Source: Roseobacter sp.
GTDB lineage: Bacteria; Pseudomonadota; Alphaproteobacteria; Rhodobacterales; Rhodobacteraceae
Direction: 5' to 3'
Length of the DNA stretch: 64,000 bases
NCBI GenBank assembly: GCA_024636495.1
Contig: JAGXGZ010000076.1
Span: 1-64,000, forward strand
Under the pieces are notes generated by a model that made no database searches, had not been told where the DNA came from, and was given only the letters and a program-made list of their open reading frames with translations. The translations under genes and the position numbers were made by a program. Of the stretch, positions 1 through 64,000 are shown in pieces; position 1 is the stretch's first letter, and the number at the start of each line of letters is the position of its first letter.

Positions 1-84
1 CGCGCACTCGACGTCCTGCGGCGAGACACATCCAAGGGCTCTCTCACCATAAAAATCAAACGGGCAGGCTGGGACACCACCTTC

Positions 85-342
85 TTACGCAGCATTCTCA
101 GTGACTTGGCAACAACATGAGCCAAACGCGATTGCCCTGCTTCGACCCTTAGAGCGAACTTCGATTACTACATCGAACTCGACATCCGCTTCGCGAACCT
201 TGCAATAGTACTTCTTTTTTTTGTGCACTTCACAAAGATTGGCAGGGTAAATATCAAAGACATGTTTACCGCTAACGAGTTGACCGTAAAGGTAATCATA
301 AAGCTGATCTTCTAACTTGTTGCCCTTCTCGGTCGTATTCAT
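85..342 (-). pseudogene. Truncated restriction-endonuclease-like fragment
   Basis: An 85-residue frame whose first ~65 residues resemble the N-terminus of small restriction-endonuclease-like proteins: KGNKLEDQLYDYL near the start, then KKKKYYCKVREADVEFDVVIE. In such nuclease folds a conserved acidic residue is followed by a hydrophobic strand ending in E-x-K. Here the frame leaves the family pattern after the Gly-Arg-Ser at about residue 66-68 and stops with no E-x-K, so the catalytic centre is missing. The minus-strand reading frame next to it stays open to the window edge but does not restore the missing motif. I read this as a decayed or rearranged gene. A real small protein is less likely. 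The family assignment is from memory of similar proteins. Confidence 0.4.
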
Positions 343-613
343 TCAGTGTCATCCAGCTTGCCCAGTATATTGCGAGATAAACATCCAACTCGAACATGCA
401 AATAACAAGTACTTTCGGAATCAATATGACGCACAGCTTACATCAAAGCCTGCTTTAGGCTGGGAGCAGTCATTGCCGAAAATAGCGATCGGCAATAAAG
501 TCGCCACCGCGCAGTTATTCGACATCGACCTAAAGCAATAACCCCCAAAAGTTATTCCTGCGCCACAGACCAAATCCAAACGACCAACAGCACCGCGTCC
601 ACCCCCCTTACCC

Positions 614-2425
614 TCAGCCTTCCGCCTTCTCCTCAAGCACCAGCCACTCAGCCTCAGCATCTTGCAGCTTCTCGTGGCGCTCAACCAGCGCATCGGTGGC
701 TTTCTGAAACTTTACCGGATTGTCGGTATAAAGCGCAGGATCGCTCATCAGCTCTTCCAGCTTGGTGATCTCGGCCTCAAGGCGGGCGATCTCGACGGGC
801 AAGGCCTCAAGCCGGTGTTTTTCGGTAAAGCTAAGCCCGGTTTGCGCGGCAGCTTTGGGCTTGTCGCCCTTGGCCCCCGGTTTGGCTTTTGCAATTACGC
901 TTTGGTCAAAGTCATCTTGCTGGCGCTGTTCCAGATAATCTGTCCAACCGCCCGCATAGACCGTGGCCTTGCCGTCACCCTCCATCGCAATGGTCGTCGC
1001 GGCAACGCGGTCAAGGAAGTCGCGGTCGTGGCTGACCAGCAGCACGGTGCCATCATAGGTCGACAGCAATTCCTGCATCAAATCAAGGGTTTCAACGTCC
1101 AGATCGTTCGTCGGCTCATCGAGCACCAGCATGTTGCTGGACCGCGCCATGATCTTGGCCAGCAGCAACCGCGCCTTTTCGCCCCCTGACAGGGACCGCA
1201 CGGGGGCGCGCGCCTGTGCCTCGTCAAACAGGAACTCTTTGAGATACCCAACAACATGTTTCGGCATGCCGCGCACTAGGATCTGATCAGCCTTGCCCGA
1301 CACCCGCATCTCGGGATCGCCGGTCAGGCTGTCCCACAGCGACATGTCGCCATCCAACTGCGCGCGCGCCTGATCGAACAAGGCGATCTCAAGGTTCGTA
1401 CCCAGTTTTATGGTGCCACCGTCGGGCTGTTCCTTGCCAATCAGCATGTTCAAAAGCGTCGTTTTGCCCACACCATTGGGGCCTACTAGCGCAATCCGGT
1501 CGCCCCGCTGGATCGTAATGTCAAAGGGCCGCAATATCGTCTTGTCGCCAAAGGCTTTGGTGATGCCTATCGCCTCGACCACCTTGCGGCCCGACTTTGG
1601 CCCGGCCTCAAGCGCCATTGCGGCGGCACCTTGCCGCGTGATCTGGCTGGCACGTTCGGCGCGCAAATCCTGCAAGGCGCGCACGCGGCCTTGGTTGCGC
1701 TTGCGCCGCGCGGAAATACCTTCAACAGCCCAGCGTGCCTCCGCCTTGATCTTGCGGTTCAGCTTGTGGCGCTGCATGTCCTCTTCTTCCCACATCTGAT
1801 CGCGCCAGGCCTCGAACCCGCCAAAACCAAATTCCTGCCTGCGCGTCACACCGCGGTCGATCCACAAGGTCGCACGGGTCAATTCGCGCAAAAACGCCCT
1901 GTCGTGGGAAATAATAACAAAGGCAGCCCGCGTGGTTTTCAGCTCATCCTCAAGCCAGCGGATCGCCTCGATGTCCAAATGGTTGGTCGGCTCGTCCAGC
2001 AACATCAGCTCGGGCTCTGACGCCATCAGCCGCGCCAATGCCGCCCGCCGCCGTTCACCGCCAGATGCGGTGCTCACAGGCCGTGCAGGGTCGAACTTCA
2101 ACCCTTCGCCCGCGCGCTCAACCTTGTACATCTCTGACGGATCAAGCCCGTGGGACGCGAAATCGCCCAAGGTCTCGAACCCGCTCAAATCGGGGTCCTG
2201 CTCCATGTAGCCGACGGACACGCCGGGGCCGACGATGACCTCGCCGCTGTCGGCTTCGACAAAGCCGGCCATGACTTTCATCAACGTCGATTTGCCTGAG
2301 CCGTTTCGCCCGACCAAAGCCAGCCTGTCACCCGGTTGAACAACCAAGGACATATCTTCGAATACGGGATCGCCGCCGAAAGTCAGCGTGATCTCGTTCA
2401 CTTGTAAAAGGGGTGCGCGTGCCAT
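614..2425 (-). CDS. uup: ABC-F family ATPase, Uup-like
   Basis: A 603-residue soluble protein with two ABC cassettes and no membrane segments, as in the ABC-F family that acts on ribosomes or DNA structures. Cassette 1 has Walker A GRNGSGKST (39-47), signature SGGER (121-125) and Walker B ending LLDEPTNHLD (142-151). Cassette 2 has GPNGVGKTT (315-323), LSGGEKAR (412-419) and VLDEPTNDLD (434-443). A charged, helical C-terminal tail from about residue 520 is probably the coiled-coil domain of the Uup branch. Start ATG at 2425. It stands alone, reading toward the truncated nuclease fragment. The family is certain; the Uup subfamily is inferred from the C-terminal extension. Confidence 0.93.
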   Translation of the reverse strand: MARAPLLQVNEITLTFGGDPVFEDMSLVVQPGDRLALVGRNGSGKSTLMKVMAGFVEADSGEVIVGPGVSVGYMEQDPDLSGFETLGDFASHGLDPSEMYKVERAGEGLKFDPARPVSTASGGERRRAALARLMASEPELMLLDEPTNHLDIEAIRWLEDELKTTRAAFVIISHDRAFLRELTRATLWIDRGVTRRQEFGFGGFEAWRDQMWEEEDMQRHKLNRKIKAEARWAVEGISARRKRNQGRVRALQDLRAERASQITRQGAAAMALEAGPKSGRKVVEAIGITKAFGDKTILRPFDITIQRGDRIALVGPNGVGKTTLLNMLIGKEQPDGGTIKLGTNLEIALFDQARAQLDGDMSLWDSLTGDPEMRVSGKADQILVRGMPKHVVGYLKEFLFDEAQARAPVRSLSGGEKARLLLAKIMARSSNMLVLDEPTNDLDVETLDLMQELLSTYDGTVLLVSHDRDFLDRVAATTIAMEGDGKATVYAGGWTDYLEQRQQDDFDQSVIAKAKPGAKGDKPKAAAQTGLSFTEKHRLEALPVEIARLEAEITKLEELMSDPALYTDNPVKFQKATDALVERHEKLQDAEAEWLVLEEKAEG

Positions 2426-2511
2426 GACCGCCAGCTAGCGCCCCCTCGCGTCCGGGTCAATGACCCCTCATTCCAAATGGTCTAAAATCCTCGCCGAAGG
2501 CATAGAATCTC

Positions 2512-3261
2512 TTAGGCCAGCCCCCGCAACAGGCGCTTGCGGTTTTCAGGGATGGCAGCGATCTCAAGCCCGGTGAAGACATGCAGCGTATTCATCTGCC
2601 GATCGATGACGGCGTGGTCGCTGACCCACCCCCCCATCAGCAGATATGTTCGCAGCAGGGGCGGCATATGAAGCATCGCTGATTTTTGATCCAACGTTTG
2701 GGGGCCATGATCGGCGAATCGGACAGCCTCGGCCGCGCTTTCGGCGGGTTGCCATCTTGGCGGGGCCAGATGGCGCGCCTGCAATAGCGCGAAGGCATGA
2801 AGATACGGCCGCATATCAACACCAGCAAAGGACGTGCATCCGAACAAAAGCCGGATACCGCGCGCATCTACAAATTGCGTCATGGCCCCCCAGGCGATGC
2901 GAACGACGTCGGGGTCCGACACGTCTGGATGAACGCAAAACCGGCCCAGTTCCATCATCGGCCCATCAAACGCTGCCAACCGACGCAGATCATAGAACTG
3001 CGCGGCATAGCTTTGATGGATCGCGGCCCCGCAAAATACCCAAGTCCGAAAGCAACACACAAGACGGCCACTGTCGGTCTCGCGTACCAAAACGTGATCC
3101 TGCGAAGGATCGAATGCGTCAATATCCTGGGATGATCTTAGCCCGAACGCCAACGCCCTGAGGGATTGCGCGGCTTGAATGTCTTGGGCTGATGTCGCGG
3201 TATAGACCCGGTACCGGCCCCGGATCAGCCCGATTGGGTCTTGCTGGGTGTCTTGGATCAT
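2512..3261 (-). CDS. olsB: Ornithine-acyl-ACP N-acyltransferase (OlsB-like)
   Basis: A 249-residue GNAT-fold acyltransferase. OlsB transfers a 3-hydroxyacyl chain from acyl carrier protein to the alpha-amino group of ornithine, the first step of ornithine-lipid synthesis at the inner membrane face. Family-typical stretches are RGRYRVYTATSAQDIQAAQ near the start, then LRALAFG and ELGRFCVHPD in the middle. I chose ATG 3261 (MIQDTQQ), because the longer frame to 3318 runs into bamE. Neither start has a strong ribosome site. The usual partner olsA, a lyso-ornithine-lipid acyltransferase, is not in the window. It follows bamE on the same strand by about 25 bases and may be co-transcribed. Confidence 0.8.
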   Translation of the reverse strand: MIQDTQQDPIGLIRGRYRVYTATSAQDIQAAQSLRALAFGLRSSQDIDAFDPSQDHVLVRETDSGRLVCCFRTWVFCGAAIHQSYAAQFYDLRRLAAFDGPMMELGRFCVHPDVSDPDVVRIAWGAMTQFVDARGIRLLFGCTSFAGVDMRPYLHAFALLQARHLAPPRWQPAESAAEAVRFADHGPQTLDQKSAMLHMPPLLRTYLLMGGWVSDHAVIDRQMNTLHVFTGLEIAAIPENRKRLLRGLA

Positions 3262-3286
3262 TTCCGTAGGCCAAAAGGTCTTTGGG

Positions 3287-3751
3287 CTAGCCGCCAAGAC
3301 CTGCGGGGCCAATGCCACCGATGTTGCCCAAAAGCTGACGGATGAACGACTTATTGCTGACCGCCGAGCTTGTCACGCGTCGCTCGAGTGTGATCACATT
3401 GCCGCGCTCAAGACCAAAGCGCTCGACGTTTTCGACGACACCATTGGCGCTGAAGCTGATGGCGACAACCTCGCGCTCGACTTCCTTGGGCCGCATAAAG
3501 CCGATCGCCTTGCGACGCGAGCGCACGTAGTAATAGCCCGAATTCGTCAGGAGCCCGGCAGACGCAGGAACACCAACCGTTGACGCAATGGTATCGCGGG
3601 TGTCTTGCCCGACAGTGATCTGGTCAAGGTCCTCTTGAGGCGGGATATAGCCATGGTTTTTGTACTGCGGCGCACAGGCCCCAAGCATAAGACCTGCACT
3701 CACGATAGTGGCGGTCAACAGCGTCTTCTTGACATGGCGATCTTTACGCAT
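3287..3751 (-). CDS. bamE: Outer membrane assembly factor BamE (SmpA/OmlA)
   Basis: A 154-residue lipoprotein. BamE is a periplasm-facing accessory subunit of the BAM complex that inserts beta-barrel proteins. The N-terminus has two Lys, a hydrophobic stretch and a lipobox LGAC with the acylated Cys at 26. The mature part carries the SmpA/OmlA pattern (ITVGQDTRDTIASTVGVPA, then YYYVRSRR). Start ATG 3751 is preferred over upstream in-frame codons because AGAGGG lies about 10 bases before it and the signal peptide then has normal length. It is divergent from yceD, with promoters presumably in the 90 bases between them. Confidence 0.87.
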   Translation of the reverse strand: MRKDRHVKKTLLTATIVSAGLMLGACAPQYKNHGYIPPQEDLDQITVGQDTRDTIASTVGVPASAGLLTNSGYYYVRSRRKAIGFMRPKEVEREVVAISFSANGVVENVERFGLERGNVITLERRVTSSAVSNKSFIRQLLGNIGGIGPAGLGG

Positions 3752-3841
3752 TCTTGGTGCCCTCTTGCCCTTGGGGATCATGGCTTTTATCTCGCATACA
3801 CCAAGCATGCCCTATGGTTCAAGAAACGAAAGCACAACATC

Positions 3842-4393
3842 ATGTCTCTCACGCCCCCAACTTCTACTGCATTGCGCGTTGCAGAGCTACCTCAGAACAC
3901 TGAAACGCCTTTCTCACTGCGTCCTGACGCTAATACCCTGCGTCAGATCGCAGACGAACTGGGGCTGACATCCTTGAAGAAATTGGCCTTCGAGGGCAAG
4001 CTGACCGCCCTTGGCAAGACCGATTGGCAACTTGACGCCCGCCTTGGGGCAACGGTTGTTCAACCCTGTGTGGTCACGCTTGAGCCGGTCATGACCCGCA
4101 TCGACACCAATATCACCCGCCTGTTTATCAAAGACTATAGCGAACCGGACGAGCCCGAGGCCGAAATGCCCGAAGATGACCGCTCCGAGCCTTTAACCCC
4201 TTGGATTGATCCAGCCGTCGTCATGATCGAGGCTTTGGCGCTTGAGGTTCCTGAATACCCGCGCGCAGCAGACGCCGAATTGGGAAAAGCAGTCTACACC
4301 AAGCCCGGCGAGGCACCGATGACCGACGAAGATGCACGTCCCTTTGCAGGGCTGGCGGATCTGCGCAAAAACCTTGAAGACGGCAAAGAGTGA
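3842..4393 (+). CDS. yceD: YceD / DUF177 family protein
   Basis: A 183-residue acidic protein of the YceD (DUF177) family, a group linked to 23S rRNA accumulation and encoded just upstream of rpmF and plsX in many bacteria. The signature VVQPCVVTLEPV with Cys76 is present, followed by a very acidic segment (residues ~105-125). I chose ATG 3842 because the longer frame to 3605 would overlap bamE and add an unrelated N-terminus. It begins the yceD-rpmF-plsX-fabH-ihfA-merR run. The precise molecular role is not settled. Confidence 0.85.
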   Translation: MSLTPPTSTALRVAELPQNTETPFSLRPDANTLRQIADELGLTSLKKLAFEGKLTALGKTDWQLDARLGATVVQPCVVTLEPVMTRIDTNITRLFIKDYSEPDEPEAEMPEDDRSEPLTPWIDPAVVMIEALALEVPEYPRAADAELGKAVYTKPGEAPMTDEDARPFAGLADLRKNLEDGKE

Positions 4394-4592
4394 CCGAACC
4401 GCTATCTTGGGCGCAAATCGGGGTTGCGTCGGCGCAGTTTCACAGTATTTTGCGCCCTTCACCCCAATTAAGGTTGGACATCGGATAGGCTTAGGCCTAA
4501 ACGCACGTCACGCCCAAACCGGGAGTTGATCTGAAACACGGTCGTCTTTGGCTACATGCCGCTGTACGACCCCGAAGGCAAAGGCACCAGAC

Positions 4593-4799
4593 ATGGCTGT
4601 CCAACAGAATAAAGTATCCAAATCGCGTCGCAACAACCGTCGCGCGCACGATTCGCTGACCGCTGCGAACCCGAACGAGTGCAACAACTGTGGCGAACTT
4701 AAGCGCCCACACCACATTTGTTCTGCTTGCGGTCACTACGATGACAATCAAGTCATCGCTCAGACAGAAGAAATCGACCTAGACGAAGACGCAGCGTAA
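4593..4799 (+). CDS. rpmF: 50S ribosomal protein L32
   Basis: A 68-residue protein that begins [13 protein letters not shown], typical of L32, and carries a zinc ribbon with Cys30, Cys33, Cys43 and Cys46. The basic N-terminus contacts 23S rRNA. The acidic C-terminal tail ([10 protein letters not shown]) is longer than in enterobacteria but common in alphaproteobacteria. The start is fixed by the conserved N-terminus. It sits 199 bases after yceD and 42 before plsX, the classic ribosome/fatty-acid gene order. Confidence 0.95.
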
Positions 4800-4841
4800 G
4801 CTGTCACTGTCAAACGCAGTTCATAAAAGGCTTCGCACCCG

Positions 4842-5918
4842 ATGACGGTCACGTCTGATCAGGCTAAAGCGAACGCCCCGCGCACCCTCATCTCAGTTGA
4901 TGCGATGGGGGGCGATCAGGGCCCGGCAATCGTTGTTGCCGGGTGCTCTGCGTCTGCGTCAAAGAATCCTGATATCAGTTTTGTGTTGCATGGGCCTGCT
5001 GCAACGCTTGAACCTTTGGTGGCAAAGCGCCCCGAGTTGCAGGGCCGCTGCATCGTGCGCGACGCGCAAGGCGTCGTGACGATGGACGATAAGCCCAGCA
5101 ATGTCGTACGCAACGGTAAAGATACCTCCATGTGGTCGGCTATCGAATCTGTCCGCACCGGAGAGGCGTCTGTAGCGGTAAGCTGCGGTAATACCGGCGC
5201 GCTTATGGCGTTGTCGATGATCCGGCTGAAAAAGCTGCCCGGCGTAAACCGCCCCGCGATTGCCGTGCTCTACCCTTCTACCAGTGCGCAGGGGTTCAAC
5301 GTGATGTTGGATGTGGGCGCTGACGTGCGTGCGGATGCAGACGATCTGCTGCGCTTTGCCTTGATGGGCAATTCCTATGCACGTAACGGCATGGATATTG
5401 CGCGTCCACGGGTCGGCCTGTTGAATGTGGGCACCGAAGAACACAAAGGCCGCACAGAACTGAAAGAGGCTTACGAGTTGATTCGTGATGCCGCTGCTGA
5501 TGCCGAATTCGACTTTGTCGGCTTCGTCGAGGGGGGTGATATCCCGGGCGATGCTGCCGATGTGATCGTCACCGACGGCTTTACCGGCAACATCGCGATC
5601 AAAACCGGCGAAGGCACTGCCACGCTGATCGGCAATGGCCTGCGCGAAGCGTTCAAACATTCAATCTGGTCCCGCGCAGCATCGCTTTTGGCCTATGGCT
5701 CCCTGCGCCGCGTCAGCAAGCGGTTTGATCCACGCAGGGTCAATGGCGGCGTATTTCTGGGGCTGAATGGCACAGTCGTGAAATCGCATGGTGCTGCGGA
5801 TGCAACGGGCGTATCATCGGCGATCAAGCTGGCCGCACGTCTGGCCGAAAGTGAATTTACCAACCGGCTTGCTGCACGCGTCGCGTCCGCCCAGCCGGTG
5901 AAAGAGACCGACGAATGA
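4842..5918 (+). CDS. plsX: Phosphate acyltransferase PlsX
   Basis: A 358-residue peripheral membrane enzyme that makes acyl-phosphate from acyl-ACP for glycerophospholipid synthesis. The family motif DAMGGDQGP is at residues 20-28, and SCGNTGAL and the C-terminal GxNGTVVKSHG motif are present. Length is normal. Start ATG 4842 lies about 12 bases after an AAAAGG stretch. The stop overlaps the fabH start by four bases (ATGA), so the two are translationally coupled. Confidence 0.96.
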   Translation: MTVTSDQAKANAPRTLISVDAMGGDQGPAIVVAGCSASASKNPDISFVLHGPAATLEPLVAKRPELQGRCIVRDAQGVVTMDDKPSNVVRNGKDTSMWSAIESVRTGEASVAVSCGNTGALMALSMIRLKKLPGVNRPAIAVLYPSTSAQGFNVMLDVGADVRADADDLLRFALMGNSYARNGMDIARPRVGLLNVGTEEHKGRTELKEAYELIRDAAADAEFDFVGFVEGGDIPGDAADVIVTDGFTGNIAIKTGEGTATLIGNGLREAFKHSIWSRAASLLAYGSLRRVSKRFDPRRVNGGVFLGLNGTVVKSHGAADATGVSSAIKLAARLAESEFTNRLAARVASAQPVKETDE

Positions 5919-6886
5919 CTTTGCGATCTGTGATTATCGGTGCGGGCCATTACCTGCCGACACGCGTTGTTGAAAACGCTGAATTCGAAGGTAAAATCGA
6001 CACCGATGATGCATGGATCCGGTCCCGTTCGGGGATTGAGCGGCGCCATTTTGTAGGCGAGGACGAGACAACGTCGACGATGGCAACGGCTGCAGCGCTC
6101 GCAGCCCTTAAAGATGCAGGTAAAACCGCTGGCGACATAGATGCGATAATACTGGCCACCTCGACCCCCGATCTGACCTTCCCCTCTGCAGCGACGATGG
6201 TTCAGGCGCAGCTTGGCATGGAAACGGGGTTTGCATTCGATATTCAGGCTGTCTGCGCCGGTTTCATCTTTGCACTGGCAAACGCGAATGCGTTGATTCT
6301 GTCGGGCCAGGCCAAGCGCGTCCTTGTTATCGGAGCCGAAACATTCTCGAAAATCATGGATTGGACGGATCGCAGCACCAGCGTGCTTTTTGGCGACGGT
6401 GCAGGTGCGCTGTTGCTGGAAGCGCAAGAAGGCCAAGGCACCCCTGAGGATCGTGGCATACTATCCACAGACCTGAACTCTGACGGTCGTTACCGCGATC
6501 TGCTTTATGTCGATGGCGGCGTAAGCACAGGCACAACTGGCTACCTAAGGATGCAAGGGAATCAGGTTTTTCGCCATGCGGTAGAAAAGCTGGCCGCGAC
6601 GGCAACCACCGCGATGGAACGTGCAGGCGTCACCGCAAAAGACATCGACTGGGTCGTCCCCCATCAGGCAAATATCCGTATTATTCAAGGGACTGCCAAA
6701 AAACTGAACCTGCCGATGGAACAAGTTATCGTCACCGTTCAGGATCACGGCAACACATCCGCCGCGTCCATCCCGCTGGCTTTATCCGTGGGCAAACAGC
6801 GCGGCCAAATCAAGCAAGGCGACCTTTTGGTGACCGAAGCGATCGGCGGTGGTCTTGCTTGGGGCGCGGTCGTCCTGCGGTGGTAA
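5915..6886 (+). CDS. fabH: 3-oxoacyl-ACP synthase III (FabH)
   Basis: A 323-residue ketoacyl-ACP synthase III that condenses acetyl-CoA with malonyl-ACP to start fatty-acid chains. The catalytic triad is visible: Cys114 in AVCAGF, His250 in VPHQAN and Asn280 in DHGNTSAA. It is coupled to plsX by the ATGA overlap. The gap to ihfA holds a separate promoter, so fabH probably ends the lipid transcript at least part of the time. Confidence 0.96.
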   Translation: MTLRSVIIGAGHYLPTRVVENAEFEGKIDTDDAWIRSRSGIERRHFVGEDETTSTMATAAALAALKDAGKTAGDIDAIILATSTPDLTFPSAATMVQAQLGMETGFAFDIQAVCAGFIFALANANALILSGQAKRVLVIGAETFSKIMDWTDRSTSVLFGDGAGALLLEAQEGQGTPEDRGILSTDLNSDGRYRDLLYVDGGVSTGTTGYLRMQGNQVFRHAVEKLAATATTAMERAGVTAKDIDWVVPHQANIRIIQGTAKKLNLPMEQVIVTVQDHGNTSAASIPLALSVGKQRGQIKQGDLLVTEAIGGGLAWGAVVLRW

Positions 6887-6930
6887 ACCGGCTTTTTGCC
6901 GCGCAAACAGAGCCTTACAGCCCATAGTTG

Positions 6931-6960
6931 TTGACAGCCCAAAACAACCCAGCCTATGTT
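6931..6960 (+). promoter_or_regulatory. Sigma70-type promoter before ihfA
   Basis: TTGACA at 6931-6936, an 18-base spacer and TATGTT at 6955-6960. A start near 6967 would leave a leader of about 17 bases before the ihfA ATG. It allows ihfA-merR expression independent of plsX-fabH. Inferred from sequence only. Confidence 0.55.
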
Positions 6961-6983
6961 GGTAGAAATACATGGGGGATGTA

Positions 6984-7286
6984 ATGGCCGACAAAACGTT
7001 GACCCGGATGGACCTTAGCGAAGCTGTGTTTCGCGAAGTAGGCCTTTCCCGGAATGAAAGTGCGCAGCTGGTAGAGGCCGTTCTTGAACACATGTCCGAT
7101 GCCTTGGTTAAGGGCGAACAGGTGAAAATCTCGTCTTTTGGAACATTTTCGGTGCGCGACAAATCTGCTCGCGTCGGCCGTAACCCCAAAACGGGCGAGG
7201 AAGTACCGATCAATCCCCGTCGCGTTCTGACCTTTCGCCCGTCCCATCTGATGAAGGACCGGGTTGCAGACGGGAACAAGCGTTGA
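6984..7286 (+). CDS. ihfA: Integration host factor subunit alpha
   Basis: A 100-residue DNA-bending protein that pairs with IhfB. It shows [13 protein letters not shown] and the arm tip [11 protein letters not shown], with the intercalating Pro68 in R-N-P. Start ATG 6984 is chosen because a GGGGG ribosome site lies six bases upstream; the in-frame ATG 12 bases earlier would put that site inside the gene. It is followed after four bases by the MerR-type gene, the usual ihfA neighbour. Confidence 0.94.
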
Positions 7287-7290
7287 TCTG

Positions 7291-8346
7291 ATGCCCAAGT
7301 CTCCGGACGCATTCCGTACAATCTCAGAAGTAGCAGACTGGCTTGGCATCCAAGCGCATGTTCTGCGATTTTGGGAAAGCAAGTTTACACAAGTCAAACC
7401 GATTAAGCGTGCGGGTGGCAGACGGTATTACCGCCCTGCCGATATGCTGCTGCTTGGCGGCATCAAACGCATGCTGCACGACGATGGGCTGACCATCAAA
7501 GGCGTCCAAAAGGTATTGCGCGAAGAAGGCATGAACCACGTCTCTGCCCTCTCGGCTCCTTTGGATGAATTGTCCCAGACAGATTTTGACGATAATGACC
7601 TTGAAGCGATTGATATGGTCGCAATCGAGCCAAAACAGCCCGAGAGCGTTGTATTGCCCTTTGAAGCGGCGCGCTCGACGGGCCCCAAAGACATGCAAGA
7701 GCCTGAACTGTCCGAAGACCGAGGCCCCGAGTCAGCATTACAGGAAGGGCAGCCGGAACAGGTTGATCCTTTTCCCGCGCCAGAAACGCCAACGCCCGCC
7801 ATGCCCGCGCCGGATGCTTCTGAAAGCCCGCCATTTAAGCCGTCGGATGTCACAGAACCTGTGCCAGAGCCCGCCCCCCCGCAAGAGCCTATAGAAAGCA
7901 CGGCGCAGCCATCTGAAACTGAGGAAGTAATTTCAGAAGCTTCTGAACCAGACATCTCCGAAACACATTCCGTGTCGGAAGACACCGCTTTACCAGAACC
8001 CATCAAAGCGACACCGGACGAAACACTTGCCGAGGACGATTCTTCTGTCGAAGATCTGCCCGCATTCCTGCGCGAACCGCTCTCCGATCCCGAGGCGGAA
8101 CAGTCGGATAACATCCCAATAGCTCAGCCCACCGACGCAAAACCCCAAGCCAAACCACGCATCATCGACGTTCCAACTCAGATAGATGAAGCAACGATCC
8201 CTGCCCTTCCCGGTGCCCTCTCAGCGGCCCTGAATGCCAAGTCATGTACGTCGGAAACCGCCAAAGACCTTGCCCCCCTGCTGGCGCGTCTGGCGGCGCT
8301 GCGCGATTCAATGTCCTCTGGTCGCAAACCTGCGGCAAAAGACTGA
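7291..8346 (+). CDS. MerR-family transcriptional regulator (long form)
   Basis: A 351-residue protein with an N-terminal MerR-type winged helix (residues ~8-75: [19 protein letters not shown], then [11 protein letters not shown]). The rest is a long Pro/Glu/Ser-rich, probably disordered middle (~110-300) and a short helical C-terminus. There is no metal-binding Cys cluster. The partnership with ihfA is conserved in many bacteria. The target is unknown. The low-complexity middle, rich in PEP and SEP triplets, is the only unusual part. Start ATG 7291 lies four bases after the ihfA stop. Confidence 0.85.
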
Positions 8347-8414
8347 CGCGCCATGCGCTTTGCGGCAATTCACCCTTGCGCACACGCAATTATCAGGTAT
8401 GAACCGCGTCATGT

Positions 8415-8491
8415 CGGGCTATGGCGCAGCCTGGTAGCGCGTCCGTCTGGGGGACGGAAGGTCGCAGGTTCGAGTCCTGCTAGCCCGACCA
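8415..8491 (+). tRNA. tRNA-Pro (anticodon GGG)
   Basis: A 77-base cloverleaf with acceptor CGGGCTA paired to TAGCCCG, D arm GCGC/GCGC, anticodon stem TCCGT/ACGGA with loop CTGGGGG giving anticodon GGG, T arm GCAGG/CCTGC with TTCGAGT, and an encoded CCA end. Confidence 0.96.
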
Positions 8492-8503
8492 ACCGACATA
8501 AAA

Positions 8504-8537
8504 CAAACGCCCGCGCCTGTAACGGCGCGGGTGTTTG
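8504..8537 (+). terminator. Stem-loop after tRNA-Pro
   Basis: A 14-base stem (CAAACGCCCGCGCC pairing with GGCGCGGGTGTTTG, one G-U pair) around loop TGTAAC. The stem's own T-rich 3' end fits an intrinsic terminator. It separates the tRNA from dcd, whose ATG is 18 bases later. Confidence 0.65.
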
Positions 8538-8555
8538 CATTTGAAAGGTCCGGAC

Positions 8556-9635
8556 ATGGGCGGTGTGATCCCAAACCAGCAAATCAGCGATATGATCAGC
8601 GCGGGCCAGATCAGTGGCACCCTGCCTGTTGATCCTGCCCAGATCCAACCCGCCAGCCTTGATATGCGCCTTGGGACAGTCGCCTACCGCGTCCGCGCCT
8701 CGTTTCTTGCCGGTCACGGGGCAAAGGTCGTGGACCGCTTGGCAGAATTCGAAATGCATCGGGTTGATCTGACCCACGGTGCCGTACTGGAAAAAGGCTG
8801 CGTTTATGTCGTGCCTTTAATGGAAAGCCTTGCACTGCCCGCGGATATCTCGGCCGTGGCCAATGCCAAAAGCTCGACCGGACGGCTTGATCTGCTGACC
8901 CGTACAATCACGGATGGCGGCACGGAATTTGACCGTGTCGGCCCCGGCTATGCTGGTCCGCTTTACGCTGAAATCTGCCCACGCTCTTTTTCGGTTCTCG
9001 TGCGCCCCGGCATGCGCCTGAACCAGATCCGCTTTTCAACAGGCAACGCCTCGCTGAACGATGATGCGTTGCGCATCTTGCATGCGCAGACCCCGCTGGT
9101 CGACGGCGTTGCCGTCATTGATGATGGCTTGGGCTTTTCGGTCGACCTGCGCCTGCCCGATACCACCTTGGTTGGCTACCGTGCCAAACCGCACACAGGG
9201 GTGATCGATCTTGACCAAATCGGCCACTACACCCCAGCCGACTATTGGGAAGAAGTGCACAGTGACAACGGCCAGATCATCCTTGATCCCGGCGCCTTCT
9301 ACATTCTTGTCAGCCGCGAAGCCGTGACGATACCACCTGAATATGCCGCCGAAATGGCCCCTTACCTTGCCATGGTGGGCGAATTTCGGGTGCATTACGC
9401 AGGTTTCTTCGATCCCGGCTTTGGTTATGCAGATGCTGGTGGTGCAGGATCACGCGGCGTGCTCGAGGTACGATGCCACGAGGCCCCCTTCGTGCTTGAA
9501 CACGGACAGGTGGTTGGCCGTCTGGTCTATGAAAAAATGGCCCAAGTGCCGACACAGCTTTACGGAACGGGCATCGCCTCAAACTACCAAGGCCAGGGAC
9601 TAAAGCTCAGCAAACACTTCCGTGCGCCGCGCTAA
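8556..9635 (+). CDS. dcd: 2'-deoxycytidine 5'-triphosphate deaminase (double-length form)
   Basis: A 359-residue protein, about twice the usual Dcd length. It is of the alphaproteobacterial form that spans two trimeric dUTPase/Dcd-like folds. It deaminates dCTP to dUTP for thymidylate synthesis. Motifs: QPASLDMRLG (~31), SSTGRLDLLTR (~108) and a second-half VHYAGFFDPGFGYAD (~285). Start ATG 8556 is preferred over an upstream in-frame codon inside the terminator stem; GAAAGG lies about eight bases before it. Confidence 0.88.
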   Translation: MGGVIPNQQISDMISAGQISGTLPVDPAQIQPASLDMRLGTVAYRVRASFLAGHGAKVVDRLAEFEMHRVDLTHGAVLEKGCVYVVPLMESLALPADISAVANAKSSTGRLDLLTRTITDGGTEFDRVGPGYAGPLYAEICPRSFSVLVRPGMRLNQIRFSTGNASLNDDALRILHAQTPLVDGVAVIDDGLGFSVDLRLPDTTLVGYRAKPHTGVIDLDQIGHYTPADYWEEVHSDNGQIILDPGAFYILVSREAVTIPPEYAAEMAPYLAMVGEFRVHYAGFFDPGFGYADAGGAGSRGVLEVRCHEAPFVLEHGQVVGRLVYEKMAQVPTQLYGTGIASNYQGQGLKLSKHFRAPR

Positions 9636-9640
9636 CCCAC

Positions 9641-9700
9641 TTCTCTGGCTCACAAATATCCCGGGGGACGCCCTTTTGAGGGCGGGGGGCAGCGCCCCCA
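9641..9700 (+). repeat. Dispersed intergenic element, copy 1
   Basis: CTCTGGCTCACAAATATCCC followed by two small hairpins (CGCCC-TTTTGA-GGGCG and GGGGGC-AGC-GCCCCC). A related pattern, TCTGGC then AAATATCCC then a GC hairpin, recurs at 30770-30824, and a looser copy at 27825-27868. It probably acts as a 3'-end stabiliser or terminator between the convergent dcd and the 76-residue gene. Confidence 0.45.
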
Positions 9701-9705
9701 GCAAC

Positions 9706-9936
9706 CTAGAAACGTCCCAGACGCCGCATGTTCTTAAGCATCTGACGCGACTGCTTGCCTTGTTCCCGGCCAGCATGCTCACGGCGTGCATCTTCTTCAG
9801 GTGACACGTCTGCCGGGTTGCCGGTGCCCCGCTTGCCCTTTCCGATCTTCGAGGCCTGATCGAAACCAAAGTTCACACCTCGGTTGATCACTTGCCCCAT
9901 GACCCGACGGATAATCATATTCATAATCTGGTTCAT
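9706..9936 (-). CDS. Small conserved-type hypothetical protein
   Basis: A 76-residue, strongly basic protein. The N-terminus is hydrophobic/amphipathic (MNQIMNMIIRRVMGQVINRG), the middle Gly/Lys-rich, and the C-terminus ends in KNMRRLGRF. GAGGTC lies about seven bases before the ATG, so I consider it translated. It might be membrane-associated through its first helix. I do not recognise a function. It is convergent with dcd. Confidence 0.55.
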   Translation of the reverse strand: MNQIMNMIIRRVMGQVINRGVNFGFDQASKIGKGKRGTGNPADVSPEEDARREHAGREQGKQSRQMLKNMRRLGRF

Positions 9937-10022
9937 TTTTCGACCTCGTTGTTGCGCGCGAAAACTCTAATGTTCAGGTTAATATAAGGATCATCATGGC
10001 ATTTTTCAGGCCTGACCGCCAA

Positions 10023-10685
10023 TTAATCCTCAAAAAGCTCACTTTGACCTGCCACCTTGTCAATGTCAGTGTCGTCGTCATCTTCCCCCATCATCGGCAG
10101 CGCCCCAAACGCGGGGCGGCTTTCAAGCAAGCCAGCCGACCGCAGTTCTTTCAAGCCTGGCAAATCGCGCGGGCTCTCTAGACCAAAATGCGCCAGAAAC
10201 CCTTGGGTTACAACGAAAGTTACCGGCCGACCCGGCGTCAGCTTGCGCCGCCCGAACCTGATCCAGTCAAGCTCCAACAACTGGTCCAACGTCCCCCGCG
10301 ACACGGACACACCGCGAATTTCTTCGATCTCGGCACGGGTGGCAGGTTGGTGATAGGCAATGATCGCGAGCGTTTCGATCGCTGCACGCGACAATTTGCG
10401 CGTCTCGACCGTTTCCTTTTGCATCAGATAGCCCAGATCAACCGCCGTGCGCATGGCATAGGCGTCGCCCACGCGAACCACCTGCACCCCACGCCCCTCA
10501 TAGCGTTTGCGCAGATACACCATGGCCTCTGCTGCGTCGCAGCCATGGGGCAGCCGTGCCTCTATCTCCCGCAGAGTGATAGGCTCTGACACGGCAAAAA
10601 GGATCGCCTCAAGCATCCGTTCCTGTTCGGCCAAGGGGGGCGCTTGGAACAGGCTTTCCTCTTTGGTATCATCGGCTTCACTCAC
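10023..10685 (-). CDS. scpB: Segregation and condensation protein B
   Basis: A 220-residue winged-helix partner of ScpA in the SMC condensin-like complex. Family stretches: LEAILFAVSEPIT (~26), LSRAAIETLAIIAYHQPATRAEIEEIRGVS (~95-124) and GRPVTFVVTQGFL. The start is GTG 10685 (VSEADDTK), because AAAAGGACC lies about eight bases upstream. The ATG further out would lie deep inside scpA. It overlaps scpA by eight bases. The acidic C-terminus (EDDDDTDIDK) is typical of alphaproteobacteria. Confidence 0.92.
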   Translation of the reverse strand: MSEADDTKEESLFQAPPLAEQERMLEAILFAVSEPITLREIEARLPHGCDAAEAMVYLRKRYEGRGVQVVRVGDAYAMRTAVDLGYLMQKETVETRKLSRAAIETLAIIAYHQPATRAEIEEIRGVSVSRGTLDQLLELDWIRFGRRKLTPGRPVTFVVTQGFLAHFGLESPRDLPGLKELRSAGLLESRPAFGALPMMGEDDDDTDIDKVAGQSELFED

Positions 10686-11472
10686 GAGGGCGGGTCCTTT
10701 TTCGCATTTGGATCGGGGCAAAGCTTGTTGATTGGCGGATCTCGAGGTGCCCCTCTTTAACCAACTCCAGCGAGGCCGCAAAGGTCGATGCTGTAGCCGA
10801 GCGGAGCATGACCGGATCATCACCCCACCCTTCTGGCAAATAGCTGGTCAGGTCATCCCAGTCACCTGCATAGCCGATTAGCCCGCGCATCCGCTCCAGC
10901 GCCTGTTCCATCGTGAAAACCTTTTCGCGGTCCATCACAAAGGGGCGGAAATCATCGCGGGTTCTGATCCGCGCATAGCCTTGCATCAGATCCAGCAGCG
11001 TCGCGGTATAGGTTACCTTGCGCGTGCGCTGTACCTCAAGGGTTTGACCGCGCGCAAAAAAATCCCGACCCAGTTGGTCACGTGCCATCAGCCGTGCCGC
11101 CACATCGCGCATCGCCTGCAAACGCTCTAATTGAAACGCCAGATGGGCGGCCAGTTCCTCGCCTGACGGGCCGTCTTCGGTCGGGTCCGGCGGCAGCAGC
11201 AGACGCGATTTTAGAAACGCCAGCCAGGCGGCCATCACCAGATAATCCGCCGCCAGTTCCAGCCGCAGCGCTTTGGCCTTTTCGACGAAAATCAGATATT
11301 GCTTTGCCAGTTGCAGCACCGAGATTTTGCGCAAATCCACCTTTTGGGTGCGGCTGAGCGTTAGCAAAAGGTCAAGCGGCCCCTCGAATCCGTCTACATC
11401 CACGATCAACGCTTCGGCGGCCAGCCTTTCGGCGACCGAGCTTTGGTCTTCGTCGAATAGGGTCTCAGCCAT
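10678..11472 (-). CDS. scpA: Segregation and condensation protein A
   Basis: A 264-residue kleisin that bridges SMC heads. The N-terminal kleisin signature FEGPLDLLLTLSRTQKVDLRKI (split around residues 30-50) and the following LQLAKQYL are clear. Start ATG 11472 (MAETLF) overlaps the nagZ end by eight bases, giving a tight nagZ-scpA-scpB cluster. The predicted C-terminal winged helix (TFAASLELVKEGHLEIRQ) binds the SMC cap. Confidence 0.93.
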   Translation of the reverse strand: MAETLFDEDQSSVAERLAAEALIVDVDGFEGPLDLLLTLSRTQKVDLRKISVLQLAKQYLIFVEKAKALRLELAADYLVMAAWLAFLKSRLLLPPDPTEDGPSGEELAAHLAFQLERLQAMRDVAARLMARDQLGRDFFARGQTLEVQRTRKVTYTATLLDLMQGYARIRTRDDFRPFVMDREKVFTMEQALERMRGLIGYAGDWDDLTSYLPEGWGDDPVMLRSATASTFAASLELVKEGHLEIRQSTSFAPIQMRKRTRPRE

Positions 11473-12469
11473 GCAAATCCTCGCCCAAAAGCGATGCAAG
11501 CTTCGCAGTCAGGGCGGAAATGTCAATCTCGTCGGGGGTCTTGCGCAGGGACAACGCCCGTTCTGCGCGGGTTTGGGCCATCTGCGTCATCTCGCCTGCC
11601 GCATCGGCCACCATTGCGCGATCTTCCAAGGGTGCATTGCAATACAAGATCACATCGCACCCTGCCGCCAGCGCATCCCGGCTGATCTGATCAACCCCAC
11701 CTTCCAGTGCTTTCATCGATATGTCATCGGTCATGATCAGATTATCAAACCCGATCTCGTCGCGGATCAGCTGCATCATAACGGGCGACAGCGTCGCGGG
11801 GCGCGGATCAATGGCGTCATACACCAGATGCGCGGTCATCCCCATCGGCAGGTCGCGCAGCGCCTTGAACGGCGCAAAGTCATGGGTGGTTAGATCGCCA
11901 TGGCGCGCCGTGACCAAGGGCAGATCAAAATGGCTGTCCATCGTCGCGCGGCCATGTCCCGGCATATGCTTGACCACGGGCAACACGCCGCCTGCCAGCA
12001 TTCCATCCGCCGCCGCACGGCCCAAGGTGGCCACTTGCACCGCGTCAGTGCCATAGCAGCGATTGCGCAAGAATGCGTGGGTCTGCGGGCCTGCGACATC
12101 AACCATGGGCGCGCAGTTGCTGTCGATGCCGACATCATGGAGTTCCTGCGCAATCAAGCGAAACCGCAGATACATCGCGTCGGTCGCATAAGCCCCTGCC
12201 GCCTGTACGAAATCCAGCGGAGCCGTCCAGTCACGCCAGATCGGGCCACGCAAGCGCTGGACCCGCCCGCCTTCCTGATCGACGGTAATGACCGCGTCAT
12301 GCCCTGCGGCCTCGCGCATTTCAGCGCAAAGTGCGCGCACCTGATCAGGCGTTTCGATATTGCGCGCGAAAAGGATGAAACCAAAGGGTTTGACGGCACG
12401 AAACAGCGCTTTTTCCTGCGCTGTAAGTCGCAATCCGGTTGCATCAAGGATCGTCGCGCCGAACCGCAT
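11465..12469 (-). CDS. nagZ: Beta-N-acetylhexosaminidase NagZ
   Basis: A 334-residue cytoplasmic GH3 enzyme that removes N-acetylglucosamine from recycled muropeptides. Seen: ITVDQEGGRVQRLR (61-74), KHMPGHG (167-173) with DSH at 178-180 for acid/base catalysis, and the nucleophile Asp248 in LIMTDDISM. Start ATG 12469 shares bases with the upstream SPOR gene's stop (TAATG), so they are coupled. The longer frame would extend into that gene. Length is normal. Confidence 0.94.
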   Translation of the reverse strand: MRFGATILDATGLRLTAQEKALFRAVKPFGFILFARNIETPDQVRALCAEMREAAGHDAVITVDQEGGRVQRLRGPIWRDWTAPLDFVQAAGAYATDAMYLRFRLIAQELHDVGIDSNCAPMVDVAGPQTHAFLRNRCYGTDAVQVATLGRAAADGMLAGGVLPVVKHMPGHGRATMDSHFDLPLVTARHGDLTTHDFAPFKALRDLPMGMTAHLVYDAIDPRPATLSPVMMQLIRDEIGFDNLIMTDDISMKALEGGVDQISRDALAAGCDVILYCNAPLEDRAMVADAAGEMTQMAQTRAERALSLRKTPDEIDISALTAKLASLLGEDLHG

Positions 12470-13455
12470 TAACGGGTGACTACAGGGATACAATCCGCGT
12501 TTTCCGCCACAAGTGCCGAGCAAAACCGCCGCGCGTCCGCAATATCTTCGAAGCCATGGGCACGCAGGCGGTAGAATGTGCGCCCGCCACTGCTGGCTTC
12601 CTGCACGATGCGGGATTTCCCCTCAAGGTATGCGCCAAAACGGCCATTCAGCTTGTCCCATTGCGCACGCGCGATTTCTGGTGAATCAAACGCCCCCAGC
12701 TGCACAAGCCGCGTTCCTGTGGGCAGGCTGTCAGCGGCAAGCTCGTTTACGGTTGTCGCAGATGGGTTCGGGTCAAAGGCCACCGGTGTCACGACAGCGC
12801 GCACAGCAGGTCTGGTTTTGGGCCGCAAAGATACCTTGACCCCCGGTTCTGCCACCATCGCAACGGCAACGGCGTTTGAAACCGCCATTTCAAGCGTCGC
12901 GGGATCAATCGAAACACTGGCATTGATCGGTTCAAGGTCTTCGTCATCCATGGGCTGCATGCCATCGGTCAGCTGGGCGACCAAATCGTCGACATTCCCA
13001 CTTTGCAAAGCGGCACTTACGTCCGTGTCCGGTTTCAGGCTGGACGCGTCCTGTGGCACGGGTGCAACCATTGACGCAAGAACCGGCTGATCTTCATCCG
13101 CCAGATCAAGCGCTCTGGGGGCCAAAATCACCTGATCCGCCATTTTGCTCGCCGTCCCGTCAGACGCCACGGCATTGACCGACAGGCCCTGATTTTGGGC
13201 CAATTGCCCGCCTGGATTGGCGGGTCTGACACGCATGTCACCTGCTGCGGCGCGCACGACAGGAACGCCCGTGACATCGCGCACCAGCAGTTTATAGCCC
13301 CAAACACCAATACCGATGATCAACGCCACCGACATCACAGCACCCGCCGCATTTGTCAGTTTTGTCAAAGGGTTGGATTGCGCGGGTTGCCCAGCATACA
13401 TGTCTGAATCTGCGTGATATCCCCCGGACTGGGGGGAGGACGTGTAATCTGCCAT
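12469..13455 (-). CDS. SPOR-domain cell-division/peptidoglycan protein
   Basis: A 328-residue single-pass inner-membrane protein: short cytoplasmic N-terminus, transmembrane helix at about residues 36-58 (AAGAVMSVALIIGIGVWGY), a long low-complexity periplasmic linker, and a C-terminal SPOR domain from ~250 (RLVQLGAFDSPEIARAQW, then FYRLRAHGFEDIADARRFC). SPOR domains bind denuded glycan strands at the septum. Its place between argS and nagZ is conserved in the group. ATG 13455 has GAGG upstream; an in-frame GTG lies seven codons earlier. Confidence 0.86.
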   Translation of the reverse strand: MADYTSSPQSGGYHADSDMYAGQPAQSNPLTKLTNAAGAVMSVALIIGIGVWGYKLLVRDVTGVPVVRAAAGDMRVRPANPGGQLAQNQGLSVNAVASDGTASKMADQVILAPRALDLADEDQPVLASMVAPVPQDASSLKPDTDVSAALQSGNVDDLVAQLTDGMQPMDDEDLEPINASVSIDPATLEMAVSNAVAVAMVAEPGVKVSLRPKTRPAVRAVVTPVAFDPNPSATTVNELAADSLPTGTRLVQLGAFDSPEIARAQWDKLNGRFGAYLEGKSRIVQEASSGGRTFYRLRAHGFEDIADARRFCSALVAENADCIPVVTR

Positions 13456-13531
13456 CTCTGCCTCACTGCCCGCCACTCGTTAGATCGGCGCGGGTCTGTC
13501 GTTTGAATTTGCCTGTCCGGCGGGCGTGCGT

Positions 13532-15274
13532 TTAACGCATCTCTTCCGCTGGTGTCACACCTAGGATACCAAGACCTGACGCAATTACAATCGCTGTGGC
13601 TTGTGCAAGCGCGATTTTTGCCTGTGACACGGCAGCATCGTCCTGCAAAAAGCGCAAAGACGGCACGTCATTGCCCCGGTTCCACAGTCCGTGGAAGTCT
13701 CCGGCAAGTTCATACAGGTAAAACGCGACCCGGTGCGGCTCGTTGCTGCGCGCCGCAGTTTCCACCAGACGCGGCCATTCGGCCAGCTTGGCAGCAAGCT
13801 TCAGCTCGGCCTCGTGGTCCAGCAGGCCCAGATCAGCGGCCTGCAAAGTGGCCATATCCGTCGCAATCCCGGCCTCGGCAGCTTTGCGCAGCACCGAATT
13901 TACCCGCGCATGGGCGTACTGCACGTAGAACACCGGGTTCTCGCGGGATTGCTCTAGTACCTTGGCAAAGTCGAAATCCAGCATCGCGTCATTCTTGCGG
14001 GTCAGCATCACAAAACGCGTTACGTCGGATCCGACCTGATCGACCACATCGCGCAGGGTGACAAACGTCCCTGCCCGCTTGGACATCTTGAATTCCTTGC
14101 CGTCCTTGAACAGCTTGACCAGCTGCGTCAGCTTGATATCGAGCGGCACCGTGCCCCCCGACAGCGCTGACACGGCCGCCTTCATCCGTTTGACATATCC
14201 GCCGTGATCCGCGCCAAACACGTCGATCAATTGATCAAAACCCCGTTGAACCTTGTCATAATGATAAGCGATATCAGGGGCGAAATAGGTCCAGCCGCCA
14301 TCGGATTTCATCACCGGGCGGTCGACGTCATCACCATGCTCGGTGGATTTGAACAACGTCTGCTCGCGCGGCTCCCAATCCTCGGGCAGTTTGCCTTTTG
14401 GTGGCTCAAGCACGCCCTCGTAAATCAGCCCTTTGGATTTAAGGTGGTCGATCGCGGCTTCGATCTTGCCGGTGCCGTACAGCGACTTCTCGGAATAGAA
14501 CACGTCCATTTCAACGCCCAAGGACGCAAGATCGGACCGGATGAGCTTCATCATCTCTTCGGTGGCGAAATTGCGCACGTCTTCCAGCCAGACGGATTCA
14601 TCCGCATCTATATAAGCCTCACCGACCTTGGCCTTCAGCGCCTCGCCGACGTCGATCAGGTAGTCGCCGGGATATGTCCCCTCGGGCCAATCGACCGACA
14701 GATCATGCGCCTCAAGATAGCGGTTATAAACCGACCGTGCCAGCACATCGACCTGCGCGCCGCCATCGTTGATGTAGTATTCGCGTGTGACATCCCAGCC
14801 TGCAAAATCCAGCAAACTGGCCAACGCATCACCAAAGACCGCGCCCCGCGTATGCCCCACATGCAATGGCCCCGTCGGGTTTGCCGAAACATACTCGACG
14901 TTCACCCGTTTGCCGGTGCCCAGATCGCCCCGCCCGAAATCCGTGCCTTTCGCCAGCACCGCCCCGATGACACCCTGCCACACCGACGCTGCCAACCGCA
15001 GGTTCAAGAACCCCGGTCCTGCAACCTCTGCCGAGGTGATGCGCGGATCTTCTATCAACTTGCCCGCCAGTTTTTCCGCAATCTCGCGCGGTTTCATGCC
15101 TGCGGGCTTGGCCAGCACCATCGCAGCATTTGTGGCCATATCGCCATGGGCCGCATCGCGCGGCGGCTCTACCGTGATGGCATCAAAGCCAAGGCCTTCG
15201 GGCAAAAACCCTTCAGCGACCAGCGCATCAAGCGTGGACAGCACATGGGTGCGGATGTCGGCAAATAGGTTCAT
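13532..15274 (-). CDS. argS: Arginyl-tRNA synthetase
   Basis: A 580-residue class I aminoacyl-tRNA synthetase. The HIGH-type motif reads HVGH in [15 protein letters not shown], and the KMSKS-type motif is KMSKR in [11 protein letters not shown]. The N-terminal Add-1 domain and the C-terminal DALR helix bundle ([15 protein letters not shown]) are present. Start ATG 15274 (MNLFADIR) is the family N-terminus; the frame further upstream runs toward dgt. It is the first gene after dgt on this strand, 52 bases away. Confidence 0.95.
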
Positions 15275-15326
15275 AACGGGCTTCCTCAGACTTGGCCTCG
15301 TGTATCGCCTGAAAAAGCCTAGACAA

Positions 15327-16505
15327 TCAAGCGGGGTTCGACCCAAAGGCAAGGCTGGCGGCCAAATCATTGCCGATCAGGCGGTCATGTTCCTGAATGG
15401 CAAATCGGTCTGTCATGCCCGAGATATAATCGCTGACGATCCGCGCCAATGCAGTGTCGCCATCGGCCTCGTCCACATCCTTGCGCCATTGCTTGGGCAA
15501 AAGATCGGGATGGGCCAGAAAATGCGGGAAAAGATCCTCGACCACCTGTGTCACCTGCTTGCGCATGATTACAACCGACGGGGCGCGGTACATGCGTTCA
15601 AACAGAAAGGCACGGATCACCTTGAGATCCTGAAACACCGGGTCCGAAAACCGGATCAACGTGCGCCCCGCCATGCGAATATCGGTGGCGGTGTTTGGCT
15701 GCATCTCGTCCAGACGGGTGCGCGCAAAGTTGATCACATCCTCGACCAGCACGCCAAAAAACCTCCGAAGGGCCTCGTGACGTCGCCGATAGTAATTCAA
15801 ACCGGGGTATAATTTGTCCACTTCGGCAAAGTTACGATCCAAAATGGGCAATTCTGCCAATTCATCGGTCGAGAAAAGTTCAGCGCGCAACCCGTCGTGC
15901 AAATCATGGTGGTTATAGGCCACATCGTCGGCAATCGCCGCCACCTGCGCCTCGGCACTGGCATAGGTGTGCAGCTCAAGATCATGTTGCCGCCCATACG
16001 CCTCAAGCGCCCAAGGCAGCGCCCCTGTGACCGGACCGTTATGCTTGGCTAGTCCTTCCAAAGTCTCCCATGTCAGGTTCAACCCGTCGAACTCGGCATA
16101 ATGGCGCTCAAGATGAGTCACAATCCGAATGGCCTGCGCATTGTGATCAAACCCGCCATAAGGCAGCATCAAGGCCTGCAACGCGTCCTCTCCGGTATGC
16201 CCGAACGGCGGATGGCCAAGATCATGGGCCAGCGCCACGGCCTCGGTCAGCTCGGCATTCAGGCCCAACGCGCCCGAAATCGTGCGTGCCACCTGCGCCA
16301 CCTCGATCGAATGGGTCAGCCGCGTGCGGTAATAATCGCCTTCATGCTCGATAAACACCTGCGTCTTATGCTTGAGCCGCCGAAAGGCGCTGGCATGGAT
16401 GATCCGGTCCCGATCCCGCTGAAAACACGACCGAAAAGTGCTTTCCTCCTCCGGCATCAACCGTCCTCGGGTCGCCGCCGGATCAGAGGCAAAAGAAGCG
16501 CGCAT
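15327..16505 (-). CDS. dgt: dGTP triphosphohydrolase-like HD protein
   Basis: A 392-residue HD-domain protein of the dGTPase family, which cleaves dNTPs to deoxynucleoside and triphosphate. The metal-site residues are His65 (RLTHSIEV) and His94-Asp95 ([12 protein letters not shown]), with a later Asp in [15 protein letters not shown]. The N-terminus has [20 protein letters not shown], diagnostic of the family. It is divergent from erpA, and the 84 bases between hold both promoters. Two dNTP-pool enzymes (dcd, dgt) thus lie in one block, with nrdJ elsewhere in the window. Confidence 0.92.
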
Positions 16506-16589
16506 AACATGTGGTCCTTGTGGCCTGTCCTGCGACTTTCTATATTGTAACGTAAGATGGATGGAAACCGATCATACCGGAGCCCGAAA

Positions 16590-16913
16590 ATGAACCTGCC
16601 CCCCAAAGTTACCTCTCGCGCCTTTGACCGCCTCGCCGAAATCGGAGCCGCCGCCGATGGCAAAGCGCTGCGCGTCGCCGTCGAAGGTGGAGGATGCTCT
16701 GGCTTTCAATATGACATTGCGCTGGATGACCCCAAAGACGACGATCTGATCCTCGAAGGGTCGGGCCAAAAGGTCGTGGTCGACTCCATCTCATTGCCTT
16801 TTCTGGCCAATGCTGTGATCGATTTTTCCGAAGAGCTTATCGGTGCACGTTTCGTGATCGAAAACCCCAACGCCACCAGCGCTTGCGGTTGCGGCACGTC
16901 ATTTTCGATGTAA
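16590..16913 (+). CDS. erpA: Iron-sulfur cluster insertion protein ErpA-type
   Basis: A 107-residue A-type carrier that passes iron-sulfur clusters to target enzymes. The three ligand cysteines are present: Cys36 in GGGCSGFQY, and Cys99 and Cys101 in the C-terminal ACGCGTSFSM. Start ATG 16590 (MNLPPKVT) matches the family N-terminus and has GGAG 12 bases upstream. It is divergent from dgt. IscA, SufA and ErpA are hard to separate by sequence alone; ErpA is preferred because no suf genes are near. Confidence 0.9.
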   Translation: MNLPPKVTSRAFDRLAEIGAAADGKALRVAVEGGGCSGFQYDIALDDPKDDDLILEGSGQKVVVDSISLPFLANAVIDFSEELIGARFVIENPNATSACGCGTSFSM

Positions 16914-16966
16914 GCTCTTTTCGGGGCAGAACGTATGATGCGTCGGGCCTGCGACTTTGGCACGCG

Positions 16967-18037
16967 TTATTCAAACGGCGGGGCACCGACCCTTCTTGCC
17001 CGTGAGAACCCCTGGAAAAACGTATCGAAACAGGGCGTAGACTGTTCAGCGGCCTCAATAATAGTCTGCTCGTCCTTTGATAGGTCAAACAGAAGGTTTT
17101 CGCGCATCTTTGACCAATCGGCCGATCTATCCGCGCCCAATCCGAACAGGCTTTCAGACAGCCGTCGTAACGGTCCCTGCCCCTCGACCGCACCAGAAAT
17201 TGTCACCTGACCAACGGGCACCGCATCTGCAAAGGTCCGGTTACCTGCAATATGCCCAAGCCATCCGGTCACCAGATAGCCGTGATACCCGTCCGATGCT
17301 GGCGCGGAGGCGGCACCGGTGAATTGACACGCGGCATGTGCATCTTGCACCAGACGTTCCCAGATCGGGCTTGGGCTTGCGCCGGCAAACCGCAACGCCG
17401 CGCAAATCTCTGCCAACAGATCGCTGTTTTGATCCAGATAGGCCAGCAGCCCCGCATAGTGCAGACTGGTCAATGCAGCATCCGAAAGCCCCGGATCGCG
17501 TCGTCCATAGTCGCTTAGATAGAAAACGATGTGCGCAAGCTCGTAGGCGGCTTTCTTGTTGGGCAAGGCAAACGTCTGCGCACGCGCCATAAAGCGGTGC
17601 AGCCGATCAGTCAGGACCGTCTGTGCTGCCCCAAAGCCGCGCCGCACCAAAAGTCGCGCCGCTTCCGCCCGTTGCAAATCCGACAGTTCAGCCTCTGGCA
17701 GACCTTCTTGTGCCACCCAGCGACACAGCGCTTCGCCCTGATCACCTTTCATGCCCAAATCCTCAAGATCCAGACACAGCGACAGGAAAAACCGGTAATA
17801 CTGGGGGAAAAACTCAAGCTGGGTGGGAATGGACCGATAGAAACCCTCGTATGGTGCCAAGGCTTCGTGCGAAATTTCACCCCCCATGCTGGCCAAAATC
17901 CCTAGCCATTCGGCATTTTCCTTAAGCCAGAACACATCCCCCTGCGCCCGTCTTTGGGTGGCAAACATGGCGCTTAAGGCCGTGACCCCGCGCGGTTCGC
18001 TGTGCATATGCGGCTTCAGGCGGATGATGTTGGTCAT
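16967..18037 (-). CDS. Uncharacterised 356-residue protein, companion of repeat peptide
   Basis: A 356-residue, mostly helical, soluble protein with no signal peptide or membrane segment. I do not recognise an enzyme fold; it resembles a roseobacter family of unknown function (possibly DUF6902, from memory). The best-looking motif is AYELAHIVFYLSDYGRRDP (164-182, with His169 and Asp176), followed by DGYHGYLVTGWL (249-260, with His252). These repeat a helix-plus-His pattern that could hold a metal or substrate. GGAG lies nine bases before ATG 18037. It lies 62 bases after the Cys-repeat peptide gene on the same strand. By position it could be that peptide's modifying enzyme, chaperone or immunity protein. 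Function is inference. Confidence 0.7.
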   Translation of the reverse strand: MTNIIRLKPHMHSEPRGVTALSAMFATQRRAQGDVFWLKENAEWLGILASMGGEISHEALAPYEGFYRSIPTQLEFFPQYYRFFLSLCLDLEDLGMKGDQGEALCRWVAQEGLPEAELSDLQRAEAARLLVRRGFGAAQTVLTDRLHRFMARAQTFALPNKKAAYELAHIVFYLSDYGRRDPGLSDAALTSLHYAGLLAYLDQNSDLLAEICAALRFAGASPSPIWERLVQDAHAACQFTGAASAPASDGYHGYLVTGWLGHIAGNRTFADAVPVGQVTISGAVEGQGPLRRLSESLFGLGADRSADWSKMRENLLFDLSKDEQTIIEAAEQSTPCFDTFFQGFSRARRVGAPPFE

Positions 18038-18099
18038 GGGAAAACTCCGGCAACGCTCTGCGCCAATACGGACGCAGAGCTGGCTTTTAACGTTTTTGA

Positions 18100-18387
18100 T
18101 CAGCAGCTTGTGGTGAACATTTCGACCAGATTGCCGGTGGACATGTCGCTGCCGGCAGGCGCGCAGCTTGTTGTAAAAAGACCCACCGACTGTCCGCCAG
18201 CCATGTCAGCCCCTACAGGTCCACAGCTGGTCGTAAAAAGGGCCGTGCCGCCGCCTGTCATCATATCAATCGGACCTGCATTAGCCCCGGTTGTGAACAG
18301 ATCCGTGCCCAGACCGGTATGCAGGGTTTCAGTCGCCATTTCAGCTGTGGCAACATCGGTGGTTTGAGCATAAGCAAAAGCAGTCAT
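18100..18387 (-). CDS. Four-repeat Cys peptide, candidate RiPP-type precursor
   Basis: A 95-residue peptide with a good ribosome site (AAGGA, eight bases before the ATG). After a 15-residue leader-like start come four 20-residue units, residues 16-35, 36-55, 56-75 and 76-95. Leu/Met-Phe-Thr-Thr falls exactly every 20 residues (Phe31, 51, 71, 91). Units 2-4 end in FTTSC (Cys55, 75, 95), and the last Cys is the final residue. Unit 1 has Gly-Ala instead of Ser-Cys. Between the FTT motifs are Gly-rich spacers with Asp-Met (41-42, 61-62, 81-82). There is no hydrophobic secretion signal. Such a modular core is typical of ribosomally made, modified peptides, but no known modification enzyme is adjacent. 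A structural repeat protein is the alternative. Confidence 0.72.
   Translation of the reverse strand: MTAFAYAQTTDVATAEMATETLHTGLGTDLFTTGANAGPIDMMTGGGTALFTTSCGPVGADMAGGQSVGLFTTSCAPAGSDMSTGNLVEMFTTSC
18103..18342 (-). repeat. Four in-frame 60-base tandem units
   Basis: The coding sequence of residues 16-95 of the peptide is four consecutive 60-base units with no gap, ending directly before the stop. Protein identity is highest at the FTTSC end of each unit. The DNA copies have diverged at third positions, so the repeat is old and held by selection on the protein. Confidence 0.8.
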
Positions 18388-18749
18388 GTGAGATCCTTTT
18401 TAGGGTTAAAGAGTGGCTTTATTGCGACCCAAGGTTGCAATGCCCCATCATCGACTCGCATAAGTTGTTTCGTAAACAGGTATTTCCCTCAAAAGGTGTG
18501 GAGTTTATTTTGTCCACAGGGCTCACCCCGCGCAGTCAATTCTGGGTGCAAGACGAATCGCGTTATCCACAGTCAAAAGAAAATTCTATCCACAGCCCCG
18601 ATTTGCCCGCTTTGGTTTGATTCTGGACGTGATCACCCCCTAAGGTCTGCGAATCGACAGTCCCGACAAGGCGCAATCACAAGCCCGGACCCTTGCCCCA
18701 CGCCGCGGTTTACGCGATAGCTGACGACAGAAATTGCTTGGGGGCAGCC
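18388..18749. other. Intergenic region between repeat peptide and xthA
   Basis: A 362-base, AT-richer gap between divergent genes. It holds the peptide gene's leader, three DnaA-box-like 9-mers in one orientation and the xthA ribosome site (GGGGG before ATG 18750). I see no further gene or tRNA in it. Confidence 0.6.
18510..18594 (+). promoter_or_regulatory. Cluster of three DnaA-box-like sites
   Basis: TTGTCCACA (18510-18518), perfect TTATCCACA (18563-18571) and CTATCCACA (18586-18594), all in the same orientation within 85 bases. The consensus is TTATNCACA. The cluster could titrate DnaA or regulate a flanking gene. There is no AT-rich unwinding element or replication gene here, so an origin is not claimed. 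Confidence 0.5.
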
Positions 18750-19559
18750 ATGAAAATTGCGACATTCAACATCAACGGTATCAAGGCCCGTATCGACGCC
18801 CTGCCCCAATGGCTGGACGAAGCACAGCCTGACGTCGCCATTCTGCAAGAGATCAAGTCAGTCGACGAAACCTTTCCGCGCGAAATTTTTGAAGATCGCG
18901 GCTATAACGTCGAAACCCATGGACAAAAGTCGTTCAACGGGGTGGCGATCTTGTCAAAACTGCCGCTCGAAGACGTCACGCGCGGCCTGCCCGGCGACGA
19001 GACCGATGAACAGGCGCGATATATCGAAGCAACGGTGGTGGGCGACAAGCAGGCGGTCCGCCTGTGCGGGCTGTACCTGCCCAACGGCAACCCCGTAGAG
19101 CTCGACAGCGAAGGCACACCGATTGAAGGGGGGAAATACGCCTATAAACTTGCGTGGATGCAGCGCCTGGAAGACCGCGCGCGTGCGCTGTTGGCCGAGG
19201 AAACACCGTTCCTCATGACAGGTGATTTCAACATTATCCCCCAAGCCGAAGATGCTGCGACCCCGGACGCCTGGCGCGAGGATGCCCTTTTTCGCCCCGA
19301 ATCCCGCGCGGCATGGCGCCGCCTTCTGGCGCTTGGTCTGACAGAGGCGTTTCGCGCCCGTACCCAAGGCCCCGGTCACTATAGTTTCTGGGATTACCAA
19401 GCCGGTGCGTGGAACCGCAACAACGGCATCCGCATCGACCATTTCCTGCTTAGCCCTGTCATTGCCGATTGTTTGCGCGATTGCCAGATCGACAAGGATA
19501 TCCGCGCCCGTGAAAAGCCGTCGGATCATGTGCCTGTGTGGATCGATCTGGATATTTGA
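18750..19559 (+). CDS. xthA: Exodeoxyribonuclease III
   Basis: A 269-residue AP endonuclease/3'-5' exonuclease of the EEP fold, acting in base-excision repair. Motifs: MKIATFNINGIKAR, LQEIK with the metal-binding Glu, GDFNIIP, and the C-terminal SDHVPVWIDL with the catalytic Asp-His. Start ATG 18750 directly begins the family N-terminus. The 19-codon longer frame adds nothing conserved. It stands alone after the DnaA-box region. Confidence 0.94.
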   Translation: MKIATFNINGIKARIDALPQWLDEAQPDVAILQEIKSVDETFPREIFEDRGYNVETHGQKSFNGVAILSKLPLEDVTRGLPGDETDEQARYIEATVVGDKQAVRLCGLYLPNGNPVELDSEGTPIEGGKYAYKLAWMQRLEDRARALLAEETPFLMTGDFNIIPQAEDAATPDAWREDALFRPESRAAWRRLLALGLTEAFRARTQGPGHYSFWDYQAGAWNRNNGIRIDHFLLSPVIADCLRDCQIDKDIRAREKPSDHVPVWIDLDI

Positions 19560-19652
19560 CCGCAAAAGTTACAGGCAAACACATCTTTGTTGCCCCGCTT
19601 GGCCGATTTCAGACGCCGTCGTATGTTGGTGGCGAAACCATCGGGAGGATGA

Positions 19653-20099
19653 ATGATGAACCGCCGCGCCTTTCTTGCCGCCACCTTCGCGGGGCTTGCC
19701 TTGGCCAGTGCCGCCGCTGCGAACGCCCCGAAAGTCTATGCAAATGACGGGATCGCCGTCGATGGCACCGATGTCGTCGCGTATTTTACGCAGAATGCCC
19801 CCGTCGCCGGAACGCCCGAGTTTACGCATGATTGGAACGGGGCCACATGGCGTTTTGTCTCGGCCGCCAACCGCGATGCCTTTGCCGCCGACCCGTTGGC
19901 CTATGCGCCGCAATATGGCGGCCATTGCGCCTGGGCTGTCAGCCAAGGCTACACAGCCTCGACCGTGCCAGACGCGTGGCGCATCGAGGATGGTAAACTA
20001 TATCTGAATTATTCACGCCGCGTTCAGCGCAACTGGGAAAAAGATATTCCAGCAAACATCCAGAAAGCAGACGCAAACTGGCCAAAGCTTGGCAATTAG
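19653..20099 (+). CDS. Exported YHS-domain protein
   Basis: A 148-residue protein with a Tat-like signal (NRRAFLAATFAGLALASAAAA) and a YHS-type domain (DGTDVVAYFTQNAPVAG, then WRFVSAANRDAFAADP and YGGHCAWAVSQG). YHS domains often bind metals, and the Cys-Ala-Trp site is kept. The family is common in marine alphaproteobacteria, with no defined reaction. GGGAGG precedes the ATG. Its stop overlaps the stop of the convergent HNH gene by four bases. Confidence 0.83.
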   Translation: MMNRRAFLAATFAGLALASAAAANAPKVYANDGIAVDGTDVVAYFTQNAPVAGTPEFTHDWNGATWRFVSAANRDAFAADPLAYAPQYGGHCAWAVSQGYTASTVPDAWRIEDGKLYLNYSRRVQRNWEKDIPANIQKADANWPKLGN

Positions 20100-20680
20100 G
20101 CCTGAAGCTCTGCGTCCCAGTACAAGAAATCCATCCAGCTTTCATGCAGGTGGTTGGGTGGGAATTTCCGGCCCATGTTGCGCAGCTCTTCTGCGCCGGG
20201 CTGGCGCGGGGGTTTACGCAAATGAAACCCGGTTTGGTGCAGCGCCTTGGACCCCTTGCGCAGATTACACGGGCTGCACGCTGCCACCACGTTTTGCCAG
20301 CTTGTCACCCCGCCAGAGGCCCGTGGCACCACGTGGTCAAAGGTCAATTCGCCCCGTGCACCGCAGTATTGGCAGCAAAATTCATCCCTTAGAAATAAAT
20401 TAAAGCGCGTGAAGGCCACGCGCTTTTGAGGTTTGACATAGTCTTTAAGCACCACCACCGACGGGATGCGTATCTTCATCGAGGGGGACCTGACGCAATC
20501 GTCATATTCTGCCACGATGTCGACGCGGTCCAACCATTTCGCCTTGATCGCGTCCTGCCAAGGCCATAGCGACAACGGGTAGTAGGACAAAGGCCTGTAA
20601 TCCGCATTCAGCACCAAGGCCGGTTTGTGTTTCAGCCCTGCGGGGCTGCGCGTGAATTCTGTTCTAAAATCGCCGTCCAT
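20096..20680 (-). CDS. HNH endonuclease
   Basis: A 194-residue protein with a complete HNH nuclease domain: zinc pairs Cys103-x2-Cys106 and Cys135-x2-Cys138, Asp115-His116 in TFDHVVPR, and Asn130. The N-terminus (LVLNADYRPLSYYPLSLW) is typical of a widespread chromosomal family found near metabolic genes. ATG 20680 is used because the longer frame adds an unconserved segment. Its physiological target is unknown. No toxin/immunity partner or phage gene adjoins, so defence is only a guess. Confidence 0.85.
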   Translation of the reverse strand: MDGDFRTEFTRSPAGLKHKPALVLNADYRPLSYYPLSLWPWQDAIKAKWLDRVDIVAEYDDCVRSPSMKIRIPSVVVLKDYVKPQKRVAFTRFNLFLRDEFCCQYCGARGELTFDHVVPRASGGVTSWQNVVAACSPCNLRKGSKALHQTGFHLRKPPRQPGAEELRNMGRKFPPNHLHESWMDFLYWDAELQA

Positions 20681-20892
20681 AGTGCCGCAAATCCTCTGCC
20701 GTTCCGCGTCCGGTCCGGCGGGAACAGCCCCACCGATGCAGTGACTATATCTCGTGGTTTGCGTGTGACAAGTCGCAAAGGGCCACAAGATGTCGCAGAT
20801 GACATAAGCCGATTATGTAACAGGCATGTGATGGATTGCGGTTTGGTCCATGCCACGGATAATCTGGTTCCGAGCAACCAAAAGGACGCAAC

Positions 20893-21105
20893 ATGCCCTT
20901 TGACTGGCACTCAGATCCGATCACCCGAGACGTCCCCGTGACCAAAACCTATAAATCAATGCAAAGCGTGCGGCGTTTCCTGGTGGGAGAATGCGGGCCT
21001 GCGTTTAGGTTTGACCGTGCGTTCATGGCATGGATCAGGAACGACATACCGAAAACGATGGGCGACGTCGCCGATGAATGGCGCCGCCGCCACGCGCCGC
21101 ATTAA
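20893..21105 (+). CDS. DUF6434-type small protein
   Basis: A 70-residue protein that matches the short domain found at the end of some SAP-domain proteins (DUF6434, from memory). It shows the aromatic/basic pattern FDWHSDPITRDVPVTKTYK, VRRFLVGECG, FRFDRAFMAWIRN and DVADEWRRRH. AAGGAC lies before ATG 20893. Function is unknown; the basic surface suggests nucleic-acid binding. Its stop overlaps the stop of the convergent esterase by four bases. Confidence 0.72.
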   Translation: MPFDWHSDPITRDVPVTKTYKSMQSVRRFLVGECGPAFRFDRAFMAWIRNDIPKTMGDVADEWRRRHAPH

Positions 21106-21767
21106 AGCGCGAGCTTGTCGCGCATAAAGGCCAACGCCACGCTTAAACCGTCCGGCGCTATACCGTGGGCAGTGCCCTTCATGATATGGGCAAAAACATC
21201 GGTCCAACCGGCATCTTGCAGCGCTTGGGCCGCCTCGGGCAGTGATTGCGGTGGCACCACATCATCAATATCGCCGTGGATCAACAAGACCGGCGGGCGC
21301 ACGACTACCTCGTCCTTCAAGCTTTCCGGAGACAGCAGCCGTCCTGAAAACCCGACAACCCCCGCCACAGCATCTTCGCGGCGCGGGGCCACATGCAGCG
21401 CCATCATCGTGCCTTGCGAAAACCCCAGCAACACGACCTGTTCGGGCAGCAGGTCTTCGTCGACCATCAGCGCATCCAGGAACGAATTGAGGTCCTGAAC
21501 CGCTTGCGTCATCCCACGCTCGGATTCTTCCTCGGATGAATTATCGATCCATGGGATCGGAAACCATTGAAAGCCGAACGGCGCGCCTGCGCAGGATTCT
21601 GGCGCATCGGGTGCCACGAAAAGCGTGTCAGGCAGGTGTTCGCCCAAAGGATCGGCCAGCCCTAACAGGTCTGCGCCATTGGCCCCGTAGCCGTGCAGGA
21701 ATACCACGGCTGATCGCGTTTCCCCCGACACCGGTTCGCGGCGTTCTGCATTCAATACACGTGTCAT
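21102..21767 (-). CDS. Carboxylesterase / phospholipase-like hydrolase
   Basis: A 221-residue alpha/beta hydrolase of the small carboxylesterase family (YpfH/EstB-like). It has an oxyanion-loop HGYGANGADL (25-34), nucleophile Ser117 in GFSQG, Asp168 in HGDIDDVVP and His201 in GTAHGI. It is probably cytoplasmic, with no signal peptide. It is coupled to the alkA-like gene by an ATGA overlap, and its substrate is unknown. Confidence 0.87.
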   Translation of the reverse strand: MTRVLNAERREPVSGETRSAVVFLHGYGANGADLLGLADPLGEHLPDTLFVAPDAPESCAGAPFGFQWFPIPWIDNSSEEESERGMTQAVQDLNSFLDALMVDEDLLPEQVVLLGFSQGTMMALHVAPRREDAVAGVVGFSGRLLSPESLKDEVVVRPPVLLIHGDIDDVVPPQSLPEAAQALQDAGWTDVFAHIMKGTAHGIAPDGLSVALAFMRDKLAL

Positions 21768-22396
21768 GTGATCCCTTCGCGTTGCTTTGCCACCCGGTAG
21801 TACGAAAACAGCGCACGGGCTGCAACCGACCGCCAAGGCGACCAGTCTTCGGCCATGATCGCAAGCTGTTTCGGCTTTGGGCGCTCTGGCAGATCAAACA
21901 GGATTTTTGCGGCCTCTTGCAAGGCCAGATCGCCCTGCGCAAACACATCTGCGCGCCCAAGCGAGAACATCGCATAGATTTGCGCGGTCCAGATGCCAAC
22001 ACCGGGCACCGCCGTCAGCGTTTCGATCACTTGGCCGTCTGGGGCAACGCGCAACGCGGCATAGTCAATGCCCGCCCCGGCCAGCGCCAAGGCGTAGCGG
22101 ATCTTCTGACGGCTAAGCCCTGCAGTGCGCAAGCCTTCTTCGCCTGCGGCGATAATTGCGGCCTCGTGGGTGAGCCCGGCGGCATCCATCTTGGCGCGCA
22201 TCGCATTGGCCGAGGCGACGGATACCTGCTGGCTGATGATCGCACCGATCAGGGCATCAAACCCGTCAGCGCGCAGGCGCAACGGCAAAGGCCCGGTGGC
22301 CTTTAGCGCGGCGGCAAAGCGGGGATCGGTCTGCGCCAGCCACGCAGCCCCTTCGGCCACATCCGCATCGCAGGTGATGATCCGGCCAAGGGTCAA
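21764..22396 (-). CDS. DNA-3-methyladenine glycosylase (AlkA-like)
   Basis: A 210-residue HhH-GPD glycosylase that excises alkylated bases. The helix-hairpin-helix reads LTAVPGVGIWTAQIYAMF, followed by the catalytic Asp region GRADVFAQGDLALQ. The central IISQQVSVASANAM is the family's first conserved helix. The start is probably TTG 22396, overlapping the cobK stop (TTGA), since no ATG precedes the conserved domain. It is shorter than E. coli AlkA, lacking the N-terminal beta domain, as in many alphaproteobacteria. Confidence 0.84.
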   Translation of the reverse strand: MTLGRIITCDADVAEGAAWLAQTDPRFAAALKATGPLPLRLRADGFDALIGAIISQQVSVASANAMRAKMDAAGLTHEAAIIAAGEEGLRTAGLSRQKIRYALALAGAGIDYAALRVAPDGQVIETLTAVPGVGIWTAQIYAMFSLGRADVFAQGDLALQEAAKILFDLPERPKPKQLAIMAEDWSPWRSVAARALFSYYRVAKQREGIT

Positions 22397-23130
22397 AGGG
22401 CCAGCAGCCAGTCGACGGCATCGCCCGCCGTTTCAAGAACACGCACCCCGTGGGGCGCATCAGGTCGGTCGATCACAATCGCCCGCACGCCCAAACGCAG
22501 CGCTGCGTCCAGTTTCGGCCGGCTCGCGGTGCCGCCGACATTGCGACATACCAGCGTGTCGATCCCCAGCAGTTGAAACAAAGCCGTCTCATCCTCGACC
22601 GTGAATGGCGGGGTGCCGTGCACGGTTTTAACATAGTCCGGAAGGGGATTGCGCCCGTTCTGGCTGGTCTGGCGCAAGAACAGGCGTTCGCCCTTAAAGG
22701 GATCAAACCCGTCCAGCGTTCCCCTGCCCGTCGTCGCAAACACTCGTGCACCGGACAAGATCATCGCGGAAGCATCTGCCACCGATGCGGCACGTTCTGC
22801 CGGAGGGGAAATTTCCCAAGCGGGTCGCAAAACCCGCGCGTATGGCAGCCCTAGCTCTGCCGCCGCAGCCGCCGCCAGTTCAGAGACATCAGAATCAAAA
22901 CCGTGGCCCGCGTCGCAAATTGCAGCAATCTTTTCGTCTGTCAGAAATTTTCTCATCTGTGCGACAGACGCCGGTGTCCACACGCGCGAAGGCACCGGCA
23001 ACGGGCCAAAGCTCCGCTCGGGCCTGCGCAATATCCCCTGCAATTTTTGAGATGTTTGCGCTATCTGCGCAGCTATCCCATGCGCCTCGGCACTTCCGGC
23101 GATCAGCAAAATGGGAGACGTTTTTTCCAT
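22393..23130 (-). CDS. cobK: Precorrin-6A reductase CobK-like
   Basis: A 245-residue enzyme that reduces precorrin-6A with NADPH in cobalamin synthesis. Motifs: LLIAGSAEAHGIAAQIAQ at the start, then AICDAGHGFDSDVSELAAAAAAEL and VFATTGRGTLDGF. It is the only cob gene here, so the rest of the pathway must lie elsewhere. The cell also carries the B12-dependent NrdJ. Start ATG 23130 follows the family N-terminus. No cobalamin riboswitch fits in the 76-base gap to the divergent MFS gene. Confidence 0.83.
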   Translation of the reverse strand: MEKTSPILLIAGSAEAHGIAAQIAQTSQKLQGILRRPERSFGPLPVPSRVWTPASVAQMRKFLTDEKIAAICDAGHGFDSDVSELAAAAAAELGLPYARVLRPAWEISPPAERAASVADASAMILSGARVFATTGRGTLDGFDPFKGERLFLRQTSQNGRNPLPDYVKTVHGTPPFTVEDETALFQLLGIDTLVCRNVGGTASRPKLDAALRLGVRAIVIDRPDAPHGVRVLETAGDAVDWLLAL

Positions 23131-23206
23131 AGTCCCATGATCGGTCAGCCGCTGCGCAGACGCAAGGGGCCTTGCCGTTGTCAAATACTGGGTTTACGCC
23201 GATGCA

Positions 23207-24430
23207 ATGACAATGATTGATGACACCCGCGCCAAGCGCAATGTGACCGTTCTGGTCGCGGCGCAGGCCTTTCTTGGCAGTCAGATGCCGATGTATTTCG
23301 TGATCGGCGGATTGGCGGGCCAACAGCTTTCGCCCAACGTTTGTCTTGCAACGCTGCCGATCTCGATGATCGTGTTCGGGTCGATGACCACGGCCCCTTG
23401 GCTGTCTGGTGTGATGCAGAAATTCGGGCGGCGTGCGGGGTTTATCATCGGGGCCTTTGGGGGCATGGCAGGGGCAGCACTTTGCGCCTATGCGCTGACA
23501 ATCCAAAGTTTCATGGTGTTCCTGATGGGCAGCTACCTGATGGGTATCTACATGTCATCGCAGGGTTTTTTCCGCTTTGCCGCGACAGACACCGCGTCGG
23601 ATGAATTCCGGCCCAAAGCGATTTCCTATGTCATGGCGGGGGGATTGATATCTGCCGTGATCGGGCCACAACTGGTGGGCCTGCTGACCGACTCAACCCC
23701 GGATGCCACCGTCATGCGGTTCTTTCCGGTCTATATAGCCGCGATCGGCCTGAACATCGTCGGCATGTTCCTGTTTGCCTTTCTGCAAATTCCCAAGCCC
23801 CCTATCCCGTCCATTGACGCGCCCAAAGGCCGCTCGCGGATGGAGCTGCTCAAGACGCCGCGCATCGCCGTCGCTGTTATTTGTGGCATGGTGTCTTATG
23901 CACTGATGAACCTCGTGATGACCTCGACCCCGCTGGCGGTTGTGGGATGTGGCTATGACATCGTCGACGCGTCACATGTGGTCACCGGACACGTGCTGGC
24001 CATGTATGCGCCATCGTTTTTCACAGGTCATTTGATTGCGCGCTTCGGGGTCGAAAAAATCCTTGGCCTTGGCATCGCGATCCTTGCAGTCGCGGGCATG
24101 GTCGCGTTGCAGGGGGGTGATCTGAACAACTTCTACATCGCGCTGATCCTGCTGGGCATCGGCTGGAATTTTGGCTTTATCGGGGCCACTTCGATGCTGG
24201 CGGGTGCCCATGAACCTCACGAGCGGGGCCGGATGCAGGGGCTCAACGATCTGCTGGTGTTTGGTGGCGTGACCTTTGCGTCCCTGTCCAGCGGCGGGTT
24301 AATGAACTGTTCAGGTGGCAATGCAGTCGAAGGCTGGGCCGCCGTGAATATAGCGATGATCCCTTTTCTGGTGCTTGCGGGGGGTGCATTGATCTGGCTG
24401 GTCCTGCGTCAACGCCCCCGGACGGCTTAG
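23207..24430 (+). CDS. Major facilitator superfamily transporter
   Basis: A 407-residue inner-membrane protein with about 12 hydrophobic helices in two halves. The loop between helices 2 and 3 is GVMQKFGRRAGFI, close to the MFS motif G-x3-D-x-x-G-R-R. The second half repeats a looser version (HLIARFGVEKILG). Substrate is unknown. It lies divergent from cobK, so a role near cobalamin is possible but unsupported. A second in-frame ATG lies two codons on. Confidence 0.82.
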   Translation: MTMIDDTRAKRNVTVLVAAQAFLGSQMPMYFVIGGLAGQQLSPNVCLATLPISMIVFGSMTTAPWLSGVMQKFGRRAGFIIGAFGGMAGAALCAYALTIQSFMVFLMGSYLMGIYMSSQGFFRFAATDTASDEFRPKAISYVMAGGLISAVIGPQLVGLLTDSTPDATVMRFFPVYIAAIGLNIVGMFLFAFLQIPKPPIPSIDAPKGRSRMELLKTPRIAVAVICGMVSYALMNLVMTSTPLAVVGCGYDIVDASHVVTGHVLAMYAPSFFTGHLIARFGVEKILGLGIAILAVAGMVALQGGDLNNFYIALILLGIGWNFGFIGATSMLAGAHEPHERGRMQGLNDLLVFGGVTFASLSSGGLMNCSGGNAVEGWAAVNIAMIPFLVLAGGALIWLVLRQRPRTA

Positions 24431-24434
24431 GCCG

Positions 24435-25202
24435 CTACCACCGCCCGCTGAGCGCGCGCCAAGCCAGCGGAAAGATATCAAGCGGCGGCAGGGTTCCAGC
24501 GCCCACCCGCGAGGGCGTCTCGATTGCTGCCTGCAACACGCGTGCACTGGCACCTATGCTGAACATCGCGGGCCGCGCTTTGGCAGAGACGTGGCGACGC
24601 TTGCGGCGTGCTGCCTGTAACCGCTTCAGCGCCTTGCGTGCCAAAGCCTTTACCCCTGCATCGGTCCCGTCCAGTAAGGGCACGCGGCCCTGCTCAACAA
24701 GCTGTGGGATCGCCTGAAACCACGCAGCAACGCCAGCCGCGTAAGCAGCGTCGCGCACCACGCCCTCATCGGCGTCCCCCAAAGCAGACGCAGCAACCCA
24801 CATCAAAGTGCCAGCGGTCTGGTCGATATAGGCGTCGAAATGCGCCTCATCCTCGAACGCATCGCGGTAGATATCCCAGCGGCGCGCACCGACCAGCGTA
24901 TCCAGCAGACCCGCCTGATCCGGTCTGATCACCCCGGCCAAAGGCGTAGCAACCTCGTGCCTGCGCACCGGGCGGGCTTGGCCGATTTCCTCGCAAACAT
25001 CACGCCACCATTGCAGGCGCATTTCTGCAATCATCGCCTCTTGGGTGACCCAAGGCGCGCGCGCCACTTCGATATTGAAGGCGGAAAGCGGAAAGAGAAG
25101 CCGCCGGGCTGCCAGCGGTGCCGCCATGGCCGCGCGAAACCGCAATGGATCCGCACGCTCTACAATCGCGGCGCAAGCTTTCAGATCGTCGTCAAAAGCC
25201 AT
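24435..25202 (-). CDS. Squalene/phytoene-synthase-like protein
   Basis: A 255-residue, all-helical protein with the squalene/phytoene-synthase fold (RLQWWRDVCEEI, AYIDQTAGTLMWVAA, GVAAWFQAIPQLV). The two aspartate-rich diphosphate-binding motifs of true prenyl synthases are not evident. It therefore resembles the non-catalytic group related to the mitochondrial complex I assembly factor NDUFAF6. Start ATG 25202 overlaps the hydrolase gene by 11 bases. An enzymatic role is unlikely but not excluded. Confidence 0.75.
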   Translation of the reverse strand: MAFDDDLKACAAIVERADPLRFRAAMAAPLAARRLLFPLSAFNIEVARAPWVTQEAMIAEMRLQWWRDVCEEIGQARPVRRHEVATPLAGVIRPDQAGLLDTLVGARRWDIYRDAFEDEAHFDAYIDQTAGTLMWVAASALGDADEGVVRDAAYAAGVAAWFQAIPQLVEQGRVPLLDGTDAGVKALARKALKRLQAARRKRRHVSAKARPAMFSIGASARVLQAAIETPSRVGAGTLPPLDIFPLAWRALSGRW

Positions 25203-26175
25203 CCATGAAACCCATAATCGCCTGAACGGTTTCAGATGCGTCAACGATGCCCAAATGCCCATTACCGGGTACAATGACGTAGGTCCCTTTGTCATTCACC
25301 GCGCTCATGGTTTCCTCGTATTTGTCGGCATAAAAGGCCTCGTCATCTGATCCTGCGATCAACAAAAATCGCGGCAACGCAGCCACATCCTCAAGGTAAT
25401 CCCCGCGCGGCGCAAATCCAGCATTCAAACGAAAGCTGTAGGCCGTTGTCGCCGTATCACCCAAAGGACCGTTCATCACGACATCAGGCATGGAGAACTG
25501 GATCACCGTCTTATCGTTGAACGCTGTAATGCCAAAGGTGTTCAGGATCGACAATCCGATCTGACGGCGAAGCTGCACAGTGGCCCAGCCGCCGGAATTT
25601 TGCCGTGTCGTGGGTGCGTTATATTTCAGATAAGGGGCCAACAGCACAGCGCCGTCCAGTAGTTGTCCATAGTCGCTGCCCGCAAAGCGCACGACCAGCC
25701 CGCCCCCCGACGAATGCCCCCCCAGCACAATCTTTTGTCCCGGCTCGTGCAAAGACGTCATCAGATCAACCAGATCATCCTCTAATTGGTCGATATAGTC
25801 GATATCGCCGCGCCGACCCGGCCCGGTGCCGTGGCCGCGCAAATCAGGCACAAGAACGGTCGCCTTGGCGCTAAGATGTTGAGCCAGCCGTACAAACTGG
25901 AGCCCATGCCAGCCGGAGCCGTGCACCAACACCAGCATTGGCGCGCCCACGGGGCCGTCAAAACGACGGTATGCCATATTATAACCGTCGCGCATCGCCG
26001 CGTGCAGCAAAGGCGGGGCAATCACGCTTTGATCCGCGTCGGCAAGATAGGTCGCAAAATCCAACCCGCCGTTGGAAGCGACCGTTTTTGCGGGATCGGT
26101 AAAAATCAAAATAACGGCGACAAAAAGTGTAATTAAAATAGTTATGACAGCAGAAAGCAGGATCTTAATGAGCAT
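25192..26175 (-). CDS. Membrane-anchored alpha/beta hydrolase
   Basis: A 327-residue protein with an N-terminal membrane anchor (residues ~4-26, ILLSAVITILITLFVAVIL) and an alpha/beta hydrolase domain. The loop HGSGWHG, the nucleophile elbow GGHSSGGG, a later Asp in AGSDDEAFY and His in GNGHLGIVD form the triad. The substrate is unknown; the fold covers lipases, peptidases and lysophospholipases. It lies between cimA and the phytoene-like gene on the same strand. The 5' 80 bases are AT-rich. Confidence 0.84.
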   Translation of the reverse strand: MLIKILLSAVITILITLFVAVILIFTDPAKTVASNGGLDFATYLADADQSVIAPPLLHAAMRDGYNMAYRRFDGPVGAPMLVLVHGSGWHGLQFVRLAQHLSAKATVLVPDLRGHGTGPGRRGDIDYIDQLEDDLVDLMTSLHEPGQKIVLGGHSSGGGLVVRFAGSDYGQLLDGAVLLAPYLKYNAPTTRQNSGGWATVQLRRQIGLSILNTFGITAFNDKTVIQFSMPDVVMNGPLGDTATTAYSFRLNAGFAPRGDYLEDVAALPRFLLIAGSDDEAFYADKYEETMSAVNDKGTYVIVPGNGHLGIVDASETVQAIMGFMDGF

Positions 26176-26187
26176 CCTTTTTAGTCC

Positions 26188-27810
26188 TTAAAATTTAATA
26201 TCCCGGATTAATTTCCAGCGGATCGCGTCCAAAAGCGCCTCAAATGACGCGTCCACGATATTGGCAGATACACCTACGGTTGACCAGCGCCGACCTTGCG
26301 CATCCTCGCTGTCGATAATGACGCGGGTCACGGCCTCGGTCCCGCCTTGGGTGATGCGCACCTTGTAATCGACCAGATGCATGTCCTCCAGCATTGCTGA
26401 ATATTGCCCCAAATCCTTTACCAGCGCCTTTGAAAGCGCGTTCACAGGCCCGCGGTCACAGCCTTCTGCGTCCATGCTTTCGCTAACGGACTGACGCTTT
26501 TCGCCATCGACCTTGACCACGACAACGGCCTCGGACAAGCTCACCATCTGGTCGTATTTATTCTTGCGCCTCTCAACCGTAACGCGATAACGCTTGACCT
26601 CGAACAGGTCCGGCATCTGCCCTAATGCTTGTCGCGCCAATAGCTCGAAACTGGCCTGAGCGGTGTCATAGCTATAGCCCTCGGCCTCGCGCGCCTTGAC
26701 CTGATCCAGGATCAGCCCCAGGGCAGGATCGCCTTTGGTGATCTTGAGGCCCGCACTTTCAAGCCGCCGCCGCAAATTGGACTGGCCAGCTTGATTAGAC
26801 ATCGGAATGATGCGCGCATTACCGACCAACTCTGGCTGGATATGCTCGTAGGTTGTCGGATCTTTAAGGATCGCGCTGGCGTGCAGCCCAGCCTTATGGG
26901 CAAAGGCCGAAGACCCCACAAATGCCGCTTGTTTCATAGGTACGCGGTTCAAAATCTCGTCCAGATGCCGACTGATCCGCGTGAGACCTGAAAGCGCCGC
27001 AAGACTGATCCCCGTCTCAAAACGATCGGCGTAGGGGGCTTTGAGCAGCAAGATCGGGATCAATGTGGTCAGATTGGCGTTGCCGCAACGCTCGCCCAGC
27101 CCGTTCAACGTCCCTTGGATCTGCCGCGCACCTGCGTCGACCGCCGCCAAAGTGCAGCCTACCGCGTTTTCCGTATCGTTATGCGTGTGAATGCCCAGAT
27201 GGCTGCCGGGAATGCCACTTTCGATCACCTCGCACGTGATCCGCCCCACATCGGCAGGCAAGGTGCCGCCATTGGTATCACACAGCACGATCCACCGCGC
27301 ACCTGCGCCGTATGCCGCCTTGATCGCGGTCAACGCGTAGTCAGGATTGGCGCGGTAGCCGTCAAAGAAATGCTCCGCATCAAACAAAGCCTCGCGGCCC
27401 TGATCGACCAGATGTTTGACCGAGCGGGCGATATTGTCGGTGTTTTCCTCAAGCGTGATGCCCAGCGCTGCGGTGACATGAAAATCATGGGTCTTACCGA
27501 CAAGACACACGGTGCCCATGCCCGCATTCATCACAGCGGCCAGCACATCATCGTTTTCCGCCGAAAACCCTGCCCGCTTGGTCATCCCAAAAGCGGTCAT
27601 TTTGGCGCGGGTCGCAGGGGCCGCCTCAAAGAAGGCACTATCCGTCGGGTTCGCCCCCGGCCAGCCACCCTCGATGTAATCCACCCCCAGCGCGTCCAGC
27701 GCGCCCGCAATGGTGATCTTCTCGGCAGTAGAGAACTGCACCCCTTGCGTCTGCTGCCCGTCGCGCAAGGTGGTGTCATAGAGGTAAAGACGTTCTTTGA
27801 TCACTTCCAC
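26188..27810 (-). CDS. cimA: Citramalate synthase
   Basis: A 540-residue enzyme of the isopropylmalate-synthase family. It joins pyruvate and acetyl-CoA into (R)-citramalate, an alternative start of isoleucine synthesis. The DTTLRDGQQTQGV motif at the start, GGWPGANPTD and HTHNDTENAVG (metal-site HxH) are present. The C-terminal regulatory domain with repeated EAVTRV-type strands is also present. Length and the EGGWPGANPTD stretch match citramalate synthase rather than LeuA. The start is GTG 27810 after a G-rich stretch. Probable use is isoleucine supply without threonine deaminase. Confidence 0.88.
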   Translation of the reverse strand: MEVIKERLYLYDTTLRDGQQTQGVQFSTAEKITIAGALDALGVDYIEGGWPGANPTDSAFFEAAPATRAKMTAFGMTKRAGFSAENDDVLAAVMNAGMGTVCLVGKTHDFHVTAALGITLEENTDNIARSVKHLVDQGREALFDAEHFFDGYRANPDYALTAIKAAYGAGARWIVLCDTNGGTLPADVGRITCEVIESGIPGSHLGIHTHNDTENAVGCTLAAVDAGARQIQGTLNGLGERCGNANLTTLIPILLLKAPYADRFETGISLAALSGLTRISRHLDEILNRVPMKQAAFVGSSAFAHKAGLHASAILKDPTTYEHIQPELVGNARIIPMSNQAGQSNLRRRLESAGLKITKGDPALGLILDQVKAREAEGYSYDTAQASFELLARQALGQMPDLFEVKRYRVTVERRKNKYDQMVSLSEAVVVVKVDGEKRQSVSESMDAEGCDRGPVNALSKALVKDLGQYSAMLEDMHLVDYKVRITQGGTEAVTRVIIDSEDAQGRRWSTVGVSANIVDASFEALLDAIRWKLIRDIKF

Positions 27811-27824
27811 ACCCCCACCTTCAT

Positions 27825-27868
27825 TTTGCCAAATAAACTCCGGGGAGCGTGAGGGGCTGGCCCCTCAC
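27825..27868. repeat. Intergenic element with hairpin, copy 3 (degenerate)
   Basis: TTTTGCCAAATAAACTCCGG followed by the hairpin GTGAGGGGC-TG-GCCCCTCAC (27849-27868). It shares an AAATA-x-CCGG core with the elements at 9641 and 30770. It lies between cysS and cimA and may end the cysS transcript. Confidence 0.35.
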
Positions 27869-27910
27869 TCCCGTCCTTAAAAAATCCGCCAACAGTCGCA
27901 AATGCGCACA

Positions 27911-29332
27911 TCATTTGATGGCCTCTAATTTGGCCGGATCAAAGTCAGAAGTACTCTCCCAATCAGAGGTTCCATCTGGATTATCATTTAGCTTGATCCC
28001 AGCCTCAGTCAGAAAATCACGAATATGATCCGATTTGACGAAATCACGGTTCTTTTTTGCCAAGAACCTTTCGCCTAGCAGGGTATTAATAATCGATCTA
28101 TGATCCATGGAAATATACTTGTCGTATTGCAAATCTTTTTCATCAAAGAATGCTCTCCAAGAAGCTAAATCTAGCCCAAGAAAGTCTAATCCAGCGCGCA
28201 GTTTTTTAAACTCTTTTTGACGAGCAAAGCTGTGAAGCAGTGCAATAGCACCAGGAGTGTTGAGGTCTTCCCCAAGCAATCGTATGAATTCGTCGTCCAT
28301 TGGTGACGGTATCTCTTCGGCTGTAACTAGAGCCCACTTTCCAAGCGTCTTCTCCGCCTCCTCCCGCTTCTTCTCCGTCCAGTCCATCGGCTTGCGGTAA
28401 TGCGTAGACAGCATCACAAAGCGGATCACCTCCCCCGGCACCCCCTGCTCCAGCAAATCCCGCACGGTAAAGAAGTTGCCCAGCGACTTGGACATCTTCT
28501 TGCCCTCGACCTGCAACATCTCGTTGTGCATCCAGACATTGGCCATCGCCTCCGTACCATTCGCGCAGCAGCTTTGGGCGATCTCGTTTTCATGATGCGG
28601 GAACATCAGGTCATTGCCGCCGCCGTGGATGTCGAAATGCGCGCCAAGCAACTCATACGCCATGGCCGAGCATTCGATGTGCCAACCGGGGCGCCCGCGT
28701 CCCCATGGGCTGTCCCATCCGGGCAACTCGTCAGTCGAAGGTTTCCACAACACGAAATCCATCGGGTCTTCTTTGTAGGGGGCGACTTCGACCCGTGCAC
28801 CAGCGATCATGTCATCGACAGACCGGCCCGACAATGTGCCATAATCAGCGTATTTGCGCACACGAAACAGTACATGTCCCTCTTTTTCATAGGCAAAGCC
28901 GTCGGCCTCAAGCTGGGCAATCATAGCGACCATTTGATCGATATATTCGGTGGCGCGCGGTTCATGGTTGGGGCGCAGGGCACCAAGCGCGTCCATATCG
29001 GCGTGATACCAATCAATTGTCTCGTCCGAGCGTTCGCGAATTAGCTCTTCAAGGCTGCCCACGGCACCCGCTTGTTGACGTTTCAGGGCCGTCTCGTTGA
29101 TGCGATCATCCACATCCGTGAAATTACGCACATAGGTCACATGCCCGTCGCCGTACACATGGCGCAGCAAGCGGTTGAGCACGTCAAACACGATCACAGG
29201 CCGCGCATTTCCCAGATGGGCGCGGTCATAGACCGTTGGCCCGCAGACATACATCCGCACGTTCTTGTCATCTATCGGGGTGAAAACCTCGCGTTTGCGG
29301 GTCTTGGTGTTGTGCAGCTTGATCGTCGTCAT
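27911..29332 (-). CDS. cysS: Cysteinyl-tRNA synthetase
   Basis: A 473-residue class I synthetase. Zinc ligand Cys30 in [14 protein letters not shown]-type HLGN (39-42) and KMSKS in [11 protein letters not shown] are present. Start ATG 29332 (MTTIKLHN) matches the family; an in-frame codon 13 codons upstream is rejected. The last ~150 codons (27911-28370) are clearly richer in A+T than the first 320 and than neighbouring genes, yet encode a normal helical C-terminal domain. This suggests replacement by recombination. Confidence 0.94.
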
Positions 29333-29562
29333 GAGGCGCGTCCTTACGCAAGTATGGCGCGGGCTTGGCACATAATTCTCAGGAAGAAAACACTATGAAC
29401 AGGCCCGCCGGAAAGGTCTCAGCAGGGAATACAGCAAATAATGGATGTGTTCGTGTTCATGACCATTGCCTAGCCCAGCGCGGGCCTCAGCGTCAAGTCT
29501 GATTGACAAAGCGCCCGACCTCTGCGCCCCTGCGCCGCGACACGTAGGACAGGAGACGGACC

Positions 29563-30735
29563 ATGGAACTATCCTCGCGGATCACCGGGCTTTTGGGCGG
29601 CGGATCAGACGGTTGGGGCGTGTTTTCGCGCGCGCGCCAGATGATTGCCGACGGCACGCCCGTGACAGAATTGACCATCGGCGAACACGACATCCGCACT
29701 GCCAGCCCGATCCTGCAAGAAATGCACCGCGCGGCGATGGGCGGGCACACGGGCTATGCTTCTGTCCCCGGCACACCCGCCTTGCGCGACAGGGTTGCGG
29801 CACGAGTCCAAAACCGCACCGGTGTGCCCACCACCCGCGACAATGTCGTGATCACCCCCGGTGGTCAGGCGGCGCTGTTTGCTGCCCACGCCGCCACGAC
29901 AAATCCCGGCGATACCGCCCTTTTCATCGATCCCTATTACGCGACATACCCCGGCACGATCCGCGGCGTAAGCGCCATTCCAAAGGCCATCCCCGCCCAT
30001 GCCAGCGATGCGTTCCAACCCCGCGCCGGTGAAGTTGCCGCTGCGGCGCCGGGCGCAAGATCGCTTCTGATCAATTCTCCCAACAATCCCACGGGCGTTG
30101 TCTATTCCCGCGCCACGCTGGAAGGCATTGCAGATGTCTGCAAGGACCAGAACCTGTGGCTGATCTCGGACGAGGTGTATGACACGCAAGTCTGGAACGG
30201 CACGCATCTTTCCCCGCGCGCCCTGCCCGACATGGTCGAACGGACGCTCGTCGTCGGCTCCATGTCGAAAAGCCACGCCATGACCGGGTCGCGCTGTGGG
30301 TGGATCGTCGGGCCGCGGGATGCCATCGAACACCTCACCAATCTCGCGACACATACCACCTACGGCGTGCCGGGGTTCATTCAGGATGCGGCAGAATTCG
30401 CGCTTAATCAGGGGCCGTCCTTCGAGGCCGAGATCGCCGCCCCCTTCCAGCGCCGCCGCCTGCTGGCACAGGAAATCATCGGGGCTCAGAACGCAGTGTC
30501 CCTCGTGCCCGCCGATGGGGCGATGTATTTGATGCTGGATATTCGCAGCACCGGCATGAGCGGCGAAGAATTCGCCTATGCCCTGCTTGACGCACATCAC
30601 ATCGCGGTCATGCCGGGTGAAAGCTTTGGCAGTGCTGCCGCAGGTCACATCCGCGTTGCGATGACCATCAAGGACGCGGCCTTTGCAGCGGCTCTCAAGA
30701 CGTTGTGCCGTTTTGCAGAACAAAAATCCCAATAA
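29563..30735 (+). CDS. PLP-dependent aminotransferase, class I/II
   Basis: A 390-residue fold-type I aminotransferase. NSPNNPTG (171-178), ISDEVYD (201-207) and the Schiff-base Lys236 in SMSKSHAMTGSRCGW mark the active site, and the Arg of GHIRVAMT binds the substrate carboxylate. It is close to aspartate/aromatic aminotransferases; the exact substrate is not determined. AGGAGACGG lies before ATG 29563. It stands alone. Confidence 0.87.
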   Translation: MELSSRITGLLGGGSDGWGVFSRARQMIADGTPVTELTIGEHDIRTASPILQEMHRAAMGGHTGYASVPGTPALRDRVAARVQNRTGVPTTRDNVVITPGGQAALFAAHAATTNPGDTALFIDPYYATYPGTIRGVSAIPKAIPAHASDAFQPRAGEVAAAAPGARSLLINSPNNPTGVVYSRATLEGIADVCKDQNLWLISDEVYDTQVWNGTHLSPRALPDMVERTLVVGSMSKSHAMTGSRCGWIVGPRDAIEHLTNLATHTTYGVPGFIQDAAEFALNQGPSFEAEIAAPFQRRRLLAQEIIGAQNAVSLVPADGAMYLMLDIRSTGMSGEEFAYALLDAHHIAVMPGESFGSAAAGHIRVAMTIKDAAFAAALKTLCRFAEQKSQ

Positions 30736-30740
30736 AAAAA

Positions 30741-30765
30741 GGCCGGAAGATTTACTCTCCCGGCC
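30741..30765. terminator. Bidirectional stem-loop
   Basis: GGCCGG and CCGGCC arms (30741-30746 and 30760-30765) flanked by an A-run upstream on the plus strand. This fits an intrinsic terminator for the aminotransferase or, in reverse, for the barrel gene. Confidence 0.5.
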
Positions 30766-30769
30766 CTCG

Positions 30770-30824
30770 TTCTCTGGCTTTTAAATATCCCCGCCGGAGG
30801 CGTCTTTTAATCGACGCTCCGGCA
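30770..30824. repeat. Dispersed intergenic element, copy 2
   Basis: TCTCTGGCTTTTAAATATCC followed by an inverted repeat GCCGGAGGCGTC / GACGCTCCGGC with one bulged base. It is related to the element at 9641. It lies between convergent genes. Confidence 0.45.
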
Positions 30825-30844
30825 GGTCACACCGCCAGTTATCT

Positions 30845-31441
30845 TTAGAAGCGCAGCGATCCGCGCACTGTGAACGTGGTTGCGTCCAGATCATTGCCGC
30901 CGACGCCGCCGATGTCGTTAAAGCGGTGCTCCAGAAGTTCTGCACCGACTGTATATTTCTCGGTCACTTTGTAGGACATGCCGATGCCGTAAAACGCGCC
31001 ATCTTCATCGCCACCGGTTGTGTCAGCCAGCGCATACCCACCGGTCGCATAGATCAGTGTGCTACCAAGGTCATAACCACCTTTGATTTTCGCACGTGCT
31101 ACGGAATCGATGTTCGCAACACCGCCTGCAAGGTCGATGTCTGTTTTGTCGTAATCAATCTCGCCACCCAGCACGAACTTGCCAAAATCGTAGTCATAGC
31201 CGGCGTGGAAACCGTAAAGGCCGTTGTTGCCGTCCAGTGCGCCCGGACCATCTGCATCACCATAACCAAGTTGCAGACCGGTGTAGAAGCCAGTCCAGTC
31301 GCCACCCATTGCAGGTGCGGCAACGGGCATAGTCATCATCGGCTCGACCATTGGCTCTTCAAGGCTACCGGCGAATGCGGCACCGCCCATGGCAAAGCTT
31401 GCAACGGCTGCGGCGGATGCGAATTTCATTGTACGTTTCAT
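30845..31441 (-). CDS. Outer-membrane beta-barrel protein (OmpA-like/Omp25 type)
   Basis: A 198-residue protein with a signal peptide (Lys/Arg, hydrophobic core, cleavage near AFAG at 23-26) and a Met/Pro-rich linker. An eight-strand-type barrel follows: WTGFYTGLQLGYG, FHAGYDYDFGKFVLGGEIDY, ending in the C-terminal Phe of RGSLRF, the signal for BAM insertion. AGGAGA lies nine bases before the ATG. Small barrels of this type stabilise the envelope or bind ligands. The ligand is unknown. Confidence 0.86.
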   Translation of the reverse strand: MKRTMKFASAAAVASFAMGGAAFAGSLEEPMVEPMMTMPVAAPAMGGDWTGFYTGLQLGYGDADGPGALDGNNGLYGFHAGYDYDFGKFVLGGEIDYDKTDIDLAGGVANIDSVARAKIKGGYDLGSTLIYATGGYALADTTGGDEDGAFYGIGMSYKVTEKYTVGAELLEHRFNDIGGVGGNDLDATTFTVRGSLRF

Positions 31442-31841
31442 AGTTAAATCTCCTGTAACTTGTCATCTACTCGGCGGTTCGTTCCGCCTCGGGGACACAA
31501 CTTGGCACCTATCCATTGGTTTCATTTACGGACAATCACGGCTTGGTGATCGGTGATTTGTTGCCAATTTACGTCTAGCCGTAAGCGGGGATGCGCCGCC
31601 AACAGCCCATAAACACAAGGTCGCAAACAGAATATCGGTCGCAAACAAGACAGAAGGCCCAGATTTATTTTCGCAGCATCGGAACAATTCGGGGAGAGGC
31701 CGCATGAAAACAGAGCAGTGCATCATCGTCTGTATCATCCGCACCATCGGTGCAGAACGAGGACGCGCAGCAAGGGGCGCACCCCCTGCGCAGTAAGCTG
31801 CGCCCACGTCCCTCGTTACCATCTAGCTCCGGAAATACAGT
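31442..31841. other. Intergenic region before mttB-like gene
   Basis: A 400-base gap between divergent genes. It holds the barrel gene's leader (with a small GGCGG/CCGCC hairpin near 31475) and, just before the mttB-like gene, an inverted repeat GGGCGCA (31775-31781) / TGCGCCC (31799-31805). The repeat could be an attenuator or operator. I see no gene I can support. Confidence 0.5.
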
Positions 31842-33380
31842 ATGACAATTCAAACCCCCCTTCGCTCTGGTGGACGCGCCGCGCGCCGCGCCGCACGCTC
31901 TGCCCCGCTGGCAGATCACCTGCGCCCCGTGCGTGCAGGCATGTCTGGCGGCACGTTCAATCCGCTGACGCCCGCCGCGATGGACCGCATCCATCAGGCC
32001 GCCCTTGATGCGCTTGAGCAGATCGGTCTGGCAGACGCGCCCCCCTCGGGCATCGCGTATATGACGGGTGCCGGGGCGATCCTTGGCGAGGACGGGCGGC
32101 TGAGGTTTCCCCGTGCCCTGATCGAAGACACGATTGCGGCGGCGAACCGGTCGGTGACCTTGCATGGCCGCGATCCCAGACACGACCTCGATCTGTCGGG
32201 CACGAAGGTGCATTACGGCACCGCTGGGGCTGCCGTGCATCTGGTAGACGTCGAAGGCCGCACCTACCGCGAATGCGGTGTGCAAGACCTGCATGATGCA
32301 GCGCGCATTGCAGACGTGCTGGATAACCTGCATTTCGTCCAGCGCCCAATGGTGTGCCGCGACATCCCCGATAACTTGGAAATGGACCTGAACTCGATTT
32401 ACGCCTGCTGCGCGGGAACCACCAAGCATGTCGGCGTGTCCTTTGGTGAACCGGCCCATGTGAAACCGGGGCTTGAGCTGCTGCACATGATTGCAGGCGG
32501 AGAAGACAAATGGCGCGCGCGGCCTTTCGTGTCGAACTCGAACTGCTTTGTCGTGCCGCCAATGAAATTCGCCACCGACTCCTGTCTGGTGATGGAGGAA
32601 CTTATCGAAGGTGGCATGCCGATCCTGCTGCTGTCGGCGGGCCAAGCCGGGGCCACAGCCCCTGCCCCCATCGCCGGAGCCATCGTGCAGGCCGTTGCGG
32701 AATGTCTGGCGGGTCTTGTCTATGTGCACGCGATCAAACCGGGCCATCCGGTAATCTTTGGCACATGGCCCTTTGTCAGCGATCTGCGCACTGGTGCGAT
32801 GTCGGGCGGATCGGGCGAACAAGCGCTGCTGACAGCAGGCTGTGCGCAAATGCACCGCTATTACGACCTGCCCGGCGGTGCCGCCGCAGGGATTGCCGAT
32901 GCCAAGCTGCCCGACATGCAAGCGGGCTGGGAACAGGCGATGAGCAACGTGATGGCAGGAATGTCTGGCCTTAACATGGTCTACGAAGCCGCTGGCATGC
33001 ATGCCTCGCTTTTGGGGTTCTGTCTGGATTCGTTGATCCTGGGCGACGATCTGATCGGACAGGCCTTGCGCTGCGTGCGCGGGATCGAAGTCACCGAAGA
33101 CAGCGTCAGCCTGGAAGTGATCCGTGCCACCTGTATCGGCGGGCCCGGGCATTATCTGGGTTCAGACCAAACGCTTAGCCTGATGCAGACCGAATATATC
33201 TATCCTGCCCTTGCCGACCGGACTTCGCCCAAGGAATGGGCCGAGATGGGCAAACCCGATCTGCTGGCACGCGCCAAAGCGCGCAAAGAGGCGATCCTGT
33301 CAGAACGGGCCACAGCGCGGTTCGATCCTGAAACCGACCGCATGATTCGGGAAAGGTTCAATATCCACCTTCCCGCCTAA
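31842..33380 (+). CDS. Trimethylamine-methyltransferase (MttB) family protein, non-pyrrolysine
   Basis: A 512-residue TIM-barrel protein of the MttB/COG5598 family, which moves methyl groups from quaternary or tertiary amines to a corrinoid protein. There is no in-frame amber codon, so it belongs to the large non-pyrrolysine group whose known members demethylate glycine betaine or related compounds. Gly-rich SGGSGEQALLTAGCAQM and GGPGHYLGSDQTL mark the barrel. No corrinoid protein or reductase gene is adjacent, so the methyl acceptor is unknown. The ribosome site is weak. Confidence 0.82.
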   Translation: MTIQTPLRSGGRAARRAARSAPLADHLRPVRAGMSGGTFNPLTPAAMDRIHQAALDALEQIGLADAPPSGIAYMTGAGAILGEDGRLRFPRALIEDTIAAANRSVTLHGRDPRHDLDLSGTKVHYGTAGAAVHLVDVEGRTYRECGVQDLHDAARIADVLDNLHFVQRPMVCRDIPDNLEMDLNSIYACCAGTTKHVGVSFGEPAHVKPGLELLHMIAGGEDKWRARPFVSNSNCFVVPPMKFATDSCLVMEELIEGGMPILLLSAGQAGATAPAPIAGAIVQAVAECLAGLVYVHAIKPGHPVIFGTWPFVSDLRTGAMSGGSGEQALLTAGCAQMHRYYDLPGGAAAGIADAKLPDMQAGWEQAMSNVMAGMSGLNMVYEAAGMHASLLGFCLDSLILGDDLIGQALRCVRGIEVTEDSVSLEVIRATCIGGPGHYLGSDQTLSLMQTEYIYPALADRTSPKEWAEMGKPDLLARAKARKEAILSERATARFDPETDRMIRERFNIHLPA

Positions 33381-33456
33381 GATTAAACTGTGCATGTGAC
33401 TTCACTCGATGCTCTGCTAGGTCTGGATAGAACAGTCCAAATCCAAGGATCATCGC

Positions 33457-34821
33457 GTGATCACATTCATTGTGACCCATATCGAAGTTGTCGGCGTCAT
33501 CCTAATGACGTTGCTGGTGGCATTTATCTTGCTCCAACAGCGCCGGAGCCCACAATCAACGGCGGCGTGGATTCTTTTTCTGGTGCTGCTTCCCTACGTA
33601 GCCGCCCCGTTGTTTCTTGGCCTTGGGTTTCGCAAACAGGGCAAGCGCTACGAACCCATCCGCTTTTCGCAAAAGGAACATCACCAGACGCCGGTTCATC
33701 CGCTCGATAGCACCTTCCAAAGCTTCCACATGCCCCCTGCACTCGTGGCGCAACGCTTTGACATGATCGAAACGCCCGAAGCCGCGTTCGACGCTGTGAT
33801 CGGCTTGATCAAGGACGCAGACCGCAGCCTTGATTGCCTGTTCTACATCGTGGCCGACGACGATAGCGGCAAGGCCTTTGTCAACGCCCTGACCGACCGC
33901 GCCAAGGAAGGGATCAAGGTCCGCCTGCTGCTCGACCATCTGGGCACGCTGCGTGGGCCCCACAAGGAACTCAAGGCGCTCAAGAAAGCGGGGGCCGAGG
34001 TGCTGTACTTCGCGCCCTTCCTGCAACTGCCCAGTTCGGGCCACCTAAACCTGCGTAACCACCGCAAAATGGTAATCGCCGACAATGCCCGCGTCTTTTC
34101 GGGCGGCATGAACATCGGCTTGGAATATATGTCCGACGCACCGCGCAAGGATACATGGGTCGATCTGGCCTTCACGCTCGACGGCTTGTCCGTGCAAGGC
34201 TTCTGCGACGTGTTCCGGTCCGACTGGGAGGTTGCTAGCGGCGTCGACGTGTCAGACAAGATCACCCCGGCCCCGACCGAGGCAGGACACGCGACCGTGC
34301 AACTGGTGCCTTCGGGCCCCGATATCATCGAAGATCCGATGCATGACGGGCTGACCCGTGCCCTGCATCAGGCCGAAACCCGGATCTGGATTGCGACGCC
34401 TTACTTTGTCCCGACCGAGCCTTTGGCCAACGCGCTGCGGATCGCGGCGCTGCGCGGGGTCGATGTGCGGATCATGGTGCCTGAAAAGTCGAACCAGCGT
34501 ATCGCCAATTTCGCCCGTGGCGGCTATCTGCGTGATGCGGAAACGGCGGGGGCGTGTATCTACTACTTCACCCCCGGCATGCTGCACGCCAAGGCGCTTG
34601 TGGTTGACGATGTGGCCGTCATCGGAACCGCCAACTTCGACGTGCGCAGCATGTTGCTGAACTTTGAGACGATGCTGTTCCTCTATGATGCTGCAAGTGT
34701 CGCGGGGCTGGCAAACTGGTTCATCGCGCGGCAGGCCGACTGCCACAGCAAGACGCAGAAACCACATTTACCGCGCCGTCTGGCCGAAGGTTTCTTTCGC
34801 ATCGGGGCACCGATCCTATGA
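33457..34821 (+). CDS. cls: Cardiolipin synthase (PLD family)
   Basis: A 454-residue inner-membrane enzyme that condenses phosphatidylglycerol into cardiolipin. There are two N-terminal transmembrane helices (~4-26 and 36-56) and two HxKxxxxD motifs: NHRKMVIAD (~residue 202) and LHAKALVVDD (~375). The start is GTG 33457, with AAGGA nine bases upstream. Its stop overlaps the next gene's start by four bases (ATGA). Confidence 0.92.
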   Translation: MITFIVTHIEVVGVILMTLLVAFILLQQRRSPQSTAAWILFLVLLPYVAAPLFLGLGFRKQGKRYEPIRFSQKEHHQTPVHPLDSTFQSFHMPPALVAQRFDMIETPEAAFDAVIGLIKDADRSLDCLFYIVADDDSGKAFVNALTDRAKEGIKVRLLLDHLGTLRGPHKELKALKKAGAEVLYFAPFLQLPSSGHLNLRNHRKMVIADNARVFSGGMNIGLEYMSDAPRKDTWVDLAFTLDGLSVQGFCDVFRSDWEVASGVDVSDKITPAPTEAGHATVQLVPSGPDIIEDPMHDGLTRALHQAETRIWIATPYFVPTEPLANALRIAALRGVDVRIMVPEKSNQRIANFARGGYLRDAETAGACIYYFTPGMLHAKALVVDDVAVIGTANFDVRSMLLNFETMLFLYDAASVAGLANWFIARQADCHSKTQKPHLPRRLAEGFFRIGAPIL

Positions 34822-35519
34822 CCCTCGCCCCGCTTCGCATCGCCAGCTATAACATGCGCAAGGCCAAAGGCACCGACCGCCAGCGCAACCCAGACCGGAT
34901 CATGCGGATCATCCGCGACCTCGATGCCGAGATTGTCGTGCTGCAAGAGGCCGACATGCGCCTTGGTGCACGCCCGTCTGCGCTGCCCTTGGACCTACTT
35001 CAGGCTGAAACCGGACTGATCGCCGTTCCTGTTCCAAGCGAGGTCAGCATGGGATGGCATGGCAACGCGGTCTTACTGTCACCGCGCGCCACTCTGATCG
35101 ACGTGCAGCATATCGACCTGCCCGGGGCTGAACCCCGTGGTGCCATGGTGGTGGACGCAGAGATATATGGCCTTCAGCTGCGCATCATCGCCACGCATCT
35201 GGGCCTGATGCGCCGCTCGCGACGTGCCCAGCTCTCGGCGCTCATCGCGCATCTGGACGCGCGGTCGCGCCTTCCGACAGTGATCGCGGGAGATATGAAC
35301 GAATGGTCGCAAACCGTAGGGCTTGGCCGTCTGGCACATCACTTTACGATCCACGCGCCGGGCAAAAGCTTTCACGCACGCCTGCCGATGGCGGCATTGG
35401 ACCGGATCGCCATAGATGATGACTTGCGGGTGCTCGGTGGTGGCGTGGTCGAAACGCCCGATACCAAACGCGCATCGGATCATTTGCCAATCTGGCTGGA
35501 TTTCACGCCCTCATCCTGA
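34818..35519 (+). CDS. Endonuclease/exonuclease/phosphatase family protein
   Basis: A 233-residue EEP-fold protein: IASYNMRKAKG at the start, LQEADMRLG with the metal Glu, AGDMNEW, and ASDHLPIWLDF with the catalytic Asp-His. The family includes nucleases and phospho- or sphingolipid phosphodiesterases. Coupling to cls suggests a lipid phosphodiesterase, but that is inference. Its 3' end overlaps the convergent amidohydrolase by nine bases. Confidence 0.82.
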   Translation: MTLAPLRIASYNMRKAKGTDRQRNPDRIMRIIRDLDAEIVVLQEADMRLGARPSALPLDLLQAETGLIAVPVPSEVSMGWHGNAVLLSPRATLIDVQHIDLPGAEPRGAMVVDAEIYGLQLRIIATHLGLMRRSRRAQLSALIAHLDARSRLPTVIAGDMNEWSQTVGLGRLAHHFTIHAPGKSFHARLPMAALDRIAIDDDLRVLGGGVVETPDTKRASDHLPIWLDFTPSS

Positions 35520-36791
35520 GGTCTGATGCCGCCTTACCACGCTGTCTGGCCGCCCCGGCAGGCTGAGCGCGGTATCCGACCGTGGCCCCCGCGCAATCAC
35601 CTTACCCTTGGCAATCACGCACAGACGGTTTGCCCGCAGGCGCAACGCCTCGATGGGGTCGGCGGCATCCAGCACCACCAGCGACGCCGATGCCCCCACA
35701 TGCAGCCCGTAATCCTGCAGCCCCATCGTTTGCGCATTGGCCTTGGTCACCATGTCAAAGCATGTGCGCATCTCGTCCGGGCTGGTCATCTGCGCCACGT
35801 GCAAGCCCATGAATGCCACATCCAACATGTCGCCCGTTCCCAGCGAATACCACGGGTCAAGCACGCAATCCTGCCCCCAGCCGACATTGATCCCCATCGC
35901 CAGCATTTCCTTGACCCGCGTCAGGCCCCGGCGTTTGGGGAATGTATCATGCCGCCCCTGCAAAACGATGTTGATCAGCGGGTTCGGAATCACGTTGATC
36001 TGCGCCTCTGCAATCAGCGGCAGCAGTTTCGAGACATAGTAGTTATCCATCGAATGCATCGAGGTCAGATGCGATCCGGTCACGCGCCCCTCAAGACCCA
36101 GCCGTGTCGTCTGGTAAGCCAGCGTTTCGATATGGCGCGACATCGGATCGTCGGTCTCGTCGCAATGCATGTCGACCATCAACCCGCGGGCCTCTGCAAT
36201 CTCGCACAGTTCGCGGACAGATGCGGCCCCATCGGCCATCGTCCGTTCAAAATGCGGAATACCGCCCACCACATCGACACCCATCTCAAGCGCGCGGATG
36301 GTATTTTCGCGCGCTGTCGGATCGCGGTAAAAGCCGTCCTGCGGGAAAGCCACCAGTTGCAGGTCGATGTAATCTTTGACCTGTTCGCGCACCTGCAACA
36401 GCGCCTCGACCCCCAGCAGGCGGTCATCACAGGTATCGACATGGGACCGGATCGCCAGAAGCCCCATGGACGCCGCCCAATCGCAATAGCTCAGCGCGCG
36501 GGCGACAACCTCGTCTTGGGTCATGACCTGCTTTAGCTCTCCCCACAGCCCGATCCCTTCCAGCAGCGTGCCAGAGGCATTGATGCGCGGGATGCCATAG
36601 CTCAGCGTCGCATCCATGTGAAAATGCGGATCGACAAACGGCGGGCTGACCAGATCGCCAGTGGCGTCGATCACCTCGCTCGCCTCAGCCCCGTCAAGCG
36701 TGTCTATCGCGGTGATCTTGCCACCTGCGATGCCAATGTCGGTCACGCGCCCGTCAGCCAAGGTGCCCCCCTTGACGATCAGATCAAACAT
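35511..36791 (-). CDS. Cytosine-deaminase-like amidohydrolase
   Basis: A 426-residue amidohydrolase with metal-site motifs PHFHMD (H-x-H), HCDETDD and GWGQDCVLDPW (metal Asp). This pattern is typical of cytosine/isoguanine deaminases (CodA-like). It starts as the transporter permease stops (TGATG), making it the last gene of the nucleoside-transporter operon. Deamination of an imported base or nucleoside is the likely job. The precise substrate is not established. Confidence 0.85.
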   Translation of the reverse strand: MFDLIVKGGTLADGRVTDIGIAGGKITAIDTLDGAEASEVIDATGDLVSPPFVDPHFHMDATLSYGIPRINASGTLLEGIGLWGELKQVMTQDEVVARALSYCDWAASMGLLAIRSHVDTCDDRLLGVEALLQVREQVKDYIDLQLVAFPQDGFYRDPTARENTIRALEMGVDVVGGIPHFERTMADGAASVRELCEIAEARGLMVDMHCDETDDPMSRHIETLAYQTTRLGLEGRVTGSHLTSMHSMDNYYVSKLLPLIAEAQINVIPNPLINIVLQGRHDTFPKRRGLTRVKEMLAMGINVGWGQDCVLDPWYSLGTGDMLDVAFMGLHVAQMTSPDEMRTCFDMVTKANAQTMGLQDYGLHVGASASLVVLDAADPIEALRLRANRLCVIAKGKVIARGPRSDTALSLPGRPDSVVRRHQTSG

Positions 36792-37735
36792 CAGCGTTCT
36801 CCTTTGTTGAACGGCACCATCAGGGCGGCGGGAACTTCAGCGCGGCGCGATACCAGCACCAGTGCGACAATGGACAGAATGTAAGGGGCCATCAGGAATA
36901 TCTGATAAGGGATATCCGCGCCCAGACTCGTCTGCTGCACGCGGATTTGCAAGGCGTCAAAGGCGGCGAACAGGACGGCCCCCAGCAAAGCCTTTCCGGG
37001 TTTCCATGATCCGAACACCACCAAAGCGATGCAGATCCAGCCGCGCCCGTTTACCATCTCGAAGAAAAAGCTGTCAAAGGCAGACATGGTCAGAAACGCG
37101 CCGCCCATCGCCATGAAGCCGCTGCCCACGATGACCGCCCCCATGCGGATGGCCGTTACCGACAGCCCTTGTGCTGCGACCGCTGCGGGGCTTTCACCTG
37201 CTGCGCGCACGGCCAGGCCCAGCGGCGTGCGATACAACATGATGCTGGTCGCCGCGACCAAGGCAAAAGCCAGATACGTAAACGGTGTCTGCGAGAATAG
37301 CGCCTGCCCCAGCAGCGGAATATCCGACAGGATCGGGATTTCATAAGGTTGGAACGCCGCGATCTTGGGCGGGCTTGTCACCTGCGGCAACGCCAGACGG
37401 TACGCATAATAAGTGCTCGACGTTGCCAGCAACGTCACCCCCAGCCCCACCACATGCTGCGACAGACCAAACGGCACCGTCAGCAGGCTGTGCAGCAGGC
37501 CAAAGCCCATGCCTACTACCATGGCCACCGCAACGCCGACCCACAGGCCAGTGCCGGAATAAACCGCCATCCAGCCCGCAAAGGCACCCGCGACCATGAT
37601 CCCTTCGATGCCAAGGTTCAGCACGCCCGCACGTTCGCAAATCAATTCGCCCATAGTCGCAAGGATCAGCGGTGTCGCAATGCGGATCGCAGCGGCCCAG
37701 AAACTGGCCGAGATCAGGATATCAAGGATCTCCAT
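36791..37735 (-). CDS. Nucleoside ABC transporter permease (NupQ-like)
   Basis: A 314-residue inner-membrane permease with about eight to nine helices. The conserved RIATPLILATMGELICERAGVLNLGIEGIM segment near the start belongs to the BPD_transp_2 group used with BMP-type binding proteins. It is coupled on both sides by TGATG stop/start overlaps. It forms the channel with the preceding permease. Confidence 0.88.
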   Translation of the reverse strand: MEILDILISASFWAAAIRIATPLILATMGELICERAGVLNLGIEGIMVAGAFAGWMAVYSGTGLWVGVAVAMVVGMGFGLLHSLLTVPFGLSQHVVGLGVTLLATSSTYYAYRLALPQVTSPPKIAAFQPYEIPILSDIPLLGQALFSQTPFTYLAFALVAATSIMLYRTPLGLAVRAAGESPAAVAAQGLSVTAIRMGAVIVGSGFMAMGGAFLTMSAFDSFFFEMVNGRGWICIALVVFGSWKPGKALLGAVLFAAFDALQIRVQQTSLGADIPYQIFLMAPYILSIVALVLVSRRAEVPAALMVPFNKGER

Positions 37736-38784
37736 CAGTCGCGCACCACCCTGAACCGCGTGAGCAGGATCGCCAGGACCATCAACAGCAGCGCCGTGGC
37801 CAGCATCATGTCCGCCAGATATGTCGGCACGCCCGCTGCGCGGCTCATGCTGTCGGCCCCAACGAAAATACCCGCGACAAACAGGGCCGTCACGATCACC
37901 CCCAGCGGATTCAAAAGCGCCAGCATCGCCACAATGATCCCCGTGTACCCGAACCCCGGCGACAGATCGAGCGTGAGGCTCCCCTTAAGGCCAGCCACCT
38001 CGGAAAAGCCCGCCAAGGCCGCCAGCCCGCCGGACATTAGCGCGGTTTTCACCAGCACGGTGTTGACCGGAATGCCCGCAAAGGCCGCAGCCTCGCGGTT
38101 AAGCCCCACGGCGCGCATTTCATATCCCAGCGTACTGCGGGTCTGGATCACCCAGACCGCGACAGCGCACAGGATCGCAAGCCCAAAACCCCAATGCAGC
38201 CGTAGCCCGTCAACGATACGCGGCAGGCGGGCCTCTGACAAAACGCGGGCAGATTTAGGCCAGCCCATGCCCATCGGGTCTTTCAACGGTCCCTCAAGCA
38301 ACATCGAGATGAACAGCAGAAAAATGAAGTTGAACAGCAGGGTTGTCACAACCTCGTCCACGCCGAAACGGGTCTTGAGGATCGCAGGGATCAGCAGCAG
38401 CACCGCACCCGCCAGAACGGCCCCGACCATCAGCGTCGGGATCAGCGCAAAGCTGGGCCATGGCAGCGCACCTGTCCCCAAGACAACGGTGATCAAAGCC
38501 CCCGCGTAAAGCTGCGCCTCGGCCCCGATATTCCAGAACTTGGCCTTGAATGCGACGGCAATTGCCAAACCGGTAAAGATCAACGGCGTCGCGCGGTTAA
38601 GGGTTTCGAGTGCTGCAAATTGCGATCCGAACGCCCCCTTGAGGATCAGCCCCAGAACGGAAAACGGGTTTGCCCCCGCCACCATCGCCAGCAGCGATGC
38701 GATGACCACCGTAGCGGCAACCGCCAGCGCAGGTGGCCCAAGACTGCGCCCCAACGACGGGTTCGCGATGGGTTCAAGACGCAT
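37735..38784 (-). CDS. Nucleoside ABC transporter permease (NupP-like)
   Basis: A 349-residue permease with multiple helices and the segment NRATPLIFTGLAIAVAFKAKFWNIGAEAQ characteristic of this family. Start ATG 38784 (MRLEPIANP) overlaps the ATPase gene by 11 bases; the longer frame to 38844 lies inside that gene. It pairs with the next permease to form the transporter core. Confidence 0.88.
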   Translation of the reverse strand: MRLEPIANPSLGRSLGPPALAVAATVVIASLLAMVAGANPFSVLGLILKGAFGSQFAALETLNRATPLIFTGLAIAVAFKAKFWNIGAEAQLYAGALITVVLGTGALPWPSFALIPTLMVGAVLAGAVLLLIPAILKTRFGVDEVVTTLLFNFIFLLFISMLLEGPLKDPMGMGWPKSARVLSEARLPRIVDGLRLHWGFGLAILCAVAVWVIQTRSTLGYEMRAVGLNREAAAFAGIPVNTVLVKTALMSGGLAALAGFSEVAGLKGSLTLDLSPGFGYTGIIVAMLALLNPLGVIVTALFVAGIFVGADSMSRAAGVPTYLADMMLATALLLMVLAILLTRFRVVRD

Positions 38785-40330
38785 GGGCCACCTCGCCATC
38801 AAGATCGGCACTGTCAAAACCCTGGCCTGCCATCCAGATGCCAAGCTGCGCGGGCGTCATTGATCCGCGCGCAAATCCAGGCGACAGCCTGCCCCCCGCA
38901 ATCACATGGATAACATCAGATAACCCCATGATTTCATCCAGATCTTCTGAGATCAACAAGACAGCTGCCCCGCGATCGCGCGCCGCCAAAAGCTGGCTGT
39001 GCACATAATTCACCGCCCCAATGTCCAACCCCCGCACAGGCTGGTTCGCTAGAACGATCTGCGGGTCAGCCTCAAGCACGCGGCCCAGAATAAGCTTTTG
39101 CATGTTCCCGCCTGACAGCAATCTGATCCGTGTATCAGGCCCCGGGCAGCGAACATCGTATTTATCAATAATATCAGTAGCAAAGCGACGTGCCTTCGAC
39201 CAATTCATCCAGCCAGCGCGGCTAAATGGGGTGCTATTATACCCCTCAAGGATCGTATTCTCCGTCAGATCAAAATCGGCAATCGTTCCTGTCTTGTGAC
39301 GATCCTCTGGAATACGCGCGATACCGCTTTGCACCGCCTTGCGCGGCGACCACTGCGCCAGCGGTTCCCCCCCCAGCACAAGAACCCCCTGCGAGGGCAT
39401 CCGCATCCCCCCCACAACGTCCGCCAACGCAGCCTGCCCATTCCCCGAAACACCCGCTAACCCAATGATTTGCCCGGCTTTCAGATCAAGTGAAACATCG
39501 CAAAGCCCCGGCACATTCTTGATGTTGGGGGTGCTGATATTCTGTAGCGAAAGCAAGGTCTTGCCCGGCCTTGCTACTGCAATATCAGGCGCTTTCGCCT
39601 CGACCCCCATCATCAATCCTGACAGAGCGGTTTTATCCGTGTCTGCCACGTCAACCTCGGCCACCCGCCTGCCATGCCGCAAGACGACGACACGGTCAGA
39701 TATGGCCATAACCTCATGTAGTTTATGGGAAATAAAGATGATCGACAGCCCATTCGCGATGGCAATCCTAAGGGTGGCAAACAGATCATCCGCCTCCTGA
39801 GGTGTCAAAACTGCCGTGGGTTCATCAAGGATCAGAATTTTCACATCCCGGTAGAGCGCCTTAAGGATTTCAACCCGCTGCCGCTCTCCGACGCTCAGGC
39901 TTCCTACGCGTGCATCAGGATCCACTTTTAGGCGAAAATCATCTGATAACCGTCTGATTTTCAACGACGTTTCAGCCTTGTTAACGCGCCACCCGAACAA
40001 CGATTGAACCCCCAGAGTGATGTTTTCCAGCACGGTCAGGTTGTCTGCCAACGTGAAATGCTGGTGCACCATGCCCACGCCCGCATCCAAAGCGGCACGT
40101 GAATTTCCCGGTGGCAAAGTCTGGCCAAACACCTCGACCGACCCGGAATCGGCCGTGTACTGGCCGAAAAGGATATTCATCAACGTGGTTTTACCCGCCC
40201 CGTTTTCGCCCAATAACGCGACAACCTCACCCTTGCGCAAAGACAAGCTGATCGCATCATTTGCGACCAGCTTGCCAAAGCGTTTGGTGATTGCGTCAAG
40301 GCGCAGAACGACTTCAGAGCCGGGTTTCAC
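38774..40330 (-). CDS. Nucleoside ABC transporter ATP-binding protein (NupO-like)
   Basis: A 518-residue protein with two fused ABC domains, as in NupO/RbsA-type ATPases. Domain 1 has Walker A GENGAGKTT (41-49), the signature SVGERQRVEIL and Walker B LILDEPTAVL. Domain 2 has a degenerate Walker A (GVSGNGQAAL) and signature LLSGGNMQKL. GTG 40330 is taken as the start because earlier codons run into the bmp gene. The gene is slightly richer in A+T than its neighbours. Confidence 0.88.
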   Translation of the reverse strand: MKPGSEVVLRLDAITKRFGKLVANDAISLSLRKGEVVALLGENGAGKTTLMNILFGQYTADSGSVEVFGQTLPPGNSRAALDAGVGMVHQHFTLADNLTVLENITLGVQSLFGWRVNKAETSLKIRRLSDDFRLKVDPDARVGSLSVGERQRVEILKALYRDVKILILDEPTAVLTPQEADDLFATLRIAIANGLSIIFISHKLHEVMAISDRVVVLRHGRRVAEVDVADTDKTALSGLMMGVEAKAPDIAVARPGKTLLSLQNISTPNIKNVPGLCDVSLDLKAGQIIGLAGVSGNGQAALADVVGGMRMPSQGVLVLGGEPLAQWSPRKAVQSGIARIPEDRHKTGTIADFDLTENTILEGYNSTPFSRAGWMNWSKARRFATDIIDKYDVRCPGPDTRIRLLSGGNMQKLILGRVLEADPQIVLANQPVRGLDIGAVNYVHSQLLAARDRGAAVLLISEDLDEIMGLSDVIHVIAGGRLSPGFARGSMTPAQLGIWMAGQGFDSADLDGEVAHAS

Positions 40331-40334
40331 GCGA

Positions 40335-41351
40335 TCAGGACGATGCAGGCTCGGTGTCGTTGATCTCGACCACGAAATCGCCTGACATGATCTCGGCCTC
40401 GCGCTTTTTGACCAGTTCCAATGCGGCCTCGGGGACCTTGCCCTCGAACGTGCCAAGCGGTGCCAGGACCGTGCCGCCCTCTTTCATAAACGAATAGACG
40501 CCATAATCCGCTGCCATGAACGTGCCCGCCTTAACCTCGGCCAGCGCCTTGTCAAAGGTCGGCTCGAAGTTCCAGATGGCCGACGCGACGACCGTTTCCG
40601 GGTATTCGCTTTGCGTGTCGATCACGTTACCGATGGCCAGTACGCCCTTTTCCTTGGCGGCATCCGACACGCCAAAGCGTTCGGCGTACAGCATATCAGC
40701 GCCGTTTTCGATCATCGCAAAGGCGGTTTCCTTGGCCTTGGGCGGGTCAAACCATGATCCGATAAAGCTGACCTGAAATTTGATGTCCGGGTTCATTTCC
40801 TTGGCACCTGCCATAAAGGCATGCATCAGGCGGTTAACTTCGGGGATCGGAAAGCCACCAACCATGCCGATGTTGCCCGTCTTGCTCATGGAACCTGCAA
40901 TGATACCAGACAGATACGAGGCGTCTTGAATGTAGTTATCGAAGACTGCGAAATTCGGCAGGCCCGCGTCTTCTTTAAAGCTGGACCCCATCAGAAATGC
41001 GATATCCGGATAATCAGCCGCCACCTCGCGGGCCTCTTCCTCGGCACCAAACACCTCTCCCACGATCATCATATTGCCGGCTTCGGCGTATTCGCGCATG
41101 ACGCGGGCATAATCTGTGTTACTGACATTTTCCGAATAGACATATTCGATTTCGCCACGTTCTTGGGCAGCCATCGCCGCCTTGTGGATACGGCTAACCC
41201 ATTGCTGTTCGACAGGCACCGTGTAGACGCCTGCGACCTTGACCGGATCAGCCGCCAAAACGGGAGATCCGACTGTAGCTGCTAGCAGTGCTGCCGCTGC
41301 CGTTGTCGCCAAAAATGCGCGCCTGTTAAAGAATGTATTATGCGTTTTCAT
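40335..41351 (-). CDS. BMP-family nucleoside-binding protein
   Basis: A 338-residue periplasmic binding protein of the BMP (basic membrane protein) family. It has a Tat-like signal (NRRAFLATTAAAALLAA) with cleavage near VLAADP. Family stretches VAGVYTVPVEQQWVSRIH, NYIQDASYLSGIIAG and GNIGMVGGFPIPEVNR follow. It is the first gene of the operon bmp-nupO-nupP-nupQ-amidohydrolase and sets transporter specificity for a purine or pyrimidine nucleoside. Confidence 0.88.
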   Translation of the reverse strand: MKTHNTFFNRRAFLATTAAAALLAATVGSPVLAADPVKVAGVYTVPVEQQWVSRIHKAAMAAQERGEIEYVYSENVSNTDYARVMREYAEAGNMMIVGEVFGAEEEAREVAADYPDIAFLMGSSFKEDAGLPNFAVFDNYIQDASYLSGIIAGSMSKTGNIGMVGGFPIPEVNRLMHAFMAGAKEMNPDIKFQVSFIGSWFDPPKAKETAFAMIENGADMLYAERFGVSDAAKEKGVLAIGNVIDTQSEYPETVVASAIWNFEPTFDKALAEVKAGTFMAADYGVYSFMKEGGTVLAPLGTFEGKVPEAALELVKKREAEIMSGDFVVEINDTEPASS

Positions 41352-41380
41352 AGTTTTAACCCCCTATGGTTGATGATCTG

Positions 41381-41396
41381 CCAAAGCGTGCTTTGG
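41381..41396. promoter_or_regulatory. Perfect 16-base inverted repeat before nucleoside operon
   Basis: CCAAAGC-GT-GCTTTGG lies 30 bases upstream of the BMP gene start, in its leader. It could be a regulator's operator or a small mRNA hairpin. The regulator is unknown. Confidence 0.4.
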
Positions 41397-41515
41397 ATGG
41401 ATGGCACGGGTCAAGGAGTCTTTTACCAACCGGTCAGCTTTGATCTTGGGTCGGTGCCCCTGTTTTCGACACATGCGCTCTATGCTGAATATTTAGGCAT
41501 GTAGTTTCAAGTGCT

Positions 41516-42316
41516 TTATCCAAAAGTCAGATCGACCCTGCCGAAGGTGCCGAAATCCGCCTCGAACACCGATCCAGATGTCGCCTCGATCGGGCGAATA
41601 AACGACCCTGACAAAACGATCTCTCCGACAGAAAGCCCCATATCATACGCAGCCAGGCGCTGGACCAGCCAGACGATGCCCATGACCGGATCGTTCAGCA
41701 CCCCCGCACCAAGGCCCGTTTCTTCGACCACGCCGTCGCGTTTGACCACGGCACCGACCCATCGCAGGTCATGGGCGTCGATCAGATACCCTTCGGCCCC
41801 CAGAACGATCCCCGCATTTGCGGCATTATCAGCGACGGTGTCATAGATTACCCGCGCCTTGCCCGTTGCAGGGTCCGCGCGCAAAACCCGCGTGTCCAGT
41901 ATCTCAAGCGACGGCACGACATAATCGGTCGCGGCGATCACATCCGCCCGCGTGACAGACGCCCCTGCAAGATCGGTCTTCATCATAAATGCGATCTCGG
42001 CCTCGATCCGGGGTTGGATAAACCGCCCGTTGGGCACCGTGTCGCCCGTCTGGAACAACATGTCATCCAAAAGCACGCCGCTATCGGGGGTCGTGATGTT
42101 CAGCGCCTGCTGCATGGCGCGGCTGGTCAGCCCGATCTTCCAGCCAATCCGTTTTGCGCCTGCAGCCTGCTTCAGCGCCACCAAAGCGGCCTGAACCGCA
42201 TAGGCGTCATCCAACGTGATACCGGGAAAGGCAAGGCTTAGCAGGGCGCATTGCTGGCCGGTCTGTTCGGCCTCGAACAGCATATCGGCGGCGGTGGTGA
42301 TCTGGTCAGGGGTCAT
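41516..42316 (-). CDS. hpaH: 2-oxo-hept-3-ene-1,7-dioate hydratase
   Basis: A 266-residue enzyme of the FAH-fold hydratase family. It adds water to 2-oxo-hept-3-ene-1,7-dioate in homoprotocatechuate degradation. Family segments: GWKIGLTSRAMQQALNI, PRIEAEIAFMM (metal Glu pair) and the C-terminal SFIRPIEATSGSVFEADFG. It is the last gene of the hpa operon, overlapping hpaG by four bases. The aldolase HpaI that would follow is missing here. Confidence 0.88.
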   Translation of the reverse strand: MTPDQITTAADMLFEAEQTGQQCALLSLAFPGITLDDAYAVQAALVALKQAAGAKRIGWKIGLTSRAMQQALNITTPDSGVLLDDMLFQTGDTVPNGRFIQPRIEAEIAFMMKTDLAGASVTRADVIAATDYVVPSLEILDTRVLRADPATGKARVIYDTVADNAANAGIVLGAEGYLIDAHDLRWVGAVVKRDGVVEETGLGAGVLNDPVMGIVWLVQRLAAYDMGLSVGEIVLSGSFIRPIEATSGSVFEADFGTFGRVDLTFG

Positions 42317-43167
42317 TCGTCGACTACTCCGTTGCGCAAGGTTCCGATGCCCTCGGCCTCGACTTCGACCGTGTCGCCCGGCACCAGCCAGATCGGCGGA
42401 TCAAACCGCGCACCTGCCCCCGTGGGCGTGCCTGTGACGATGATGTCACCCGGCACCAAGGTCGTGAACGTAGAAATATATTCGATCTGTCGCGCGACGG
42501 GGAACAACATGCGGCCCGTGCGGTCTGATTGGCGCATGTCGCCGTTCACGCGGGTTTCAAGCGCCACATCTTCGATTTGACCAGTGGCGCTGAAGGGCAC
42601 CAGCCAAGGGCCCATCGCACCCGATCCATCCCAGTTTTTGCCCTGCGTCACATTGAACTTGGCGTGACGCACCCAATCTCGTAAAGTTCCTTCATTACAT
42701 ATGGTTAGCGCCGCTATATGAGACAGCGCATGAGCTTGCGCAATGCGCCGCCCACCTTTGCCAATGACAATCGCTATCTCGCCTTCATAGTCCAGTTGGG
42801 GCGTCTCGGGCGGTCGCGTCAAAGGCGTTTCATGCCCTACAAAGGATCGTGCAAATCGGATGAAGAGCGACATATTAGGCGGCGCATCCTGCCCGTCTTT
42901 ATACTCGGCGTTGCGGTCGGGAAAATTGACGCCAACGCAGATGATTTTCTCTGGATCGGGCACGGGAATGTCCCAGCGAAAGCTCCCATCGGGGTGGCTG
43001 ACAGGTCTGCCCTGTGCGGCATCCTCAAGCGCTGAAAATCCATCGTTTTCAATAACATTCCGCATTGTCTTCCACTGCGGAAACGCACCAGACAAGGCGA
43101 TCATGCCGCCCTTTGCTACTGCGCCATAGTGTTGCGCATCATCTGCGGTGAATGTTGCAAATTTCAT
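42313..43167 (-). CDS. hpaG: Fumarylacetoacetate-hydrolase-family protein (HpaG-like)
   Basis: A 284-residue FAH-family protein: ICVGVNFPDRNAEYKDGQ, PQLDYEGEIAIVIGK (metal-binding Glu pair) and VTGTPTGAGARFDPP. In hpa pathways HpaG decarboxylates and isomerises 5-oxopent-3-ene-1,2,5-tricarboxylate. Its place between hpaD and hpaH supports that role. The N-terminal half of bifunctional HpaG is absent, so it is a single-domain form. ATGA overlap with hpaH. Confidence 0.8.
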   Translation of the reverse strand: MKFATFTADDAQHYGAVAKGGMIALSGAFPQWKTMRNVIENDGFSALEDAAQGRPVSHPDGSFRWDIPVPDPEKIICVGVNFPDRNAEYKDGQDAPPNMSLFIRFARSFVGHETPLTRPPETPQLDYEGEIAIVIGKGGRRIAQAHALSHIAALTICNEGTLRDWVRHAKFNVTQGKNWDGSGAMGPWLVPFSATGQIEDVALETRVNGDMRQSDRTGRMLFPVARQIEYISTFTTLVPGDIIVTGTPTGAGARFDPPIWLVPGDTVEVEAEGIGTLRNGVVDE

Positions 43168-43178
43168 GCCCGTCTCCT

Positions 43179-44159
43179 TTATGGCGCGATAATCGGTTGC
43201 GCTTTGAGGTCGCTATCGACCAAATCGACACCGTCGAATATCGATCCCAGTTCGAACCAGCTGCGCGGTGCGGCGGCCCCCCAAAGCGTTTGGCGCTGCG
43301 GGTCTTTCAGATCCCATTTGATCGGCTCCATATCTGGGTCGATGGTCTGATAATCGGAACAGTAAATTTCGGTCCTATGACCATCCTGATCCCGGATATA
43401 AAGGAAAAACGCGTTGGAAATGCCGTGCCGTCCGGGGCCGCGTTCGATGTTGGTCACATACCCTGTCGTGCTCATCAGGTCGAGCAGGTCGATGATGTTC
43501 AGCGGCGTCGGCACCCAGAAGGCCAGATGGTGCAGGCGCGGGCCGGTGCCGTTGGTGAACGCTACATCATGCACGCCGCCCTTGCGCTGCATCCATGCGG
43601 CCCATGTGCGGTCGGTTTCTTCGTCTGCCGTGTATTCCGTCGCGCGAAAGCCCATGTCGCCGTAGAACTGCACCGATGCATCCACATTGGGGCTGAACAT
43701 GTTGAAATGGTCGATCCGCAGGGGTTTGACCCCGGAATAGAGTTTGTATTTCTGGTGGATCGGCGGCAGCCGGTCCATCTGCGCATAAAACTCCAGCGGG
43801 ATGCCCATCGGATCGCGGGTCGACAGCACGCGCCCCATAAAGGGCCGCTCGATCCATGCGGTCGGCAGATCGCGGGATTTGAACCATGCCTCAGCGCGGT
43901 CCAAGTCTTCCTCGCTCCAGACCTTGAAGCCCAGCACGCCGACCGATCCGGCGTCGGCCTTGTTCAAGATCACACAGTGATGGCCGCGTTCTTCCATGGC
44001 GCGCATATAGATGTGGGTCGCGTCCTCGTGGGTGACTTGCAGGCCCAGCGTGTCGACGTAGAACGCGCGGCTCCATGCCAGATCGGTCACGCGCAGTTCC
44101 ACATGGCTCAGGCGGACGATATTGAACGGCGGGTTCAGGTTGGCGGCTGGAATGGGCAT
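43179..44159 (-). CDS. hpaD: 3,4-dihydroxyphenylacetate 2,3-dioxygenase
   Basis: A 326-residue extradiol dioxygenase of the VOC fold that opens homoprotocatechuate between C2 and C3. Two VOC repeats are visible: VRLSHVELRVTDLAWSRAFY near the start and RIDHFNMFSPNVDASVQFY in the middle. The second holds the iron ligands His and, later, Glu (HRTEIYCSDY). It fits HpaD as the ring-cleaving step. It lies 14 bases after hpaE and 11 before hpaG. Confidence 0.9.
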   Translation of the reverse strand: MPIPAANLNPPFNIVRLSHVELRVTDLAWSRAFYVDTLGLQVTHEDATHIYMRAMEERGHHCVILNKADAGSVGVLGFKVWSEEDLDRAEAWFKSRDLPTAWIERPFMGRVLSTRDPMGIPLEFYAQMDRLPPIHQKYKLYSGVKPLRIDHFNMFSPNVDASVQFYGDMGFRATEYTADEETDRTWAAWMQRKGGVHDVAFTNGTGPRLHHLAFWVPTPLNIIDLLDLMSTTGYVTNIERGPGRHGISNAFFLYIRDQDGHRTEIYCSDYQTIDPDMEPIKWDLKDPQRQTLWGAAAPRSWFELGSIFDGVDLVDSDLKAQPIIAP

Positions 44160-44173
44160 ATCGCGTCCTCCGA

Positions 44174-45679
44174 TCAGGCGCCCAGACGGGCGATTTTATG
44201 TTGGCCCAAAGCAAAAGCCACGTTTTTCTGTTCCATATAAAAGTCAAATGACCATTGCCCGCCGTCGCGCCCGATGCCGCTGGCTTTGGTGCCACCAAAG
44301 GGCGTGGGCAGGTGGCGGACGTTTTCGGAGTTGACCCAGATCATCCCCGCCTCCAACGCGTCGGAAAACCGCAGCGCGCGGGACACGTCGTTGGTCCAGA
44401 CATAGCCGGTCAGGCCATAGTCAACATTATTGGCGATGTGCAGGGCCTCGTCTTCGTCCTTGAACCGGATGGAGGTGAGGACCGGGCCAAAAATTTCCTC
44501 CTGAGATATTCGCATCTTGGGCGTCGCGTGGGTGAATAGCGTGGGCTTCACGAACCAGCCCTTGCCGTCCAATGCGTCCCCGCCTGCTGCGATGGTTGCC
44601 CCGTCACTGCGCGCTACGTCGAAATAGCTGCACACCTTGTCGTAATGCACCTTGTGGATCAGCGGGCCGACCTCGGTCGCGGGGTCCAGCGGGTGGCCGA
44701 CGCGGATGTTGTTTACCCTCTCGGTCAACCGGCGCTCAAACTCATCGGCTATGTTGTCGTGTATCAGCAAGCGCGAGGACGAGGTGCAGCGTTCGCCATT
44801 CAGCGAATAGATCATGAAGATCGTCGCATCCAAGGCACGCTCAAAATCCGCATCGTCAAACACCACGACGGGGTTCTTGCCGCCCAGTTCAAAATGGCAC
44901 CGTTTCAGGGTATCGGCCCCCTGTTTAATGATCATCGAACCAGTTTTACTTTCCCCTACAAAGGCGATTGCCTTGATGTCTGGGTGTTCGGTCAGCGCGC
45001 GGCCCGCGTCTTCACCCATACCGTTAACCAGGTTCCACACGCCTGCAGGCAACCCTGCCTCATGCGCGATCTCGGCCAGAATACGGGCGGTCAGCGGGCT
45101 GAATTCGGCGGGCTTGTGCACGATGGTACAGCCCGCAGCCAAGGCAGGCGCGATCTTCCACGTCGACAACATGAAGGGCGTGTTCCACGGCGTGATGACA
45201 CCGACAGGGCCAATCGGGCTGCGGCTGGTCACGTTCATGTGGTCGTTGGTGGGCAGCGATTGGCCGTCGCGCGCAGCGGGGGCAAGATCGGCGTAGTAAC
45301 GGAAATTCTCGGCCCCGCGCAGCGCCGCCTTGGACATAAAGCGATACGCCTGCCCTGTGTCCCAGCATTCGCACAGCGCGATTTCATCGGCCCGCTCCAC
45401 GATCAAATCCGCGATGTTGTGCAGGATTTTCTTGCGGGCCGCCCCGCTCATACCCGCCCATGCAGGGAACGCGCCCTTCGCGGCTTTGGCGGCGGCGTCT
45501 ATGTCGCCCGCTGTCCCTTTTGCAACTTTACAGATCAGGCTTTCATCAACCGGGGAATGGGTCTCGAATGTCTCAAGCCCTTCAACATTTTGGCCGTTGA
45601 TCAGGTTAAGGATACCCCTGTCGCGAAACCGCGCCAGATGGCCGTTAAGTTTCTCAAGATGCGTGGCAAGATCGGTCAT
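44174..45679 (-). CDS. hpaE: 5-carboxymethyl-2-hydroxymuconate semialdehyde dehydrogenase
   Basis: A 501-residue NAD-dependent aldehyde dehydrogenase. NAD-loop motif TPWNTPFM, catalytic Glu in FELGGKNPV and catalytic Cys in NGERCTSSSRLL are present. It oxidises the ring-cleavage semialdehyde. Coupled to hpaF by an ATGA overlap, it sits in the expected hpa order F-E-D-G-H. Confidence 0.92.
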   Translation of the reverse strand: MTDLATHLEKLNGHLARFRDRGILNLINGQNVEGLETFETHSPVDESLICKVAKGTAGDIDAAAKAAKGAFPAWAGMSGAARKKILHNIADLIVERADEIALCECWDTGQAYRFMSKAALRGAENFRYYADLAPAARDGQSLPTNDHMNVTSRSPIGPVGVITPWNTPFMLSTWKIAPALAAGCTIVHKPAEFSPLTARILAEIAHEAGLPAGVWNLVNGMGEDAGRALTEHPDIKAIAFVGESKTGSMIIKQGADTLKRCHFELGGKNPVVVFDDADFERALDATIFMIYSLNGERCTSSSRLLIHDNIADEFERRLTERVNNIRVGHPLDPATEVGPLIHKVHYDKVCSYFDVARSDGATIAAGGDALDGKGWFVKPTLFTHATPKMRISQEEIFGPVLTSIRFKDEDEALHIANNVDYGLTGYVWTNDVSRALRFSDALEAGMIWVNSENVRHLPTPFGGTKASGIGRDGGQWSFDFYMEQKNVAFALGQHKIARLGA

Positions 45680-46068
45680 TGCATATCCTTTGGCAGATGG
45701 TCACGGATTGAGCTGGCCTTGGGGCTGAGCGCGGGATCAATGTCGCGCATCTCCATCGACAGCATAAAGGATGAGGTCGCCAGGACGGGCGTGCAAAACG
45801 CCTGCATCGCGTCGAATATGGTCTGGGTGGCGGCCTGTTTGACCGCATCTGTACGCCCTGCCCGCAATCGCACCGAAAGGTCCAGAAACGCGTGATCGGC
45901 GTTGCCATCGGCCATGACCACGTGGGTGCACGCGGTCGCGCGGACCCGAATGCCAGCAACAGGAAAAACGCCCGTATCGGCCGCTGCGCGCGCCACAGCA
46001 GCACAAAGGGCCGCGATATCAAGACGCGCCTCAAGGTTGGGCGAATAATCGATATGAAAATGTGGCAT
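45676..46068 (-). CDS. hpaF: 5-carboxymethyl-2-hydroxymuconate isomerase
   Basis: A 130-residue tautomerase-superfamily protein. The mature N-terminus begins Pro2 (MPHFHIDYS), the catalytic proline. ATG 46068 is chosen for this reason and because GGAGG lies just upstream. It isomerises 5-carboxymethyl-2-hydroxymuconate. It is the first gene of the hpa operon, transcribed from the promoter inside the palindrome next to it. Confidence 0.9.
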   Translation of the reverse strand: MPHFHIDYSPNLEARLDIAALCAAVARAAADTGVFPVAGIRVRATACTHVVMADGNADHAFLDLSVRLRAGRTDAVKQAATQTIFDAMQAFCTPVLATSSFMLSMEMRDIDPALSPKASSIRDHLPKDMQ

Positions 46069-46097
46069 AACCCCTCCCGGTATTTGCCCGCTATTAG

Positions 46098-46130
46098 TTG
46101 ACAAGTTAATCAACTTAATTAACATGTCAA
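46098..46130. promoter_or_regulatory. HpaR operator with overlapping divergent promoters
   Basis: An inverted repeat with 13-base arms and one mismatch (TTGACAAGTTAAT / ATTAACATGTCAA, seven bases apart) lies midway between hpaF and hpaR. Each arm contains a -35 hexamer TTGACA. With a 16-base spacer, TAACTT faces hpaF and TAACAT faces hpaR as -10 boxes. A dimer bound here would block both promoters, fitting a MarR-type autorepressor released by an aromatic ligand. Confidence 0.65.
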
Positions 46131-46161
46131 TCAAATTTACAGCTCAACAACGAGATCAAGA

Positions 46162-46623
46162 ATGACCAATGACCCCTCAAAGCTAGCCCAAACTGCGCGA
46201 TCCTTGCCGATTGCGCTGTTGCGGGCGCGCGAGACGGTGATGGGCCCGTTTCGCGAAATGCTAAGTCAAAGCGGTATCAGCGAACAAAAGTGGCGGGTGT
46301 TGCGTGTCGTATCGGAATCCGGCCCGATGGAGCAAACGGCCATTGCCACAGCCGCCTGTCTTATGCTGCCCAGCCTGACACGCATCCTCTCTGCGATGGA
46401 GAAAGATGGCCTGCTGACGCGCCAACCCGACACCCAAGACCGCCGCAAATCCATCGTGACGATCAGCGCGGCGGGACAGGACCTGATCGACAGCCACGCC
46501 AGCCGCTCGGCCGAGATTACAAAGCGGCTTCAGGAACGCTATGGCACTGAAAAGATGATAAAATTACTGGACTTGCTGGAAGAGTTGACCGACGCTGACC
46601 TGACAGCAGCCCCAAAAACATAA
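46162..46623 (+). CDS. hpaR: Homoprotocatechuate-operon regulator HpaR (MarR family)
   Basis: A 153-residue MarR winged-helix protein: ISEQKWRVLRVVSESGPMEQTAIA (helix-turn-helix with LPSLTRILSAMEKDGLL as recognition helix), DRRKSIVTISAAG (the wing), then a C-terminal dimer helix. It is divergent from hpaF and borders the operator at 46098-46130. It probably represses the hpa genes until a pathway intermediate binds. Confidence 0.86.
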   Translation: MTNDPSKLAQTARSLPIALLRARETVMGPFREMLSQSGISEQKWRVLRVVSESGPMEQTAIATAACLMLPSLTRILSAMEKDGLLTRQPDTQDRRKSIVTISAAGQDLIDSHASRSAEITKRLQERYGTEKMIKLLDLLEELTDADLTAAPKT

Positions 46624-46642
46624 GAGCTTGAGGACCAAGAAA

Positions 46643-48262
46643 ATGAAGAAGACAACCGCCGATATCATGGTCGAGGCGCTGGTCGAAAACGGGGTCGATA
46701 CCGTCTTTGGCATTCCCGGTGCCCATTCATATGAACTGTCCGATGCGCTTGCCCGGCGCGGCAATGACATCCGTTTTGTCCATTCGCGTCACGAACAAGG
46801 CGCGGGTTACATGGCGTATGGCTATGCGAAATCCAGCGGCAAACCGGGTGTGTTTACCGTCGTGCCCGGCCCGGGCGTGCTGAACGCTGGTGCGGCTTTG
46901 TGTACGGCTTACGGTGGCAACGCGCCGGTGATGTGCCTGACGGGCAATATCATGTCGCATCTGATCGGTCAGGGGCGCGGGCAGTTGCACGAACTGCCCG
47001 ACCAGCTGGCAACCTTGCGCGGCCTGACAAAATGGTCCGACCGGATCGACCACCCCTCGCAGGTCGCGGATACGATGGCGCTTGCCTTTACCGAGATGCT
47101 GTCGGGCCGCCAGCGCCCTGTCGCGGTCGAAGTGCCGTGGGATGTGTTTGGCCAGAAACTGCCCGCCCCCGATCAGACCGCCGCGCGGCCGCGCCACACG
47201 GTGATGGACCCTGACGCGATTACTGCCGCCGCCAAGATGATCGCCGCCGCGACAAACCCGCTGATTATGGTGGGCGGCGGCGCGCTGGATGCAGCTGCCG
47301 AAGTCTTGGCCTTGGCACAGAAAATCCAAGCCCCCGTTACGGCGCACCGCAGCGGCAAGGGGATTGTGTCGGATGATAACCCGCTGGCGATGAACCTGAT
47401 CGCATCCTACGACTATTTCCAGAAATGCGACCTGTTAATCGGGATCGGCAGCCGCCTTGAGCTGCAATTCATGCGCTGGCAATGGCGCCCCGAGGGGCTG
47501 AAAGTGCTGCGCATTGACATCGACCCGACCGAGATGGTCCGCCTCAAGCCTGATCTGGGCGTCGTGGCCGATGCGGCAGAGGCGTCAGCCGCACTTGTTG
47601 AGGCCTTAGGCGACCGTAAAGCAGAGGATCGGACCGCCGAATTCAGCGACTACAACACCCGCGCCCGCGCCGCGTCAGAAACCGTTCAGCCACAGATGAG
47701 CTATCTTGACGCGATCCGCCGCGCCCTGCCCCGAGACGGGTTTTTCGTCGAGGAAGTCAGCCAAATGGGCTTTACCGCGCGGTTCGGTTTTCCGGTCTAC
47801 AAACCCCGCCAATACGTCACCTGCGCCTATCAGGACAATCTGGGCTTTGGCTATAACACCGCGCTTGGCGTCAAGATCGCGAACCCCGACAAGGCGGTCG
47901 TGTCGGTCAATGGCGATGGCGGGTTCATGTTCGGCATGCAGGAAATGGCCACCGCAATGCAGCACGGCATCGGCGTTGTGGCCGTTGTGTTCAACAACAA
48001 CGCTTATGGCAATGTGCGGCGCGACCAGATGAATGTGTTTAACGGGCGGCTATTGGGGTCGGAATTGCACAACCCCGATTTCGTCGCCATGGCCCAAAGC
48101 TTTGGCATGCGCGCCGAACGGGCCGAGACGCCTGAGGCGTTGGAACAGGCCATCACCGCTGCGCTTGAGGCGGGAGTTCCCGCGCTAATCGAAGTGCCGG
48201 TTGAGACCGGATCAGAGACCTCGCCCTGGCCGTTTTTGCACCCCGCACCACACGGCAGTTAA
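46643..48262 (+). CDS. Thiamine-diphosphate-dependent enzyme (acetolactate-synthase-like)
   Basis: A 539-residue ThDP enzyme with Pyr domain (GIPGAHSYEL, catalytic Glu in SRHEQGAGYM), central domain and PP domain (VNGDGGFMFGMQEM, NNNAYGN). The family covers acetolactate synthase, decarboxylases and ligases; no regulatory subunit gene is near, so it is not a classical AlsS/IlvB. It starts 19 bases after hpaR with GAGG and is probably co-transcribed. It could decarboxylate an aryl-pyruvate feeding the hpa route, but that is inference. Confidence 0.78.
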   Translation: MKKTTADIMVEALVENGVDTVFGIPGAHSYELSDALARRGNDIRFVHSRHEQGAGYMAYGYAKSSGKPGVFTVVPGPGVLNAGAALCTAYGGNAPVMCLTGNIMSHLIGQGRGQLHELPDQLATLRGLTKWSDRIDHPSQVADTMALAFTEMLSGRQRPVAVEVPWDVFGQKLPAPDQTAARPRHTVMDPDAITAAAKMIAAATNPLIMVGGGALDAAAEVLALAQKIQAPVTAHRSGKGIVSDDNPLAMNLIASYDYFQKCDLLIGIGSRLELQFMRWQWRPEGLKVLRIDIDPTEMVRLKPDLGVVADAAEASAALVEALGDRKAEDRTAEFSDYNTRARAASETVQPQMSYLDAIRRALPRDGFFVEEVSQMGFTARFGFPVYKPRQYVTCAYQDNLGFGYNTALGVKIANPDKAVVSVNGDGGFMFGMQEMATAMQHGIGVVAVVFNNNAYGNVRRDQMNVFNGRLLGSELHNPDFVAMAQSFGMRAERAETPEALEQAITAALEAGVPALIEVPVETGSETSPWPFLHPAPHGS

Positions 48263-48266
48263 CAAG

Positions 48267-48300
48267 AAACGCGCGGCCCCGGTGACAGGGCCGCGCGTTT
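48267..48300. terminator. Bidirectional intrinsic terminator
   Basis: A 13-base stem (AAACGCGCGGCCC / GGGCCGCGCGTTT) with loop CGGTGACA, followed by T-runs in both directions, sits between the convergent ThDP gene and mtlK. Confidence 0.8.
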
Positions 48301-48314
48301 TCTGATGCGCCATC

Positions 48315-49784
48315 TTAGGCGTCCAGATAGCTTTGCATGGCTGCCTCGGCCCCATCGGCCCAGACCATCGCAAGCCAGCGGTCAAAGGCCTTGGCAAAGC
48401 CTTTTTGGCCAGCAAGATCACCATAAAGACGGTCCTGTTCCAGCCACGCTTGGGGGCGCGACTTGGCTGCGACTGCCGCCGCTTGCAGATCGTCCCAATA
48501 GGGGTCGTTTGGCGCAATCGGGGTACCATCTTCGCGCGTACCTTCACACATCCGCGCCCAAAGCGCTTCAACCAAGGCAAGCCCCTCGATCGGTCCGCCA
48601 GCTGCCACCGCATCGCGGAGGATCGGGATGACAAAACCGGGGTGGCGCGACGACCCGTCAAAGGCCACCCGCCGCACGGTGTCGCGGATTTCGGGGTTCG
48701 AGAACCGTTCGTCAATCAGGTCGATATAGCTGGCAGCCGTCATTCCCGGCACGGCATCCACATGCGGCGCGCTTTCATCCAAGCTGACCTTGCGCAAGAA
48801 ATCGCGGATCGTGGGGTGTGCCATGCAGCCTGATATCGTCTCGATCCCCAATATTTCGCCCGGGTTAGCGATGATCTGGTGGCCCGCGTTCAGCAGGCGC
48901 AGCTTCATCGCCTCGAACGCATGCACATCATCGGTAAAGGTCGCCCCTGCGCGGTCCCAATCGGGGCGACCTGCACAAAAATTATCCTCGATCACCCATT
49001 GGCGGAAATTTTCATGGGTGACGGGGGCCATGTCGATCACCCCGAAATCACGGGCAAGTGCCAGCTCAGCAGGGCCAGTCGCGGGTACGATGCAATCGAC
49101 CATCGCGTTGGGAAAGCTGCATCTGGCATCGATCCACGCGGCCAGATCGGGATCGGACATGGCCGCCAGACCCAGAACCGTCTGACGCAGGATTGCGCCA
49201 TTGCCTTGCAGGTTGTCGCAAGATTGGCAGGTGAACGGGCCAAGCCCCGCATCGCGGCGCAGTTTCAACGCGGCAATCATCGCGCCAAAGGCGGTTTTAG
49301 GCGTCGCGGGATTTGCCGCATCATGGGCCATATCCGCATTGTCGGCGTCAAACCCGCCTACCCCGTTTTGATAATAGCCACCCTCGGTCACGGTTAACGC
49401 GACGATGCGAATGGCGGGGTCGGCCATCTGGGCGATCAGCGCGGCATTGTCAGGCTCGACCGGCACGAATCCAATCATGGATCCGGTAATCTCGGCTGAT
49501 TTCCCCTTTGGGTCTAGTTCGATCAACGTCGACAGATAGTCTTGGGCCATCAGCCGCGCCCGCTGCGCAGTATCCGCCGCACGCACGCCCGCGCCGATGA
49601 TCGCCCAATCATGGGCCAACCCCATGTCCATCAAACGGTGCAGATACCACGCCTGATGGCCGCGGTGAAAGTTACCAAGACCGATATGAACGATCCCGGC
49701 TGATAGATCAGCGCGGTTGTAAGTCGGTTTGCGGATACCCGGCGGAAGGTCAGTAAGGCTTGCAAGAGTTAACGGCTGTGCCAT
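48315..49784 (-). CDS. mtlK: Mannitol 2-dehydrogenase family protein
   Basis: A 489-residue long-chain polyol dehydrogenase of the mannitol-dehydrogenase family. N-terminal VHIGLGNFHRGHQAWYLHRL binds NAD; central DNLQGNG and SFPNAMVDCIVPA and the catalytic Lys/Asn region (MKLRLLNAGHQII) are present. It oxidises mannitol to fructose or a related polyol. ATG 49784 has GGAG seven bases upstream. It is the last gene of the smo operon. No fructokinase or xylulokinase gene follows. Confidence 0.87.
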   Translation of the reverse strand: MAQPLTLASLTDLPPGIRKPTYNRADLSAGIVHIGLGNFHRGHQAWYLHRLMDMGLAHDWAIIGAGVRAADTAQRARLMAQDYLSTLIELDPKGKSAEITGSMIGFVPVEPDNAALIAQMADPAIRIVALTVTEGGYYQNGVGGFDADNADMAHDAANPATPKTAFGAMIAALKLRRDAGLGPFTCQSCDNLQGNGAILRQTVLGLAAMSDPDLAAWIDARCSFPNAMVDCIVPATGPAELALARDFGVIDMAPVTHENFRQWVIEDNFCAGRPDWDRAGATFTDDVHAFEAMKLRLLNAGHQIIANPGEILGIETISGCMAHPTIRDFLRKVSLDESAPHVDAVPGMTAASYIDLIDERFSNPEIRDTVRRVAFDGSSRHPGFVIPILRDAVAAGGPIEGLALVEALWARMCEGTREDGTPIAPNDPYWDDLQAAAVAAKSRPQAWLEQDRLYGDLAGQKGFAKAFDRWLAMVWADGAEAAMQSYLDA

Positions 49785-49817
49785 CAAAGTCTCCGGTTAA
49801 GAAGTGGAGGGACGCGC

Positions 49818-50587
49818 TTAGCTCATCCATTGGCCGCCGTCGACGTTATACGTCTGCGACACGATGTAATCGGATTCGGGCGAGGCCAGAAAAATCGCCA
49901 TGCCTGTCAAATCCGCAGGCACAGCAAAGCGGCCTGCAGGCACGCCCGCTGCAACTTCGGCTTTTTTCTGGCCGGGTTTCTTGCCTTCCAACTTGGCGAA
50001 CATGGCATCGACATGGTCCCAATGCGCCCCGTCCACCACGCCGGGGGCGATGGCGTTGACGTTGATGCCGTGACCGATCAGGTTCAGCCCGGCAGATTGC
50101 GTCATGGAGATCACGGCGGCCTTTGTTGAACAATAGACAAGCACCAGCGCTTCGCCGCGCCGTCCGGCTTGGGATGCCATGTTGATGATCTTGCCGCCAT
50201 GGCCCTGTTTGATCATCTGCGCCGCCGCCGCTTGCATCGTGAACAGCGTGCCGCCCACGTTGACGGCATAAAGCTTGTCATAGCTGGCGCGGGTGATATC
50301 GACCGTTTCGGCGGCATCAAAAAGTGCAGCGTTGTTGATCAGGATATCCAGCTTGCCTGCACGGTCCACCACCGACGCGATGGCGGCATCAATGCTGGCT
50401 TGATCCGCGACATCAATGTGCACGGCATAAGCGTGCGGCCCCAGTTCGTCGGCCGTTTGCTGCGCCGCCTCAAGGTTGATGTCGGCAATGCCAACCGTCG
50501 CCCCTTCGGCAATATAGCTTTCCGCAAAACCCCGGCCAATGCCCCGCGCAGCGCCCGTAATCAGCGCCGATTTTCCATCCAGGCGTT

Positions 50588-50591
<4 letters not shown>
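49818..50591 (-). CDS. smoS: Sorbitol dehydrogenase SmoS (short-chain)
   Basis: A 257-residue classical short-chain dehydrogenase. [10 protein letters not shown] (NAD site), NNAA, catalytic Ser in INMASQAG and YxxxK ([10 protein letters not shown]) are present; the C-terminal [10 protein letters not shown] is typical of polyol SDRs. It oxidises D-sorbitol to fructose. ATGA overlap with smoK. Order and neighbours match the polyol operon known from Rhodobacter. Confidence 0.88.
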
Positions 50592-51592
<1,001 letters not shown>

Positions 51593-51604
51593 GAGAAAAC
51601 TCCC

Positions 51605-52435
51605 TTATTTAACGGCGCCGAAGGTCAGGCCCCGGACAAGTTGTTTCTGGCTGAACCAGCCCATGATCAGAATTGGCGCGATTGCCATAATCGACGCGGC
51701 ACTTAGCTTGGCGTAGAACAATCCTTCGGGGGCGGAAAAGCTGGCGATGAATTTGGTTAATGGGGCGGCATCCACCGTGGTGAGCAGGATCGTCCAAAAG
51801 GCTTCGTTCCATGCCAAGATCACATTGAGCAGGATCGTGGATGCAATGCCCGGCAGCGCCATGGGCGTCAGCACATACAGGATTTCGCTTTTCAGCCCGG
51901 CCCCGTCCATCCGCGCGGCTTCCAAAATCTCGCCCGGAATTTCGCGGAAATAGGTGTAAAGCATCCAGACGATGATCGGCAGGTTGATCAGCATCAACAC
52001 GACGACCAGTAACATGCGGCTGTCCATCACGCCAAAGTATTTCGCGATCAGTACCAGTGGATAAAGCACGCCAACTGCAGGTAACATCTTGGTCGAGAGC
52101 ATCCACAGCAGCACATCTTTGGTGCGCTTACCCGGCACAAAGGCCATCGCCCAAGCTGCAGGTACCGCAATGATGATGCCCAGAATGGTGGACCCCACCG
52201 CGATGATAATCGAATTCATCAGCGCCAGCGGATAATTCGAGCGCGCCAGAACATCGCTGTAGTTCTGCGTCGTCCAGTCAAAGAACAACCACACAGGCGG
52301 GTCGGAAATTGCAACGTTTTCCGCCTTGAAGCTGGTCAGAAAGGTCCACAGGATCGGGAAAAAGATCAGCAGACCAAAACCCCAAGCCAGGGCTGTCCAC
52401 ATGATTTTTTTACGGGGAGATATTGCGCGTGCCAT
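51605..52435 (-). CDS. smoG: Polyol ABC transporter permease SmoG
   Basis: A 276-residue permease with six helices and the inner EAA-like loop EAARMDGAGLKSEILYVLTP that docks the ATPase. It belongs to the MalG family. It lies 12 bases after smoF. Confidence 0.9.
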   Translation of the reverse strand: MARAISPRKKIMWTALAWGFGLLIFFPILWTFLTSFKAENVAISDPPVWLFFDWTTQNYSDVLARSNYPLALMNSIIIAVGSTILGIIIAVPAAWAMAFVPGKRTKDVLLWMLSTKMLPAVGVLYPLVLIAKYFGVMDSRMLLVVVLMLINLPIIVWMLYTYFREIPGEILEAARMDGAGLKSEILYVLTPMALPGIASTILLNVILAWNEAFWTILLTTVDAAPLTKFIASFSAPEGLFYAKLSAASIMAIAPILIMGWFSQKQLVRGLTFGAVK

Positions 52436-52447
52436 GATCTGGTCCCT

Positions 52448-53314
52448 TCAGTTATCGATGTTCTTGCCAACGATGCGCATCAGGAAGATGGCAACGATGT
52501 TGGCAAGGATGACGGCGATGATCCCGCCTGCTGAGCCCAAACCGATGTTCTGGCTTTCAAGCACCCGCTGGTAGACCAGATAGGTCAGTGTCCGTGTGCC
52601 AAAGGCGCCGTTTGTGGTCACGAAGATCTCGGCAAAGATCGACAGCAGGAAAATCGTCTGGATCAGGATCACAACAGTGATGGCCCGCGACAGATGCGGC
52701 AGGATGATGTACCAAAACCGCGCCAAGGGGGGTGCGCCGTCAATCTCGGCGGCCTCAAGCTGTTCGCTGGACAGCGACTGCACGGCCGTCAGCATGATCA
52801 ACGTGGCGAAAGGCAGCCATTGCCACGCCACAATCACGATGATCGACAACATCGGTGCCTGGCTCAGAAAATCGTAAGGTTGCAGGCCAAAAAACTTGTA
52901 ACCGTATGAAAACAAACCGTTGTCCACGTTAAAGAACATGTTTTTCCACACCAGCGCGGACACGGTGGGCATCACAAAGAACGGGGCGATCACCAGAATG
53001 CGCACGATCCCCTGCCCGAACATCGGCTGGTCCAGCAGCAGTGCAAAGGCCACGCCGCCGCCAATGGTGATGATCAAAATACCGCCCACCATCCACAACG
53101 TCGTCCCGACCGACGACAGGAACGAGCTGGACGATACGAAGCGCCCGTAGTTTTCAAAACCGATCCACGCCTCGAACACACCACGCATCGGGCGGTAATC
53201 GGCAAAGGAAAAATACAGCGTCATGCACAAGGGCACCAGCATCCACACCAGCAAAACAAAAACGGCTGGGGCGATCATGATACGTGCGGCTGATTTGGAA
53301 TGTTCTGTCGCCAT
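52448..53314 (-). CDS. smoF: Polyol ABC transporter permease SmoF
   Basis: A 288-residue permease of the MalF family. Six or more helices and the coupling-loop motif EAAEIDGAPPLARFWYIILP are seen. It follows smoE across a 144-base gap with a strong hairpin, which would lower its expression relative to the binding protein. Confidence 0.9.
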   Translation of the reverse strand: MATEHSKSAARIMIAPAVFVLLVWMLVPLCMTLYFSFADYRPMRGVFEAWIGFENYGRFVSSSSFLSSVGTTLWMVGGILIITIGGGVAFALLLDQPMFGQGIVRILVIAPFFVMPTVSALVWKNMFFNVDNGLFSYGYKFFGLQPYDFLSQAPMLSIIVIVAWQWLPFATLIMLTAVQSLSSEQLEAAEIDGAPPLARFWYIILPHLSRAITVVILIQTIFLLSIFAEIFVTTNGAFGTRTLTYLVYQRVLESQNIGLGSAGGIIAVILANIVAIFLMRIVGKNIDN

Positions 53315-53409
53315 GACAGTCTCCTTCCGTCTGGATTATCAGGACCTTACGAAGACCGCGCTGCGATCTGCGAAAATGCCTGTGGGGGAAATCGTTGTGC
53401 GGGTTGGTG

Positions 53410-53441
53410 TTTCCGGGACAGGGTGTGCCCTGCCCCGGAAA
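53410..53441 (-). terminator. Hairpin between smoE and smoF
   Basis: Arms TTTCCGGGACAGGG and CCCTGCCCCGGAAA (one mismatch) with loop TGTG. It lies just after the smoE stop on the minus strand. It probably stabilises smoE mRNA or partly terminates, giving excess binding protein. Confidence 0.6.
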
Positions 53442-53458
53442 TCTCTGTAAGCGGCGGC

Positions 53459-54778
53459 TTAGTAGCCTGCTGCTTCCATTTCTTCTGTGGTCAAAGCTTG
53501 TGCTTTGGCCAAAGCTTCTTCGGCTGTCTGGTTGCCCGCAAGCGCATCAGAGAACTGCTGACCCACTTGGTTGGCGATGCCTGCAAACTCGGGGATCGCT
53601 ACAAACTGAACACCTGTGTACGGCACGGGCTGCACAGTCGGGTTGGTTGGATCTGCCGACAAAATGCTGTCGAGCGTCATCTGAGCGAAAGGTGCTGCGG
53701 CCAGATACTCTTGGTTTTCATACAAGGATGTACGTGTGCCAGGAGGTACGTTTGCCCAACCTTCGTTGCCTGCAACAAGTGTCGCGTAGGCAGGACCGGT
53801 TGCCCAAGAGATGAACGTTTTTGCTGCGTCCTGCTTTTCAGAGGATGTCGGGATCGCCAGCGACCATGCCCAGAGCCAGTTGCCGCGCTTGCCCAGACCG
53901 TTGTCGGGTGCCAGTGCGAAACCAACCTTGTCGGCTACAGTTGAATCAGCACCAGTGACGAAAGACGCCGCAACAGTCGCATCGATCCACATGCCGCACT
54001 TGCCCTGCTGGAACAATGTGAGGTTTTCGTTAAACCCGTTGTTGGCCGCACCGGCAGGACCGGATTCGTTCAACATACCAAGGTAGAAATCAAGCGTCGC
54101 GGCCCATTCTGGGCTGTCGAACTGCGCTGTCCAGTTTTCATCAAACCAGCGTGCGCCAAACGAGTTGGACATCGCGGTGATGAACGCCGCGTTTTCGCCC
54201 CAGCCCGCTTTGCCGCGTGCACAGATGCCGTTGATCTCGTTGTCGCGGTCGGTCATGGCGGCTGCTGCTTCACGGATGAACGTCCATGTTGGCGCGTCAG
54301 GCATTTCAAGGCCCGCTTTTTCCATCAGGTCGGTGCGGTACATTACCATCGACGATTCACCATAGAACGGCGAGGCGTACAGTTCGCCATCGACGGTCAA
54401 ACCACCGGCAATCGCGGGCAGCAGGTCGTCTTTGTTGAAATCGTCGGCCATGCCTTCGTTCAAAGACACCAACCAGCCATTGTTGGCCCAGATTGGCACT
54501 TCGTATGTGCCGATTGTCATAACGTCATATGCACCACCACCCGTGGAGATATCTGTTGTCAGGTTTTGACGCAGAACGTTCTCTTCCAGCGTGACCCACT
54601 CGACCTTGATGTCGGGATGTTTCGCGTTGAAATCATCTGTCAGGCCCTGCATGCGGACCATGTCGCCGTTGTTCACGGTTGCGATTGTAATTGTTGTCGC
54701 ATGCGCATCTGCAGATGCCATACCTGCTGACAGGCCAAAGCCGACCGCAGAGGTCAGCAAAAGTTGCTTCATGTTCAT
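53459..54778 (-). CDS. smoE: Polyol-binding periplasmic protein SmoE
   Basis: A 439-residue extracellular solute-binding protein (family 1). Signal peptide with cleavage near ASADA, then TITIATVNNGDMVRMQGLTDDFNAKHPDI and a WxxxG/NGW core. ATG 54778 (MNMKQLLL) is chosen because GGGAGG lies six bases upstream. It captures sorbitol/mannitol for SmoFGK. Confidence 0.9.
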   Translation of the reverse strand: MNMKQLLLTSAVGFGLSAGMASADAHATTITIATVNNGDMVRMQGLTDDFNAKHPDIKVEWVTLEENVLRQNLTTDISTGGGAYDVMTIGTYEVPIWANNGWLVSLNEGMADDFNKDDLLPAIAGGLTVDGELYASPFYGESSMVMYRTDLMEKAGLEMPDAPTWTFIREAAAAMTDRDNEINGICARGKAGWGENAAFITAMSNSFGARWFDENWTAQFDSPEWAATLDFYLGMLNESGPAGAANNGFNENLTLFQQGKCGMWIDATVAASFVTGADSTVADKVGFALAPDNGLGKRGNWLWAWSLAIPTSSEKQDAAKTFISWATGPAYATLVAGNEGWANVPPGTRTSLYENQEYLAAAPFAQMTLDSILSADPTNPTVQPVPYTGVQFVAIPEFAGIANQVGQQFSDALAGNQTAEEALAKAQALTTEEMEAAGY

Positions 54779-54799
54779 GGTTGTCCTCCCAAAGACTTT

Positions 54800-54842
54800 T
54801 TTACACGTGTTAATCATAGTCGCTGAATTTCCCTTCCGTCAA
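54800..54842 (-). promoter_or_regulatory. smoE promoter and operator
   Basis: On the minus strand: TTGACG (54837-54842), an 18-base spacer, TATGAT (54813-54818), then the operator-like near-palindrome TTAACACGTGTAAA (54800-54813) over the start site. Repression by the neighbouring LacI-type protein would block transcription. Confidence 0.6.
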
Positions 54843-54889
54843 CTTAAAGTTTCAAAAAGGGATGCCGCAACGCAGCAAACGAAAAGCAG

Positions 54890-55927
54890 TCAAGCGGATT
54901 CCCGGATTTTTAAGGTGCCATTTATCAGTTGAACTGTCTGATTGCCTTGAGAATTTTCCGCGCGCAACTTTTCGATTAACCGGTCCATGGCAGCCTGCCC
55001 GATGGCGGCAACATCCTGGGCGACGGTCGTCAGCGTCGGCACCGTAAAGGGGCAAAGCGGATAGTCATCATGGCCAGCGATTCGCAAACCACCCTGACGC
55101 ATCGCGCCCGGTTGCAGCCCATGATGCGCAGCCGCGCGCAGCGCGCCGATGGCAACCCGGTCATTCGCACATAGAACAGAGGACCCCGTGAACTCGCCCC
55201 TTGAGAAATAGTCGTTCAGAACCGCCAAGCCGTGTCCTTCGAAATACGATCCCTCTTCCACAACCCCGGCCCCGATCACGACCGGTTCATGGCCAAGCTC
55301 CTCCATCTTGGTGATGTAGGCCATCTCGCGCTCGTAGGCGTTGAAATTCATTCTCGGCATCGCCAGAAAGATCGGCGGAGTGCCAACCCGATTGAGGTAT
55401 TCTGTAATGATACCAGTACTTTGAACATGGTCTGTGCCCACAAAATCAACCCCCGACAAAGGTGCAGGGCGCGAATCCATCAACACAAAGGGCAAGCGTT
55501 CATTCAGCCGCTCATAGACTTTGAGGTCGCTGTGATTGCCCAAAGGCGCCACAACAGCACCGTCGACATTCATCGACAGGAATGTCTCGGCCGCGCGCGC
55601 TTCGATTTCGGGGTCGGAATGCGAACATTGGGTAATCACGGTGAACCCGGCCCGCATTGCAGCCCGCTCAAGCGACTCAAGAAGACGGGTGAAAAACAGA
55701 TCGTTCAGGTAGGGAATGATCACCCCGATCATGCCCGTCGACTTGCGGTTCATCCGGGTCGCGAAGAAATTTGGAATGTAATCGACACGCTCAAGCCCGC
55801 TGCGGATCCGCTCGACCGAAGACCGGCTGACCTTGGTGGGGTCTTGAAAATAGCGTGACAGTGTTGGCCGCGAAACGCCGATTGCAGCCGACAATTCTTC
55901 CATCGTGTGAATTTCCGGTTTAGCCAT
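54890..55927 (-). CDS. LacI-family regulator of polyol genes
   Basis: A 345-residue LacI/GalR regulator: N-terminal helix-turn-helix (ELSAAIGVSRPTLSRYFQD with hinge helix SVERIRSGLERVDYIPN) and a periplasmic-binding-like sensor domain (MIGVIIPYLNDLFFTRLLE). It reads in the same direction, upstream of smoE. A similar operator lies in front of both genes. A polyol or its phosphate is the likely inducer. Confidence 0.85.
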   Translation of the reverse strand: MAKPEIHTMEELSAAIGVSRPTLSRYFQDPTKVSRSSVERIRSGLERVDYIPNFFATRMNRKSTGMIGVIIPYLNDLFFTRLLESLERAAMRAGFTVITQCSHSDPEIEARAAETFLSMNVDGAVVAPLGNHSDLKVYERLNERLPFVLMDSRPAPLSGVDFVGTDHVQSTGIITEYLNRVGTPPIFLAMPRMNFNAYEREMAYITKMEELGHEPVVIGAGVVEEGSYFEGHGLAVLNDYFSRGEFTGSSVLCANDRVAIGALRAAAHHGLQPGAMRQGGLRIAGHDDYPLCPFTVPTLTTVAQDVAAIGQAAMDRLIEKLRAENSQGNQTVQLINGTLKIRESA

Positions 55928-55998
55928 CTGTGCGGCTCCCTGCTTTGATGTCGTTGATACAAACTTACGCCAAAGAAAACTGGTTGTCGCCCCTCAGA

Positions 55999-56027
55999 TT
56001 ATTACACGCGTAAACATTTTGCGTGAA
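55999..56027 (-). promoter_or_regulatory. Promoter and operator of the lacI-type gene
   Basis: On the minus strand: TTCACG (56022-56027), 17-base spacer, TAATAA (55999-56004). The near-palindrome TTTACGCGTGTAAT lies inside the spacer, matching the smoE operator at 11 of 14 bases. Autoregulation is likely. Confidence 0.5.
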
Positions 56028-56250
56028 TTTATCATGCAGCACTTAACGGCAAGGAAACGGCCACGCCGCCGCAATCCGCAAAAATCTGCCCAGCTTTGAC
56101 GTGCTGACAAGATGCAGCCCAATCAGCGCGTGTCCGTGAGGGCAGGTAAGGCATTGAAATTTAACTATATCCAAACCCGCCACATTAATGTACGTTTAAC
56201 GCCATAATACCACGCGCGAAAAGTGCGGGAAAAAAAATTGAGGCGGTCAA

Positions 56251-56418
56251 ATGAAGCATATTTATTCCAGACTTGGATGTGGAGTCGTGTATTTTGCACG
56301 CAGTCAGATCGTGGGTGTGACGCAGGTCCGACAAGGCAACAAAGCGCACCTTGAACGCTTGGCCGTCGCACAGCGCCGCGCGCATTCGACTGACTTGTCG
56401 GGTCACGTTTCCCCCTGA
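56251..56418 (+). CDS. Possible 55-residue small ORF
   Basis: A 55-residue frame beginning MKHIYSRLGCGVVYFARSQ with GAGG eight bases before the ATG, 90 bases ahead of the acyltransferase gene. It has a basic middle and one Cys near the N-terminus. No homology is recognised. It may be a leader peptide, a small secreted product or chance. Confidence 0.25.
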   Translation: MKHIYSRLGCGVVYFARSQIVGVTQVRQGNKAHLERLAVAQRRAHSTDLSGHVSP

Positions 56419-56508
56419 TCAAAGGGCTGTCTGATCCGGTTGAAGGGTAACGCGCTGCGCATTTGTTCAGCGCCAAGCTTGCATCCCGTTCAGATCGTAC
56501 ATTTTACC

Positions 56509-57162
56509 ATGTCTGGCAAAAAAGCTCAGAAACACGGTCTTGCAGGCGGCAAGTCCAAGGGCACCATCAGTGCCCCCAACAATGACGACTTCGTTGCACG
56601 GTCTGTACGTCATCTGGCCGAAATGCGCCGGATCAATCCCGCTTCCGATGGCAAGGGGCAGAAATTCCCCGACGGCTGGTTTGACATTCCCGAACGCCAG
56701 TTGGCTGATCTGGGCGCGATGTTCTTTCTAGCCTCATTGGCTGCGTTCCACCGCCCCCGCTCCATTGCGCAAGTGTTCGGATATCTCGAAACGCCGCTGC
56801 GCTTGGGTCAATACCAGATTTACCGTTCGAACGGCTATCCGCGTGCGTTTATCACCTGGGCAGGCCTGGACGTGGCAGCCGAGCGTCAGTTCGCGGTCGA
56901 TCACATTCCCCTGCGCCCCGAGCAGTGGAACAGCGGGACGTCAAAATGGGTGGTCGATCTGGCCTCGCCTTTTGGGCATATCGGCCAGATTGTCGGCATG
57001 CTGTCCAAAAGCGAACAGGCCAACCGCGTGCGCACCTTGTGGCACAACAAACCGGGAACCCGCGCACGGGTCATGGAATGGAGCCGCAAAGACCGCAACA
57101 GCCCAATCGAGGTGGCGTCTTATGGACGTGCTCAGTTCCAAAAAATTCTGGACGGGGCATAG
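56509..57162 (+). CDS. Toxin-activating lysine acyltransferase (HlyC/RtxC type)
   Basis: A 217-residue enzyme of the HlyC family, which transfers acyl chains from acyl-ACP to lysines of RTX toxins. The catalytic His81 (LAAFHRPRSIAQV) and Asp150 (KWVVDLASPFGH) are both present, and PRAFITWAGLDVAAERQF matches the central sheet. Start ATG 56509 (MSGKKAQKHG) gives a normal length with an extra basic N-terminal ~55 residues. It lies three bases before a VCBS-Hint gene, not an RTX toxin. The target is therefore unclear. Confidence 0.82.
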   Translation: MSGKKAQKHGLAGGKSKGTISAPNNDDFVARSVRHLAEMRRINPASDGKGQKFPDGWFDIPERQLADLGAMFFLASLAAFHRPRSIAQVFGYLETPLRLGQYQIYRSNGYPRAFITWAGLDVAAERQFAVDHIPLRPEQWNSGTSKWVVDLASPFGHIGQIVGMLSKSEQANRVRTLWHNKPGTRARVMEWSRKDRNSPIEVASYGRAQFQKILDGA

Positions 57163-57165
57163 ACC

Positions 57166-58152
57166 ATGGGCACTCCGAATATTGGCGGCACAACAACCGG
57201 ATCGGTTTTTGAAGACAGCGGGGCGATTGTCACCGGCGATCTGGATGACATTGGCTTCAACACAGCCAATAACGACGATACCTGGTCGATTTCGGGCGCT
57301 GCAAGCTACGGCACCGCGACGATCAACCCCACAACCGGTGCGTGGACCTATGATCTGGATGACAACAATCCTGTCGTAGATGCCTTGGATGCGGGCCAAA
57401 CCCTGACCGACACGTTTACCGTGCGCATGGTGGACAATGGCGGCTTTGGTGCAGGCCAGTCTGATACGCAGGTCATCACGATCACGATCAACGGTGTGCC
57501 CTGTTTGGTGCGCGGATCGATGATTGAAACCGAACACGGGCTGCGCCCGATCAATACGATACGGACGGGGGACCGAATTGTCACCCAAGATGGACTTAAA
57601 GTCGTGCGGTGGATTGGCCGACGCAAGATTATGGCGGACGAGTTAAGCGCAAATCCCAAGCTGCACCCTGTTCGGATTATGGCGGGTGCCTTGGGCAACG
57701 GGCTGCCACGCCACGACCTGCTTGTCTCGCGCCAACACCGCATGTTGGTGCAGTCAGCCATTGCACACCGGATGTTTGGCAGCGCAGAAGTCTTCATCCC
57801 TGCGATTAAACTGACCGAACTTCCGGGCATCTATTTGGACCAAACCATTGAAACGGTCGAGTATTTCCACCTTCTTTTTGATCGGCACGAGGTAATCTTT
57901 GCCGAAGGTGCCCCCACCGAAAGCCTGTTCACAGGCCCAGAAGCGCTGAACGCCATCAGCGAGGACGCCCGCGACGAGATTTGCACGCTCTTTCCAGAGA
58001 TCACAAAGCTTGACTATGCGCCTGAAACGGCCCGCTATGTGCCTTCGGGCCCGTTGCAAAAACAGCTGATCGCGCGACACCTCAAGAACAACAAGCCGTT
58101 GTTGTGTCCGGCAGGACAGACCTGTGCCGGGTCGTTAAACGTCGCACATTAA
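57166..58152 (+). CDS. VCBS-repeat plus Hint-domain protein
   Basis: A 328-residue protein without an N-terminal signal peptide. Residues ~10-110 form one VCBS-like repeat (DTWSISGAASYGTATINPTTG, AWTYDLDDNNPVVDAL). From Cys113 a Hint (Hedgehog/intein) domain follows: VPCLVRGSMIETEHGLRPI, TGDRIVTQDG, RHDLLVSRQHRMLVQ, FHLLFDRHEVIFAEG. The Hint Cys could cleave or activate the peptide bond after VCBS. It is co-transcribed with the acyltransferase, three bases away. Secretion by a type I system is plausible, but no ABC exporter adjoins. Confidence 0.84.
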   Translation: MGTPNIGGTTTGSVFEDSGAIVTGDLDDIGFNTANNDDTWSISGAASYGTATINPTTGAWTYDLDDNNPVVDALDAGQTLTDTFTVRMVDNGGFGAGQSDTQVITITINGVPCLVRGSMIETEHGLRPINTIRTGDRIVTQDGLKVVRWIGRRKIMADELSANPKLHPVRIMAGALGNGLPRHDLLVSRQHRMLVQSAIAHRMFGSAEVFIPAIKLTELPGIYLDQTIETVEYFHLLFDRHEVIFAEGAPTESLFTGPEALNAISEDARDEICTLFPEITKLDYAPETARYVPSGPLQKQLIARHLKNNKPLLCPAGQTCAGSLNVAH

Positions 58153-58301
58153 CCTAGCACTCGCGATAGTCTGGCTTTTCCGGCGCGCGAACATCCCGTT
58201 TGAACCCGACCTCCGGCGCTCCAACCGACTGCACCGTGCTTCGTCATCTGGTTGTACTGTGTGCGCTTAGCTGTCAGGGGTGACGTAAAAGGAGATTGGC
58301 T

Positions 58302-58721
58302 ATGAATGACAAACTCACCCGCGCGACCAAGGTCGATCGCATTTCAGAACTTCTAGGATTACCCGAAGACATCAACTCCACCGCGTCCCTGACCGCCCAA
58401 GTGGCAAATGGCCTTTCGTGTAAGTCGCTGGACACGATCCTTAACGTCATGTTTTCGCAACCCGCGTTGAACATTATCCCAGACCGGGTTTACCGCCGCG
58501 CGAAGCAGGAAAAACAGTCTCTGAGCCCAGCCAAAAGCCAAATCGTCTACGATTTTGCCCGCGCTTACGAGGTTGCAGATCGGGTTCACAACGGCAACGG
58601 CGCATTGGTGATGCGGTTTCTTGAAAAACCGAACCCCGGCTTGGGTGGGGCTATCCCGATGTCACTGGCCATTTCCAGCCCTGCTGGCGCGGATGCCGTC
58701 ATTGAGCTTTTGAACAGCTAG
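58302..58721 (+). CDS. Xre/MbcA/ParS-type antitoxin-domain protein
   Basis: A 139-residue protein: a short N-terminal helical region (MNDKLTRATKVDRISELL) and a C-terminal ParS/DUF2384 domain (VYRRAKQEKQSLSPAKSQIVYDFARAYEVADRV, then RFLEKPNPGLGGAIPMSL). Such domains bind and neutralise RES-type NAD-cleaving toxins. No RES toxin gene follows, so it is an orphan. ATG 58302 has GGAG seven bases upstream; a TTG two codons earlier is rejected. Confidence 0.78.
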   Translation: MNDKLTRATKVDRISELLGLPEDINSTASLTAQVANGLSCKSLDTILNVMFSQPALNIIPDRVYRRAKQEKQSLSPAKSQIVYDFARAYEVADRVHNGNGALVMRFLEKPNPGLGGAIPMSLAISSPAGADAVIELLNS

Positions 58722-58745
58722 ACTGAGGCCAAGTTACGTTCAGTG

Positions 58746-58769
58746 GGGCAGCGGATTGATTTGCTGCCC
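58746..58769 (+). terminator. Stem-loop after antitoxin-like gene
   Basis: GGGCAGC / GCTGCCC with a ten-base loop and a TCTTTCT tail on the plus strand, just after the antitoxin gene. Confidence 0.6.
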
Positions 58770-58907
58770 TCTTTCTGGCGTTGTCCTTTGTGAACTTCCG
58801 CTGTTTCAGCGAACGGCACTTGAGGCGTTGGACGTTTTACAACGCTTTCCGACGGTCGCGAACCTTGGATTTTTTTCGATCTCGCGCTGCTCCGTCTTTT
58901 TCACGGG

Positions 58908-59132
58908 CTAAAGTTTCTGCGGATTGCCGCTGCTAATCGCGGTTTCGACGCAGTGTTCCGAGTGGTGCTCTAGGATAGGCTTTTCGACGCCAAGGATCGC
59001 CGACCGGATCGCGGCCGTCTGCGCGAGAATATCCATGCAATACCCCTCGGCCTCGACCAGACCTGCGCGCGCCCTCACCTGTCCTTCCAGACGCCCCAGT
59101 CGGTCCAGTGCCTTTTGCTTGTTGTCTTTCAT
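58908..59132 (-). CDS. CsoR/FrmR-family metal-sensing regulator
   Basis: A 74-residue four-helix regulator: ALDRLGRLEGQVRARAGLVEAEGYCMDILAQTAAI and the His/Cys tail ILEHHSEHCVETA. The Cys of GYCMD and the HxxxHC cluster match the metal or formaldehyde-responsive group (CsoR, FrmR, RcnR). The start ATG 59132 (MKDNKQKAL) matches the family, although the DNA just upstream has no clear ribosome site. No copper or nickel efflux gene adjoins, so the target is unknown. Confidence 0.75.
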   Translation of the reverse strand: MKDNKQKALDRLGRLEGQVRARAGLVEAEGYCMDILAQTAAIRSAILGVEKPILEHHSEHCVETAISSGNPQKL

Positions 59133-59320
59133 AGGAGGAAAATCTTGATCGAACGGAACGAAGTAGCGGCGTCCCATCTTTATACCCAGCAAGTGTATTA
59201 ACTGCCGCATCGGGGGTGCGGACAAAAACTTTGACTGGTTTCACGGCATAACGCTCAGATTTCAGCATCAATTTTTCGACGGGTTTCGTTATTTCGTAAA
59301 AAATTTTGAAATCGTACATC

Positions 59321-59349
59321 GGGGGGCATGTGTTACAGCACTGCCCCCC
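59321..59349 (-). terminator. Hairpin after nrdJ
   Basis: GGGGGGCA / TGCCCCCC arms with a 13-base loop lie about 14 bases past the nrdJ stop. A weak T-rich stretch follows, so termination is likely but not certain. Confidence 0.6.
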
Positions 59350-59363
59350 AACCTCTCAATTTC

Positions 59364-62300
59364 TCAGCTACAGCCGGACGTGCCACCACATGTGTTGCAC
59401 TTCATGCAGGTGCCGTTGCGCACCAGCGTGTAGTTGCCGCATTCGCCGCAGGCTTCGCCTTCGTAGCCTTGCATTTTCGCCTTTGTGCGCGCGTCAATGC
59501 TTACTGCACCGCTGGAGACAGCTGTTGTTGATGCCATCGACGCTGTCACCGACTGGGTGGCAATCGCACTGCCTGCTTCAAGAACACCAACATCACCGGC
59601 ACTCAGCCCGCCTTGCATCAACATCAGTTCCTGCGGCATGCGGTTGCGCAGATACCCGGTCGAGCTGATCTGCTTGAGCACTTCCAAAGACCGCGTTGCC
59701 GCACTTTCGGACAATTCAGTGACGTTGCGCACGCCTTCTTCTTCGCCGCGACCGATGGTGTCGAATGTCGCGCCCTCGGGCTGGACATGCGCCAGATCGG
59801 TACGGTCAAGATAGCTGACGGCCAATTCGCGGAAGATGTAATCAAGGATCGAGGTTGCATTCTTGATGCTGTCGTTGCCCTGAACCATGCCTGCGGGCTC
59901 GAACTTAGTGAAGGTGAAGGCGTCGACGAATTCTTCCAAAGGCACGCCATATTGCAAACCGACCGACACGGCGATGGCGAAGTTGTTCATCATCGCGCGG
60001 AAGCCGGCGCCTTCCTTGTGCATGTCGATAAATATCTCGCCCAGCTTGCCGTCACCATATTCACCAGTGCGCAGATAGACTTTGTGCCCACCAACGATGG
60101 CCTTTTGGGTATATCCCTTGCGGCGCTGAGGCATCTTTTCGCGGTGCGATTTGATGATCTCTTTGACGATGATCTTTTCGACGATCTTTTCCGCCAGTAC
60201 CACGGCTTTTTCGTGGATGTTGCCGGATTCCAGCGTCTCTGCTGCCTCGTCGTCATCCTCAACCAAAGCGGATGCCAAAGGCTGCGACAGTTTTGATCCG
60301 TCACGATAGAGCGCGTTTGCTTTCACACCCAGCGACCAAGACAATTCATAAGCCTTCTGGCAGTCTTCAATCGTCGCGTCATTGGGCATGTTGATCGTCT
60401 TGGAGATCGCACCCGAGATGAACGACTGTGCTGCGGCCATCATGTAGATGTGGCTGTTGACCGACAGGTAACGCTTGCCCCGTTTACCGCAGGGGTTGGC
60501 GCAATCGAAGATGCTGTAGTGCTCTTCCTTGAGGTGCGGCGCGCCTTCCAGCGTCATCGTCCCGCACACATGGTCATTGGCCGCGTCCACGTCTTTCTTG
60601 GAGAACCCAAGCGATTTCAACAGATCAAACGTCGGATCGTTCAGCTTTTCGGTTGGGATACCAAGCACTTGGGTGCAGAATTCTTCGCCCAAGGTCCACT
60701 GGTTGAACACGAAACGGATGTCAAAAGCTTGCGCAAGCGCTGCGTCGACCTTGGCCAATTCATTCGCGCCAAAGCCGTGGCCCACAAGTGTGGTGTGGTT
60801 GATGCCGGGCGCATTGCCGATCGACCCGTGACCAACGGCGTAGGCTACGATCTCTTCGATCTGGGCCGAGCCATAGCCTTGCTTTTCCAAAGCGGCAGGC
60901 ACGGATTGGTTGATGATCTTGAAGTAACCACCACCCGCGAGCTTCTTGAACTTCACCAGCGCAAAATCAGGCTCGATCCCGGTGGTGTCGCAATCCATAA
61001 CCAGACCGATGGTACCGGTCGGCGCGATCACGGACACTTGCGCGTTGCGGTAGCCGTGCTGCTGCCCAAGGCGCAGTGCCTCATCCCAAGTCGATGTCGC
61101 GATGTCAATCAGGTTGGCCTGCGGGCAGTTGCCGTGGTCCAAGGGGACCGGCTTGACCGACAATGCCTCGTAACCGCCTGTCTTGCTATAGGCGGCGTTA
61201 CGGTGGTTGCGGATGACGCGCAGCATGTGATCAGCGTTTTTGGCATAGCCCGGAAAGGCACCCAATTCGCCCGCCATCTCGGCCGAAGTCGCATAGGACA
61301 CGCCGGTCATGATCGCGGTCAGTACACCACACAAGGCACGGCCTTCATCGCTGTCATAGCTAAAGCCCATGTTCATCAGCAAACCGCCGATGTTGGCATA
61401 GCCCAGACCCAACGTGCGGAAGTCATAGGATCGCTGCGCGATTTCCTTGGACGGGAATTGCGCCATCATCACCGAGATTTCCAGCGTCACAGTCCACAGA
61501 CGCGAGGCGTGCATATAGTCTTCAACCATGAATTCGCCGACCTTGAGGAAGGTCAGCAAGTTCATCGACGCAAGGTTGCAGGCGGTGTCGTCCAGGAACA
61601 TGTATTCGGAACAAGGGTTTGAGCCACGGATCGCACCGTCTTCTGGGCAGGTGTGCCAGTCGTTGACGGTATCATGGTACTGGATGCCCGGATCAGCGCA
61701 GGCCCAGGCGGCGTGGCCGACTTGTTCCCAAAGATCACGGGCACGGATGGTTTTCGACACGGCACCTGTGGTGCGGTCCAGCAATTCCCAATCGGCGTCT
61801 TTTTCAACGGCGTGCAGAAACGCGTTGGTCACGCGGATCGAGTTGTTTGAGTTCTGGCCAGAGACCGACGAATAGGCCTCGGAATCCCAATCAGTGTCAT
61901 AGGTCGGGAATTCAATCGAGGTGTGGCCCTGCTTGGCATAATCCAACACGCGCTTGACGTAGGTCTCGGGGATCGCGCATTTTTTCGCGTCTTTGATCGC
62001 GGCTTTCAGCTGGTCGTTTTTGGCGGGATCATAGGCATCTGCCTGCGCGCCGTCCCATGCTTTGATCGCGGCGAACAGTTTGTTCAACTCGCGTTCGTGC
62101 ATCTTGGAACCCGCGACGATGGACGCCACTTTTTGTTCCTCGATGACCTTCCAGTTGATGAAATCTTCGATATCGGGGTGATCCGCATCGACGATGACCA
62201 TCTTGGCCGCACGGCGCGTGGTACCACCGGATTTGATCGCACCAGCTGCGCGGTCACCGATTTTCAGGAAACCCATCAGGCCGGATGATTTGCCGCCGCC

Positions 62301-63014
62301 CGATAATTTCTCCCCTGCCCCACGAAGGCTGGAAAAGTTCGTGCCAGTGCCAGAGCCGTATTTGAACAAGCGTGCCTCGCGGACCCACAGATCCATGATG
62401 CCGCCGTCGCCCACCAGATCATCGGCAACCGACTGGATGAAACAGGCGTGTGGCTGCGGGTGCTCGTAAGATGAGGTCGACCGCGTCAGCTTGCCGGTCT
62501 TGTAATCGACATAATAGTGACCCTGTGCCGGACCATCGATGCCGTAGGCCCAGTGCAGACCAGTGTTGAACCACTGCGGGCTGTTTGGGGCACCTGACTG
62601 CGAGGCAAGGATGTGGCGCATTTCGTCGTAATAGGCTTGGGCGTCTTCTTCGGTGGTGAAATAGCCACCTTTCCAGCCCCAATAGGCCCATGCGCCTGCC
62701 AAGCGGTCGAACACCTGCTTGGAGGATGTCTCGCCGCCCATGGTCGCATCGTCGGTAGGAACAGAGCGCCACAGGAACTCAGGGACGTCTTTTTCTTTGA
62801 CCTTCTTGGTCGCGGACGGCACGCCTGCCTTTCGGAAATATTTCTGGGCGATGACGTCGGATGCTACCTGGCTCCAGCTGGAGGGGACTTCGACGTTATC
62901 GAGGTGGAAAACCACCGATCCATCAGGATTACGAATTTCGGAAACCGTGCTCACGAAATCCAGCTTCGCATATGCGTCTTGACCGGATGTGGTGAATTTT
63001 CTTTCGATTTTCAT
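59364..63014 (-). CDS. nrdJ: Class II (B12-dependent) ribonucleotide reductase
   Basis: A 1216-residue adenosylcobalamin-dependent reductase that makes all four deoxynucleotides without oxygen. [21 protein letters not shown] in the middle has the conserved Asn-Pro-Cys-x-Glu motif. The finger loop, and the C-terminal redox/zinc ribbon (Cys-rich [13 protein letters not shown] to [11 protein letters not shown]) are complete. Start ATG 63014. No other nrd genes lie in the window. Supply of B12 fits the cobK gene seen elsewhere. The region upstream holds a possible NrdR box and DnaA boxes. Confidence 0.95.
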
Positions 63015-63205
63015 AACTGCTGCCCCATTTTGCTCAGCTCAATTTCAAAAAGGCACGGCCTGACATTGCAGGCTGCCCCGGTGGTACCGACTTGAGACAG
63101 ACACACACCTTAAAGCGCAGCGATGTTCGCCTGCGCCAAAGGTTCAATGTTACACGAGAAGTGCTTTTACCCGATCTGCCTCAGTGGTCCGCCGCCTAGT
63201 GTTAA

Positions 63206-63221
63206 CCACTAGATGTAGTGG
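63206..63221 (-). promoter_or_regulatory. NrdR-like box
   Basis: The perfect palindrome CCACTAGATGTAGTGG, ~190 bases before nrdJ, has the layout of an NrdR box. A weaker half-match (ACACAA at 63237) lies 31 bases away centre to centre, the usual tandem spacing. Regulation by NrdR is inferred. Confidence 0.45.
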
Positions 63222-63399
63222 CGTGACCTTCGATCTACACAAACTGGCGTATTCTGCCCTATGGGGTCAACGCATTTATTCGCAAATTTTTGAAACTTGA
63301 GACTTGACCGGAAGCCCAAATTTTGAGGCGGCCAGTGCACGGGTGATTCAATAGATTAATATTCACAAGGTCGCGGGAATGGTCGCCGATCAACCGCCC

Positions 63400-63492
63400 T
63401 GTGGATAACTCAATAAAGCCCTAGGTTTAGAAGTCCGCCCTCATCCATCACATCAGTTATCCACAAAACGCCTCACACGGCATTGGGGATAA
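63400..63492. promoter_or_regulatory. DnaA-box cluster upstream of nrdJ
   Basis: TGTGGATAA (63400-63408) and TTATCCACA (63457-63465) are perfect DnaA boxes facing each other; TGGGGATAA (63484-63492) is one base off. They lie about 390-480 bases upstream of nrdJ. DnaA control of ribonucleotide reductase is known in E. coli; here it is inferred. Confidence 0.45.
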
Positions 63493-63650
63493 ATCAAACG
63501 TCTGCATTTAGTGAAAAAAGTTTTTTGCCACACTAGATCTATGATGAAACAAGAGGCAGATCAGCAACAGGCTCATACAAGGGCAAACACAAATAGAGTG
63601 TCCGATCCGCAAGAAGCAGATCAGAAACACTATATGTGGTTTTCTTAAAG

Positions 63651-63727
63651 TGGTCGGGGCGAGAAGATTCGAACTTCCGACCCCCTGTACCCAAAACAGG
63701 TGCGCTACCAGGCTGCGCCACGCCCCG
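63651..63727 (-). tRNA. tRNA-Pro (anticodon TGG)
   Basis: A 77-base cloverleaf on the minus strand: acceptor CGGGGCG/CGCCCCG, D arm GCGC/GCGC, anticodon stem CCTGT/ACAGG with loop TTTGGGT giving anticodon TGG, T arm GGAAG/CTTCT, and an encoded CCA end. It shares its D arm with the tRNA-Pro at 8415. Confidence 0.96.
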
Positions 63728-63792
63728 ACTGCGGCCTACTTAGCTTCAAGTGATCTGATTGAAAAGCCCTAACTGCACAGAAATCGACCAAA

Positions 63793-64000
63793 TCAGCAGG
63801 GCCACGCCGGGCTGCGCCCCGTAAACGCCGGATGGCGCAGTTGGGTGCCTGTCGTAATGCCCATACGCTTGGCCAAACCGCCGTTTATTTCAAGCACGGA
63901 CAGCAGATTTTCACCGCCGTAGATGGGCGTTTCATCCAACGGGACAGCGTTGTCGTGAATATGCTGCACCACACCGCGAGAATCGATAAACAACAAATCA
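63793..64000 (-). CDS. DUF192 protein, C-terminal part
   Basis: The 3' end of a DUF192 gene whose start lies beyond the window. The visible ~69 residues (LLFIDSRGVVQHIHDNAVPLDETPIYGG, then LSVLEINGGLAKRMGIT) match the family's C-terminal half. The family is small, often exported and of unknown function. The codon at 63994-63996 is TTG, not a true start. Confidence 0.78.
   Translation of the reverse strand, partial: DLLFIDSRGVVQHIHDNAVPLDETPIYGGENLLSVLEINGGLAKRMGITTGTQLRHPAFTGRSPAWPC

Follow-up and report, generated by a model that had tools for sequence, protein, structure and literature searches.

The window, a stretch of 64,000 nucleotides at the start of contig JAGXGZ010000076.1 of Roseobacter sp., carries two tandem genes on its reverse strand, located between a HesB/Fe-S_biosyn gene and an xthA-like exonuclease gene (Table 1). 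The upstream gene encodes a 95-residue repeat peptide and the downstream gene a 356-residue protein. A preliminary description, made from the letters alone, had reported the peptide with a good ribosome site, the large protein on the same strand 62 bases later, Phe-Thr-Thr every 20 residues, Ser-Cys at the end of units 2–4 and Cys95 as the last residue, and all of these were confirmed, the ribosome site being AAGGA. It had also described four exact 20-residue units; the spacing is indeed exactly 20 (FTT at residues 31, 51, 71, and 91), but the units are not exact copies, since unit 1 closes with GA instead of SC and both the spacer residues and the codons differ. Seven proteins of the window were scanned, the neighbors among them being dgt-like HD, HesB, exonuclease, YHS, and HNH proteins; none of the seven was the product of a lasso-peptide gene, and no protease or exporter adjoins the pair.

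Table 1. Features of the peptide/DUF6902 locus and its flanks (positions are those of the window)
Feature	Position	Strand	Basis or remark
95-aa repeat peptide, candidate multicore precursor	18100..18387	-	ORF, repeat analysis; relatives upstream of DUF6902
AAGGA ribosome site, peptide gene	18394..18398	-	sequence
Unit 1 core FTTGA, residues 31-35	18283..18297	-	repeat analysis
Unit 2 core FTTSC, residues 51-55	18223..18237	-	repeat analysis
Unit 3 core FTTSC, residues 71-75	18163..18177	-	repeat analysis
Unit 4 core FTTSC, residues 91-95, protein end	18103..18117	-	repeat analysis
Hairpin between peptide and DUF6902 genes	18055..18080	-	folding, window z -2.41
GGAG ribosome site, DUF6902 gene	18045..18048	-	sequence
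356-aa DUF6902 protein, candidate maturase (peptide epimerase)	16967..18037	-	Pfam, model, alignment
His169 codon	17531..17533	-	alignment; substituted only in two enzymes without peptide
His252 codon	17282..17284	-	alignment; common to DUF6895
HesB/Fe-S_biosyn gene, conserved flank, outside the system	16557..16913	+	Pfam, synteny
xthA-like exonuclease gene, conserved flank, outside the system	18693..19559	+	ATG start at 18750

The self-identity of the peptide was 0.39 at a lag of 20, and none of 20,000 shuffles reached this value when all lags from 8 to 30 were allowed (best shuffle, 0.29). At the third codon position, 773 of 1815 codons differed; because the unit pairs had been picked for identical residues, this count was not used as a selection test, and it shows only that the units are not fresh copies. 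The peptide matched no Pfam, NCBIfam, or PADLOC model, and its structure model was poor (pLDDT 50.5), with strands at each repeat.

The large protein had been called a protein of unknown function in the preliminary description. It does belong to described families: it matched Pfam DUF6902 (PF21843) over positions 1–351 of the 351-position profile (E = 1e-137, 459.3 bits against a cut-off of 27) and also passed DUF6895 (PF21836) over positions 71–253 of 289 (E = 5.6e-22, 78.9 bits against a cut-off of 23.8). NCBIfam gave no match for it, and no PDB chain matched its sequence at E ≤ 1. The structure model was almost all helical; in a second look at its structural neighbors, the best were terpene cyclases and protein farnesyltransferase beta chains, and helical-repeat proteins were among the weak Foldseek matches. 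The lasso-peptide epimerase MslH was absent from the fold matches listed, an absence that alone excludes nothing.

The intergenic hairpin was strong in the window and in locus L033 only. A shared RNA element between the two genes was rejected because six other intergenic regions folded without the hairpin (z -1.48 to 1.84). In the window, the hairpin might control the ratio of peptide to enzyme.

Of 36 genomes of the window's genus, 28 carried a DUF6902 match over the cut-off, as did 82 of the 295 that were sampled from its family. After 16 exact duplicates were dropped, 109 loci (one source of which was the best 80 of 291 matches) gave 93 distinct enzymes, and a repeat peptide lay upstream on the same strand in 93/93. 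The same was true of 75 of 77 further loci, the exceptions being L196 and L211; the 82 family genomes comprise 77 together with L001, L005, L128, and L129, which were read, and G587, a contig-edge fragment that was left out. When pooled, 2 of 170 DUF6902 rows, representing 158 distinct enzymes, lacked a repeat peptide. Alignment A1 was made without 9 of 80 genome-contig loci (L037, L040, L046, L056, L074, L080, L087, L095, and L106). Repeats were visible in each of the loci cut by contig ends (L002, L170, L171, and L193, with two units left in L002) and in each of those with N runs (L104, L163, and L195). The least clear positives were L208, with about 490 bases between the end of the peptide and the enzyme, L210, where the peptide frame continues to the enzyme start, and two-unit peptides such as that of L022. 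A profile built from 22 peptides matched 12 of 12 DUF6902-positive genomes of the genus, once each and at the DUF6902 locus, and 0 of 8 DUF6902-negative genomes of the genus, one of these eight being only 64% complete. The pairing of peptide and DUF6902 is therefore well supported, and the pair is real. The preliminary description had suggested testing whether the two genes are found together in relatives with a variable number of units; they are, with very few exceptions, and the number per peptide ranged from 2 to 20 in the loci read.

We also compared the chromosomal site. Relatives of HesB and xthA were both present in 62 of 68 full-length 11-kb loci. Among seven genomes of the genus lacking DUF6902, the HesB-xthA junction was empty of both genes in six, with 62 to 427 bases from HesB to xthA (match to match), and the seventh was cut by a contig end; the corresponding distance in the window is about 1,780 bases. 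These data indicate that the peptide and DUF6902 genes are gained or lost jointly between HesB and xthA, in a setting of housekeeping genes (HesB, dgt, and xthA). A mobile or phage-borne system was rejected, since synteny is conserved and tblastn of plasmid and phage collections found no match. A defense system was rejected as well, with 0 PADLOC families for both proteins at E ≤ 0.1.

Across relatives, the repeats start after a short N-terminal stretch, often MTA, and a G-[DE] stretch stands before each core. Gly occupied position -6 in 97% of 515 regex-selected units, although this position is not in the regex, and was mostly followed by [DE]-[GA]-[TV]-x-[ML]-F. In 538 units from 93 peptides, a few of which are false matches of the pattern, core position 1 was F in 499 and otherwise Y, M, or V; position 2 was mostly T or S (also A, C, V, and M, and in a wider sampling P, I, and L); position 3 was mostly S or T; position 4 was mostly G or S (also C, A, and W); and position 5 was S, L, C, M, A, V, or others. 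The wider sampling added the motifs FPSGS, FPSWS, FLSAS, FITSC, FTNWC, LSPSC, and MMCCS. Units were mostly spaced by 20–21 residues, with 8, 17, 19, and other values occurring too, and the last unit was the protein end in 78 of the 93 peptides. Units of 8 residues were seen in L053, L055, and L076 (for example, TALFTSGS in tandem) and look as if the core alone suffices. The peptides of L119/L131 and L120 carry the motif LSTSSF or FSTSSF, with Phe at the motif end.

The five core letters were 90% identical among units of one peptide and 52% identical between peptides. Motif likeness tracked enzyme likeness (Mantel r 0.31, 0 of 2000 permutations), a correlation that shared descent alone could also produce. 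As for the Cys and FTT positions singled out by the preliminary description, the motif frame is conserved, but Cys is absent from the commonest motif in 69 of 93 peptides, and 23 of 93 extracted peptide ORFs contain no Cys anywhere. Cys-dependent chemistry as a common theme was rejected on these counts, and a thiol is not required. A tolerant position 2 and a largely Gly position 4 make side-chain chemistry unlikely there; chemistry on the backbone would be a better fit.

In the enzyme alignment, position 169 was His in 167 of the 170 DUF6902 rows; the remaining three were a gap in L087, Arg in L196, and Gln in L211. Both L196 and L211, the two without a peptide, also lack Y165, Y173, D176, and D206; L196 retains E210 and H252, and L211 has lost these as well. 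D176 is a weaker marker, an acid being missing there in nine other rows. The peptide profile found no peptide elsewhere in the L196 and L211 genomes. The two enzymes come from different genera, and their sequences are very unlike. If shared descent is ignored, the chance that two randomly marked rows of 169 would be L196 and L211 is 1 in 14,196. The active-site residues of DUF6902 thus seem to be kept by the presence of the peptide. In L087 (Roseovarius litorisediminis), the DUF6902 frame ends after about 140 residues and the FTSSM peptide is intact; this early stop is either a recent loss or a sequence error.

The DUF6902 proteins L212 and L213 (343 and 316 bits, respectively) come from another class of the phylum. 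Upstream of L212, which lies on the reverse strand, and separated from the enzyme by about 310 bases, is a 76-residue peptide in which the unit G-[EA]-G-[TS]-E-L-x-G-C-Y-T occurs three times at a period of 19; the L213 locus is interrupted by the end of its contig. Four distant DUF6895-type proteins, L124, L125, L126, and L127, are each preceded by a short, precursor-like peptide, with the aromatic cores GPWFV in L124 and GPWYI and GPWFV in L125, two copies of WTF[VI]S-NYVYK in L126, and WAFIVKGKFVFK in L127, whose enzyme was found by a sub-threshold DUF6902 match. Between genomes, these peptides resemble one another, with z values of up to 13.1 in local alignment, although 2 of 13 pairs show nothing. 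Their N-terminal parts look helical and share the pattern LxxAGIIxxxxTLDxL, and their cores contain Trp. Near L124 lie an O-methyltransferase, an MFS transporter, and a papain-like protease. In the alignment, Y165, H169, G178, D206, E210, Y251, and H252 are common to the window enzyme and L124–L127, the four DUF6895-type proteins compared.

A short DUF6895 protein from the window's own family, L130, has a possible precursor, GWWAVVSDHCVVAGG. No precursor was found in the flanking DNA examined for L214–L219, which weakens a general precursor rule for DUF6895. L214, L215, L216, and L217 are DUF6895-like and keep a His-x-Asp-Phe-Gly type motif, and L214 also has a sub-threshold SQHop_cyclase_C match (18.1 bits against 26.1). 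L132, L133, and L220 fell under the DUF6895 cut-off. L218 and L219, whose two genomes belong to a single genus in another class, carry a Peptidase_M55 domain (D-aminopeptidase; 140 and 148 bits, respectively) fused to a DUF6895-like stretch, and this fusion links the DUF6895-like domain independently to D-amino acids.

Taken together, the computed pairing, joint gain and loss, repeat anatomy, likeness to DUF6895, and invariant residues lead us to infer an enzymatic role for DUF6902, with the peptide as substrate and epimerization as the reaction. The relation of enzyme and substrate is quite probable, and a precursor with an iterative maturase is the best-supported mechanism; for epimerization as the chemistry, we put the chances at roughly even. 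On balance, we lean slightly toward a minimal two-gene multicore RiPP-type system, the maturase of which would most likely be a peptide epimerase of the DUF6895 kind. The peptide would be a multicore precursor in which a short N-terminal stretch is followed by repeats, each of which has a separate recognition stretch, G-[DE]-x-[TV]-x-[ML], and then a core, F-[TS]-[ST]-[GS]-x, that usually ends the protein. DUF6902 would be a helical, possibly alpha/alpha-toroid enzyme acting on every core, in which H169, H252, D206, and E210 may form acid/base pairs that invert at least one residue of the core to the D form. Four observations make epimerization the most likely chemistry: the resemblance to DUF6895, a core that tolerates many residues, the fusion with a D-aminopeptidase, and the two invariant His residues with acids. 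The assignment of L212 and L213 to DUF6902, the L212 peptide, and again the fusion raise its odds slightly. The RiPP-type reading of the preliminary description is thus supported by the co-occurrence, the varying unit number, and the motif frame, but not by the Cys positions, and the enzyme has some precedent, as the sister family DUF6895 includes a protein that is a lasso-peptide epimerase according to the title of its report (Shi et al., ACS Catal. 2026, 10.1021/acscatal.5c08590).

The same precursor-maturase pair might carry another chemistry, in which a toroid-like enzyme crosslinks, prenylates, or alters aromatic or Ser/Thr core residues. The terpene cyclases and farnesyltransferase beta chains that head the structural neighbors, the SQHop_cyclase_C match of L214, and the predominance of Phe at core position 1 (499 of 538 units) point in this direction. 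We nevertheless regard it as fairly unlikely: the core positions vary widely, the aromatic residue is replaced in some relatives (ALSPSC and MMCCS), the pair has neither a prenyl donor enzyme nor any other partner next to it, and the title cited above names a DUF6895 protein as an epimerase.

Two further explanations dispense with a modified peptide. The repeat protein could be structural or self-assembling (solenoid- or amyloid-like) or multivalent, with DUF6902 as its chaperone or binding partner, and the regular spacing of 20–21 residues, the poor peptide model with strands at each repeat, and the helical-repeat proteins among the Foldseek matches would fit such a role. A spacing of down to 8 residues in L053, L055, and L076 would be awkward for a solenoid, however, and enzyme-like invariant His, Asp, Glu, and Tyr residues that are lost along with the peptide fit catalysis better, so that we consider this explanation improbable. 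We give very little credence to the idea that the peptide regulates DUF6902, as an inhibitor or pseudo-substrate, and that the true substrate lies elsewhere. Enzymes without the peptide lose their invariant residues, which makes the peptide look like the reason for the active site, and up to 20 units exceed the needs of an inhibitor, even though there are two tandem genes and nothing else and a degenerate DUF6902 without peptide is retained in two lineages.

If an iterative peptide epimerase is indeed encoded here, DUF6902 would be a compact tool for placing D-residues in repeats. In many marine roseobacters, the pair occupies one fixed chromosomal place, and the enzyme probably edits every unit of a partner peptide whose core varies between species. 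No other biosynthetic-cluster gene is nearby, and cluster-based mining would therefore miss the pair, which would be an example of a RiPP overlooked in this way. The natural series of motifs (FTTSC, FSSGS, FTSSL, FASGS, FTSWS, FPSGS, GCYT, and others) offers a direct way to test specificity. As a tentative and rather doubtful extension, the pair may represent a new class of RiPP without a cluster, in which a single helical enzyme introduces D-residues into as many as about 20 tandem cores of a protein that stays intact; the trait would be chromosomal and widespread among roseobacters, with related systems in another class, and its core motif would be uniform within a species and different between species.

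The precursors of RiPPs such as cyanobactins and graspetides are multicore, with tandem cores and a recurrent flanking stretch beside a maturase gene. The window pair likewise has tandem cores, a recurrent flank, and an adjoining candidate maturase gene, but it lies next to no macrocyclase, ATP-grasp enzyme, protease, or transporter. The RiPP logic is known; what is new is a maturase family unnamed in the literature searched and a fixed housekeeping locus without a cluster. DUF6902 was named in no paper in that literature, and no such peptide/DUF6902 pair was named in it, mostly at the level of titles and listings. RiPP clusters found by genome mining in Sulfitobacter, the same kind of host, depend on genes for DUF692, P450, and S9 peptidase proteins, and the pair is not mentioned in excerpts of that report (PMC11278168). 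In excerpts of another report, the lasso-peptide epimerase MslH uses two His/Asp pairs in acid/base catalysis and has a calcineurin-like fold with Ca(II) (PMC10406935). The reaction of DUF6902, with its two invariant His residues and invariant acids, would be of the same kind, whereas its model is almost all helical and related by sequence to no PDB chain. The DUF6895 family of the titled lasso-peptide epimerase is the sister by sequence, its cut-off being passed by the window protein. With no lasso gene among the seven window proteins scanned, we did not file the pair as a member of a lasso pathway: its main family is DUF6902, and its candidate precursor is a tandem multicore protein.
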